DNA from: a virus
DNA length: 36,656 bases
IMG/VR virus record: IMGVR_UViG_3300032820_000042
Coordinates: 1 to 36,656 of that record
Direction: 5' to 3' (one strand)
Shown here: piece by piece, positions 1 through 36,656 of the stretch
Position numbering within the stretch: position 1 is the stretch's first letter
Layout of the letters: the number at the start of each line of letters is the position of its first letter
Made by a program: the position numbers and the translations under genes
The notes under the pieces: model-generated
Seen by the model: only the letters and a program-made list of their open reading frames with translations
Databases searched by the model: none
What the model was told of the DNA's origin: nothing

Positions 1-1
1 C

Positions 2-520
2 CTCATTAAACATAAACATTGGTCACCCTTTGAAATGGTGAATATGTGCGTACAGATTGACACTACCAGAAGTGTAGCTAGTCAAATCTTAAGACATCGT
101 TCATTTAGTTTTCAAGAGTTTAGTCAACGGTATGCTGATGTCTCACAGTTAGGTCTCCCATCCATACCTAACCTCAGACGTCAAGACCTGAAGAATAGAC
201 AGAATAGTATTGATGACCTTAACCCACAAGCAGTAGAGATTTGGAGTAGAATGATAGAAGATCAGTTTGATAAGTCTCAAGCTCTCTATCAACTACTCCT
301 AGATAATGGTGTCGCTAAGGAATGTGCTAGAGATGTACTTCCATTAGCTTCTCCAACACGTCTCTACATGAATGGTACCCTTAGATCTTGGATTCATTAT
401 TGTGACCTAAGATGTGATCATGGTACACAGTTAGAACATCAACATATTGCTAAACAATGTATGTCCCTTATTGAGAATCAGTTCCCTGAAGTATATAATG
501 CATGGAAGATAGACTCATAA
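2..520 (+). CDS. thyX: Flavin-dependent thymidylate synthase ThyX (5' end outside window)
   Basis: ThyX makes dTMP from dUMP using FAD, NADPH and methylenetetrahydrofolate. The reading frame is open from base 2 with no start codon, so the N-terminus lies upstream. The signature RHRxxSxxxxSxRY is present as RHRSFSFQEFSQRY near base 92, and a later block around MNGTLRSWIHYCDLR matches the family's conserved C-terminal helix. The usual AQxEIR stretch reads TQLEHQ here. With the RNR genes at 13.3-15.4 kb it supplies deoxynucleotides for phage replication. It overlaps the next gene by 19 nt. Family assignment is seen in the sequence; activity is inferred. Confidence 0.93.
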   Translation, partial: LIKHKHWSPFEMVNMCVQIDTTRSVASQILRHRSFSFQEFSQRYADVSQLGLPSIPNLRRQDLKNRQNSIDDLNPQAVEIWSRMIEDQFDKSQALYQLLLDNGVAKECARDVLPLASPTRLYMNGTLRSWIHYCDLRCDHGTQLEHQHIAKQCMSLIENQFPEVYNAWKIDS

Positions 521-744
521 CAGTGAGACTTATAACACCTAGTGATCATGACTTCATTTATGAACGTCCAGATAAAACAACTTATAAGTTAATGGTACGT
601 AAAGGTAAAGATAATCAAATAGAGGAGCTAATTAATTACCCAGGTCCTCTATTTGCTAAACATCCAGACCTTAACCTACCTCCAGTCCCACCTTTAGATA
701 AATATGGACAAGCCAACCCAAGATCCACTAACAAAGACAGTTAA
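502..744 (+). CDS. Hypothetical protein, 80 aa
   Basis: Family not recognised. The ATG lies inside the 3' end of thyX and the stop overlaps the next small ORF, the tight packing usual in this genome. The N-terminal half alternates short hydrophobic strands with charged residues (VRLITPSDHDFIYERPDKTTY); the C-terminal third is rich in proline and looks unstructured. There is no signal peptide or membrane segment. Confidence 0.6.
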   Translation: MEDRLITVRLITPSDHDFIYERPDKTTYKLMVRKGKDNQIEELINYPGPLFAKHPDLNLPPVPPLDKYGQANPRSTNKDS

Positions 745-868
745 AGACCGCCTCCAAGACCTTACAGATAGGTTAGGTGGTACAATTCAATATACAGACT
801 GGAAGAATTCACGTGGTGAATCCGGTAAACGTATAATCATCCTTTATAATTATGCAGAAACTAATTAA
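704..868 (+). CDS. Hypothetical protein, 54 aa
   Basis: A short ORF (starts MDKPTQDPLTKTVKDRLQDL) that overlaps the preceding gene by 41 nt and the following membrane-protein gene by 17 nt. It fills what would otherwise be a 107-nt gap. The N-terminal half is a charged predicted helix and the C-terminal half has beta character ending in KRIIILYNY. No family recognised. Support comes from its position and protein-like composition only. Confidence 0.45.
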   Translation: MDKPTQDPLTKTVKDRLQDLTDRLGGTIQYTDWKNSRGESGKRIIILYNYAETN

Positions 869-1142
869 TGTACTTGCTCTTTCGTCTTTTATTGTATCTG
901 CTGCCATTGTTGGCGGTGGTGTTTATGTTTACACAAATAAAGACCCCCTGATAGAAAAAGTTAAAGGTCAAGTGATGGAGTCTATTCAAGAGACCCTCTC
1001 AGGAGCCCTCACAGGAGGCCTAGGAGGTAATTTGGTACCAAACCCTACCCAACTCCTCCCGAGCCCCTCAGAGACGATTGTACCGACCCCTCAGTACACG
1101 AACACCGCACCTTCTCCGGTTCTCCCTTACTCCCCCTTCTGA
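852..1142 (+). CDS. Small membrane-anchored protein, 96 aa
   Basis: Residues 4-27 form one hydrophobic segment (LINVLALSSFIVSAAIVGGG), either a signal anchor or an uncleaved transmembrane helix. It is followed by a short charged helix (residues 31-48), a glycine-rich patch and a proline/threonine-rich tail, so most of the protein should lie on one side of the inner membrane. Small proteins of this build are common near genome ends of marine cyanophages, but the function is unknown. It could take part in lysis, which is not shown. Confidence 0.6.
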   Translation: MQKLINVLALSSFIVSAAIVGGGVYVYTNKDPLIEKVKGQVMESIQETLSGALTGGLGGNLVPNPTQLLPSPSETIVPTPQYTNTAPSPVLPYSPF

Positions 1143-1143
1143 T

Positions 1144-1296
1144 ATGTTTTCTACCGTTCATTATCTCGTATCTTATGTGCTTGTCATGACAAATTGTATT
1201 GCCCCGGTAAATTGGAAGCATTGTGCACCTGTTCATGAATGGTTACCACCTTATTTTAATGATTATAAAGATTATATCGGTAAATGGGACCCCTGA
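1144..1296 (+). CDS. Hypothetical protein, 50 aa
   Basis: The ATG is two bases after the stop of the 96-aa membrane gene. The product starts with a moderately hydrophobic stretch (FSTVHYLVSYVLVM), has two cysteines and ends in an aromatic, acidic tail (YFNDYKDYIGKWDP). An in-frame extension to base 1078 would overlap the upstream gene and reads as low-complexity serine/proline, so the shorter start is preferred. It is the last gene before the repeat-rich non-coding block. Confidence 0.45.
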   Translation: MFSTVHYLVSYVLVMTNCIAPVNWKHCAPVHEWLPPYFNDYKDYIGKWDP

Positions 1297-1364
1297 GGAA
1301 TTTTAACATAAATTTCTGAAGGCATACCCATATAACGGCAGCGTTGTATCCCCCCTATGGGGTG

Positions 1365-1380
1365 TCACACTATCGTTATA
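1365..1380 (+). repeat. 16-bp direct repeat, copy 1
   Basis: TCACACTATCGTTATA, identical to the copy at 1485-1500, exactly 120 nt downstream. A degenerate copy (GTATCACAGTATAA) lies near 1425. The first half resembles the CACACTCAT word found through the replication region. Confidence 0.85.
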
Positions 1381-1390
1381 TCACACCATG

Positions 1391-1473
1391 CCGCTCGCAC
1401 TTCGTGCTCGCTTCATTATCACGGCGTATCACAGTATAACACTGGTGCGCAAGGAGCGAGCGAAGCGAGCGGG
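1391..1473. repeat. GC-rich inverted repeat with TTCG centres
   Basis: The left arm at 1391-1414 (CCGCTCGC, ACTTCGTG, CTCGCT) is complementary to the right arm at 1453-1473 (AGCGAG, CGAA, GCGAGCGG), except for four extra bases in the left arm. Each arm can also fold on itself around TTCG or CGAA. The high GC contrasts with the AT-rich surroundings. Confidence 0.7.
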
Positions 1474-1484
1474 ATGATGTAGTA

Positions 1485-1500
1485 TCACACTATCGTTATA
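1485..1500 (+). repeat. 16-bp direct repeat, copy 2
   Basis: Exact copy of 1365-1380, here preceded by AGTA and followed by ATGTGTGCGC. It lies 49 nt upstream of the first early promoter. Confidence 0.85.
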
Positions 1501-1526
1501 ATGTGTGCGCATCTGTTTGCGTTCCA

Positions 1527-1577
1527 TGTTACAGTATGTTAAGCACAGTTGACATAAGCAATACACAGTGCTATACT
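1527..1577 (+). promoter_or_regulatory. Early sigma70 promoter P1 with upstream box
   Basis: -35 TTGACA at 1549-1554, 17-nt spacer, -10 TATACT at 1572-1577 with an extended -10 (TG, then C, before TATACT). The box TGTTACA-gta-TGTTAAG at 1527-1543 is centred 14 nt before the first base of the -35. It is followed by the 45-aa ORF at 1615. Confidence 0.88.
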
Positions 1578-1614
1578 ATGTGAGTAGTTAAGGGAATCAA
1601 CCTTGAATCAATCC

Positions 1615-1752
1615 ATGCTTGAGCGTCAATCATTGATCGGAATGCTCAGATCATTTGTTAAGTTTCCAGCTAAACCATTTGGTCATCGTGCACATGATAC
1701 AATGAGGACTACAACCAGTTGGACACCACGTCCACTGAAAGGTATCAGGTAA
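1615..1752 (+). CDS. Small basic early protein, 45 aa
   Basis: Begins MLERQSLIGMLRSF and ends RPLKGIR. Its ATG lies about 30 nt after the predicted transcription start of P1, and its stop is 3 nt before a TTCG hairpin, so it is the only possible coding content of this promoter-hairpin unit. The product is strongly basic, with many Arg, His and Lys residues. Small basic early phage proteins often bind host proteins or nucleic acid, but no family is recognised. Confidence 0.5.
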   Translation: MLERQSLIGMLRSFVKFPAKPFGHRAHDTMRTTTSWTPRPLKGIR

Positions 1753-1755
1753 TGT

Positions 1756-1771
1756 GAGGGCTTCGGCCCTT
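1756..1771 (+). terminator. TTCG hairpin, possible terminator or processing site
   Basis: Stem GAGGGC/GCCCTT around TTCG directly after the 45-aa ORF. No T-run follows (TACTTCC), so an RNA-stabilising or processing role is as likely as termination. Confidence 0.5.
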
Positions 1772-1792
1772 ACTTCCTCACCTTTGCATCAT

Positions 1793-1843
1793 TATTACAG
1801 TATGTTACGTGTGCTTGACTTTTGAGGTGATGTGTGCTATGAT
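1793..1843 (+). promoter_or_regulatory. Early sigma70 promoter P2 with upstream box
   Basis: -35 TTGACT at 1815-1820, 17-nt spacer, -10 TATGAT at 1838-1843, extended -10 TG present. The box TATTACA-gta-TGTTACG at 1793-1809 has the same centre-to--35 distance as in P1 and P3. Confidence 0.86.
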
Positions 1844-1886
1844 ACGTGTATCAGATGAGAGACCACTCACTGATCACCACAGCTAA

Positions 1887-1937
1887 TGTTACAGCATGTA
1901 ACAAAGGCTTGACAAATCCAGTCAAGTGTGCTATGGT
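1887..1937 (+). promoter_or_regulatory. Early sigma70 promoter P3 with perfect palindromic box
   Basis: -35 TTGACA at 1909-1914, 17-nt spacer, -10 TATGGT at 1932-1937, extended -10 TG present. The box TGTTACA-gca-TGTAACA at 1887-1903 is a perfect 7+3+7 dyad. The promoter faces the 72-aa gene at 1981. Confidence 0.86.
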
Positions 1938-1980
1938 GTACACATGGTTGAGAAACCACCAGTTCTTTATTCTATTTACT

Positions 1981-2199
1981 ATGCGTAACATTCTCATTCA
2001 CTGCAAACCTTCATTACTTGATCAAGTAAAAGAAATGGGTTTGTATTATACTCACTCTAATAATGGTGAGGTTGATGTAATTGTCCCTGACATTGATACA
2101 CCTGATACTATTGATGGTGTTTACATTGACCCTGATAAATACTTATGTGAGTTCTATGAACTTGATTATGATCAAGTTAATTGTGTTGAGTTAGCGTGA
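1981..2199 (+). CDS. Early protein, 72 aa, acidic
   Basis: Starts MRNILIHCKPSLLDQVKEMG, about 38 nt after the predicted start of P3. The frame is open further upstream, but a longer start would span promoter P3 and is unlikely. The C-terminal half is rich in Asp (DVIVPDIDTPDTID), giving a strongly acidic protein. Its 3' coding end holds an 8-bp hairpin (AACTTGAT/ATCAAGTT, about 2159-2178). No family recognised. Confidence 0.62.
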   Translation: MRNILIHCKPSLLDQVKEMGLYYTHSNNGEVDVIVPDIDTPDTIDGVYIDPDKYLCEFYELDYDQVNCVELA

Positions 2200-2204
2200 T
2201 GCTG

Positions 2205-2245
2205 AGGGATCGAATCCCTTCTCAATACCTAGACCTTCGGGTCTA
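2205..2245 (+). terminator. Pair of hairpins after the 72-aa gene
   Basis: AGGGAT-cga-ATCCCT at 2205-2219, then TAGACC-ttcg-GGTCTA at 2230-2245. There is no clear T-run. The first stem recurs at 3253-3269 as AGGGAT-tcata-ATCCCT. This repeats the pattern of small gene followed by a TTCG hairpin seen after P1. Confidence 0.5.
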
Positions 2246-2271
2246 ATTATCCACCTTATTCACTAAACTAA

Positions 2272-2541
2272 ATGTTTAAATCCACTCCTGAGTCCAGCTG
2301 TGTCAACAACATGTTCGTCAATGTATTGACACGCAATGCAGTCATCGAATACAAAGATGGCTCAATCTATAACTACGAGAACGTACCATTTGCTGGTCTG
2401 TTTGAGTATGCTAAAGGACTCAAGTCTGTGGGTAGCTGGGTTAACACCTATCTCTTGAATACTAACTTCAATGCTAAGGGTGTAACATGTGAATTCATTG
2501 GCTATAATGATATGGATCATCTGGCTGAATTCGCTGTCTAA
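2272..2541 (+). CDS. KTSC-like small protein, 89 aa
   Basis: The central part (residues 17-60: RNAVIEYKDGSIYNYENVP, then FAGLFEYAKGLKSVGSWVN) follows the KTSC-domain pattern, in which short strands with a G-x-x-Y-x-Y-x-x-V-P turn precede a helix ending in S-x-G. Its molecular role in phages is unknown. The ATG is preceded by an AT-rich leader without a clear Shine-Dalgarno sequence. The family call rests on pattern recognition only. Confidence 0.6.
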   Translation: MFKSTPESSCVNNMFVNVLTRNAVIEYKDGSIYNYENVPFAGLFEYAKGLKSVGSWVNTYLLNTNFNAKGVTCEFIGYNDMDHLAEFAV

Positions 2542-2544
2542 GTT

Positions 2545-2582
2545 ATTCACATTCATCAGGGACAGTTACTGTCTCTTTCTTT
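2545..2582 (+). promoter_or_regulatory. Repeated-word element and hairpin just upstream of tRNA-Asp
   Basis: ATTCACATTCATCAGGGAC (2545-2563) is a near copy of the element at 3431. It runs into a GACAGT-t-ACTGTC dyad and a pyrimidine-rich tail that ends at the first base of the tRNA. It may be a promoter with its initiation region, or a terminator or processing signal for the tRNA. Confidence 0.4.
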
Positions 2583-2654
2583 GGTCCATTGGTGAAGTGG
2601 TTATCACACAAGCTTGTCACGCTTGAATCATGAGTTCAATTCTCATATGGACCG
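2583..2654 (+). tRNA. trnD: tRNA-Asp (anticodon GUC)
   Basis: A complete cloverleaf of 72 nt. The acceptor stem GGTCCAT/ATGGACC is 7 of 7 paired, the D stem GTGA/TCAC has loop AGTGGTTA, the anticodon stem CAAGC/GCTTG carries loop TTGTCAC (anticodon GTC, 2616-2618), and the T stem ATGAG/CTCAT has loop TTCAATT. Discriminator base G is the Asp identity base. CCA is not encoded. The ORF that opens in the anticodon loop is therefore not translated from there. A phage tRNA-Asp may support translation of the Asp-rich phage proteins. Confidence 0.96.
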
Positions 2655-2688
2655 TTGGCTCACACTGAGTGAGTCTTTAATTGCTACA

Positions 2689-2859
2689 ATGTCTGTTATT
2701 AGACTCGACTCTTATTCTGAGTACGGACACAATGATCGAGGTGAATACCTTGAGCAATTGATGGACGAACTCGATACATCACGTGATAGATGTGATGAGT
2801 ATTGGAATGAAAGTCTACTCGAAAACTATCTACGTTCTTCATCTAATCTTGACTATTGA
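2689..2859 (+). CDS. Hypothetical acidic early protein, 56 aa
   Basis: The frame extends upstream into the tRNA gene, so the first ATG clear of it (MSVIRLDSYSEYGHNDRGEY) is chosen. The product is helical and acidic (LEQLMDELDTSRDRCDEYW). It ends 2 nt before the ardA start, suggesting translational coupling. No family recognised; it may be a partner or small relative of early host-takeover proteins. Confidence 0.5.
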   Translation: MSVIRLDSYSEYGHNDRGEYLEQLMDELDTSRDRCDEYWNESLLENYLRSSSNLDY

Positions 2860-2861
2860 TT

Positions 2862-3212
2862 ATGACTGTTACTTATTCTGACGTTATGTCACCTGAACTA
2901 GAGCAACTTCGTGATGCTATTGGTTCAACTGGTATGATTGATACCATGCCTGATGAGTTCTATCAAGACCTTATTGATTATGGTATTGAGACATCAGAAC
3001 AGTTTGAAGATGCCTATCAAGGTTCATATTCAAGCGGTGCTGAATTCTGTGAAACAATGGTCAACGATTGTGGTGATCTAGAACAGATCCCTAATTTCAT
3101 CACCAATCATATCAATTGGGATGACATGTGGGAATGTGAACTACGTCATGATTACTTCATGATAGATGGTAAACGACCTGGAGATAAACGCTTCTTCAGT
3201 AAATACTTTTGA
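2862..3212 (+). CDS. ardA: ArdA-type antirestriction protein
   Basis: ArdA proteins are acidic mimics of B-form DNA that occupy type I restriction-modification enzymes. The C-terminal half (residues about 48-110) shows the family hallmark: FEDAYQGSYSS, then EFCETMVNDCGDLEQIP, then an INWDDMW block and a DYF near the end. The protein is short (116 aa against roughly 165 for plasmid ArdA) and strongly acidic. An alternative TTG two codons upstream is less likely than this ATG. The early position matches the T7 strategy, in which the unrelated DNA mimic Ocr is the first early gene. Confidence 0.83.
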   Translation: MTVTYSDVMSPELEQLRDAIGSTGMIDTMPDEFYQDLIDYGIETSEQFEDAYQGSYSSGAEFCETMVNDCGDLEQIPNFITNHINWDDMWECELRHDYFMIDGKRPGDKRFFSKYF

Positions 3213-3223
3213 TTCTCTAATCT

Positions 3224-3252
3224 AACCCATCATTAAACCGGTGGGTTTTCTT
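3224..3252 (+). terminator. Intrinsic terminator after ardA
   Basis: AACCCA (3224-3229) pairs with TGGGTT (3242-3247), with CC/GG inside the loop, followed by TTCTT. A second stem, AGGGAT-tcata-ATCCCT at 3253-3269, follows at once, then the palindrome AAAGCGCTTT near 3277. Confidence 0.6.
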
Positions 3253-3292
3253 AGGGATTCATAATCCCTTAATTAAAGCGCTTTAAACACTT

Positions 3293-3583
3293 ATGAAACC
3301 CAAATCATTTAAACTATCTGATGAGACTATTACTCTAATCTCTACAGATCTTGAAGATATTAATGTCATTCCAATTCAAGAATACATTATTGATATCAAG
3401 AAACGAGTAGAGATTAACAACCACGAAGTAATCACACTCATCAGGGACTTGGAGTATGTTTACAACAAGGCTAAGCCTATTGTAACGCAGGGACTTGAGA
3501 TAGCAGTCAATGCTTACAACAAGATAGGTAAAGCTGTGGCTAAATCATATGACACAAAGGCTAAGACTGATGGTGTCAATTGA
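3293..3583 (+). CDS. Hypothetical protein, 96 aa
   Basis: Starts MKPKSFKLSDETITLISTDL. Predominantly helical and charged, soluble. It contains one CACACTCAT word and two CAGGGACTT words within its coding sequence. The 3' end overlaps the next tiny membrane gene by 14 nt. No family recognised. Confidence 0.6.
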   Translation: MKPKSFKLSDETITLISTDLEDINVIPIQEYIIDIKKRVEINNHEVITLIRDLEYVYNKAKPIVTQGLEIAVNAYNKIGKAVAKSYDTKAKTDGVN

Positions 3584-3656
3584 TTTAGTATTCATACTCT
3601 GTGTAATCATGTTCATCTATTGGATGATGTACATTCTACCTGAGAAACTAATGTGA
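3570..3656 (+). CDS. Tiny transmembrane peptide, 28 aa
   Basis: Starts inside the end of the 96-aa gene (ATGGTG). Nearly the whole product is one transmembrane helix (LVFILCVIMFIYWMMYIL), ending PEKLM with a positive residue. It is too short for most gene callers. It could act as a membrane effector or small holin-like peptide; nothing shows which. Confidence 0.5.
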   Translation: MVSIDLVFILCVIMFIYWMMYILPEKLM

Positions 3657-3662
3657 ACCATC

Positions 3663-3812
3663 ATGCAACAATCAACTATTCACAAAACATCTGATGGTAA
3701 ACGTAAAGACAAAGGACGAAAGAAACCTCAACAAGTGAGGCAAGCTAAGGCAAGAACTAAGGCCTTAATTAAGAAACTAAATCACACTCACACACCTCAG
3801 GGACTTGGCTGA
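3663..3812 (+). CDS. Small highly basic protein, 49 aa
   Basis: Rich in Lys, Arg and Gln (KRKDKGRKKPQQVRQAKART), so probably nucleic-acid binding or ribosome-associated. The last 30 nt include ATCACACTCA and TCAGGGACTTGG, the two early repeat words. The stop is directly followed by the ATG of the next gene. Confidence 0.5.
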   Translation: MQQSTIHKTSDGKRKDKGRKKPQQVRQAKARTKALIKKLNHTHTPQGLG

Positions 3813-3989
3813 ATGACTGTCAACTATCACATGAATCGTTACGTTGCTACATTAATGAATGGTCATGAGTTCTATGTTAGAGCTGATGATGATCATGAAG
3901 CAGCTGAGTCTGCAGCTACTATGGCTCAACGCTTAGGTGCTGAGCTAGCTGATGTTATGTTAGATCCTAATCAAGAACCACATGCCTAA
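3813..3989 (+). CDS. Hypothetical protein, 58 aa
   Basis: Starts MTVNYHMNRYVATLMNG, directly after the previous stop. One beta hairpin (YVATLMNGHEFYVRA) is followed by an alanine-rich helix (HEAAESAATMAQRLG), which resembles small beta-beta-alpha proteins found in marine cyanophages. It overlaps the next gene by 8 nt. Function unknown. Confidence 0.55.
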   Translation: MTVNYHMNRYVATLMNGHEFYVRADDDHEAAESAATMAQRLGAELADVMLDPNQEPHA

Positions 3990-4311
3990 GAAAAAGAAAC
4001 CTTACTACCCAAACAACTGGCAAGCATTCAAGGATGCACCAGATGAAATGTTCATGGATCATACATTTGATGAACTGATGGATTGGAAGGTAGCTGGTTG
4101 GGAGTTACCTTCATCAGTTTACTGTATCATTAGAACCATGGACGTAAACACAAAGAAAGTTAAAGAGTATCACTACAAGAGACCAGGTGCTGCCCGTAAC
4201 AAAGTTAAGAAACTAATGGATGAGGGTAGACATGAGTTTACTTTAGTTGATGCTGACTCTATCCACCACTTATCACCGAGGTACGATGATGACGAAACTG
4301 AAGAAGACTAA
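3982..4311 (+). CDS. Hypothetical conserved phage protein, 109 aa
   Basis: A Lys-rich start (MPKKKKPYYPNNW) and an acidic tail (RYDDDETEED) enclose a central alpha/beta segment with a strand SVYCIIRTMD, a basic KRPGAARNKVKKLMDEG helix and strand EFTLVDAD. Proteins of this build occur in many T7-like cyanophages just before the RNA polymerase, but no function is assigned. It overlaps the next ORF by 26 nt. Confidence 0.65.
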   Translation: MPKKKKPYYPNNWQAFKDAPDEMFMDHTFDELMDWKVAGWELPSSVYCIIRTMDVNTKKVKEYHYKRPGAARNKVKKLMDEGRHEFTLVDADSIHHLSPRYDDDETEED

Positions 4312-4447
4312 AGCATGGTATCGTGCATATGAGGAGTTAATCTTTCAACTTGAAGATCACACTCATAAAGACGAGATATTAGCACTATGTGAAGAACAAC
4401 TACGTGATGATCAGGAGGGCTATGCAACCAACAGCGTCACAGATTGA
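4286..4447 (+). CDS. Hypothetical protein, 53-54 aa, overlapping the RNA polymerase start
   Basis: Two adjacent ATGs (4286, 4289) begin MTKLKKTKAWYRAYEELI. The product is a charged, likely helical protein. It overlaps the previous gene at its start and the RNA polymerase gene by 26 nt at its end, so it may couple polymerase translation. It contains ATCACACTCATAAAG (4356-4370). Confidence 0.55.
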   Translation: MMTKLKKTKAWYRAYEELIFQLEDHTHKDEILALCEEQLRDDQEGYATNSVTD

Positions 4448-6827
4448 CGAACAGGTTAAGTTAGAACGTGATCAAATAGCGCAGGGACTTAAGAGACTAC
4501 ATGATGATACACGTAGGTCAGAGGAGCGTAGCTATGCTTCTGCTTGTGTGTATGGTATAGCATCTATTGATATGTTATTACCTTTAGTAGTTAAACGCAT
4601 AGAAGATACTAATAACCGTATCAAAGAGGGAAAGAATGGTGTAGCATTTAAAGAGATCCAGCAATACATATCTGGACTTGAGCCATTAGCTGCTGCTGCT
4701 ATTACCTGTAAACTTACCTTTGATAAGGTGTTTGGTTATAGAGACAAGAGTAACTTATTAGCTAATGTATTAGATAGTATAGGTCAAGCAGTTGAAGATG
4801 AATGTCACATGAGGCATTATGAAGAACATGCACCTGGCTTACTTAATGTATTGAAGAAGAACTATTGGCATAAAGCATGTGGTACACAACAGAAGATCAC
4901 AGTGATATCCACACTCATGAATCGCTGTGAGGTTAAGAAGTGGAAAGCATGGGGTAGAACTAATAGAATCAGGTTAGGTGGTTGGTTGCTGGACTGTTTA
5001 CTTGAGGCAAGTGGCTGGTTTGAGAAAGAATGTAGGAGAGAAGGTAAGAGGACAGTTAATTATGTTGTACCTACTGCTGAGTTCTTAAAGATCAAAGATG
5101 AAGTCATGGCTAATGCTGAATTATTCAGCCCTTTAACATGGCCTATGCTCATACCACCTAACAAATGGTCTAACCATGAACGTGGTGGCTACCTATTAAA
5201 TGAAGTGATGCGTGGTCATGAATTGATAAGGCATGGCGATCACTTACGTTTACAGGGAGAAACACCACTGGCTTTTCTCAACCATATACAAAAGGTTGCT
5301 TATACTCTCAATCCATTTATTGTGGATGTGGCTGAAACATTGCAGAAGAGAGGTATTAGTGTTGGAAAGTTTCTTCCTATAGTAGATCATCCATTACCTC
5401 CTAAACCAGTAGATATAGCAGACAATGAGGATAGTCGTATGGCTTACCGTAGAGCTGCTGCAGAGGTTAGGAATAAGAATGCACAAGAGTTTAAACGCTC
5501 GTGTAGAACTAGGATGACGATGGGGGCAGTTAGTAGATTTAAGGACGTAGATAGATTCTATATTCCTTGGTCGTTTGATTATAGAGGTAGAGCCTACCCA
5601 ATCCCTGCCTTCCTCACACCTCAGGATACAGACTTTGGAAAAAGTTTACTTAAGTTTGCAGATGATGCATTCTTAACTGATAGAACTGAGGAGTGGTTAG
5701 CATTTCAAGTAGCTACTACCTATGGTAAGGATAAAGATACTTGGAAGGACAGACAGAAGTGGGTTAAGAATAACCTCACACTCATCAAGAACGTTGCATT
5801 AGATCCTATAGGAAATAGACCTGAATGGGAGAATGCAGAGGAACCCTGGCAGTTCTTAGCAGCTTGTGATGAGTACTTTCATTGTATCTTAGTACGTGAT
5901 AGACCTCATACTTCATTAATGGTTGCAGTCGATGCTACTTGTAGTGGTCTACAAATACTAGCTGGATTAGCTAGGGATAAGAGTACTGCTAAGCTAGTCA
6001 ATGTATTACCTAGTGATGAACCACAAGATGCTTATGCTGTCGTAGCTAAAACTGCTAAACCTAACTGTCCTAAAGAGTATCAATACTTTATGGATAGAAA
6101 GGTAGTTAAACGTACTGTTATGACAGTCCCATATAATGCTAAACCTTTCTCTAATAGATCCTACATCAGGGACGCATTGAAGGAGAAAGGAATAGAAATA
6201 GATAAGGACAACTTATCTTTAATTGTCAAGGCAGTTAGAGGTGCTATGAACACAGTTGTTCCTGGCCCTATGGCTGTCATGAAATGGATAGAGACTGAGG
6301 TTGCTAAAGCTATAGCAAGGGGTCAACATGGTTGGGTTAAATATCCAACTAAAGAAGATCCAGATAGGAGACTATGGAAACCAATTGAGCAAGAGTTTGA
6401 ATGGGTTACACCTTCAGGGTTTGTAGTACGTCAAAAGATGATGAAAAAGGATTGGGAAATATTGGATCTTAAATTACTAGGTCGCTGTCAAATCAAGGTA
6501 GCGACTGATGATACAGATGAAGTAGATACTAATAGACATAAAGCTGCTACTGCACCTAATCTAATCCATAGTCTAGATGCTAGCCTACTCCACTTATCCA
6601 TCATTAAATTCAATGCGCCCATCGCCCTTATTCATGATAGCGTGTTGTCTCGTGCTACAGACATGCCTGAGTTATCCACACTCATCAGACAGACTTACAT
6701 GCAGCTTTTTGCTGACCACGATTATCTTACCGATTTTGCCAAACAGATCGGTGCTGAAACAAAACCCCCAATTATTGGAGACTTAGACGCGTCTTCAGTA
6801 ATTGATTCCGATTATTTTTTCTGTTAA
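4422..6827 (+). CDS. Single-subunit phage RNA polymerase (T7 gp1-like)
   Basis: Transcribes the middle and late phage genes from phage-specific promoters. The catalytic residues align with T7: Asp504 in AVDATCSGLQ (T7 D537), Lys563 and Tyr571 in KRTVMTVPYN (T7 K631 and Y639, same 8-residue spacing) and Asp739 in LIHDSVL (T7 D812). The C-terminus DSDYFFC corresponds to the T7 DFAFA end. It has 801 residues against 883 in T7. ATG 4422 is chosen because AGGAGG lies just upstream; a GTG 33 nt earlier lacks one. An HxAxAPNLIHSLDAS block stands where the specificity and fingers region is expected. Confidence 0.97.
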   Translation: MQPTASQIDEQVKLERDQIAQGLKRLHDDTRRSEERSYASACVYGIASIDMLLPLVVKRIEDTNNRIKEGKNGVAFKEIQQYISGLEPLAAAAITCKLTFDKVFGYRDKSNLLANVLDSIGQAVEDECHMRHYEEHAPGLLNVLKKNYWHKACGTQQKITVISTLMNRCEVKKWKAWGRTNRIRLGGWLLDCLLEASGWFEKECRREGKRTVNYVVPTAEFLKIKDEVMANAELFSPLTWPMLIPPNKWSNHERGGYLLNEVMRGHELIRHGDHLRLQGETPLAFLNHIQKVAYTLNPFIVDVAETLQKRGISVGKFLPIVDHPLPPKPVDIADNEDSRMAYRRAAAEVRNKNAQEFKRSCRTRMTMGAVSRFKDVDRFYIPWSFDYRGRAYPIPAFLTPQDTDFGKSLLKFADDAFLTDRTEEWLAFQVATTYGKDKDTWKDRQKWVKNNLTLIKNVALDPIGNRPEWENAEEPWQFLAACDEYFHCILVRDRPHTSLMVAVDATCSGLQILAGLARDKSTAKLVNVLPSDEPQDAYAVVAKTAKPNCPKEYQYFMDRKVVKRTVMTVPYNAKPFSNRSYIRDALKEKGIEIDKDNLSLIVKAVRGAMNTVVPGPMAVMKWIETEVAKAIARGQHGWVKYPTKEDPDRRLWKPIEQEFEWVTPSGFVVRQKMMKKDWEILDLKLLGRCQIKVATDDTDEVDTNRHKAATAPNLIHSLDASLLHLSIIKFNAPIALIHDSVLSRATDMPELSTLIRQTYMQLFADHDYLTDFAKQIGAETKPPIIGDLDASSVIDSDYFFC

Positions 6828-6830
6828 ACT

Positions 6831-7085
6831 ATGATGTATCCATCTTTATTTGATTCATTCTTTGCACCCACTAGGGTTATTGTTGTCTCTGAGGAGCGAC
6901 TGAAAGCCGCTGAACAATCAGCGAGAAGGGATCAACTACAAGCATTGAACAACCGTATCGATGAGCTAACTAAATATAGAGATAGTTTAGCTCAAGAGAT
7001 TAAAGCACTTGAACCTAAAGAGGTTAAGTACGAAACTATTGAACGTCCAACAGATGCCCTTCATCACGGTGGGGAGGCAGCCTAA
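6831..7085 (+). CDS. Coiled-coil protein, 84 aa
   Basis: Residues 20-62 form a long charged helix with heptad character (ERLKAAEQSARRDQLQALNN and ELTKYRDSLAQEIKAL). It lies 3 nt after the RNA polymerase stop and its own stop overlaps the start of the SSB gene. Its position matches the small genes 1.1-2 of T7, one of which (gp2) inhibits host RNA polymerase, but there is no visible similarity. Confidence 0.6.
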   Translation: MMYPSLFDSFFAPTRVIVVSEERLKAAEQSARRDQLQALNNRIDELTKYRDSLAQEIKALEPKEVKYETIERPTDALHHGGEAA

Positions 7086-7651
7086 TGGCACGTACTACAT
7101 ATGTAACTAAAGAGCCAGTAACACTTGAAGGATTTCAAGCAGTAATGGCACCAAGTAAATTCGGTTACTCTCTTTCTGCTGTTGTCGATCAAGATATGAT
7201 GGACAAATTAGAGGAAGAACGAAATGATTTTGAAGGTTGGTGGAAATCCAAACTGAAAAATCCTAAGCGTTCTGTTCTTAGGCCTGAGCCTTGGGAAGAA
7301 GTAGCTGAAGGTAAGTATAAAATTAAGTTCTCTTGGAATGAAGAGACTAAACCACCCGTTGTAGATACAGAGGGTACACCAGTAACAGACAAGAGGATCC
7401 CATTGTACTCTGGATCTACTGTTAAATTAGCATTCTATCAGAAACCTTATGTCCTAAGGGATGAGATGACCTATGGATCTTCATTGAAGTTAGTCGGTGT
7501 ACAGGTTGTGTCTATAAAAGGTACAGCTGGTGTTGATGCCGGAGATTTAGACGCTACTGAAGTAGCTGGACTATTTGGCACAACTAAGGGATTCAAAGCA
7601 GATGATCCAAATGTGATCCCTGCAGAAACAACGGATGACGACGACTTCTAA
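7085..7651 (+). CDS. Single-stranded DNA-binding protein (T7 gp2.5-like)
   Basis: Binds and protects ssDNA and stimulates primase-helicase and polymerase. The 188-aa protein has an OB-fold-like body (KLAFYQKPYVLRD, LKLVGVQVVSI) and ends in a very acidic tail closing with Phe (TTDDDDF), the hallmark of gp2.5 and bacterial SSB tails that contact partner proteins. Gene order between RNA polymerase and endonuclease I is as in T7. The family call rests on the tail, size and context. Confidence 0.85.
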   Translation: MARTTYVTKEPVTLEGFQAVMAPSKFGYSLSAVVDQDMMDKLEEERNDFEGWWKSKLKNPKRSVLRPEPWEEVAEGKYKIKFSWNEETKPPVVDTEGTPVTDKRIPLYSGSTVKLAFYQKPYVLRDEMTYGSSLKLVGVQVVSIKGTAGVDAGDLDATEVAGLFGTTKGFKADDPNVIPAETTDDDDF

Positions 7652-7655
7652 AAAG

Positions 7656-7757
7656 ATGGCTAAACTGTACACTAAAGCTGCTGCCTGTACTAAACGTAAG
7701 AAGGCACAGAAGTTAATAGCCAAAGCTGATAAACTTTACACCCATGACAAAGTATAG
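7656..7757 (+). CDS. Small basic protein, 33 aa
   Basis: Starts MAKLYTKAAACTKRKKAQKL, 4 nt after the SSB stop, and overlaps the start of endonuclease I by 14 nt. It is very rich in Lys and Ala. Composition and tight overlap support a real gene; function unknown. Confidence 0.45.
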   Translation: MAKLYTKAAACTKRKKAQKLIAKADKLYTHDKV

Positions 7758-8103
7758 GTCAGGATTAGAAGAGCAGGTAGCTGACTTGCTCTCCGGTCTT
7801 GGCATTGATTACGAATATGAAACAACCAAGATCTCATATGTCATTGAACATAACTACACACCTGACTTTGTTTTACCTAATAAACATGTCGTCTTAGAGT
7901 GTAAGGGATATTGGGACAGTAAGGACCGTCGTAAGATCAAGTCAGTATTAAAACAGAATCCTGACCTTGACTTACGGATGGTCTTTCAATCACCATACAA
8001 CCGAATAAGTAAAAAATCTAAAACTACATACGCACAATGGTGCGAAAAACATAATATACCATGGACATCATTCCATGACATTCCACTTGAATGGCTCATC
8101 TGA
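7744..8103 (+). CDS. Endonuclease I, Holliday-junction resolvase (T7 gp3-like)
   Basis: Cuts branched DNA and host DNA, feeding nucleotides to the phage. The catalytic set of the T7 endonuclease I family is visible: Glu9 or Glu10, Asp41 in YTPDFVLP, then Glu52 and Lys54 in LECKGYW (PD-(D/E)XK, equivalent to T7 E20, D55, E65, K67). The length of 119 aa is close to the 149 of T7. It overlaps the primase-helicase start by 29 nt. Confidence 0.94.
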   Translation: MTKYRSGLEEQVADLLSGLGIDYEYETTKISYVIEHNYTPDFVLPNKHVVLECKGYWDSKDRRKIKSVLKQNPDLDLRMVFQSPYNRISKKSKTTYAQWCEKHNIPWTSFHDIPLEWLI

Positions 8104-9664
8104 ATTCTTAAGACATGAGCCATGTACAGCATGTGGATCATCTGATGCACTAAGTGTGTACTCAGATGGTCACACTTACTGCTTTGTATGCCATACTCAC
8201 ACACAAGGAGATGGTAAAGTAAATCACACTCATCAAATGAAAACTGATGTCTACCTACAAGGATATGCAACCCCTCTTAAGCGAAGGGGTATTTCCGAGA
8301 AGACCTGTGAGTTCTACAAGATCTACAAAGACGGAGAACTTTTACGCTTCCATTATTTCACAGATGATGGCGTACTTCAAGGAGCGAAAGTAAAATCAAA
8401 AAAGAAAGTATTCACCTATGAAGGAATTTCCACTAAAACTTTATTTGGCCAGCATCTTTTCCCTAATAGTGGCCGTAGGATTGTTGTTACTGAGGGCGAG
8501 CTAGATGCAGCCTCATGTTATGAGGCGATGCCTAACTGGCCCATGGTCTCTCTACCGCACGGTGCTGCAGGGGCAAAAAAAGATATTCAGCACCAGATCC
8601 CCTTATTACAAGGCTACGAGGAGATTGTCCTGTTCTTCGACAGCGATGAGGCGGGCCGTCAAGCTGCGGAGGCAGCGGCAAGCGTCCTTCCACCTGGCAA
8701 GGTCAAGATCGCTCGTATGGAGTCATACAAGGACCCTTCAGATGCGTTACAGGCTGGTAAACCTGAACTCATTCGGGAAGCGATATGGAACGCTACACCC
8801 TTTCGTCCAGATGGTATTGTCGATGCGAAGACCCTGCTGGATGTAATCACTACACCAAACAAACCATGCGATTATGAGTACCCTTACACAGGATTACAGT
8901 TACGTTTGCACGGGATCAGACTTGGCGAGCTTGTTTCGATTACTGCAGGTACTGGAACGGGAAAATCTAGCTTCTGTAGAGAACTTTGTACTCACCTTCT
9001 CCAGGCCGGGGAACGGGTCGGTTACGTGGCGCTTGAGGAAAGTAATAGACGCACCGCCCTTGGACTAATGTCATCCGCCCTTGGTAAATCATTACACTTA
9101 GGAGAACATGACAGAACAGAACTCGAATCTGCCTACGAAGCAACAATTAATAGATGGAATCTATACCTATTTGATGGTTTCGGCAGCTTTGATCCTGATA
9201 TTATCTACAATCGAATTGAGTACTTGGCTACTGGCTTAGAAACTAAGATCATATTCCTTGATCACCTCTCCATACTTATGTCTGGATTAGATGGTGATGA
9301 ACGAAGGATGATCGATACAACTATGACTAAGTTACGATCTCTAGTAGAACGTACTGGTATAGCTATGTTTCTAGTATCACATTTAAGAAGGACGAATAAT
9401 GACAAGAACCATGAGGAAGGTGCCAGAGTCACTCTTGGGCAACTACGGGGAAGCGCAGCAATTGCACAGCTCTCTGACGCAGTTATTGGACTCGAACGTG
9501 ACCAACAACGCACAACTTCGGACAATTCAACTACAGTGCGAATCCTTAAGAATCGCTATAGCGGCGAAACTGGTAGAGCATGCGAACTGACTTACGACTT
9601 AAACACTTGCAGATTTACTGAACATGAAGTTGAGGAACAATTCAACCCCGCAACAGACTTCTAA
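8075..9664 (+). CDS. Bifunctional primase-helicase (T7 gp4-like)
   Basis: Unwinds DNA at the fork and synthesises RNA primers. The N-terminal zinc ribbon uses Cys17, Cys20, Cys36 and Cys39 (PCTACGSSD, YCFVC). The TOPRIM core has VVTEGELDAAS near residue 140 and FFDSDEAGR near residue 190. The C-terminal RecA-type helicase has Walker A GTGTGKSS near residue 292, IIFLDHLSIL (Walker B region) and LVSHLRR. Its 529 residues compare with 566 in T7. The start codon lies inside endonuclease I. Confidence 0.97.
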   Translation: MTFHLNGSSEFLRHEPCTACGSSDALSVYSDGHTYCFVCHTHTQGDGKVNHTHQMKTDVYLQGYATPLKRRGISEKTCEFYKIYKDGELLRFHYFTDDGVLQGAKVKSKKKVFTYEGISTKTLFGQHLFPNSGRRIVVTEGELDAASCYEAMPNWPMVSLPHGAAGAKKDIQHQIPLLQGYEEIVLFFDSDEAGRQAAEAAASVLPPGKVKIARMESYKDPSDALQAGKPELIREAIWNATPFRPDGIVDAKTLLDVITTPNKPCDYEYPYTGLQLRLHGIRLGELVSITAGTGTGKSSFCRELCTHLLQAGERVGYVALEESNRRTALGLMSSALGKSLHLGEHDRTELESAYEATINRWNLYLFDGFGSFDPDIIYNRIEYLATGLETKIIFLDHLSILMSGLDGDERRMIDTTMTKLRSLVERTGIAMFLVSHLRRTNNDKNHEEGARVTLGQLRGSAAIAQLSDAVIGLERDQQRTTSDNSTTVRILKNRYSGETGRACELTYDLNTCRFTEHEVEEQFNPATDF

Positions 9665-9782
9665 CTATGTACACCCATGGTATGAATACCTAGACAGATT
9701 AAACAAACCAAACCCACCAACAAAGGAGGCAGTAGAAAAAGCTAAATTCGTAGATAAGACGTATGTCTGGACAGGACAGTGA
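9624..9782 (+). CDS. Hypothetical protein, 52 aa, between helicase and polymerase
   Basis: It starts inside the 3' end of the primase-helicase gene (MKLRNNSTPQQTSNYVHPW) and its stop overlaps the GTG start of the polymerase exonuclease gene (GTGA), so it fills the 114-nt gap completely. The second half (NPPTKEAVEKAKFVDKTYVW) looks like a genuine soluble domain. No family recognised. It may couple polymerase translation to that of the helicase. Confidence 0.58.
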   Translation: MKLRNNSTPQQTSNYVHPWYEYLDRLNKPNPPTKEAVEKAKFVDKTYVWTGQ

Positions 9783-10309
9783 CACTTGTATTTGATTTAG
9801 AGGCTAACGGTTTACTACATGATGCTACCAAGATCCACTGTATTGCAATCTATGATTCTGAGACTAAGGAGACGACCAGTTATAACGATGAATGTCCTGG
9901 TAAAGGCATGTCGGACCCTGTGGTACGCGCAGTCCAGTTCCTTGAACAAGCTGATTATATCGTGGGCCATAATATTATTGCTTACGATCTCCCAGTTATT
10001 AGGAGGCTTTATCCCTTCTTCAATTTCACTGGTACTGTTGTCGATACTCTTATTCTATCTAGGTGCTATCATAACAACATTATAGATATTGATAAGAAGC
10101 ATCAATGGAATCATATGCCACTACAGTTATATGGCAGACACTCTCTTGAAGCCTATGGATACAGGTTAGGGGAGTATAAAGGAGAATTCTCAAAGACTAC
10201 TGACTGGAAAGAATGGAGTCAAGAGATGGAAGACTATTGTATCCAAGATGTTGTTGTTACAACTAAACTATGCGACCACTTTCACCCTTACCTGACTGGC
10301 TCACGTTAG
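9779..10309 (+). CDS. DNA polymerase, 3'-5' exonuclease part (T7 gp5 N-terminus)
   Basis: Proofreading domain of a family A polymerase carried on its own ORF. Motif Exo I is VFDLEANG (Asp6, Glu8), Exo II is GHNIIAYD and Exo III is YCIQDVVVT, matching T7 gp5 (EANA, HNGHKYD, YNVQDVVVT). HSLEAYGYRLGEYKGEF is close to T7. The start is GTG, overlapping the upstream stop. The ORF ends 40 nt into the polymerase ORF, which is in the -1 frame relative to it. It could be a separate subunit, a product joined by frameshifting, or the result of an indel error. Confidence 0.92.
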   Translation: MTLVFDLEANGLLHDATKIHCIAIYDSETKETTSYNDECPGKGMSDPVVRAVQFLEQADYIVGHNIIAYDLPVIRRLYPFFNFTGTVVDTLILSRCYHNNIIDIDKKHQWNHMPLQLYGRHSLEAYGYRLGEYKGEFSKTTDWKEWSQEMEDYCIQDVVVTTKLCDHFHPYLTGSR

Positions 10310-11541
10310 AGCATCAGGTAGCCCACATACTTACACAACAGGAGATCTATGGATGGTACTTTGATGAACGCTCTGCATGGGAACTTGAACAAACTCTCAG
10401 AGGAGAATTGGAAGAAACTGTTAAACTACTACGAAACAAATTCGCTTTCGTTGCAGGATCGTTGTTCACTCCTAAACGAGATAACAGGACACAAGGTTAC
10501 GTCAATGGAGCGGAGTTTCAAAGACTAAAAGAATTAAACCCTACATCACGAGATCACATAGCATGGATTCTGCAAACACATTGTGGCTGGACGCCGTCAT
10601 TAACGACCTCTACGGGGAAGCCGGTTATAGACGAAGTGATCCTGAAGGAGATCGGGACGGATATAGCGATGATGTTCTTCAAATGCTTGGACTTGACAAA
10701 GAAGCTAGGGATGCTTTCCGAAGGGAACAACGCCTGGCAGAAGCTTGTTACGAAGTCTAGAATCCATCACCACTGTTCAGTCGCAACAAATACGCACAGA
10801 TGTGCACACCGTAATCCAAACTTAGCACAAGTTCCATCCGATGAAAGATTCAGAAAACTATTCACGGCCACACCCACTAAAGTTATGGTGGGTGCAGACC
10901 TTAGTGGTATCGAGCTTCGTATGCTTGCCCATTATATACATAGGTATGATGGAGGCCGCTACGGTGATATTCTACTCAACGGAGACATCCACCAAGTCAA
11001 TGCCGACAAGATAGGTATATCACGCCGTCTTGTCAAAACTGTAACTTATGCGTTCCTATATGGAGCAGGAGACATTAAAATTGGGCTATCATACTCACAA
11101 TGCCTTTCCAAAGACAAGGCACGAAAAAAGGGTAAGGAAATTCGTAAGGCTTTTATTGACGCCATACCGGGACTTAAAAGCTTATTGGACGCTATCAAGA
11201 ATGCGTCGAGGCGTGGTTTTGTCAAGGCGATCGATGGTCGAAAGATCTTAGTCGATAGCCAACACAAGGCTTTAAACTATTTACTGCAGTCATCAGCTGG
11301 TATAATTGCTAAGAGATGGATGGTAATTGCTAATGAAGCTATTCACACTCATCCATACTTTGAAGCTAATCAGCTAGCATTTGTACATGATGAGCTGCAG
11401 TTTGAGACACCACCTAAATATGAGCAAGACATCAGATTCATCCTTGAGTACACAGCAGCTAGGGCTGGTGAGTATTACGGGACAAGAATCCCTATTGCAG
11501 CAGAGTCTAAGTCAGGAAATACTTGGGCAGACGTGCACTAA
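10270..11541 (+). CDS. DNA polymerase, polymerase part (T7 gp5 C-terminus)
   Basis: Family A palm and fingers: motif A VGADLSGIELRMLAHY (T7 D475 region), motif B RRLVKTVTYAFLYGAG with Lys and Tyr equivalent to T7 K522 and Y526, motif C FVHDELQ (T7 D654). It starts at ATG 10270, two codons after a TAA in its frame and without a Shine-Dalgarno sequence. Joined to the upstream exonuclease ORF it would make about 587 residues. The thumb stretch between LLRNKF and NPTSRDHI is about 35 residues, much shorter than the thioredoxin-binding loop region of T7. Confidence 0.95.
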   Translation: MRPLSPLPDWLTLEHQVAHILTQQEIYGWYFDERSAWELEQTLRGELEETVKLLRNKFAFVAGSLFTPKRDNRTQGYVNGAEFQRLKELNPTSRDHIAWILQTHCGWTPSLTTSTGKPVIDEVILKEIGTDIAMMFFKCLDLTKKLGMLSEGNNAWQKLVTKSRIHHHCSVATNTHRCAHRNPNLAQVPSDERFRKLFTATPTKVMVGADLSGIELRMLAHYIHRYDGGRYGDILLNGDIHQVNADKIGISRRLVKTVTYAFLYGAGDIKIGLSYSQCLSKDKARKKGKEIRKAFIDAIPGLKSLLDAIKNASRRGFVKAIDGRKILVDSQHKALNYLLQSSAGIIAKRWMVIANEAIHTHPYFEANQLAFVHDELQFETPPKYEQDIRFILEYTAARAGEYYGTRIPIAAESKSGNTWADVH

Positions 11542-11863
11542 ATACTGTTCAAGTTGTAAGCAATGGTTACCTTTAGAAGCTTTCTGCAATTCAAGGTGCA
11601 GGAAAGATCGTAAACATCCTGTTTGTAAGGAATGTGAGAATGCTAGAAAAAGGTATGCAAGGTTATTACATAAGAATGCCCCACCAAAACCATTACACTG
11701 CGACTGCTGTGGATTAAAGAAAACTTTACATTTAGACCATAACCATGAAACTGGTAGATTTAGAGGATGGTTATGTAAAGATTGTAATATTGGAATAGGT
11801 AAATTAGGGGATAATTTATTTGGATTAAAAAAAGCAATGAGGTACCTTGAAATTACTAATTGA
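11420..11863 (+). CDS. Endonuclease VII-like HNH nuclease (start uncertain)
   Basis: Recombination endonuclease VII family: CSSC and CKEC pairs, then CDCCG, LHLDHNHETGRFRGWLC with the D-H-N-H active site, CKDC and a closing NLFGLKKAMRYLE helix. Such enzymes resolve branched DNA or act as free-standing homing nucleases. The conserved part begins around base 11545, after the polymerase stop; in-frame starts lie inside the polymerase gene (ATG 11381, ATG 11420, GTG 11468). ATG 11420 is a compromise. The 3' end overlaps the exonuclease gene by 17 nt. Confidence 0.85.
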   Translation: MSKTSDSSLSTQQLGLVSITGQESLLQQSLSQEILGQTCTKYCSSCKQWLPLEAFCNSRCRKDRKHPVCKECENARKRYARLLHKNAPPKPLHCDCCGLKKTLHLDHNHETGRFRGWLCKDCNIGIGKLGDNLFGLKKAMRYLEITN

Positions 11864-12614
11864 TGCGGACTTCATCGTTTATAAATCCTGTGCTGCTGCT
11901 GAAACTGAGATAGACTTTGGTGATGATGTAATCATTGTTACATCTAAATTCACTGAAGCCTATAATAAAGTTAAACGTGAACTAAAGAAAGTTCATTCTG
12001 CAATATGGGATTCTGATGAGATGATCCTATTCTTTAGTGATTCAACAAACTTCAGAAAAGAGATTCAAGCAGACTACAAGGGACACCGTAATCGAAAGAA
12101 ACCTTGTGGTTATAAACGTGTGATAAACGCACTAAAAGATGATTATGAAGTCATCATCATGCCCACCTTAGAAGCTGATGATGCTATGGGTATTTATGCC
12201 ACAAAAAATCCTGGCAATATGATATGCAGTCCTGATAAGGATATGCGACAGATACCAGGAAAACTATATGATATGGAGACAATCACACTCATAAGTGAAA
12301 CAACCGGACCTAAATGGCATCTTATACAAACACTGGCTGGCGATCAAACTGATGGTTATAGTGGTGTTAATGGAATTGGAATCAAGAGGGCTGAAGCTTT
12401 ATTCAAAGAGAAAGGATACTCCTGGAAAACAGTAAAGGATGCTTTCATTGAAAAAGATTCAGACGAAGAAACCGCCCTAATAAATGCTAGATTAGCAAAG
12501 ATCTTAACTAAGGATGACTATGACTTCAAAAACAACAAACCAATCCCCTGGACTCCCGCCGCCGATTACAAAATTGACGATGGAACAGGATCTGAGGATG
12601 AGACAAACACATGA
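11847..12614 (+). CDS. 5'-3' exonuclease (T7 gp6-like)
   Basis: FEN/PIN-type exonuclease that removes RNA primers and degrades host DNA. The acidic metal ligands are visible in LLIDADFIVY (Asp6, Asp8), LEADDAMG, SPDKDMRQIPG and LAGDQTDGY, followed by a helix-hairpin-helix GVNGIGIKRAEAL. It starts with TTG, preceded by GAGG four bases upstream, and overlaps the endonuclease VII-like gene. The 255 residues compare with 300 in T7. Confidence 0.9.
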   Translation: MKLLIDADFIVYKSCAAAETEIDFGDDVIIVTSKFTEAYNKVKRELKKVHSAIWDSDEMILFFSDSTNFRKEIQADYKGHRNRKKPCGYKRVINALKDDYEVIIMPTLEADDAMGIYATKNPGNMICSPDKDMRQIPGKLYDMETITLISETTGPKWHLIQTLAGDQTDGYSGVNGIGIKRAEALFKEKGYSWKTVKDAFIEKDSDEETALINARLAKILTKDDYDFKNNKPIPWTPAADYKIDDGTGSEDETNT

Positions 12615-12813
12615 TGCACTAAGGAGTCCAGATACAGATAAAGAGGACATCATTACAGTCTTCATGGCACTACAAGAGCAGAACTTTATTCTCGGTAATT
12701 CACTCACAAACCTAGTAAAGAAATGGCCGACCACCAATCAAACACCAGAGGACCAGACTACTACCGAAGAGGAAAAGCCCAGGTTTGGGACTTTATTCGG
12801 GATAACGATTTAA
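12580..12813 (+). CDS. Hypothetical protein, 77 aa
   Basis: Begins MEQDLRMRQTHDAL; ATG 12598 is an alternative start. A helical N-terminal half is followed by a Thr/Glu-rich linker (TEDQ-type composition) and a hydrophobic end. It overlaps both the exonuclease gene and the DUF3310 gene, which is typical of this block. No family recognised. Confidence 0.5.
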   Translation: MEQDLRMRQTHDALRSPDTDKEDIITVFMALQEQNFILGNSLTNLVKKWPTTNQTPEDQTTTEEEKPRFGTLFGITI

Positions 12814-13037
12814 ACTTCCATCTTGGTAATGCTGTTAAATATATTGCTAGGGCAGGATACAAGGACAGTAAATCAGAAGATCTAATTAAAGCAATCCACT
12901 ACCTAGAGAATGAACTCGAACACACCATCAACACTACAGCAGCAAGCACAGGAGTTTCGGAAGTCGTACCGTATCCCCAACTCAAAGACGGTTTCACAAA
13001 GATCAGTACAGAAAGAGCTGATCATAGAGGAGTTTAA
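12723..13037 (+). CDS. DUF3310 family protein (T7 gp1.7-like)
   Basis: The core YYRRGKAQVWDFIRDNDLNF, HLGNAVKYIARAG and DLIKAIHYLENELEH follows the DUF3310 pattern. T7 gp1.7 of this family is reported as a nucleotide kinase acting on dTMP and dGMP; whether that holds here is not shown. Residues after about 68 are poorly ordered and overlap the next gene. Its position among nucleotide-metabolism genes fits. Confidence 0.85.
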   Translation: MADHQSNTRGPDYYRRGKAQVWDFIRDNDLNFHLGNAVKYIARAGYKDSKSEDLIKAIHYLENELEHTINTTAASTGVSEVVPYPQLKDGFTKISTERADHRGV

Positions 13038-13299
13038 AGAATTCCTATCAGCAGAAGGTATGTTGTTTAGACATAACCCTGCCTTTCACACAGATACTTT
13101 GAAAGAACTTGCTGATCTAGTTTATGTCTGCTATCAATATGCAGAGAACATGGGCTGGAATCTTGATGAAGCAATGAATCGAGTACACACATCAAACATG
13201 TCAAAGCTTGGTGAGGATGGTGAACCCATCTACCGAGATGATGGCAAAGTATTAAAAGGACCAAATTATCAACCACCAACATTAACAGACTTGATATGA
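12910..13299 (+). CDS. MazG/HisE-like nucleotide pyrophosphohydrolase
   Basis: All-alpha NTP pyrophosphohydrolase fold: Glu40, Glu41 and Glu44 in IIEEFKEFL, then Glu66 and Asp69 in LKELADLVYVCYQYAENMG, the E-x-x-E plus E-x-x-D metal site. The tail HTSNMSKLGEDGEPIYRDDG resembles phosphoribosyl-ATP pyrophosphohydrolase-like phage proteins. It probably cleaves a (d)NTP to the NMP and pyrophosphate; substrate unknown. The stop overlaps the nrdA start (ATGA). Confidence 0.85.
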   Translation: MNSNTPSTLQQQAQEFRKSYRIPNSKTVSQRSVQKELIIEEFKEFLSAEGMLFRHNPAFHTDTLKELADLVYVCYQYAENMGWNLDEAMNRVHTSNMSKLGEDGEPIYRDDGKVLKGPNYQPPTLTDLI

Positions 13300-14705
13300 C
13301 TAATGAACTGATCTCCCGTACAGGCCGGGTACAAAATTGGATGGACAATCCTGAGGGACGATTACCAGTGAGTTGCACTGTCTATGTCGTAGAGGATTCT
13401 ATGGACGAAGGACATGACTCAATCGAAAACAGCTGGAGGTTCGTCTCTCACGCACTCCGATATGGAGCGGGAGTTGCAGTTCATCTATCAAAGCTCAGAC
13501 CCAAAGGAAGTGAAAACGGAAAGGGTCTTACGGCTTCTGGCCCTGTATCATTCGGTAAAATCTACTCAACATTAAATGAAACTCTTCGGCGTGGCGGTGT
13601 CTACAAAAATGGCGCTTGCGTCTTGCATTTGGATCTCGACCATCCTGATATACTTGAGTTTATTACTACAAACAGAGCCGAACTCCCGTGGGTCAAGCGA
13701 TGTGTCGATCTCACTCCCGAAATGTGGAACGATGCAAGCGACGAACTACGGGAATCTCTGCTATACGGAATTAAAAGTGGAGACATTTGGCTCAACAAAA
13801 TAAAATATGCTAAGCATTCAGTCAGCCCAACTAAGAAAGGAGAAAGAATTTATGGAAACGTCTGTCTTGAGGTATACCTGCCCTCACGAGGAACTTGTCT
13901 CTTACAACATGTCAATCTCGGTGCCTGTAGCATCGAAGACCTCGGAGAGGCTTTCTTTGACGGTATGTCCCAACTGTGCGATCTTCATGGCAGAACAGGC
14001 GTTGGAGAATCTGGAGAGTATCTTCCCTCGGATACAGACCGACAAGTTGGACTGGGTATGCTCGGACTCGCCAACCTATTACGGCGGTACGAAGTAACTT
14101 ATGAACAATTTGGTGATGCACTAGAGGAATTAAATAGAAGCTTATCAGGGATGAGTAATCCTACAGCTTGGTCATTAGCATTCCACTTGAGAGCTGCAAT
14201 CAATCAAGCAGCACAAGTAGCTAAGTGGAACAAGATGGATAGAGCATTCTGCATAGCACCTACTGCTAGCTGCTCCTATCGATCAGTGGATAAAGATGGC
14301 TATACAGCCACACCTGAAATCGCACCTCCTATTTCAAGGAAGGTAGATAGAGATAGCGGCACCTTTGGTGTAGAGAGCTATGACTATGGTGACGTAGAGA
14401 TAGCCAGTGAAGTAGGTTGGGATGCTTACAAGAAGGTAGCAGATAATATAATGATAATGTTAAATAACACGGGACTTCTTCATGGATACAGTTTCAACTC
14501 TTGGAGTGATGTTGTAGCCTACGACAATGCGTTCGTTGAGGAGTGGCTGGCTTCGCCTCAGACCTCCCTTTACTATAGTCTACAGGTAATGGGAGACACA
14601 CAGGACAAGAGCGATGTCTATGCGGCATTGGATGAGTCCTCAGTTGAAGATTACTTGGCAGACATTTTAAACAACAAACAACCAGATTGCAACTGTCAAG
14701 AATAA
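13296..14705 (+). CDS. nrdA: Ribonucleotide reductase large (alpha) subunit, short type
   Basis: Reduces ribonucleotides to deoxyribonucleotides. Seen: Cys27 in PVSCTV, Cys190 in GNVCLEV (expected thiyl site) with Cys201 eleven residues later (a class II-like spacing), and Cys211 in NLGACS; IAPTASCSYRS as the phosphate loop; C-terminal CNC as a likely redox relay. At 469 residues it has no ATP cone and is much shorter than E. coli NrdA. The adjacent small subunit argues for class I rather than B12-dependent class II, as has been reported for related cyanopodovirus enzymes. The stop overlaps the nrdB ATG by one base. Confidence 0.93.
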   Translation: MTNELISRTGRVQNWMDNPEGRLPVSCTVYVVEDSMDEGHDSIENSWRFVSHALRYGAGVAVHLSKLRPKGSENGKGLTASGPVSFGKIYSTLNETLRRGGVYKNGACVLHLDLDHPDILEFITTNRAELPWVKRCVDLTPEMWNDASDELRESLLYGIKSGDIWLNKIKYAKHSVSPTKKGERIYGNVCLEVYLPSRGTCLLQHVNLGACSIEDLGEAFFDGMSQLCDLHGRTGVGESGEYLPSDTDRQVGLGMLGLANLLRRYEVTYEQFGDALEELNRSLSGMSNPTAWSLAFHLRAAINQAAQVAKWNKMDRAFCIAPTASCSYRSVDKDGYTATPEIAPPISRKVDRDSGTFGVESYDYGDVEIASEVGWDAYKKVADNIMIMLNNTGLLHGYSFNSWSDVVAYDNAFVEEWLASPQTSLYYSLQVMGDTQDKSDVYAALDESSVEDYLADILNNKQPDCNCQE

Positions 14706-15427
14706 TGAGAAAACATCCGTATCAACAACTACTAGACCGCAAAAGAAAGTGGTCACCCGTACAAACCACCGCAGGAAAATTAAAGGAGGGCAGTGAAGAA
14801 ACCATCTACCGTGCTCTCGCAATACGTCATATGGAGTTACCAGTTGGTGAATTCATTCAAGAAGGTCTTAAGGGTGAGGTACCATCACTTGCCCAAGAAC
14901 TACTCGAATCAAACGTTACCGATGAAGAGAACCATGATTTGGCTTTGGGTTACATTGCCAATGCATTGGGAACTGACGAAAAAGCTGAGTCCGAATCTCT
15001 CAAACTCCGAGACGCTTGGGAGAGCCATCCGGATCACACGATCCTCAAGGCATTGGTGGCCGAACGTGCGATTTTCTTCGTTCTGCTACCATTCTTTAGG
15101 TTTTGTGGTGATGCTGGGTTAAGAACAGTATCCGCCGACATTTCACGAGATGAACAAATACATGTGGCCGCTAACTCTCTTGTATGTAGAGATATGGGCT
15201 TATCTCCTAGTCCAAGTTTGGATAAGCTTAGGAAGGCCACCATTAACTGGATTATGGAACCTCTAGGTACAAATACCTACGATAAATATTTGGACAAAAA
15301 ATTCTGGCTGGATTCAAGTGATCGTTTAATGTATGAAGGCAAAGCTCCAGAGCTTGCTGACACACAACGCGCAAGGATGCCAGCTTTCTTTGAACATAGC
15401 AATGTCAATCTCCCCCAATATGCTTGA
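14705..15427 (+). CDS. nrdB: Ribonucleotide reductase small (beta) subunit, no radical tyrosine
   Basis: Ferritin-like helical protein of 240 aa. Probable metal ligands are Glu44, Glu74 and His77 (EENH), Glu120 (AERAIFF), Glu150 and His153 (DEQIH). The residue four after the first His, tyrosine in E. coli NrdB, is Leu81 here; Tyr83 is two residues further. ATG 14705 overlaps the nrdA stop (TAATG), giving coupled synthesis. An in-frame TTG 18 nt earlier is less likely. It is easily annotated as hypothetical because overall similarity to known NrdB is low. Confidence 0.85.
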   Translation: MRKHPYQQLLDRKRKWSPVQTTAGKLKEGSEETIYRALAIRHMELPVGEFIQEGLKGEVPSLAQELLESNVTDEENHDLALGYIANALGTDEKAESESLKLRDAWESHPDHTILKALVAERAIFFVLLPFFRFCGDAGLRTVSADISRDEQIHVAANSLVCRDMGLSPSPSLDKLRKATINWIMEPLGTNTYDKYLDKKFWLDSSDRLMYEGKAPELADTQRARMPAFFEHSNVNLPQYA

Positions 15428-15596
15428 GGCTATCGTTGGGCCTCAACTGAATGACAGAATACTCCTTGAGTTAGAGGAGATCTTCCCACCCATTAACCCA
15501 CAACCTACTGATGATCTAAGCACAGTTATGTATAGATCTGGACAACGATCAGTAGTGGAGTGGATCCGAACAAGACTCAAGGAGGATAATGACTAA
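15402..15596 (+). CDS. Small conserved phage protein, 64 aa
   Basis: ATG 15402 (MSISPNMLEAIVGPQLNDRI) lies inside the 3' end of nrdB; longer in-frame starts overlap more of nrdB and look like shadow sequence. The YRSGQRSVVEWIRTRLKED end is a pattern seen in small proteins of many tailed phages, function unknown. It overlaps the next gene by 8 nt. Confidence 0.65.
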   Translation: MSISPNMLEAIVGPQLNDRILLELEEIFPPINPQPTDDLSTVMYRSGQRSVVEWIRTRLKEDND

Positions 15597-16620
15597 GCCA
15601 GGACAGGATATCAGTAATTGGTATAGTGGACTAGATCCAGATACACAAGGGGATTTAAAAGATTACTATACTAACATAGAATATAGACACTTCAGGGATG
15701 AACCAGTATACCAAACTATCTTTGCACAAGGGAGTTGGGGTAAAATTGAGGATGCTACCTTTGAAACTTTTGCTGAAGCTAAAACTTATCTGAGTGACAC
15801 CATATTTGCCACAGAATATACTACAACATATGAAGATGATGAATATGTACCATCAGTAGATCGTAGCATAGGTGGCGGTCCAAAGTATATGGATGTTAGT
15901 CATATGTATGATACTATAGATAAGACATTACCAGAAGTATATGCAAGACCAGACCCAGTAGCAATGCCTCATAGCATGCTGAAATATAGTAGCAGAGCAA
16001 AGATGCCACAGTTCGCAGGTGGCCCATTCCATGCTGACGATCAGACGCAGAAGGGTTGGGACTTCTTTTGGAATAGACCTCAAGGTACAACAAAGCGTAA
16101 AGCTGAAGAGTGGGCTAAACCTCCTGGTAACATTGATACTCTTGGTGATTATCAAAGGCATCTAGATCAAGTTAAAGCTGATAGAATAGAAGCCGGTAAG
16201 GATGATTTCACTAGACTCTTAAAAGAAAATCAAGAGAGAGCTGATCAAATATGGGCGAGGCGTACTACACTAGAAGGTAAACGCCCCCAAGATGAGAAGT
16301 ATGGTCTTGGTAAAGTAAGGTTTGGGAAATATGATGACGAACTAGAACCTCTCTTTGAAGAGGTAATCGGTTCCGATGATAAGGAAGACATTCAAGCCTG
16401 GATGGCAATGTCTGGTGTGGATGACCTTACTTTTGAGAACTGGGATAATGCTGAAGAAGAGTTGATGAGTGAAGGTGGTGATTTAGATAGAATCAAGTTT
16501 GTATATGACTTCTTCGGTGGTAAGATACCAACAAGAGAAGAGTTTGAAGTTACTAAAGGTGACCCACTAGTAGAGTGGAAAAAAGACAAAGGTAAATCCT
16601 GGAGGAAGGAGAACGACTAA
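15589..16620 (+). CDS. Hypothetical protein, 343 aa, upstream of portal
   Basis: Not recognised. Soluble, charged, with many Asp, Glu and Trp residues. The N-terminal region (residues 1-75) has aromatic clusters (NWYSGLDPDTQGDLKDYY). Residues 190-235 are probably a long helix (LDQVKADRIEAGKDDFTRLL and onward). The last 100 residues are acidic. Lying directly before the portal operon suggests a virion or assembly role, possibly an ejected protein. The stop overlaps the next ATG (TAATG). Confidence 0.7.
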   Translation: MTKPGQDISNWYSGLDPDTQGDLKDYYTNIEYRHFRDEPVYQTIFAQGSWGKIEDATFETFAEAKTYLSDTIFATEYTTTYEDDEYVPSVDRSIGGGPKYMDVSHMYDTIDKTLPEVYARPDPVAMPHSMLKYSSRAKMPQFAGGPFHADDQTQKGWDFFWNRPQGTTKRKAEEWAKPPGNIDTLGDYQRHLDQVKADRIEAGKDDFTRLLKENQERADQIWARRTTLEGKRPQDEKYGLGKVRFGKYDDELEPLFEEVIGSDDKEDIQAWMAMSGVDDLTFENWDNAEEELMSEGGDLDRIKFVYDFFGGKIPTREEFEVTKGDPLVEWKKDKGKSWRKEND

Positions 16621-17186
16621 TGGCAGGTTACACAAATTTTATGGATGCCTTCCGTGGGGTACACGGTGGGTTCGGACGGCAAAGCTGGGAGCGAGCAATC
16701 CAGCATTACAGTCCAAAGCAAATTAAGGTTGCACTACAGCAACAAGCACTACATAACAACGCTTCGATAGGTTATCAACTACGTCGAGATTACATGTCCA
16801 AGCACGCTGGGATGGGTAATCCTGCCACTGGGTATGTCAATCCAGGTAACCCACTAGGTAGATTCCAAGGCCGATGGGGTAACTTAGGGAAGAGGGGTTA
16901 TGATGCAGCCGTGCAAGCTGGGTACAATATAGATGATATCCCAAATCTTGCTGCCCAAAGTGGTATGTTCTTACCACAGGGTGCACAGCAACAATGGGAA
17001 ATGGATATGGCAGAGAAGTATAAAGAGGAGAAGTTTGAAACTGATCCCAATTACTCTGCAACTGGTGCTGATGTAGGTACTAATGCTATGGGTGTTCTAG
17101 CTGCAACAGATCCAAATGCTGGTCCAACTGGCAGCACTCAGGATCTAAAAAGATCAAGGTTGCAAATTCAAAGTCTTAACATATAA
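16620..17186 (+). CDS. Hypothetical virion-associated protein, 188 aa
   Basis: Gly- and Gln-rich (MAGYTNFMDAFRGVHGGFGR; GNPLGRFQGRWGNLGKRGYD). It has no membrane segment and ends with a basic stretch (DLKRSRLQIQSLNI). The stop is 2 nt before the portal ATG. By position it may correspond to the small head or connector proteins (gp6.7/7.3 type) of T7-like phages, which is inference from order only. Confidence 0.6.
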   Translation: MAGYTNFMDAFRGVHGGFGRQSWERAIQHYSPKQIKVALQQQALHNNASIGYQLRRDYMSKHAGMGNPATGYVNPGNPLGRFQGRWGNLGKRGYDAAVQAGYNIDDIPNLAAQSGMFLPQGAQQQWEMDMAEKYKEEKFETDPNYSATGADVGTNAMGVLAATDPNAGPTGSTQDLKRSRLQIQSLNI

Positions 17187-17188
17187 CA

Positions 17189-18748
17189 ATGACAGCAAAA
17201 TCAAGGTATGATGATTTAGTAAGTGACCGGAACCAGTTTCTAGATTCAGCAGAGGAAGCGTCAAGATTAACACTTCCTTACTTGATAAGACAGGACGATG
17301 ATCAAAGAGGTAAGAGAACACTATCTACACCTTGGCAAAGCGTTGGTTCTAAAGGGGTTGTAACCCTAGCATCTAAATTGATGTTAGCTCTTCTTCCTCC
17401 ACAGACCAGTTTCTTTAAACTGCAAGTAGATGATTCTAACTTAGGTCAACTGCCACCAGGCTTTAGATCTGAGATGGACCTAGCATTTGCAAAGATTGAA
17501 CGAACCATTATGGATTCAATTGCTGCATCTGATGATCGTGTCGTCGTACACCAAGCATTAAAACACTTAGTTGTTGCTGGTAATGTACTAGTCTTTATGG
17601 GTAAGGAAGGGTTGAAATTATTTCCGCTTAACCGCTATGCTGTAGAGCGAGATGGTAATGGTAATGTACTTGAAATTATCACCAAGGAAAAAATTGCCAA
17701 AAAATTATTGGGAGATTATAAAGACATTCAATCGCAGCCCAACTCACCAGGGGCGGATCACTACGGTGATAAAGATGAGTGTGATGTTTATACCCACATA
17801 AAAAGAGAAAACAATAGGATGGTCTGGCACCAAGAGGTGTTTGATAAGATCATCCCTAACAGTAGAAGTAAAGCTCCCTTAGATGCTAGTCCATGGATTC
17901 CACTAAGGTTTAATACTGTCGATGGTGAAGCCTACGGGCGGGGCCGTTGTGAAGAGTTTATCGGAGATCTCAAGTCACTTGAAGCACTCTCTCAGGCCCT
18001 CGTAGAAGGCTCTGCAGCAGCTGCTAAAGTAGTCTTTGTAGTATCACCATCAAGCACCACTAAACCAGCTACTCTAGCGTCTGCTGGGAACGGTGCAATC
18101 GTTCAGGGAAGACCTGATGATATCGGTGTTGTTCAAGTTGGTAAGACAGCTGACTTTAGAACAGCATATGAAATGGTTCAACAACTAGAACGTAGGTTGA
18201 GTGAAGCATTCCTAATCCTTTCTGTTAGACAGTCGGAACGCACGACTGCTGAAGAAGTAAGGATGACACAGATGGAACTAGAGCAACAACTTGGTGGGTT
18301 GTTTAGTCTACTTACTGTTGACTTTCTAGTACCTTATCTAAACCGTAAGCTTTCAGTCTTTCAAAAGTCTGGTAAGATCCCTAGGATACCTAAGAACACA
18401 GTTAAACCTACTATTGTAGCAGGTGTTAATGCCTTAGGTCGTGGTCAGGACCGTGAGAGTCTTGGTCAATTCCTCACTACCATTGCACAAACAATGGGAC
18501 CAGAAGCTATCGGTCAATTTATCAATGCAGAAGAAGTTGTCAAACGTCTAGCTGCTGCACAAGGTATCGATGTACTTAACCTAGTTAAGACTATGCAAGA
18601 GGTACAAGGTGAGCAACAGCAACAGATGGAACAACAGATGGCTATGACTGCACAAGAACAAGCACCAGCGATGGCTGCTGTTGAACAAAAACAACAAGAG
18701 ATGATGCTAAATGCAGAAAATGACGCCAAGCAAGCCCCAGCGGGCTAA
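17189..18748 (+). CDS. Portal (head-tail connector, T7 gp8-like)
   Basis: Forms the dodecameric ring through which DNA is packaged and ejected. Seen: SVGSKGVVTLASKLMLALLPP near residue 55, VAGNVLVFMGKEGLKLFPLN near residue 128, GEAYGRGRCEEFIGDLKSLE near residue 250 and SERTTAEEVRMTQMELEQ near residue 352, all typical of T7-type portals. The 519 residues compare with 536 in T7. The tail is Gln-rich and probably flexible. Confidence 0.95.
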   Translation: MTAKSRYDDLVSDRNQFLDSAEEASRLTLPYLIRQDDDQRGKRTLSTPWQSVGSKGVVTLASKLMLALLPPQTSFFKLQVDDSNLGQLPPGFRSEMDLAFAKIERTIMDSIAASDDRVVVHQALKHLVVAGNVLVFMGKEGLKLFPLNRYAVERDGNGNVLEIITKEKIAKKLLGDYKDIQSQPNSPGADHYGDKDECDVYTHIKRENNRMVWHQEVFDKIIPNSRSKAPLDASPWIPLRFNTVDGEAYGRGRCEEFIGDLKSLEALSQALVEGSAAAAKVVFVVSPSSTTKPATLASAGNGAIVQGRPDDIGVVQVGKTADFRTAYEMVQQLERRLSEAFLILSVRQSERTTAEEVRMTQMELEQQLGGLFSLLTVDFLVPYLNRKLSVFQKSGKIPRIPKNTVKPTIVAGVNALGRGQDRESLGQFLTTIAQTMGPEAIGQFINAEEVVKRLAAAQGIDVLNLVKTMQEVQGEQQQQMEQQMAMTAQEQAPAMAAVEQKQQEMMLNAENDAKQAPAG

Positions 18749-18944
18749 GAAAACAAAAGCAGTTTCACCTCCTCTTAGTAAAGAAGATAAGGAATTGTTT
18801 GAAGCCAAGGATACTCCTGGCAAGATGAAGTATGCCCCACGTATGAAAGTAGGTGAACCTAAGATTGGTTCACAAGTAGTTGTAGAAACTGTGGGGCTTG
18901 GAAACCTAAAAGTAATCACCCAAAATGGCCACACTAACGTATGA
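18711..18944 (+). CDS. Small conserved protein between portal and scaffold, 77 aa
   Basis: Overlaps the portal stop by 38 nt and the scaffold start by 20 nt. Lys/Pro-rich N-terminus (TPSKPQRAKKTKAVSPPLSK), then a beta-rich C-terminus (KIGSQVVVETVGLGNLKVI). ATG 18720 is an alternative start. The position is conserved in T7-like cyanophages; role unknown, possibly assembly. Confidence 0.6.
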   Translation: MQKMTPSKPQRAKKTKAVSPPLSKEDKELFEAKDTPGKMKYAPRMKVGEPKIGSQVVVETVGLGNLKVITQNGHTNV

Positions 18945-19701
18945 TCCTACCGAAACACAGGAGGGAGAATTCTCTGAAGAGGAACAGGAAAGTATTAAGG
19001 TAGGTGAAGCTCTAGAGGAACAGCAACAACAGCTACTAGCTGGTAAGTTTAAAGATGCTGAAGACTTAGAGAGTGCTTACATTGAACTTCAAAAGAAACT
19101 TGGTGATCCATCAAGAAATGAGCCTGAAGCTGAGGCAGACACCACAGAACCTGAAGAGAAGGAAGAGGAAGAAAGGAAAGAAGTTGACACAGCTTTCTTA
19201 GATAAACTTTGGGAAGAAGCAAGTAGTAATGAAAATGTTTCTGATGAAACATTGAAAGAATTGGAAGGCATGTCGCCGGCTGATTTAGCTGCAATGTATT
19301 TAGATTACAGAGCAGAGAATGACAAACCTGTTGCTGAACTTACTGAAGAACAAAGTGTACAACTAAAAGCTGTTGTAGGTGGTGATAAAGAATACGACAG
19401 CATGATAGAATGGGCTAAGAGTAATCTAAATGATCAAGAAATTAATATGTTCGATGAAGTACTGGGTAGGGCTGACCCCTACTCCTGTTTCTTTGCAGTC
19501 CGAACATTAGCTAATCGTTATTTAGATGCCATAGGGCAGGAAGGTGAGTTACTCACTGGTAAACCTGCATCAAACAAACAAGATGTATATCGTAGTCAAG
19601 CTGAAGTCGTACGTGCTATGACTGACCCACGCTACGAAAAGGATCCTGCTTATAGGCAGGACATTTATGATAAACTTGAAAGATCCAACCTAAACTATTG
19701 A
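18925..19701 (+). CDS. Capsid assembly (scaffolding) protein, T7 gp9-like
   Basis: The 258-aa protein is very acidic in its first half (residues 10-90, many Glu and Gln). An alpha-helical C-terminal region contains DKEYDSMIEWAKSNLNDQEI and ANRYLDAIGQ and ends EKDPAYRQDIYDKLERSNLNY. This build, an acidic disordered N-terminus with a conserved C-terminal capsid-binding helix, is that of T7-type scaffolds, and it sits between portal and capsid. Confidence 0.9.
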   Translation: MATLTYDPTETQEGEFSEEEQESIKVGEALEEQQQQLLAGKFKDAEDLESAYIELQKKLGDPSRNEPEAEADTTEPEEKEEEERKEVDTAFLDKLWEEASSNENVSDETLKELEGMSPADLAAMYLDYRAENDKPVAELTEEQSVQLKAVVGGDKEYDSMIEWAKSNLNDQEINMFDEVLGRADPYSCFFAVRTLANRYLDAIGQEGELLTGKPASNKQDVYRSQAEVVRAMTDPRYEKDPAYRQDIYDKLERSNLNY

Positions 19702-19703
19702 CA

Positions 19704-20000
19704 ATGATTCCACTCCTAACAGCAACAATTCTAACCGCATCCTGGTACGGCCCAGGTTTTCATGGAAACTTAACAGCCAATGGAACACGCTATAACCAAC
19801 ACGCATCGACAGCAGCACACAAGACCCTCCCGTTCGGAACAGACCTCAGGGTTTGCTACGAGACGTGCGAGACTGTCACTATTACGGACCGTGGACCTTT
19901 CATTGAAGGTCGGGATCTTGATTTGTCTTATGGTACTGCTCAGCGAATTGGCATGGCCTCAGCCGGCGTTGCTGACGTAAAGGTAACACGATTAAACTAA
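19704..20000 (+). CDS. RlpA-like double-psi beta-barrel protein, candidate endolysin
   Basis: After a very short hydrophobic start (MIPLLTATILTA) comes the RlpA/DPBB domain: SWYGPGFHGNLTANGTRYN, then TAAHKTLPFGT, then VTITDRGPFIEGRDLDLS with the conserved Asp of DRGPF, and AQRIGMASAGVADVKV. Bacterial RlpA proteins are septal lytic transglycosylases. The Glu often present in ASGE is Thr here (ANGT), so activity is not certain. It is the only cell-wall hydrolase candidate outside the internal virion proteins. ATG 19704 is preferred over TTG 19698. Confidence 0.85.
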   Translation: MIPLLTATILTASWYGPGFHGNLTANGTRYNQHASTAAHKTLPFGTDLRVCYETCETVTITDRGPFIEGRDLDLSYGTAQRIGMASAGVADVKVTRLN

Positions 20001-20005
20001 ACATT

Positions 20006-20182
20006 ATGGCTAAAAAAGGAAAAATCGATCGCAAAGCAGATCGAGAATTTAAAAATAAGCATAAAGAAACAATCCAGAACAGTGTAGGTGGGGGCTGGGG
20101 ACCACAACATGAGAAACTCTTACACAGATTAAGGCAGAGCGAAGGTAAGAAGAAGAACTCACTTAAAATTAAGGATGATTAA
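20006..20182 (+). CDS. Small basic protein, 58 aa
   Basis: Starts MAKKGKIDRKADREFKNKHK, 5 nt after the RlpA-like gene. Very basic, with a central GGGWGPQHEKLLHRL motif. It is soluble and probably DNA- or protein-binding. No family recognised. It ends 2 nt before the next gene. Confidence 0.55.
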   Translation: MAKKGKIDRKADREFKNKHKETIQNSVGGGWGPQHEKLLHRLRQSEGKKKNSLKIKDD

Positions 20183-20184
20183 TT

Positions 20185-20610
20185 ATGGCAAGAGGAGATG
20201 GAACTAGTGTAATTGGGTATGACCCTAAACATCAATCATGCACTACATTATATGTAACAAATAATGCTAACGCACCAATTTATAAACATCCATACCCTAC
20301 TGGAGAAATCGCTGCTTATGATGGTATCACTGCCGGGTCAGGCTATTCAGCAGGTACTGTAACACCAACAGGTGGGACAGGTACAGGAGCTACAGTAACT
20401 ATTGCAGTAAATGGTTCCGGTGAAATTACTGGAGCTACAGTAGTTAAGAAAGGTAGGAACTATACTGACGATGATGAGCTAACAGTGCCAGGTGGAAATG
20501 GTGCAGGGAGGGTAACTGTCAATGGTGTAAGTGATGGTCAAACAGACACTGAACTATCACCTAAGCAAGATACCTGTGCTGCAGGTACACTATCTACTTC
20601 TTCATGGTAG
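20185..20610 (+). CDS. Structural protein with GxGY module, 141 aa
   Basis: Residues about 50-108 form a beta-rich glycine module: AGSGYSAGTVTPTGG, then TGATVTIAVNGSGEITGATV and GRNYTDDDELTVPGG. The same module type occurs in the 118-aa protein at 22611 and three times in tail tubular protein B. Such modules are common in virion proteins of marine phages, so this is probably a virion decoration. The last 40 residues are Thr/Ser/Asp-rich. Its stop is directly followed by the next ATG. Confidence 0.7.
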   Translation: MARGDGTSVIGYDPKHQSCTTLYVTNNANAPIYKHPYPTGEIAAYDGITAGSGYSAGTVTPTGGTGTGATVTIAVNGSGEITGATVVKKGRNYTDDDELTVPGGNGAGRVTVNGVSDGQTDTELSPKQDTCAAGTLSTSSW

Positions 20611-20739
20611 ATGGATAACCTAAGAGCATTAGGCATAGGCCTGATGTTAGCTGGCTTCCTATCAGTTTTAATAGGCATCATGCAAACACTGCTGATGGTA
20701 TCTATGACTGATGGTTTTGCCTATGATATATTATGGTAA
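20611..20739 (+). CDS. Tiny membrane protein, 42 aa (holin candidate)
   Basis: One long hydrophobic segment (residues 6-31, ALGIGLMLAGFLSVLIGIM), a short polar end (TDGFAYDILW). The start abuts the upstream stop and the end overlaps the next tiny membrane gene by 7 nt. Together with the RlpA-like gene it may form a lysis unit, which is inferred from context. Confidence 0.55.
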   Translation: MDNLRALGIGLMLAGFLSVLIGIMQTLLMVSMTDGFAYDILW

Positions 20740-20870
20740 AGAGGATTACAGAGCCCTGGATGATTGCAATCATGCTGCTACTTGTGGCTGCATTTATCGA
20801 GGGCGTTCACGTCACTAAACATGACTACTACGATAGCCTCCGTTCATCGGAGCTTTGCTCTGACGCATGA
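20733..20870 (+). CDS. Tiny membrane protein, 45 aa (holin or spanin-like candidate)
   Basis: Positively charged start (MVKRITEPW), a transmembrane helix (residues 10-22, MIAIMLLLVAAFI), then a polar tail HVTKHDYYDSLRSSELCSDA, consistent with N-in, C-out topology. ATG 20733 lies within the end of the preceding gene; ATG 20760 is an alternative. Function not shown. Confidence 0.52.
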   Translation: MVKRITEPWMIAIMLLLVAAFIEGVHVTKHDYYDSLRSSELCSDA

Positions 20871-20872
20871 CG

Positions 20873-20896
20873 TGTAAGCAGGGAACGGGGCTTACA
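20873..20896 (+). promoter_or_regulatory. Perfect 7-bp hairpin before a 16-residue ORF
   Basis: TGTAAGC at 20873-20879 pairs with GCTTACA at 20890-20896 over a 10-nt loop. No T-run follows; instead AGGAG (20901-20905) and an ATG follow within 18 nt. It may stabilise the downstream message or mark an RNA processing site. Confidence 0.5.
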
Positions 20897-20911
20897 TCAT
20901 AGGAGATTCTT

Positions 20912-20962
20912 ATGACTGTCACTTACTGCTATCGTGGCATCAAGTACACGAAAACAAAGTAG
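20912..20962 (+). CDS. Micro-ORF of 16 residues with strong Shine-Dalgarno
   Basis: MTVTYCYRGIKYTKTK. AGGAG lies 6 nt before the ATG, one of the best ribosome-binding sites in the window, and the hairpin at 20873 precedes it. The YRGIKY core resembles the start of cyanobacterial DUF4278-type proteins (pattern TYRGxxY). It could be a leader peptide for the beta-barrel gene at 20988 or a functional micropeptide. Confidence 0.45.
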   Translation: MTVTYCYRGIKYTKTK

Positions 20963-20987
20963 CGAACAACAATACAAACAAACTAAA

Positions 20988-21347
20988 ATGAAATCTTTTA
21001 TTGCACTTGCCACACTGTCCACTCTCTCTGCGACACCTGCAATGGCTGGACCATACGTCAACACGGAAATCAACAGTGGTTGGAATGGATCAGACTATGG
21101 TGGATCACAAACTGATCTTCACATTGGTTACGAGGGAAGCGTAGACCGTCTCGGATACTATCTTCAAGCAGGTCCAGCCATCGTCTCTCCAGATGGAGGG
21201 GATGCCAATACCGAGTTTTCTGGTAAAGCCGGTGGATCCTTTCAAGCAACTGAGGCTGTGTCCGTTTATGGAGAAATCAGTTTTCTTACGACTGATGTTG
21301 ACAACAACAACTACGGAACCAAAGCTGGTCTTAAGTGGTCCTTCTAG
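20988..21347 (+). CDS. Secreted outer-membrane-like beta-barrel protein, 119 aa
   Basis: Starts with a clear signal peptide, MKSFIALATLSTLSATPAMA, with an AMA cleavage site before GP. The mature part consists of alternating strands (TDLHIGYEGSV, GYYLQAGPAIVS, VSVYGEISFLTTD) and ends GLKWSF, with the terminal Phe expected of BAM-assembled outer-membrane proteins. An 18-residue upstream extension from a non-ATG start is polar and less likely. It could alter receptors, aid lysis or exclude superinfection; which of these is unknown. Confidence 0.75.
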   Translation: MKSFIALATLSTLSATPAMAGPYVNTEINSGWNGSDYGGSQTDLHIGYEGSVDRLGYYLQAGPAIVSPDGGDANTEFSGKAGGSFQATEAVSVYGEISFLTTDVDNNNYGTKAGLKWSF

Positions 21348-21428
21348 ATGGACTTTTTGTACATGATATTCTTAGCCCTACTGTTAGGGTTTGGAATGGA
21401 GATGACTTGGTCTACTAATAGAAAGTAA
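21348..21428 (+). CDS. Tiny membrane peptide, 26 aa
   Basis: Starts directly after the beta-barrel gene stop (TAGATG): MDFLYMIFLALLLGFGMEMT followed by WSTNRK. One transmembrane helix with a basic C-terminal end. It is followed 7 nt later by a terminator hairpin, so it closes the envelope cassette. Confidence 0.48.
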   Translation: MDFLYMIFLALLLGFGMEMTWSTNRK

Positions 21429-21435
21429 ATAGGAG

Positions 21436-21465
21436 GGGGAGCACCTCAGAGTCGGACTCCCCTTT
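21436..21465 (+). terminator. Intrinsic terminator before the capsid gene leader
   Basis: GGGGAG (21436-21441) pairs with CTCCCC (21457-21462), followed by TTT. The stem is strong and the T-run short. It separates the envelope cassette from the capsid gene. Confidence 0.6.
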
Positions 21466-21582
21466 CATTGGCATTAGCCCAGTACGCTGGATACCTTTTG
21501 CCGTCTAGACGGTGGGAAAGACCACAAAAAAACTGATCAAAAAATTTCAGCTGAGAAACGTAAACAATACTATTCAATTTAA
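21466..21582 (+). promoter_or_regulatory. Structured leader of the major capsid gene
   Basis: Two hairpins: CCAG-tacg-CTGG (21479-21490) and the 12-bp palindrome CCGTCTAGACGG (21501-21512), then an A-rich single-stranded stretch up to the ATG. No Shine-Dalgarno sequence lies before ATG 21583. A late promoter is expected in this gap, but none could be identified. Confidence 0.5.
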
Positions 21583-22596
21583 ATGGCTAATACTACCGTT
21601 TCCTCAATCGGTACCCTTAATAATACAGCGGCAACACCGCTAGCACTGGGTACCGCTTATGATACTAAGTATGCAACTTACCTTAAGCTCTTCTCTGGAG
21701 AATTGTTTAAGGCTTATGAATCAGCAACCGTCGCTAAAGGTACTGTACAATCACGTACCTTGAAGAACGGAAAGAGCATGCAATTCATCTTCACCGGCCG
21801 TATGACGGCTGATTATCATGAGCCTGGGACTCCAATCCTTGGTTCGGGTGATCCTCCGGTAGCCGAGAAGACGATCCAATGTGATGATCTTCTCATTAGT
21901 TCTGCCTTTGTGTATGACCTTGATGAGACTCTTGCTCACTATAGCCTTCGCTCTGAGATCTCCGCTAAGATCGGACATGCTCTGGCTGAAGCTTATGACA
22001 AGAAGATCTTCCGTACGATCGCTCTAGCTGCTCGTGAAGCTCATCCTATTACTGCCGCACCTGGTCCTGAGCCTGGTGGTTCCGTAATTAAGATCGGTGC
22101 TAATAATGAATATAATGCACAGAGCTTAGTAGATGCTTTCTTTGAAGCAGCTTCTATCCTTGATGAGAAGAACCTGCCTAAGCAAGGGCGTACTGCAGTA
22201 CTTGCACCACGTCAATACTATGCGCTGGTCTCTCAAGTATCTTCTAACATTCTGAACCGTGACTACGGTAACACTCAAGGTAACCTGAACTCAGGTGAAG
22301 GTCTGGTATCTATTGCCGGTATCAACATCAAGCGTTCTAATAACCTACCTTTCCAAGCTGGTACTGTAGCTGCTGTTGATGGTGAGAACAACACTTACAA
22401 CGGAGCCTTCGCAGATCATGCTGGCCTCATCTATCAAAAGGATGCTGCTGGTGTAGTCGAAGCAATCGGTCCTAGCGTGCAAACTACTGGAGCCGACATC
22501 AAAACAATGTATCAAGGTGACTTGATCGTTGGTCGTATGGCAATGGGAGCTGGTACTCTTAACCCTGCAGCTGCAATCGAAATCCAATCCGCTTAA
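21583..22596 (+). CDS. Major capsid protein (T7 gp10-like)
   Basis: The 337-aa protein builds the icosahedral head. Its order after scaffold and before tail tubular A, its length (345 in T7) and the segments YLKLFSGELFKAYESATV, SRTLKNGKSMQFIFTGRM, HEPGTPILG and LISSAFVYDLDETLAHY identify the T7-type HK97-fold capsid protein. The C-terminal half contains FEAASILDEKNLP and GNTQGNLNSGEG. Unlike most neighbours it has no ribosome-binding site and a structured leader. Confidence 0.96.
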   Translation: MANTTVSSIGTLNNTAATPLALGTAYDTKYATYLKLFSGELFKAYESATVAKGTVQSRTLKNGKSMQFIFTGRMTADYHEPGTPILGSGDPPVAEKTIQCDDLLISSAFVYDLDETLAHYSLRSEISAKIGHALAEAYDKKIFRTIALAAREAHPITAAPGPEPGGSVIKIGANNEYNAQSLVDAFFEAASILDEKNLPKQGRTAVLAPRQYYALVSQVSSNILNRDYGNTQGNLNSGEGLVSIAGINIKRSNNLPFQAGTVAAVDGENNTYNGAFADHAGLIYQKDAAGVVEAIGPSVQTTGADIKTMYQGDLIVGRMAMGAGTLNPAAAIEIQSA

Positions 22597-22610
22597 GGGA
22601 GGATTTTAAC

Positions 22611-22967
22611 ATGGCTGTAAAAGCTCAATCATTAACGGGTATTGCTGGTTTGACTAGCGAGACCTTTTACCCAATGCCCCCAATCGAATGGGGCCGTGCA
22701 GGTAGACCAGTTGCAACTGTTACTCAAGTTGCTGCCGGTTCAGGTTATAGTGATGGCGCTGTAACTGGAGGTGCTACTACATCTAGTAGTGCTGGAACTG
22801 GTTTAACTTTATCTGGTACAGTATCAGGTAATGCATGGCCTGCATCTCCAACAGTAGCTGCTGGCGGAGATGGATATAGGATTGGAGATTTGATAACAGT
22901 AACTGGTGGTGGTGGCGATGCAACATACAACGTCACTACAGTTACTACAACATACGATGAGGATTAA
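22611..22967 (+). CDS. Structural protein with GxGY module, 118 aa
   Basis: GGGAGGATTTT lies before the ATG. After a conserved start (LTGIAGLTSETFYPMPPIEW) it carries a beta-rich module, AAGSGYSDGAVTGGA, and a closing GGDGYRIGDLITVTGGGG, related to modules at 20185 and in tail tubular B. The location behind the capsid gene suggests a capsid decoration protein, which is not proven. Confidence 0.68.
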   Translation: MAVKAQSLTGIAGLTSETFYPMPPIEWGRAGRPVATVTQVAAGSGYSDGAVTGGATTSSSAGTGLTLSGTVSGNAWPASPTVAAGGDGYRIGDLITVTGGGGDATYNVTTVTTTYDED

Positions 22968-22970
22968 TTA

Positions 22971-23291
22971 ATGGCAAACCCTTCAGTACTCGCACAGGGT
23001 AACACAGATGCCACACCTAATGAAGGTAACGGCATTGCCGGACCTACTTCTGCACAGATAACTGCTGGTGCAACGCTGCCTTATGCAGTGGTGACTGGTA
23101 CGTTAGCTGGTGACGATAGGTACGCATCAAAAACTACGGCTATTCGTCACTCAGTGGCGAAAACCTCTGGAGGTTCAACAGCATCTGAAGTTTATTCTGA
23201 GACAATGGCTCTCAGATTTGCTTACTCAGGTGTTGAGTCGGACTCACCAGCTATTAAAGAAGCAAGCGGCGACGCAGACCGTACTGCTTAA
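22971..23291 (+). CDS. Small structural protein, 106 aa (head decoration candidate)
   Basis: Starts MANPSVLAQGNTDATPNEGN, 3 nt after the previous gene. Ala/Thr/Gly-rich with predicted beta strands (LPYAVVTGTL, SETMALRFAYSGVE). It has neither a signal nor a membrane segment. It lies between the capsid gene and a strong terminator, so it belongs to the abundant capsid transcript, which suggests a virion protein. Family not recognised. Confidence 0.6.
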   Translation: MANPSVLAQGNTDATPNEGNGIAGPTSAQITAGATLPYAVVTGTLAGDDRYASKTTAIRHSVAKTSGGSTASEVYSETMALRFAYSGVESDSPAIKEASGDADRTA

Positions 23292-23296
23292 TACAC

Positions 23297-23321
23297 GGGG
23301 ACCTTCGGGTCCCTTTTTTTT
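23297..23321 (+). terminator. Strong intrinsic terminator after the capsid operon
   Basis: GGGACC (23298-23303), loop TTCG, GGTCCC (23308-23313), then eight T. It lies downstream of the capsid genes like the T7 T-phi terminator, and should raise capsid transcript levels over those of the tail genes. Confidence 0.93.
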
Positions 23322-23338
23322 ATTTATAATTATTTACT

Positions 23339-23956
23339 ATGCCTTTTCCTACCACTAACGCTACAGAAGAATTACCAGCAGTCAATCAAATCCTGGCGTC
23401 AGTTGGTCAGGCACCTGTCACCACTCTCGACCAGACCAACCCGGACGTTGCGATCGCTTACGATACTTTAATTCAAGTATCCCGAGATGTGCAGGCTGAA
23501 GGCTGGAGCTTTAATACAGAATACAAAGTAGAGGTAACTCCAGACTCAAGTAATCAAATATCTTATTCTACCAATGTATTACAGATGAACCTTTCCGATG
23601 GTGAAGGTTATGGTTCAAAGGCTGCTATTAGAAAGAATGGTAAACTATATGATCGTGTAAACCATACAGACATCTGGACAGATGACATTGTTAAACTTGA
23701 CATTGTTTATTTCTATGATTGGGTAGATTTACCTATACCTATTCAAGATTACATTACTGCAAGAGCTGCTACTATTGTATCAACTAGGATAGTAGGAGAC
23801 CCAGCACAGCATAAGTTTTTAGCAGGCAGAGAAGGTCTTGCTAGAGCAAATGCTATGGAGTATGAATGTAATCAAGGTAACTTTACTTACTTCGGACACC
23901 CTAAAGGAAACAATAACTACGTCAGCTATCAACCTTACAAAGCTTTACAACGCTAA
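23339..23956 (+). CDS. Tail tubular protein A (T7 gp11-like)
   Basis: The 205-aa gatekeeper ring between portal and nozzle. The N-terminus (NATEELPAVNQILASVGQAP) and QVSRDVQAEGWSFNTEYKVE are typical of gp11, as is DLPIPIQDYITARAATIVSTR near residue 137. The length matches T7 (196). It overlaps the next start by one base. Confidence 0.94.
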   Translation: MPFPTTNATEELPAVNQILASVGQAPVTTLDQTNPDVAIAYDTLIQVSRDVQAEGWSFNTEYKVEVTPDSSNQISYSTNVLQMNLSDGEGYGSKAAIRKNGKLYDRVNHTDIWTDDIVKLDIVYFYDWVDLPIPIQDYITARAATIVSTRIVGDPAQHKFLAGREGLARANAMEYECNQGNFTYFGHPKGNNNYVSYQPYKALQR

Positions 23957-26900
23957 TGGCAAGTGTAACTCAAAGAATACCTCATTATTTAGGTGGAGTA
24001 TCTAAACAATCAGATGTTAAGAAATTCCCAGGTCAAGTAAGGGAGTGTATTAATGCATACCCTGAACCAACCTTTGGTCTTATTAAGAGACCTGGATTTG
24101 AATTCTTACATAGTTTAGATCAAACAACAGGCGGTACAGATTTTTCTGGTACCGCTTTAGATAATGCAAAATGGTTTTACATCAACAGAGATGATGATGA
24201 AACCTATATAGGATGTGTGATAAGTGAAGCTATACATATATGGAATGGTAAAGCTAATGAAAGTGGAGAGTATGTTAAGGCTACTATTACTTACACAGAT
24301 ACTACCTTTACTATAACAGATAGTGGAGCTGCTAATTCTGGTAACAATGGTACTTACGAGGATGTAAGTGTTACAGGTGGTAGTGGTTCTGGTATGAAAG
24401 TAACTGCAACAGTTAGTGGAGGTGAAGTTACTGTACTAGCTGCTACTACAGAAGGTACTGGATATAAGATTGGGGATACTATTACTATAGCTAAAGGTGA
24501 TGTTGGGAATACACTTAGAGACCCGACAGCTGAGATTACTGCTATATCTTCTAAAGCTTATCTAGACACAACACGTGATAATTATGATGTATTAACTGTA
24601 CAGGATACTACATACATTACTAACAAAACAAAGGTAACTACTGTTAAACCAGCACCAACTACAAATTCTCTAAGTAAGAAAGGTACAATACGAATTAGAG
24701 GTGTGGACTATAGTTCTGAATTCAGTGTCACTATTACAGAAACTGGAGGCAGTGATCAAACCTATACCTTTACTACACGAGATGTAGATAATTTCACTGG
24801 TGAGTCAGATCCAGGTAGTGTGAAGTTAAGTACAGATGTTATATTAGATGCATTAGAAACTGGTATCAATGCATTATCACTTGATAGTAGTTTTACTGTA
24901 ACTAAATTGAAAGCCACTCTTGAACTATCTTCAGATGTAGCATTTACAATGACATGTAAAGGTGGACCAGGTAATGAACTACTCACTTGTTTCCAAGACC
25001 AAGTAGAAGATTTATCTAAACTACCTGAAGAGAGTGTGGATGGTAGGCATGTTAAAATCATTAATACTAAATCGGATCAAGATACATACTATGCTAAGTT
25101 CGTTGCTGAATCTGGATCATCTGGATCAGGACATTGGGAAGAGACAGTAGCACAAGATGTTTCAAAAGGTTTTCATGCTAACACTATGCCGCATGAACTA
25201 TTCAATGATGATACAAATGTGTTCACATTTAAACCTATAACATGGTCAGAACGTTTAGTAGGTGATGATGAAACTAATGAACATCCAAGCTTTAAAGATA
25301 ACACTATCCAACAAGTATTCTTCCATAACAATAGGTTAGGATTCTTAACAAGTGATAATGTGTCTATGAGTCAATCTGGACAATTTAAAAACTTTTACCA
25401 TGAATCAGCTAGAGCACTTACTGCTGCTGATCCTGTAGATTTAAACTGTTCAGCTGTTAGACCTGCTGTATTACACGGTGTACTACCTACTACACAGGGT
25501 TTAATCCTATTTAGTGAGAAGTCACAGTATATTATGTACTCAGATAATGGTGTACTCACACCACGTACTACTGTTATACGTGGTATCTCTAACTATGAAA
25601 TTGACAACAAAATAGCACCAATAGATAACGGTACTACATTAGCATTCTTAAGTAAAACCCCTGGCTATTCTAGAGTGTTTAGTATGGAGACACAGGGGCA
25701 AGAGAATAACCCTAACATCTTAGACATTGCTAAAACAGTAGCGGAATATATACCAGATACTATAACTAGTATGGTTGCTAGTCCACAGAATGAACTCATT
25801 GCATTATATGGTGAGTCTATGTCTGATGTATATTTCTATAGAACCTATCATGATGGTAAAGAACTTGTACTACAAGCTTGGTTTAAATGGACATTCCCTG
25901 GTAATGTATTACATATCAATGTAGATAATGACTCAATGTGGGCTGTAGTTAAAGCTGTGAATAGTGATAGTACTAAGAATAGGTACCATTTAATTAAAAC
26001 AAGTCTAACTCAAACACCAGAGAATCCTATCCTTACTACTAATGATGGTCATAGTATCAACCCATATATGGACATGTATGCTACAGCTACTAATGGTAAA
26101 TTAACTGATATAGTCACGTTTACTCATGATGCAGCAACTGAAACAGCTAGGACACCAGGAACATATACCCCTGCTGCACATGCTAAAGGTGCTTCATTCC
26201 AAGTAGTAGTTGCAGATGCTGGTAGTGGTGTAGGTGGGGCTGTAACAATAACTTTAACTGCTGGTGGTAGAGGTTACGCAGTTGGAGATGAGATTACACT
26301 ACTTGCTGCTGATACTGGATGGAGTGGTGGTGATGATATTAAAATAACAGTTGCTTCTATTAGTGAGAAGAAAGTTGTATATGATTCAACTGGTGATTAC
26401 TCTAAATGTTATATACCCTATGTTGATATACCAAATGCAACACCAGTTCTTATTTTAAAAGGTGATGCATCAGCAGGTGAACTAGCTGGATATACTTTAA
26501 GCCCAGAACGTGATTCAGATTCAGATGGTGATTTCTTTAAAGTAGCAGAAAAGGACTGGACAGCAACGGGTGAAAATTTAGTTGATAAAGTAGTTGTAGG
26601 TTATAAGTATGCTTATGATGTTACACTACCTAAAACTTACTACCAGATGGCTGAAAATACATATGATTATACATCAATCCTAACCATTGCACGTATGAAG
26701 TTCTCTGTAGGACTATCTAGTGTTGTTGGATTTAAAGTAAAACGTAGAGGTAGAAACACACCATACCATGAATGGACAGGTGTAGGAACTACTTTCTCTA
26801 GTACACTCGTTGCTGACGGTACAGGAGCTGGTCCTGAAGGTGATCATACAGTTAAAGATGTAGAGACTACTACGAGTGGTAGTGGTACAGGTATGACTGT

Positions 26901-27414
26901 AGATGTGACCATGTCAGACGGTAAAGCTACTGCTGTAACAGTTAATACTGAAGGAACAGGTTACGCTAATAGTGATACAATTACTATTGCTAAAGGAGAT
27001 ATAGGTGATACAACTGATGATGTAACAGCAACCATTGCTAAAGTAGGTCAAACTGCTTTTCCTTTCAACTTTGATTATACAGATGTAAATGATCTTAAAG
27101 TAAAAGTTAACGGAGTAGAAACTACAGCATATACCATTGCAGATAAAGTACTAACTATGACATCAATACCACCTGATGGTCATAAAGTTTTATTATATAC
27201 CGATACATGGTATGACATTCAAACAGTAAAAGATGCAAATGAGTACCTAGCAGATGACGTACCCTTAGCAGAGCAATCACTATTCACATTACCGATACAT
27301 GATAAAACAGATAATTTTTCAGTTAGAGTCTTCAGTGACTCACCATTTCCAATCTCTCTTACGTCAATGATGTGGGAAGGAAATTATTCACCACGTTATT
27401 ATAGGAGGACTTAG
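23956..27414 (+). CDS. Tail tubular protein B (T7 gp12-like), enlarged by repeat modules
   Basis: Forms the tail nozzle. Typical gp12 segments: TQRIPHYLGGVSKQ at the start, GQVRECINAYPEPTFGLIKR, FFHNNRLGFLTSDNVSMSQS near residue 455 and LILFSEKSQYIMYSDNGVLT. At 1152 residues it is much longer than T7 gp12 (794). Part of the excess consists of three glycine-rich beta modules near residues 131-190, 740-800 and 965-1028, each with a GTGY-type turn and (I/V)GD or SDT strand. These may project from the nozzle and bind host surface, which is inference. Confidence 0.93.
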   Translation: MASVTQRIPHYLGGVSKQSDVKKFPGQVRECINAYPEPTFGLIKRPGFEFLHSLDQTTGGTDFSGTALDNAKWFYINRDDDETYIGCVISEAIHIWNGKANESGEYVKATITYTDTTFTITDSGAANSGNNGTYEDVSVTGGSGSGMKVTATVSGGEVTVLAATTEGTGYKIGDTITIAKGDVGNTLRDPTAEITAISSKAYLDTTRDNYDVLTVQDTTYITNKTKVTTVKPAPTTNSLSKKGTIRIRGVDYSSEFSVTITETGGSDQTYTFTTRDVDNFTGESDPGSVKLSTDVILDALETGINALSLDSSFTVTKLKATLELSSDVAFTMTCKGGPGNELLTCFQDQVEDLSKLPEESVDGRHVKIINTKSDQDTYYAKFVAESGSSGSGHWEETVAQDVSKGFHANTMPHELFNDDTNVFTFKPITWSERLVGDDETNEHPSFKDNTIQQVFFHNNRLGFLTSDNVSMSQSGQFKNFYHESARALTAADPVDLNCSAVRPAVLHGVLPTTQGLILFSEKSQYIMYSDNGVLTPRTTVIRGISNYEIDNKIAPIDNGTTLAFLSKTPGYSRVFSMETQGQENNPNILDIAKTVAEYIPDTITSMVASPQNELIALYGESMSDVYFYRTYHDGKELVLQAWFKWTFPGNVLHINVDNDSMWAVVKAVNSDSTKNRYHLIKTSLTQTPENPILTTNDGHSINPYMDMYATATNGKLTDIVTFTHDAATETARTPGTYTPAAHAKGASFQVVVADAGSGVGGAVTITLTAGGRGYAVGDEITLLAADTGWSGGDDIKITVASISEKKVVYDSTGDYSKCYIPYVDIPNATPVLILKGDASAGELAGYTLSPERDSDSDGDFFKVAEKDWTATGENLVDKVVVGYKYAYDVTLPKTYYQMAENTYDYTSILTIARMKFSVGLSSVVGFKVKRRGRNTPYHEWTGVGTTFSSTLVADGTGAGPEGDHTVKDVETTTSGSGTGMTVDVTMSDGKATAVTVNTEGTGYANSDTITIAKGDIGDTTDDVTATIAKVGQTAFPFNFDYTDVNDLKVKVNGVETTAYTIADKVLTMTSIPPDGHKVLLYTDTWYDIQTVKDANEYLADDVPLAEQSLFTLPIHDKTDNFSVRVFSDSPFPISLTSMMWEGNYSPRYYRRT

Positions 27415-27416
27415 AT

Positions 27417-28565
27417 ATGGCACTTGACCCGTTAACTATGGCAGCAGTTGCTGGGGTTAGTTCAGGTATTAAACTATGGGGGCAAGGTGAAGCACGTGGT
27501 GCTGCACAAAAAGCAGGACGTGATGCCAACCAAGCTAGAGTTGAAGCTGGTAAAGCCCAAGTAAGGCTATTATGGGATGACATTGCAACTAATTATAAGC
27601 AATCCATAGACGCTATAGAGATATTAAAAAGAAATACTAGGGGACAAATAGACCTAGCTGAAGCAGAAGCTCTCAGAAGTTGGGGATTCGCAGAACAATT
27701 ACGGTTTGATGATTATAGAAGAGATGCCGCAGCTTACAATCAATCAGTTGAAGACTACTATACTAATCTGAACTTCAATGATATCTCCGCCAATATGGCG
27801 TATGAAGAAGAAAAGCAGCGTATGGATGAATTCCATAGTAAGCAGGCGTTTGAAAGGAGAGATGATATATTAAAACATGAGGAAATCTTAAGATCAGATA
27901 TTACATCGCGTATCGGGCTACGGAGACAGCAAGAAGGTTTTAGAGCTAAAGCAGCCTTTGAAGATCAAAAAGATATCATCCAAGGATTAATGGTAGCAGG
28001 GAAGATAAGAGCAACAGGAGCAGTCGGTAGATCTGCTAGAAAAGCAGTTCAAGTTGCAGCTATGGATGTTGGTTCTAGACAAGCTATGAGAGCAGATATA
28101 CTCCAGAATAGTGAATCAGTATATTACAATGAGATGAGGAAATTATCTGATGTAAGATACTTAGCTAAGAAACAACGTAACTTGAATATAGATAAACGTG
28201 CTGACTCATTGAGGAGGATGTTGAAAACCACTACGTTACAGAGAGATAAGATTGCTGCTGGTAAATATAGTGCTGATCTACAAGCTAAACGTGGTATACT
28301 AAGTGAACCTGAACTAGGAAGAATGACTCCAATTCCATTTGAAGCATTTAGACCTGAATTCCAAATGCCAACAAAACCAGATAAAGAGAAATTCTATGAG
28401 GATCATATGCCACACCTAGAAGATGAGAACAAGATCTATGGAGATCGAGGAGCAGGAGCACCAGTTAGCCCATTGATGCAAGCAGCTTCAGTTGGTGTTG
28501 ATATGTTGGGAGCATATGCAAAAGCTGGTGGTGACTTTAATGCCGCAACAGGGCCTGGAGCATAG
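27417..28565 (+). CDS. Internal virion protein, gp14-position, 382 aa
   Basis: AGGAGG at 27403 precedes the ATG. The first 30 residues are hydrophobic and small (DPLTMAAVAGVSSGIKLWGQ); the rest is a long, Arg/Lys/Glu-rich helical rod (residues 35-290) that ends in a proline-rich region. The position after gp12 and the helical build fit the ejected core protein gp14 of T7, although it is almost twice as long (T7: 196). Similarity is by position and architecture. Confidence 0.75.
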   Translation: MALDPLTMAAVAGVSSGIKLWGQGEARGAAQKAGRDANQARVEAGKAQVRLLWDDIATNYKQSIDAIEILKRNTRGQIDLAEAEALRSWGFAEQLRFDDYRRDAAAYNQSVEDYYTNLNFNDISANMAYEEEKQRMDEFHSKQAFERRDDILKHEEILRSDITSRIGLRRQQEGFRAKAAFEDQKDIIQGLMVAGKIRATGAVGRSARKAVQVAAMDVGSRQAMRADILQNSESVYYNEMRKLSDVRYLAKKQRNLNIDKRADSLRRMLKTTTLQRDKIAAGKYSADLQAKRGILSEPELGRMTPIPFEAFRPEFQMPTKPDKEKFYEDHMPHLEDENKIYGDRGAGAPVSPLMQAASVGVDMLGAYAKAGGDFNAATGPGA

Positions 28566-28567
28566 CT

Positions 28568-31500
28568 ATGGCATATAATCAAGCGATCGCACATGTTAAT
28601 AACACAGATCAGCTCCTAGCACAACAACAGAAAGAGCGGAACGCTGAAATTGAACATGAGAAACAATTAGCAGCTACACATAGAAACTATGCTCAAAGCT
28701 ACAGTGACGGCCTTGTGGTCGAAGGTAAGGCAAGAGATATTGCTATTCAATTTGATAACTCTTTTCGCAAAGTAAATTATGAGCTTGAGCTGCAAGGCAT
28801 TCAAGCTGCACATGATTCAGCAATAAGAAATGCAACTCAAGCTGCACAAGGTAAGGCAAAGCAAACACAACAGGTTGTTAATTTTGTTACTCAAACTCTT
28901 GATACAGGAGTACAGATTGCAAAGAATATAGAGACTGGTCGTCAGAAGCAGATAGAAACAGATGCTGCTGCGTTTAATCGTAAATACAAGCCAGGCATGG
29001 AATTCCTTGCCAACCTTAATCAAATTAACCTAGCCTTTGATATAGAGAATTCAGAACAAGATTCTGCAGCTAAACAGCAATATTTATCAACACAAGATCC
29101 ACTGATGGTTGAGAGGTGGCAAAGCTTTAATTCTGCAACCCAAGTAGCTGTAGCTAATCTTATTCTGAAGAGAGAGATAGATAATCTAGCACTTAATGCA
29201 TACCAAGACCCGGACACAAAAATAAATGGGCTGACCTATGCACAAGCGGTAGAGGGCCAGAATGGTGTATCAGATGTTGCAACAGGCTTAGCACATCTCC
29301 GCCAAAGAGAACGGAGTCTGTTTAGAATAATAGAGCAGTCTGGGATTAAAGTAAACCCAGCACTTCATTCCGATAGTTTTGAAAAATTATTGGCCACTGA
29401 GGCTAATAAGATTAGGCGTAACGCTGGTACAGCTGTAATAGAGGATCAGAAATATGAACATTTACAAGTCACACAGGAGAAGATGCAGCGAGGGGGCGCA
29501 ACACTTCTTGGTAAGATTTGGGATGGCGTTTCTAAGGAGCACAGAACAGATATTATTCAAAGGGATTTCCAAGCTCTTGAAACTATGGCAAAAAGCGGTT
29601 CCCTTAATGACGAACAGATTACCGATATTGCCAATATCGAACTAAATGTTGGCGGTAAGATTATGAAACTCAGTGATCATGCTGGATTGAGGGTTCATTT
29701 AACGAAGCTTATTAAAGCAAGAAATGAGTTTAAAAATCTAGGCCTAGCAACTCGTAAGCATCAACTTCAACAACAGTCCATGCAGGCCATGCAACTGGTA
29801 AATACCCTTCGCGCTGGGCCAACACCTACCAATGCTGAGATAAATCAACTAGAACAAACGCTTGATGAGGAACTAGGACCAGATCACCTTCACGCCAATC
29901 GAATTAAAGCTGTATTGCAAGGTATGAGAGACAAGAATGATGCTTCTGCATCCTCAAAACAAATTGAACAAGCCCGTCAAGCTACCAACCAGAGTGGTTT
30001 TCTTCCAGAAACTACAATAGAAACAATCGGAAGAGGTGATCCAAACGCTATACAAAATGGTAAAATTCAAGCGGCAAAAGATCTTCAGAATAACAAAAAA
30101 TGGAAACACCAACAAAAATTAATCGAAGCTTTAATAAGAGACGTTGGTAAATTTGGTGACAAGCAAGTAACATCATCAACAGAATTCCTTAGAAAGCGTT
30201 CTGCTTTAGAGAAAATATATTTTAATGATGTAGTAAGGTATCTAGGAGAGAATAAGGGTATAGACTATGCTTATGCAATGGCAGATGCTAACTTTGCTGA
30301 CCTAGAAAAGGCGGCAAAAGCTAATCCACTTGGAAACCATGTGCTAAGAGTAGTTGATAAAGCAAATCCAGGAGATTCTTTGCCTGGCCAAATTTTTTAT
30401 GATACTGAAATTGATGATGTTAAAATACAACCAACTTCTTCAATAACTTCTCGTGATCTAACTACCACATTTCAAAGCCTTGGTGTTAATAAACCACATT
30501 TTGCGAGTAAAGATAAAATGTTAGAAACATTAAAGAGTAACCCTAAGGATTTCCATTTTATAACTTCTGACAGAGCACAAGACTTTTATAGAAATATGAA
30601 TAATCCATCAGTTCCACCACAAATGCATAATATAAGGTTATTCACTAAAGTAGCAGATTTAATAGGTACAACACCATCTGAAGCTGCTAAAATTATATTA
30701 GAAAGTAGAGGTGACAGCGTACCAGAAAATAGAACTCAGGAGAAGATAGACAACCTACTTCAACAGGCTGGTATAAATGGGATGCAGGTCCAGCAAATAG
30801 GTGGTTGGAATAATACTTTAAATTACTTACGGGGTCAAGCACCGGTTAGGGGTGAATCAGTAGAAGCTACCTATACTGGAGACCGTGATCGGCAGGAAAC
30901 AGGAACCGACGTCGTATTTAACGGGGGGCTTAATGCACCTCTTGTGTTAAACATACCAGCAAGAATGGGAGAACCAGAAGATGGATATCCTGCAGTTCAT
31001 ACTGAACCAGATACAGGTGCAAAATCATTTGGGCATACTGTTAGTGTAATAGTAACATTACCTAATGGTAATGAGGTGGACTTCTTTATTGGACATCTAC
31101 ACGAACCATCACCTTTAGCAGGTTTCAAAGGTAGTATACCAGCTGGCACTAGACTCGGTGGTCAAGGTATGAGTGGTAGTACTAGTGGTGTGCCTGTTGC
31201 AACCATGCATGCTAATGGTAGGAATGGATACAAAGCTACTCCAGAAGACTTAATGTGGATTATTCGTAATATGCAAGGTATATCAGGAGGTAACCAACAA
31301 CCACAACAACCACCTCTAAACGAAAGGCAATCAATAGGCGAACTACCTATAGTTAGTGATGGGGAAATGCCAACAGTAAAACCTCCGGTTGATCCATTAA
31401 ATAACCCTGAGGAGGCCAAAAGTAGTTATAGGCTTGGTGGAGATAAAATAATCACAAAACTACCAGATGGTTCATACGCTGTACGCCACTGGGTTAATGG

Positions 31501-31597
31501 TAATTGGTCAGACCCAGTAGCACTAAACCAAGATGAAGGAAAAACAATGTACGAACAAGGAAGGTACTTAGCAACGAAGGGGGTGACTAACCAATAA
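28568..31597 (+). CDS. Internal virion protein with degenerate M23-like domain, gp15-position
   Basis: 1009 residues. Residues 1-700 are mainly helical (Gln- and Lys-rich), as in the T7 gp15 core protein. Residues about 775-885 resemble an M23 lysostaphin-type peptidase: TGTDVVFNGG, GHTVSVIV, GHLHEPSPLAGF, PAGTRLGGQGMSGST and ATMHANG. Of the usual zinc ligands only some are visible (HxxxD reads ExxxD; HxH reads TxH), so it may be inactive or differently built. It might digest peptidoglycan during DNA ejection, a role filled by gp16 in T7. It overlaps the next ATG by one base. Confidence 0.8.
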   Translation: MAYNQAIAHVNNTDQLLAQQQKERNAEIEHEKQLAATHRNYAQSYSDGLVVEGKARDIAIQFDNSFRKVNYELELQGIQAAHDSAIRNATQAAQGKAKQTQQVVNFVTQTLDTGVQIAKNIETGRQKQIETDAAAFNRKYKPGMEFLANLNQINLAFDIENSEQDSAAKQQYLSTQDPLMVERWQSFNSATQVAVANLILKREIDNLALNAYQDPDTKINGLTYAQAVEGQNGVSDVATGLAHLRQRERSLFRIIEQSGIKVNPALHSDSFEKLLATEANKIRRNAGTAVIEDQKYEHLQVTQEKMQRGGATLLGKIWDGVSKEHRTDIIQRDFQALETMAKSGSLNDEQITDIANIELNVGGKIMKLSDHAGLRVHLTKLIKARNEFKNLGLATRKHQLQQQSMQAMQLVNTLRAGPTPTNAEINQLEQTLDEELGPDHLHANRIKAVLQGMRDKNDASASSKQIEQARQATNQSGFLPETTIETIGRGDPNAIQNGKIQAAKDLQNNKKWKHQQKLIEALIRDVGKFGDKQVTSSTEFLRKRSALEKIYFNDVVRYLGENKGIDYAYAMADANFADLEKAAKANPLGNHVLRVVDKANPGDSLPGQIFYDTEIDDVKIQPTSSITSRDLTTTFQSLGVNKPHFASKDKMLETLKSNPKDFHFITSDRAQDFYRNMNNPSVPPQMHNIRLFTKVADLIGTTPSEAAKIILESRGDSVPENRTQEKIDNLLQQAGINGMQVQQIGGWNNTLNYLRGQAPVRGESVEATYTGDRDRQETGTDVVFNGGLNAPLVLNIPARMGEPEDGYPAVHTEPDTGAKSFGHTVSVIVTLPNGNEVDFFIGHLHEPSPLAGFKGSIPAGTRLGGQGMSGSTSGVPVATMHANGRNGYKATPEDLMWIIRNMQGISGGNQQPQQPPLNERQSIGELPIVSDGEMPTVKPPVDPLNNPEEAKSSYRLGGDKIITKLPDGSYAVRHWVNGNWSDPVALNQDEGKTMYEQGRYLATKGVTNQ

Positions 31598-34500
31598 TGC
31601 CTGACTATCAAAACGAGGAATTTAATACTTCCTTTCAAGCAATGCTAGAGGAGGAGGAACAAGATGCTAGAATTAATGCTGCAATAGCACGGCAGCAATT
31701 AGAACAACAAGCAGAGGAGCAGGCACAAACACCAGTGCCTACTTCAACACCAGAACCTGCACAAGAAGAAGAAGACGAAGGTCCTAAAGATATATGGGGT
31801 AGACCGTGGCCTTTACCACAAGAAGAAGTGGATGCAGGTGGTCAACAAGTTGCACAAGAGGTTGTAACAGGTGTTGGTGATACCTTCTTAGGTATGGGTG
31901 AGTTAGCTGAGAAAGTTATTCTACGTGGCCAAGAAGGAATCATCAGTGCAGCAAAGGAGAAGTATGAGGAAAGATTCCCACATATGACACCATTGCGTAG
32001 GATCATCGGCTTAGCTTATCCAATGCTTTTAGGTAGTGGTTGGGTACAGGGGGCACTTGGGAAATCTAAATGGTTCCAACAACTACCTAAAATGAAACAA
32101 ATAGCTGTTAGTACAGCAGCAGAGATTGGAGTAGAAGCACCAATTCTAGCAGGTTCAACATCTGCTACAGAGGATAACCTAATTAAAACATTTAACGATA
32201 GTTTTGGTACTAGTATCCCTGGTGGTACAAATCCTGAATATCACCCATCAATGAACTACCTGTTAAACTTAGCAGAAGGTGCTACGTTAACTAGTTTGGT
32301 AGGTGGTATAGAACTAGTCACATTCCTTCAGGCACTGAAATCAGGTAAACCTGGTATAAAAGCTATAGCTAACACACCTGAAGCAGCTGAGATCTTAGCT
32401 AGGAATGGTGATGTAAACTTAGATGTAGCTACTACAGCTCATGATGCTAATGTATTTAACCGTAATATTGCTTTAGATGGGGAAGCTGCTACAAGGTTAA
32501 CTAGACCTGGTGGTGAAAAGATATCAGATCTACCTTACACACGTGACTTACCCGATACACAGAAACCTGTACAGAATCTAAACGTAAATAAACCTTACGC
32601 TGTCTTAGATACTGTACGTAGAAAATATGATCCTACAGTAGGAGCAGGTGCAAGTCGAGCAGTACTAGGTAATGAGGAAATAAGAGCTATTGTTAACTCA
32701 AACCCTGAAGAACATAGTGACATCTTAGGTGAAGCTGCTGCACAGATGTTCCCTGAGGTTGATCTTGTTGTTGATGGTGCGAGGATATCACAAGAACAGA
32801 TCAGAACTGAAGTAGATAATGTAGTATTAGCAGCATTCAACAGTGATCCTAAAGAGTTTGCTGAAAGTGTCAATGCTATGAAGATCATGTTGTTAGGAAC
32901 TGAAAAGTTTCTAACTCCTGAACAATTCGTAGTACTAGGTGAAGCATTTCATAAAACATTTGACATAGCTTTAAGTCCTGATAAAATAAGAGCAGGTGCA
33001 TTTGTAGCGAAACAAGCTGCTGACAACGTCTCCGTAGCCTCTGTAGCAGCTGCTTTAATTGATGAGGTATCAGATACTACCCCACAGTTAGTAAACGTCT
33101 TTGAGAACCTTAGACTACTGTCTGGTGAAGTTGAACGTCATAAGTTTGCTAAGCAGTTTGGCTTAGAACGTATCAAAACACTTAAGATGGTAAGGGATCC
33201 TAAGACTGCTCAAGAAGCAACAGAGAAACTAATCCAACTTAACAAAGACTATGTTGAAGGTGTAGGAGAAGCTGTTAACAAAGGTAGAGCTATTACTGAT
33301 ACTCTACGTGAAATTGCTGAAGATAATCCATTATACCTAGAACCATTCCGTGATCTATTCTTAGAAGCAGGTAATGATGTACATAGCTTGCATACCATGA
33401 ATCAATGGTTAAGAAATAAATTAGGAGTAATGTCTAAAGCTATTATTGATGGCAACCCTGAAGTAGATAGTTTGGTTGTACAAGGTATGAAATCTGCTAT
33501 GTATAATAGTGTACTACTTGGTGCATCATTACCTAAATCAATTGCAGGTAATGCCATCCTAACTGCAGCTAAACCAATCTCTGCATTGTTAGGAGCCGGT
33601 AGAGGTGCTTTGCTAATGAATGGTGCTGATGCTGCTGACTTAAGAAGGTCAGTAGCTGTCTATAGTGGGGTTAAGGAGAACTTCTTCCGTGGTCTAGATT
33701 TAATGAGGAAACGGTGGAAGCATATTAATGAGAATCCCTTACTAGCACAGAAAGGTGGTAGGGCTGACTTAAGAACAGCACGATCAGAAGACCTAGATAA
33801 GATTGAAAGCTTTAAAGAAGCTTGGTTATCTGAAGGTAAAATAGTCGATGGGCGTGTTGCAGCTGCTAATACCGCTTTACTATTAGGATGGTATAACGAT
33901 AATACGATAATACGAAGTGGTGTTAATGCATTACATGCTATTGACGGTTTCTTCAGTGCATTCCAAGGTACTGGTATAGCTAGAGCTAGGGCATATGATG
34001 AAATATTCCAATACTCTAATGGGGCATTTAACCAAGAGTACTTCGACAAACGTAGTGCAGAACTATTTGATAGTTACTTTGATCCTGTAAGCGGATTACC
34101 TACAGATGAAGCAGTTAAGAATGCAACAGCTGAGATATCTTTAAACCAACCTAACTTCTTAGTTAATAGGTTAGAAGGTTTCTTAGATGCAGTACCAGCA
34201 GCACAGCCTACATTTATGTTTGCTAGAACTGGTATGAATGCCTTTGATATAAGCTGGTCATTCCTACCAACAAGTGAATTAGGCATAGGTATTGGTAAAG
34301 CACGTAAACTATTGAGAGCTTCAACACAAGCTGAGAAAGCAGCAGCTTTAGCAGAGCATGGACTTGAATATAGTGAAACTATGTGGCGTGCTAAAAAGAA
34401 TGAATATATTGGACGTACTATGGCTGGCCAAGGTATTGTAATGGCTGCTAGTATGTGGGCTTTAGATGGTAATCTATATGGTCCAGGTCCTACTGATCAT

Positions 34501-35517
34501 GGTGAACGTCAACGCATGATGCGTGTTATGGGAGGTAATTACTTCAATCATATCAAGAACCCATTTACAGGTGAATGGCATGATTATAGAGGTATGGAAC
34601 CCTTTACTATGCTACTAGGTTTAGTTGGTAGTGCAGCCTATGAAGCTCGAAGATCTGATCAAGCTTTTATGGAGGACCTATATAGAAAAATGGCACATGC
34701 TATTACAATGAATGTTACTAACCAAACATTCTTTAAACAGTTTGAACCCCTTGCTGCTTTACTTGGTAAGGATCCAACTGCTTGGAGTAGGTTTGCAGCT
34801 AATACTGCTAACATGGTTATACCTTTATCTGGTCTTAGGACTATTGTAAATAATACATTCGCTCCACAACTAAAAGATGTGAAGAGAGATTTAGGTAGTA
34901 TGATAGCTAATAGGACATTTAAAGTATTTAATACATTAGAAAATGAGATAGACATCTATACAGGTGAACCTATTAACTACGTTAACCCTATTAATGCTGG
35001 TATTAATTCTATATTACCTTTCCTTAAGAGTAATGGCGGTATGGAACCTTGGAGACAATGGCTATTAGAAACTGGTTGGGATGGTGGATCTAGAATCCGT
35101 AAGAATCCTGATACTGGATTTGAATATGAACCAGCTGATCGTCAGTGGATTCATCGTTATATAGCACAGCATACGAATCTGGCAGGTCAACTCCAAGCAT
35201 TAAGTGTAAGCCCTGAACTTAATAAAGAACTGAAAGAGTATAAACAGCAATTAGATGCTGGTCAATTTACTCAAGAAGAATTCCCTATTGAAATGACTAA
35301 GGCGTACCAACAGATAAATACAATACATGATAGAGCATTTAAGTTAGGACATTTAGCTTGGGTACATAAAAACAAGCAATTCACAGAAATGGGTGCTCAT
35401 CAGAATCAAGTAGAAAACATGATACTCTTTGGTAATATGAAGGGTGCAGCAGAAAGTGCTAAAGTACTTAAGAAAAGAAAGGAAGAGACTAAAGAATTAA
35501 TAAGAATGAATAAGTAA
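31597..35517 (+). CDS. Internal virion protein, gp16-like, 1306 aa
   Basis: Largest gene of the window, near the T7 gp16 length (1318). An acidic, Gln/Pro-rich N-terminus (residues 1-65) leads to a segment with hydrophobic helices (GLAYPMLLGSGWVQGALG near residue 130; ASLPKSIAGNAILTAAKPIS near residue 645; MAGQGIVMAASMWAL near residue 945), as expected of a protein that inserts in the host membrane during ejection. No lysozyme or SLT motif is seen at the N-terminus; the wall-degrading domain may instead be the M23-like one in the preceding gene. Confidence 0.85.
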   Translation: MPDYQNEEFNTSFQAMLEEEEQDARINAAIARQQLEQQAEEQAQTPVPTSTPEPAQEEEDEGPKDIWGRPWPLPQEEVDAGGQQVAQEVVTGVGDTFLGMGELAEKVILRGQEGIISAAKEKYEERFPHMTPLRRIIGLAYPMLLGSGWVQGALGKSKWFQQLPKMKQIAVSTAAEIGVEAPILAGSTSATEDNLIKTFNDSFGTSIPGGTNPEYHPSMNYLLNLAEGATLTSLVGGIELVTFLQALKSGKPGIKAIANTPEAAEILARNGDVNLDVATTAHDANVFNRNIALDGEAATRLTRPGGEKISDLPYTRDLPDTQKPVQNLNVNKPYAVLDTVRRKYDPTVGAGASRAVLGNEEIRAIVNSNPEEHSDILGEAAAQMFPEVDLVVDGARISQEQIRTEVDNVVLAAFNSDPKEFAESVNAMKIMLLGTEKFLTPEQFVVLGEAFHKTFDIALSPDKIRAGAFVAKQAADNVSVASVAAALIDEVSDTTPQLVNVFENLRLLSGEVERHKFAKQFGLERIKTLKMVRDPKTAQEATEKLIQLNKDYVEGVGEAVNKGRAITDTLREIAEDNPLYLEPFRDLFLEAGNDVHSLHTMNQWLRNKLGVMSKAIIDGNPEVDSLVVQGMKSAMYNSVLLGASLPKSIAGNAILTAAKPISALLGAGRGALLMNGADAADLRRSVAVYSGVKENFFRGLDLMRKRWKHINENPLLAQKGGRADLRTARSEDLDKIESFKEAWLSEGKIVDGRVAAANTALLLGWYNDNTIIRSGVNALHAIDGFFSAFQGTGIARARAYDEIFQYSNGAFNQEYFDKRSAELFDSYFDPVSGLPTDEAVKNATAEISLNQPNFLVNRLEGFLDAVPAAQPTFMFARTGMNAFDISWSFLPTSELGIGIGKARKLLRASTQAEKAAALAEHGLEYSETMWRAKKNEYIGRTMAGQGIVMAASMWALDGNLYGPGPTDHGERQRMMRVMGGNYFNHIKNPFTGEWHDYRGMEPFTMLLGLVGSAAYEARRSDQAFMEDLYRKMAHAITMNVTNQTFFKQFEPLAALLGKDPTAWSRFAANTANMVIPLSGLRTIVNNTFAPQLKDVKRDLGSMIANRTFKVFNTLENEIDIYTGEPINYVNPINAGINSILPFLKSNGGMEPWRQWLLETGWDGGSRIRKNPDTGFEYEPADRQWIHRYIAQHTNLAGQLQALSVSPELNKELKEYKQQLDAGQFTQEEFPIEMTKAYQQINTIHDRAFKLGHLAWVHKNKQFTEMGAHQNQVENMILFGNMKGAAESAKVLKKRKEETKELIRMNK

Positions 35518-35533
35518 ATCTGATTAAGGCATT

Positions 35534-36656
35534 ATGGCAACAACACACAATTCACATACAGGGAATAATTCAACTACGGATTATTCATTTACATTTCCAT
35601 ATCTCAAACAAACGGATATCAAGGTAACTCTTGATAACGTTGCAACTACAGCCTATACATTTGCTAATGCTACAACAGTTAGATTCGATTCAGCTCCAGC
35701 CGCTGACGTTGCTATTAAAATTTACCGAGCTACAGATGATAGTAAACTCGTTGCCACCTTCTACCCTGGCTCAGCTATTAGATCAAATGATCTAAATGAT
35801 AACTACACACAGAACTTATACTCCACTCAAGAGAACACTAATAATGCTAATGAGGCTCTAGATAACTCTAGGGTCTTAGAAAGTGGTGATTATGTAAGTG
35901 CTATTACAAAAGCTAATAATGCAGTTGCGACTGCCGATGGGGCTAAAGAAGATGCAGATGATGCTATCGAAGCTACTAATGCACTAGTTGGTAAGAAAGA
36001 TTCAAGTGGTAATTGGTACGCTAGGGGCCACGGTTCAGGTGGTACTGACTCTCAAGGTAACGCATCAACTGAAGATGGTGTCGGTAAGGCATTGGCTGAT
36101 TCAGCAAATGCTGTATCAACAGCTAACGATGCAGATGCAAACGCAACTACTGCACTGAATAACTCACGTGAATCTGATGGTTCAGGTGGTTATAACAATG
36201 CTATTGATATAGCTAATCAAGCAGATACAAATGCAACTACAGCGTTAAGTAACTCCCGTGATTCTGAAGGTACTAGTGCTATCTCCATTGCTGAAGATGC
36301 TAAGACCACAGCCTTGGCAGCACAGACTGCTGTATCTAACTCAACAACATATAAACTAACAAGTACAAAAACTACATTTGAAGCTAATACCTTTGATGCT
36401 AGTGATACCCATAAAGCTTGGGAAATAACTGATAGTACTGGTATCACAAGTGCGTACAATACTTCAGGTTTCACAGATAACGGTGGAAGTGGTACTGCTA
36501 AAACAGTATCTGGAGTACCATCTGATTTTACTGGAGATTCAGGACTATCTGCAAGATTCAACTATACACACAGTGACAACACTTTTGCTTGGGCTGGTTA
36601 TTGGGTTAACGATGCTGAAGACAGATATGGTGGAAGTATTGTTCAAAATCTAAGAG
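35534..36656 (+). CDS. Tail fibre protein (T7 gp17-like N-terminus), 3' end outside window
   Basis: Open to the end of the window, 374 codons visible. The first 150 residues match the T7 tail-fibre N-terminal domain that docks onto the tail: DYSFTFPYLKQTDIKVTLDN, TTVRFDSAPAADVAIKIYRA and AIRSNDLNDNYTQNLYSTQE. Residues 110-290 are Asn/Ala/Asp-rich with repeated short blocks (ANATTALNNSRES, TNATTALSNSRDS), a likely coiled or triple-helical shaft. The receptor-binding end is not in the window. Confidence 0.92.
   Translation, partial: MATTHNSHTGNNSTTDYSFTFPYLKQTDIKVTLDNVATTAYTFANATTVRFDSAPAADVAIKIYRATDDSKLVATFYPGSAIRSNDLNDNYTQNLYSTQENTNNANEALDNSRVLESGDYVSAITKANNAVATADGAKEDADDAIEATNALVGKKDSSGNWYARGHGSGGTDSQGNASTEDGVGKALADSANAVSTANDADANATTALNNSRESDGSGGYNNAIDIANQADTNATTALSNSRDSEGTSAISIAEDAKTTALAAQTAVSNSTTYKLTSTKTTFEANTFDASDTHKAWEITDSTGITSAYNTSGFTDNGGSGTAKTVSGVPSDFTGDSGLSARFNYTHSDNTFAWAGYWVNDAEDRYGGSIVQNLR

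Follow-up and report, generated by a model that had tools for sequence, protein, structure and literature searches.

An inverted-repeat box at helically phased positions upstream of presumed early promoters of cyanophages, a candidate activator site

A short inverted-repeat box, placed at set distances upstream of host-type promoters, is a conserved feature of cyanophage promoters and not a product of chance. It was analysed here in a 36.7-kb virus record, a T7-like cyanophage contig whose whole length is referred to below as the window, and in which three tandem promoters (P1, P2 and P3) each carry one copy. An initial annotation had proposed that a regulator is bound at all three promoters. 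A putative regulator site at these places is well supported, given the conservation of both box and spacing within a cyanopodovirus clade and their presence in T4-like cyanophages as well. On balance, and with somewhat better than even confidence, we take the box to be bound by an activator that acts as a DNA-binding dimer, is most probably encoded by the host and has been recruited to cyanophage early promoters.

The window encodes a T7-like RNA polymerase (4389-6827), for which 49 uncultured relatives were found with 56-91% identity (best segment), and which is 65-68% identical to the enzymes of isolated cyanopodoviruses, among them S-RIP1, S-B28 and NATL1A-7. Other products include ThyX, T7-type endonuclease I, a gp2.5-like protein, primase/helicase, PolA and ribonucleotide reductase. 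P1-P3 are located at the head of a block of small genes upstream of the polymerase gene, where T7-like cyanophages usually carry their early genes, and from this position we infer that the block behind them consists of early genes. It also contains a tRNA-Asp gene (anticodon GTC, 2582-2655) and encodes a 118-aa protein (2856-3212) that matches ArdA antirestriction proteins. Just upstream of P1, a direct repeat (ATGGGGTGTCACACTATCGTTATA / ATGTAGTATCACACTATCGTTATA) occurs at 1357-1380 and 1477-1500, 120 bp apart, and a related contig, L094, shows a stretch similar to it. The features of the promoter region are as follows.

1528..1542, + strand: P1 box GTTACAGTATGTTAA, an imperfect dyad, read from sequence; the orthologous box is retained in the related contigs L001 and L094
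1549..1577, + strand: P1 core promoter, TTGACA (1549-1554)-N17-TATACT with extended -10 TGC, read from sequence
1615..1752, + strand: 45-codon ORF between P1 and P2, presumed P1 product, read from sequence
1794..1808, + strand: P2 box ATTACAGTATGTTAC, an imperfect dyad, read from sequence; TGTAAC at the same place in L001 and L094
1815..1843, + strand: P2 core promoter, TTGACT (1815-1820)-N17-TATGAT with extended -10 TGC, read from sequence
1888..1902, + strand: P3 box GTTACAGCATGTAAC, a perfect dyad (7-3-7 form at 1887-1903), read from sequence; retained in L001 and L094
1909..1937, + strand: P3 core promoter, TTGACA (1909-1914)-N17-TATGGT with extended -10 TGC, read from sequence
1981..2199, + strand: gene for a 72-aa acidic protein, the first gene after P3

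The geometry given in the initial annotation holds at all three promoters: each combines TTGAC(A/T), a 17-nt spacer and a TGC extended -10, and the distance to the -35 is 21 nt from the start of each box and 14 nt from its centre. The perfect dyad claimed for P3 is likewise present and is found there alone, the right arm being TGTTA in the imperfect boxes of P1 and P2. When both strands (36.6 kb) were searched, the exact box RTTACA-N3-TGTWAM (RTTACANNNTGTWAM) occurred at three places only, P1-P3, as did the exact promoter TTGACW-N14-TGC-TATNNT (TTGACW-N14-TGCTATNNT), and boxes and promoters pair one to one. A plain promoter scan of the window, taken alone, did not rise above chance. The three copies constitute one 47-nt repeat family, 62-70% alike; they may be old duplicates, but what they have retained is chiefly box, hexamers and spacings.

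Conservation beyond the window was evident at several levels. In L001 and L094, all three promoters are retained, boxes included, and homologs of the 45-codon ORF were found in the window's own clade only. Among 129 promoters from early regions of other cyanopodoviruses, boxes with at least 9 of 12 dyad matches numbered 7 at offset 21 versus 9 in total over 74 other offsets, and an earlier version of this test based on direct-repeat scoring gave the same peak. The consensus of 37 box-promoter sites from 23 loci, a set with a few members that are weak or come from outside the cyanopodoviruses (e.g., L229 and L232), reads CATT(A/G)TTACA-GAR-TGTAAC(G/A)-N5-TTGAC(A/T)-N17-TATAAT, and most sites have TG in front of the -10. 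The initial annotation had named a lack of dyad conservation at the early promoters of related phages as part of the grounds for giving up its proposal; such conservation was looked for and found. Scanning for the 7-3-7 dyad in its perfect form recovered one relative and one GC-rich phage.

Among 64 cyanopodoviruses with an RNA polymerase and an early region of at least 2.5 kb, 12 carry it, all within one 29-member clade (SH-aLRT 95), and it was found in none of the 35 outside that clade. The same clade holds NATL1A-7, which has the box, and P-SSP7 and P-SSP2, which have none; the box label needs five changes on the polymerase tree, and all tested Synechococcus isolates of other clades also lack it. 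In NATL1A-7, isolated on Prochlorococcus NATL1A, the arrangement is ATTACAGTATGTAACAAACGC-TTGTGT-N17-TATAAT. T4-like cyanophages with the box at offset 21 comprise L469, L480, the isolate B23 and B23-like contigs. A similar sequence, GTTACA-N3-TGTAAT, lies 21 nt before a TTGAC promoter in relatives of the roseophage CRP-6 (L215, L219, L220, L223, L229, L233 and L257), where these sites stand upstream of terminase or portal genes; these sites possibly belong to the same system, although CRP-6 itself has no box in the stretch read.

Evidence on the mode of action comes from spacing. When 2.9 million viral contigs were scanned three times with the same box and promoter and only the spacing changed, offsets of 21, 26 and 31 nt gave 56, 17 and 31 contigs, of which 18, 0 and 14, respectively, were recognised as cyanopodoviruses. 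In a spacing-blind scan with the box alone (ATTACAGARTGTAACG), all 17 cyanopodovirus sites stood exactly 21 nt (3 sites) or 31 nt (14 sites) before TTGNNN-N17-TAnnnT, about 15 of them independent since the L438 and L439 sites are near-identical. The permitted spacings in cyanopodoviruses thus differ by a whole helical turn, as expected of a helix-phased activator site, and full-turn steps with none at the half turn point to a protein in contact with RNA polymerase on a single side of the DNA. Several 31-nt promoters have a degenerate -35 (TTGCGT, TTGCAT, TTGTGC or TTGCGC) along with a strong extended -10, and weak -35 hexamers of this kind are expected where an activator assists. The initial annotation had allowed for either an activator or a repressor; mainly because of the helical phasing, the former is now favoured over the latter.

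According to the activator model, a dimer would occupy the box, centred about 49 bases (about 59 at the spacing one helical turn longer) before the inferred transcription start, would contact the host sigma-70-type RNA polymerase from one helix face, and would by this contact boost initiation at extended -10 promoters. For the window, the model places it at P1-P3, in front of the gene block that leads up to the phage RNA polymerase gene. Class I activators such as CRP provide a parallel, as their dyads are confined to a few places that lie upstream of a sigma-70 promoter and are spaced by a helical turn; however, the CRP sequence is unrelated, and the phage centre lies near -49 or -59 rather than at -41.5 or -61.5. 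T7 offers another parallel, with tandem host-type promoters heading the block before the phage RNA polymerase gene, whereas each window promoter carries an additional activator-like box upstream, a box of a kind not known to be needed at T7 early promoters. Three observations weaken the model: such sites are absent from many host chromosomes and the search for a host regulon was negative, the core elements of P1-P3 are near consensus and may need no help, and related phages (P-SSP7 and the tested Synechococcus isolates of other clades) manage without the box.

The symmetry of the box bears on the identity of its ligand. TGTWACA is almost its own mirror image, and it is chiefly a single right-arm base that distinguishes a direct from an inverted repeat. 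When scans accepted A and T alike, TGTAA outnumbered TGTTA about fivefold in this arm of cyanopodovirus sites, and the left arm was nearly always TTACA; the dyad is favoured for these two reasons, in agreement with the palindrome first described. T is tolerated in the right arm, as in P2 of L083 and in P1 and P2 of the window. Similarity-weighted base counts make the A/T ratio in the right arm look even as a result of down-weighting near-consensus sites, and the W-tolerant scans were relied on instead.

Comparison with known regulator sites yielded no strict match. The initial statement that the box matches neither NtcA nor Crp was borne out over 34 sites: none matched GTA-N8-TAC exactly (26 had two mismatches), and 32 differed from TGTGA-N6-TCACA at four or five positions. 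The cyanobacterial LexA consensus, RGTAC-N3-DGTWC, was missed by at least three positions in all 34. By-eye comparison of the box consensus revealed no match to the sites of Rre1 (GTNCGGK) or PedR (RWWTRGGYNNYY) (PMC13421787). By half-site and position, the best-known candidate is the response regulator RpaB, whose HLR1 site is KTTACAWW-N2-KTTACAWW and which activates from about -45 to -66 (PMC13421787), yet the HLR1 consensus fails at several box positions. As a strict match, an RpaB/HLR1 direct repeat is rejected, the right arm of the box being mostly TGTAA and its first base R rather than K. A strict HLR1-plus-promoter scan of genome contigs gave 10 scattered matches, one of them in a cyanobacterial MAG (L099) and without a psbA-family gene.

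A special case of the activator model would make the bound protein host RpaB, or its paralogue RpaA, acting on an HLR1 variant, with early transcription following light/redox. The two kinds of site share TTACA half-sites recurring every 10 bp upstream of the -35, and with spans of about -56 to -42 (21 nt) and -66 to -52 (31 nt) from the inferred starts, the box falls into the RpaB activating range at both phage positions (PMC13421787). HLR1 also appears to work in Prochlorococcus-type hosts, judging from perfect repeats (KTTACA-N4-KTTACA) observed just before hli-like genes in five Prochlorococcus-type genomes (loci L183-L185 and L189-L191). On the other hand, the phage box is inverted in most sites, with TGTAA where a direct repeat needs GTTACA, begins with R and mostly has G in place of the HLR1 W; of 34 sites, just 2 differ from the KTTACA-N4-KTTACA core by at most one mismatch, 13 by two and 19 by three or four. 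We consider this special case quite unlikely. Binding by a phage-encoded early protein, either an autogenous activator or a repressor that shuts off the early promoters, is unlikely. Many window genes have no known function, and the 72-aa family was found in box-bearing phages only (L226, L239, L248, L253, L256, L266, L267, L109 and NATL1A-7, L060), but it went undetected in several box-bearing loci, and the acidic protein has a confidently predicted ferredoxin-like fold (pLDDT 94) with no HTH and no solved structural relative. Moreover, no DNA-binding family was recognised in the genes scanned, and T7-like and T4-like phages would need a gene in common.

That the box is instead an operator at which a host or phage repressor controls the early promoters seems very unlikely: near-consensus cores such as those of P1-P3 need little help and a dyad near the -35 could block polymerase, but the box lies upstream of the -35 and not over it, and the strict 21- or 31-nt phasing, together with the weak -35s at several 31-nt promoters, would be unexpected of a simple operator. 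It is scarcely credible that the box is a functionless passenger of promoter duplication and common descent. Although P1-P3 form one repeat family and box-bearing phages cluster on the polymerase tree, box and spacing have been retained while spacers and flanks diverged, two spacings exist one helical turn apart, and T4-like phages have the box too.

For the activator model, a host factor is favoured because two unrelated cyanophage families share box and spacing and because no transcription factor or other DNA-binding family was recognised among the window proteins scanned, which were part of the gene set. The search of host genomes for the dyad upstream of promoters, as proposed in the initial annotation, was carried out and disclosed no regulon in 61 Cyanobiaceae genomes: RTTACANNNTGTAAY had 1 site versus 16 for its reversed control, TTACANNNTGTAA had 39 versus 51, and the box-promoter composite was absent from the host genomes searched. 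In a complete 1.717-Mb Prochlorococcus-type genome (37% GC), phage-type matches were fewer than in the control, with no intergenic excess of the 3-nt spacing. These negative results may be compatible with a regulator that has few or weak chromosomal sites. One lead emerged in seven low-GC genomes, where TTTACA-N3-TGTAAA (CTTACA in one genome) precedes pcb-like antenna genes (L286, L287, L294, L295, L296, L299 and L309) and is followed in most of them by a AGTCTTGTGA-like stretch. This dyad resembles the phage box in its TTACA-N3-TGTAA core and its intergenic position ahead of a light-harvesting gene; it differs in its T/A outer bases, in having no matching promoter geometry established and in occurring at seven orthologous places only, which probably represent one event. 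The psaD upstream regions of picocyanobacteria, also considered, contain another conserved element and not the phage box: at L194, L195, L201, L204 and other loci, a sequence close to AATGTTGACGGGTGTGAAG stands ahead of a GTGCTA motif.

Cyanophages are usually assumed simply to use host sigma-70 promoters for their early transcription; activators upstream of such promoters, and the use of host regulators by phages, are already known. More tentatively, unrelated T7-like and T4-like cyanophages might have converged on one host regulator, corresponding to no known cyanobacterial motif, as a gatekeeper of early transcription that ties the start of infection to host physiology, perhaps light/redox. 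A conserved activator box in helical phase would supply an input so far missing from the usual picture, by which host state could set the pace of infection. The box provides a short DNA bait, e.g., CATTATTACAGAGTGTAACGA, for fishing out the bound protein, and NATL1A-7 on Prochlorococcus NATL1A is a cultured phage-host pair in which the idea can be tested. A literature search, with most subscription journals outside its scope, retrieved no report of an RTTACA-N3-TGTWAM-type box at cyanophage promoters and no paper linking HLR1 or RpaB to them.

The early promoters of boxless cyanopodoviruses share another element, roughly GTNCACNACCNN, directly before the -35, with sites in S-RIP1 (L058 at 3833 and 3969), S-CBP4 (L028 at 423), L034 (591) and L043 (7015). 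It is possibly a second activator-type site.

What the first reader, a model, noticed from the sequence alone, without database searches (positions are those of the whole stretch)
3433..12292. A 9-base word repeated eight times on one strand through the replication genes
CACACTCAT occurs exactly at 3433, 4358, 4910, 5777, 6677, 8225, 11344 and 12284, always on the + strand, and I found none elsewhere in the window. From base composition far less than one copy would be expected. Codon frame differs between copies (I-T-L-I at 3433, N-H-T-H at 8225, I-H-T-H at 11344), so it is a DNA signal. It resembles the CACACTATAGGG or CGACTCACTATAGGG core of T7-family promoters, and at 3431 the full string ATCACACTCATCAGGGACTT includes a GGGA at the right side. 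Several copies lie inside the RNA polymerase gene, which is unusual for promoters, so a replication or processing signal must stay open.
Basis: partly seen in the sequence, partly recalled or inferred. Interest (0 to 1): 0.72.

Follow-up and report, generated by a model that had tools for sequence, protein, structure and literature searches.

The report
Site-specific DNA nick motif in cyanophages
A nine-letter DNA word repeated on one strand of a marine cyanobacterial virus appears to mark places where that strand is cut, a poorly understood feature known so far from only a few groups of bacterial viruses.

Summary
It is not a T7-type promoter: in 16 of 24 cyanopodovirus genomes a separate 16-26-bp repeat, with one copy about 850 nt into the RNA polymerase gene, sits where Syn5's known promoter lies.

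The word recurs across cyanopodoviruses almost only on the sense strand (22 sequences: 142 forward, 1 reverse), mostly in the early/replication third. Its fifth base is lineage-specific, CACA[C/A/T/G]TCA. At one primase site it makes residue 52 Thr, Asn, Ile or Ser, matching the genome's other copies in 80 of 82.

Decisive: 41 of 238 metagenomic contig starts fall exactly at CACA^NTCA (4.6 expected, p=4e-26). New contigs repeat this (7 of 60, p=2e-4), though not a right-end signal seen earlier. One complete-genome contig is opened at such a site.

Best reading: a site-specific top-strand nick, as mapped in phage tf (TACT^RTGMC). The nickase is unidentified. That the break is single-stranded is inferred; no virion DNA was assayed.

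The parts
3433..3441 (+). site 1, CACA^CTCAT (predicted cut after base 4)
   Evidence: exact word
3783..3791 (+). probable additional site, CACA^CTCAC (8-mer core; last base C as at several contig starts)
4358..4366 (+). site 2, just before the RNA polymerase start codon
   Evidence: exact word
4910..4918 (+). site 3, in the RNA polymerase gene
   Evidence: exact word
5777..5785 (+). site 4, in the RNA polymerase gene; 54 of 223 polymerase genes carry a CACANTCA here, and several contigs start at this site
6677..6685 (+). site 5, in the RNA polymerase gene
   Evidence: exact word
8225..8233 (+). site 6, primase-helicase codons 51-53 (H-T-H); 248 of 282 primase genes carry the word here and residue 52 follows the genome's word type
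11344..11352 (+). site 7, in the DNA polymerase gene
   Evidence: exact word
12284..12292 (+). site 8, in the 5'-3' exonuclease gene
   Evidence: exact word
17775..17783 (-). single minus-strand copy, in the portal gene; probably chance
   Evidence: 1 reverse copy against 2.6 expected over 22 sequences
5241..5260 (+). predicted phage RNA polymerase promoter (separate element), inside the polymerase gene
   Evidence: position homologous to the Syn5 promoter; no second copy is listed in this incomplete record; not assayed
7744..8103 (+). Endonuclease I (PF05367), weak nickase candidate
   Evidence: family match; shared with phage tf; residues do not track the variable base

Best explanation
The word is the recognition site of a sequence-specific nicking system of the phage. 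The sense (+) strand is cut between base 4 and base 5, CACA^NTCAY, at about 4-12 places (21 for the Syn5 word) concentrated in the early/replication third of the genome. N is fixed by lineage (C in this window). SHOWN: mostly one word type across each genome, strand restriction, a protein residue that follows the word, and sequenced molecules whose contigs begin exactly at the predicted cut. INFERRED: that the break is single-stranded and present in phage DNA, that a phage protein makes it (probably late, before or during packaging), and that ligase seals it after entry, as reported for phiKMV-like phage phikF77. Likely benefit (speculative): breaks only in the non-template strand of the segment presumed to enter and be transcribed first could ease packaging or release of the DNA while leaving the template strand whole.
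For: (1) 41 of 238 true left contig ends begin exactly with NTCA, 4.6 expected, p=4e-26; 40 distinct starts. (2) Homologues spanning the break have CACA directly before it in 29 of 35, against 4 of 165 for other contig starts; 25 of 199 starts fall on the predicted base and at most 3 on any other. (3) New contigs: 7 of 60 left ends, 1.2 expected, p=2e-4; CACA upstream in 6 of 7 against 1 of 50. (4) In the first set 22 of 217 right ends lie within 40 nt past the word, 3.5 expected; reverse-strand word 1 against 0.2. (5) The complete-genome contig L322 starts at the cut and ends in CACA plus the same 16 bases. (6) 142 forward against 1 reverse copies over 22 sequences. (7) Word type agrees between genome parts in 39 of 41, and at the primase site in 80 of 82. 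(8) Anatomy matches phage tf: 9-bp word, top strand only, 14 to 0, 10 of 14 in the first 16 kb, cut between bases 4 and 5, base 5 differing between relatives.
Against: No direct assay. The right-end excess was not repeated in the new contigs (0 of 51, 0.7 expected). A sharp start shows a break, not its single-strandedness. The first base of the contig agrees with the majority word type of that contig in 24 of 30 typed cases, so 6 disagree. The contig-start signal is uneven between sample groups (15 of 35; 4 of 66; 22 of 137), and contigs with at most one internal word show it too (8 of 61). Library types are unknown. Some genomes show weak or mixed words. No nickase identified; no positive control from metagenomic contigs of tf or phiKMV relatives.
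Confidence: 0.75

Rival explanations
1. RNA processing: the mRNA, not the DNA, is cut at CACA^NUCA by a sequence-specific ribonuclease, and the contigs that start there come from metatranscriptomes.
For: In the genomes compared the word lies on the sense strand; several copies sit just upstream of start codons; library types of the contigs are unknown.
Against: L322 is a full 45.8-kb genome opened at the word, with its two ends overlapping by 16 nt, which runs through the genome-end junction; L193 is 40.8 kb. In the first contig set right ends overrun the word rather than stop at it. In tf the analogous word is a mapped DNA nick, also inside genes of the opposite strand.
Confidence: 0.1
2. Double-strand cleavage at the word by a phage or host nuclease, in cells or decaying particles.
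For: Contig starts at a fixed base.
Against: Left-hand pieces, where seen, run 8-50 nt past the cut while right-hand pieces start exactly at it, unlike a fixed double cut; most copies are read through inside contigs (854 forward CACANTCA copies in 260 contigs); a word causing double cuts would be expected to be lost.
Confidence: 0.08
3. Promoter of the phage RNA polymerase.
For: Superficial likeness to CACACTATAG promoters (recalled for other phages); word type looked tied to polymerase identity.
Against: A different two-copy element fills that role. The polymerase link largely vanishes when typing uses only sites downstream of the gene: nearest-neighbour agreement RNAP 44, SSB 45, EndoI 41, primase 43 of 61. 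No extended conservation.
Confidence: 0.03
4. Chance or codon usage.
For: Some 9-mer reaches 8 copies in 95 of 2000 codon shuffles.
Against: Recurrence in relatives and strand ratio, two codon frames, four amino acids at one residue, contig starts.
Confidence: 0.001

Closest known systems
Localized single-strand interruptions of Pseudomonas phage tf and LUZ24-like relatives (TACT^RTGMC / WACTRTGAC; PMC3517423, PMC11780129)
   Same: 9-bp non-palindromic word, about 8-14 copies, one strand only, crowded toward the left end (tf 10 of 14 in the first 16 kb), cut between bases 4 and 5, base 5 differing between relatives, some sites at gene starts.
   Different: Different word. In cyanopodoviruses evidence is from contig ends, not from mapped nicks. 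tf is not a T7-like phage and has no annotated phage RNA polymerase.
phiKMV-like phage nicks (CGACxxxxxCCTA^CTCCGG, as given in PMC3517423)
   Same: Also a T7-like (Autographiviridae) group; one strand; phiKMV has 3 copies of CCTACTCCGG on + and none in reverse.
   Different: Longer, rarer, unrelated word; it was too rare for my enrichment scan to recover.
T5 nicks (R^GCGCRGG, as given in PMC3517423)
   Same: Site-specific interruptions in one strand of packaged DNA.
   Different: Unrelated phage and word; nicking genes sciA/sciB mapped to the late region (PMC3517423 discussion). Not analysed here.
Syn5 RNA polymerase promoter (ATTGGGCACCCGTAA; PMC3950665)
   Same: Same phage group; one copy inside the polymerase gene.
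   Different: Two copies only, longer, different sequence: a separate element.

Membership tests
Localized phage genome nicks (tf type) | Short fixed word repeated on one strand only | tested here: met
   142 forward, 1 reverse over 22 sequences, each scored with its own word
Localized phage genome nicks (tf type) | Break at a fixed base within the word | tested here: met
   41 of 238 contig starts exactly at CACA^NTCA; 25 of 199 on the predicted base by homologues; repeated in 7 of 60 new starts
Localized phage genome nicks (tf type) | Break is single-stranded with ligatable ends in virion DNA | not testable with these tools
   needs virion DNA; contig-end asymmetry is only suggestive
Localized phage genome nicks (tf type) | Belongs to the tf word family TACTRTGMC | tested here: not met
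   the enriched words are CACANTCA, CACCATCA and CGNTACGA
T7-type phage RNA polymerase promoter | Is the element used by the cognate polymerase | tested here: not met
   by comparison only: a different repeat occupies the Syn5 promoter place in 16 of 24 genomes; no transcription assay
T7-type phage RNA polymerase promoter | Extended conserved sequence of about 15-23 bp | tested here: not met
   77 distinct sites with the word: no flanking position reaches 65% for one base

The most novel reading that the evidence does not exclude
A nicking code built into marine cyanopodovirus genomes: a phage nickase cuts the sense strand at CACA^NTCAY, and its specificity has switched repeatedly at one base (and in some lineages to another word, CGNTACGAC or CACCATCAC), with the sites, including one that dictates a primase amino acid, replaced in concert. 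The nicks are crowded in the segment presumed to enter the cell first, so they would act in genome delivery or packaging.
Probability: 0.5. Interest if true: 0.88.

Novelty: new variant of a known kind. Interest (0 to 1): 0.8.

Why it matters
Phage genome nicks have been known for some 50 years without a function (PMC11780129, section 3.9 read). Finding them, with a base-resolved cut position, in widespread ocean phages with cultured members and hundreds of environmental relatives would make the question testable by comparison. The concerted base switch lets one search for the nickase by co-variation. Contig ends at fixed words also offer a way to find nicked viruses in existing metagenomes, and they warn that assemblies of these viruses can break at biological sites.

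Tried and rejected
Promoter reading: rejected. RNA polymerase as recogniser: apparent, judged mostly linkage. Endonuclease VII (HNH, window 11381-11863) as nickase: no such reading frame between DNA polymerase and exonuclease in L018, whose word family is different; not excluded for CACANTCA lineages. Endonuclease I: shared by tf and all 10 cyanopodoviruses tested, but T7 also has it and its top words are its promoter, and its residues track the variable base no better than permuted labels (best 0.30; mean of ten best 0.26, permutation maximum 0.25). The one residue that tracks it strongly (primase 52, 0.90) is the site itself. Late genes were not tested as nickase candidates. CAAGGACG excess at contig starts (13 of 238, 1.9 expected): in 5 of the 13 listed contigs the start is TTCA... 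of a cut word just before CAAGGACG; 3 others also start at NTCA or ATCA-like bases only in part (L027, L251), so the rest is unexplained. Positive control from metagenomic contigs of tf and phiKMV relatives: only records with isolate-type numbers came back (3 and 7 loci). GTDB contigs: 17 loci, 6 inspected, none decisive. Sample numbers in papers: no hit. Near-cognate words: forward 102 against 77 expected, reverse 51 against 74; only suggestive. Shuffled control words at contig ends: 15 tried; the highest right-end count was 3 against 0.65 for CACACTAN, itself close to the word. Mirror test at right ends: 3 at the mirrored offset, largest 11 at another offset.
Full report
WHAT IS THERE. The window is a 36,656-base virus record of a cyanopodovirus: its RNA polymerase is closest to Synechococcus and Prochlorococcus T7-like phages (S-RIP1, 68%). 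Synonymous-codon shuffling never gave more than 4 copies in 2000, but the commonest 9-mer of a shuffle reached 8 or more in 95 of 2000, so the window alone is weak evidence for a word picked afterwards.

THE WORD IN RELATIVES. In 49 IMG/VR relatives plus the window CACACTCAT occurs 98 times forward and once in reverse (the window's own copy); other lineages carry CACAATCAT (32 to 0), CACATTCA or TCACAGTC. Over 22 sequences, complete and partial, each scored with its own word, there are 142 forward and 1 reverse copies against 2.7 and 2.6 expected; the words were chosen from the same sequences, so the forward excess is partly selected, while the strand ratio is less so. In all 260 contigs the ratio is lower because types are mixed: CACACTCA 341 to 10, CACATTCA 293 to 49, CACAATCA 175 to 21, CACAGTCA 45 to 11. 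Syn5 has CACCATCA 21 to 0 and NATL1A-7 CACAATCG 9 to 0; another group has CGATACGA, CGTTACGA or CGGTACGA. In 11 complete or near-complete genomes 91 of 103 sites lie within -6 to +9 kb of the polymerase start, treating records as circular, a density 15.6 times that of the rest. Some genomes show weak or mixed words (for example S-RIP2, S28-C3, S-TIP37, S-SRP01, P-SSP10).

NOT A PROMOTER. One search lists the nine longest exact same-strand repeats in each of 24 records of at least 33 kb. In 16 of them a 16-26-bp repeat has one copy 844-857 nt into the polymerase gene; the other copy is 37.8-41.2 kb downstream in 7 and 3.7-6.6 kb upstream in 9 (as these records are laid out). In Syn5 this is the biochemically defined promoter, and the authors state that only two exist (PMC3950665, passages; both copies seen). 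The homologous stretch in the window is about 5241-5260. Around 77 distinct sites no flanking position reaches 65% for one base.

A DNA SIGNAL READ BY ONE FACTOR PER GENOME. Where sites up to the polymerase end and in the 12 kb beyond can both be typed, 39 of 41 sequences carry the same variable base in both. The clearest case is primase codons 51-53: 248 of 282 genes carry CACANTCA there. Typing each genome from its OTHER sites, 90 could be typed; 8 of these lack the word at this site (5 of them in the CGNTACGA group) and the base agrees in 80 of the other 82. The encoded residue 52 is Thr in C-type (26 of 34), Asn in A-type (7 of 9), Ile in T-type (37 of 38) and Ser in G-type (4 of 4). Codon usage does not explain four different amino acids.

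A PHYSICAL BREAK AT THE WORD. I noticed that many metagenomic contigs end at the word. Taking only true contig ends of 260 contigs, 22 of 217 right ends lie within 40 nt past CACANTCA (3.5 expected, p=3e-11) and 8 of 238 left ends within 40 nt before it (3.7 expected, p=0.03). The reverse-strand word shows 1 (0.2 expected) at right ends, and 15 shuffled words lie near expectation (highest right-end count 3 against 0.65). More sharply, 41 of 238 left ends begin with NTCA, the second half of the word, against 4.6 expected (p=4e-26); 40 of them are distinct. Spanning homologues show CACA directly before the start in 29 of 35, against 4 of 165 for other contig starts. At base resolution 25 of 199 fall exactly on the predicted cut, at most 3 on any other base, and 9 more start 8-12 nt after it; in the best homologues of 210 right ends the cut lies 1-40 nt inside the contig in 22 and 0-39 nt beyond its end in 6. 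The contig's first base agrees with its majority word type in 24 of 30 typed cases. The signal is spread over some 50 sample numbers but uneven: 15 of 35 left ends in two number groups, 4 of 66 in two others, 22 of 137 in the rest. New contigs from a further scan, not used to form the idea, repeat the left-end result (7 of 60, 1.2 expected, p=2e-4; CACA upstream 6 of 7 against 1 of 50) but not the right-end result (0 of 51, 0.7 expected).

DNA RATHER THAN RNA. Of 7 long contigs whose ends I read, chosen partly because some start at the word, L322 (45,810 bp) starts TTCACCACGGACGCAG and ends in CACA followed by the same 16 bases: a complete genome opened at the word. L193 (40,800 bp) starts at the polymerase-gene site and ends 23 nt past another site; L218 has the word at its start only; L152 and L186 have it 14 and 54 nt from one end; L357 and L363 show nothing. 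I know of no transcript that would span a linear genome's end junction as L322 does. I could not confirm library types.

MECHANISM. A top-strand nick explains a sharp start of the right-hand piece and a ragged overrun of the left-hand piece, if the intact strand breaks nearby during library shearing and ends are then filled in (inference; the overrun was seen in the first set only). The closest precedent is phage tf: 14 mapped nicks, all on the top strand, at TACT^RTGMC, cut between bases 4 and 5, with base 5 differing between relatives (PMC3517423, passages and discussion read; positions). Rembedalsseter shows 13 such breaks by nanopore sequencing and 60 related phages share the motif (PMC11780129, section 3.9 read). 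The KP34-like phage paper suggests a nick role for one conserved motif (PMC4411677, passages). The same enrichment scan recovers the tf and LUZ24 words as top hits and, in T7, its promoter; it does not recover phiKMV's three sites. Function is unclear in all these cases; for phikF77 nicks are reported sealed early and remade late (PMC3517423 discussion; the original not read). By analogy I propose a late phage nickase with ligase repair after entry (inferred).

WHO CUTS. Of seven replication and transcription proteins examined none is identified. By phmmer at 1e-3, tf and all 10 cyanopodoviruses tested share primase-helicase, two exonucleases, DNA polymerase and Endonuclease I; Endonuclease I is the only dedicated endonuclease among them, but its residues do not track the variable base and T7 has it without such words. 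Late genes, where the T5 nicking genes map (PMC3517423), remain untested.

NOVELTY. Site-specific phage nicks are known. I found no report for cyanopodoviruses or of this word in the searches made (open-access library only, listings seen). A nicking homing endonuclease of the freshwater cyanophage Pf-WMP3 (PMC3428280, listing and abstract start) is a different matter. The base-switching word and its effect on a primase residue appear new.

Noticed in passing
16 cyanopodovirus genomes; window 5241-5260: A mostly two-copy promoter-like repeat (often ending TATACAGGG) with one copy about 850 nt into the RNA polymerase gene, generalising the Syn5 promoter; the upstream half differs between lineages.
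   Followed up: partly
260 contigs; for example S-RIP1 early leaders: CAAGGACG is strongly strand-biased (417 forward, 6 reverse) and often lies just before start codons after a CACATTCA word, like a conserved ribosome-binding leader of early genes.
   Followed up: partly
window 1365-1380 and 1485-1500: TCACACTATCGTTATA is repeated exactly twice in the intergenic region upstream of the early genes.
   Followed up: no
window 2856-3209: Small early protein with an ArdA (antirestriction) match, E 3.5e-6, just above the Pfam cut-off.
   Followed up: no
L402 (marine metagenome-assembled contig): A relative with 35% polymerase identity carries ATCTCTCA seven times on the sense strand, perhaps a further word family.
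   Followed up: no
L387 (phage tf) 2102, 5267, 20794: Three of tf's fourteen mapped nicks fall directly before an annotated first codon; several cyanophage sites likewise sit just before start codons.
   Followed up: no
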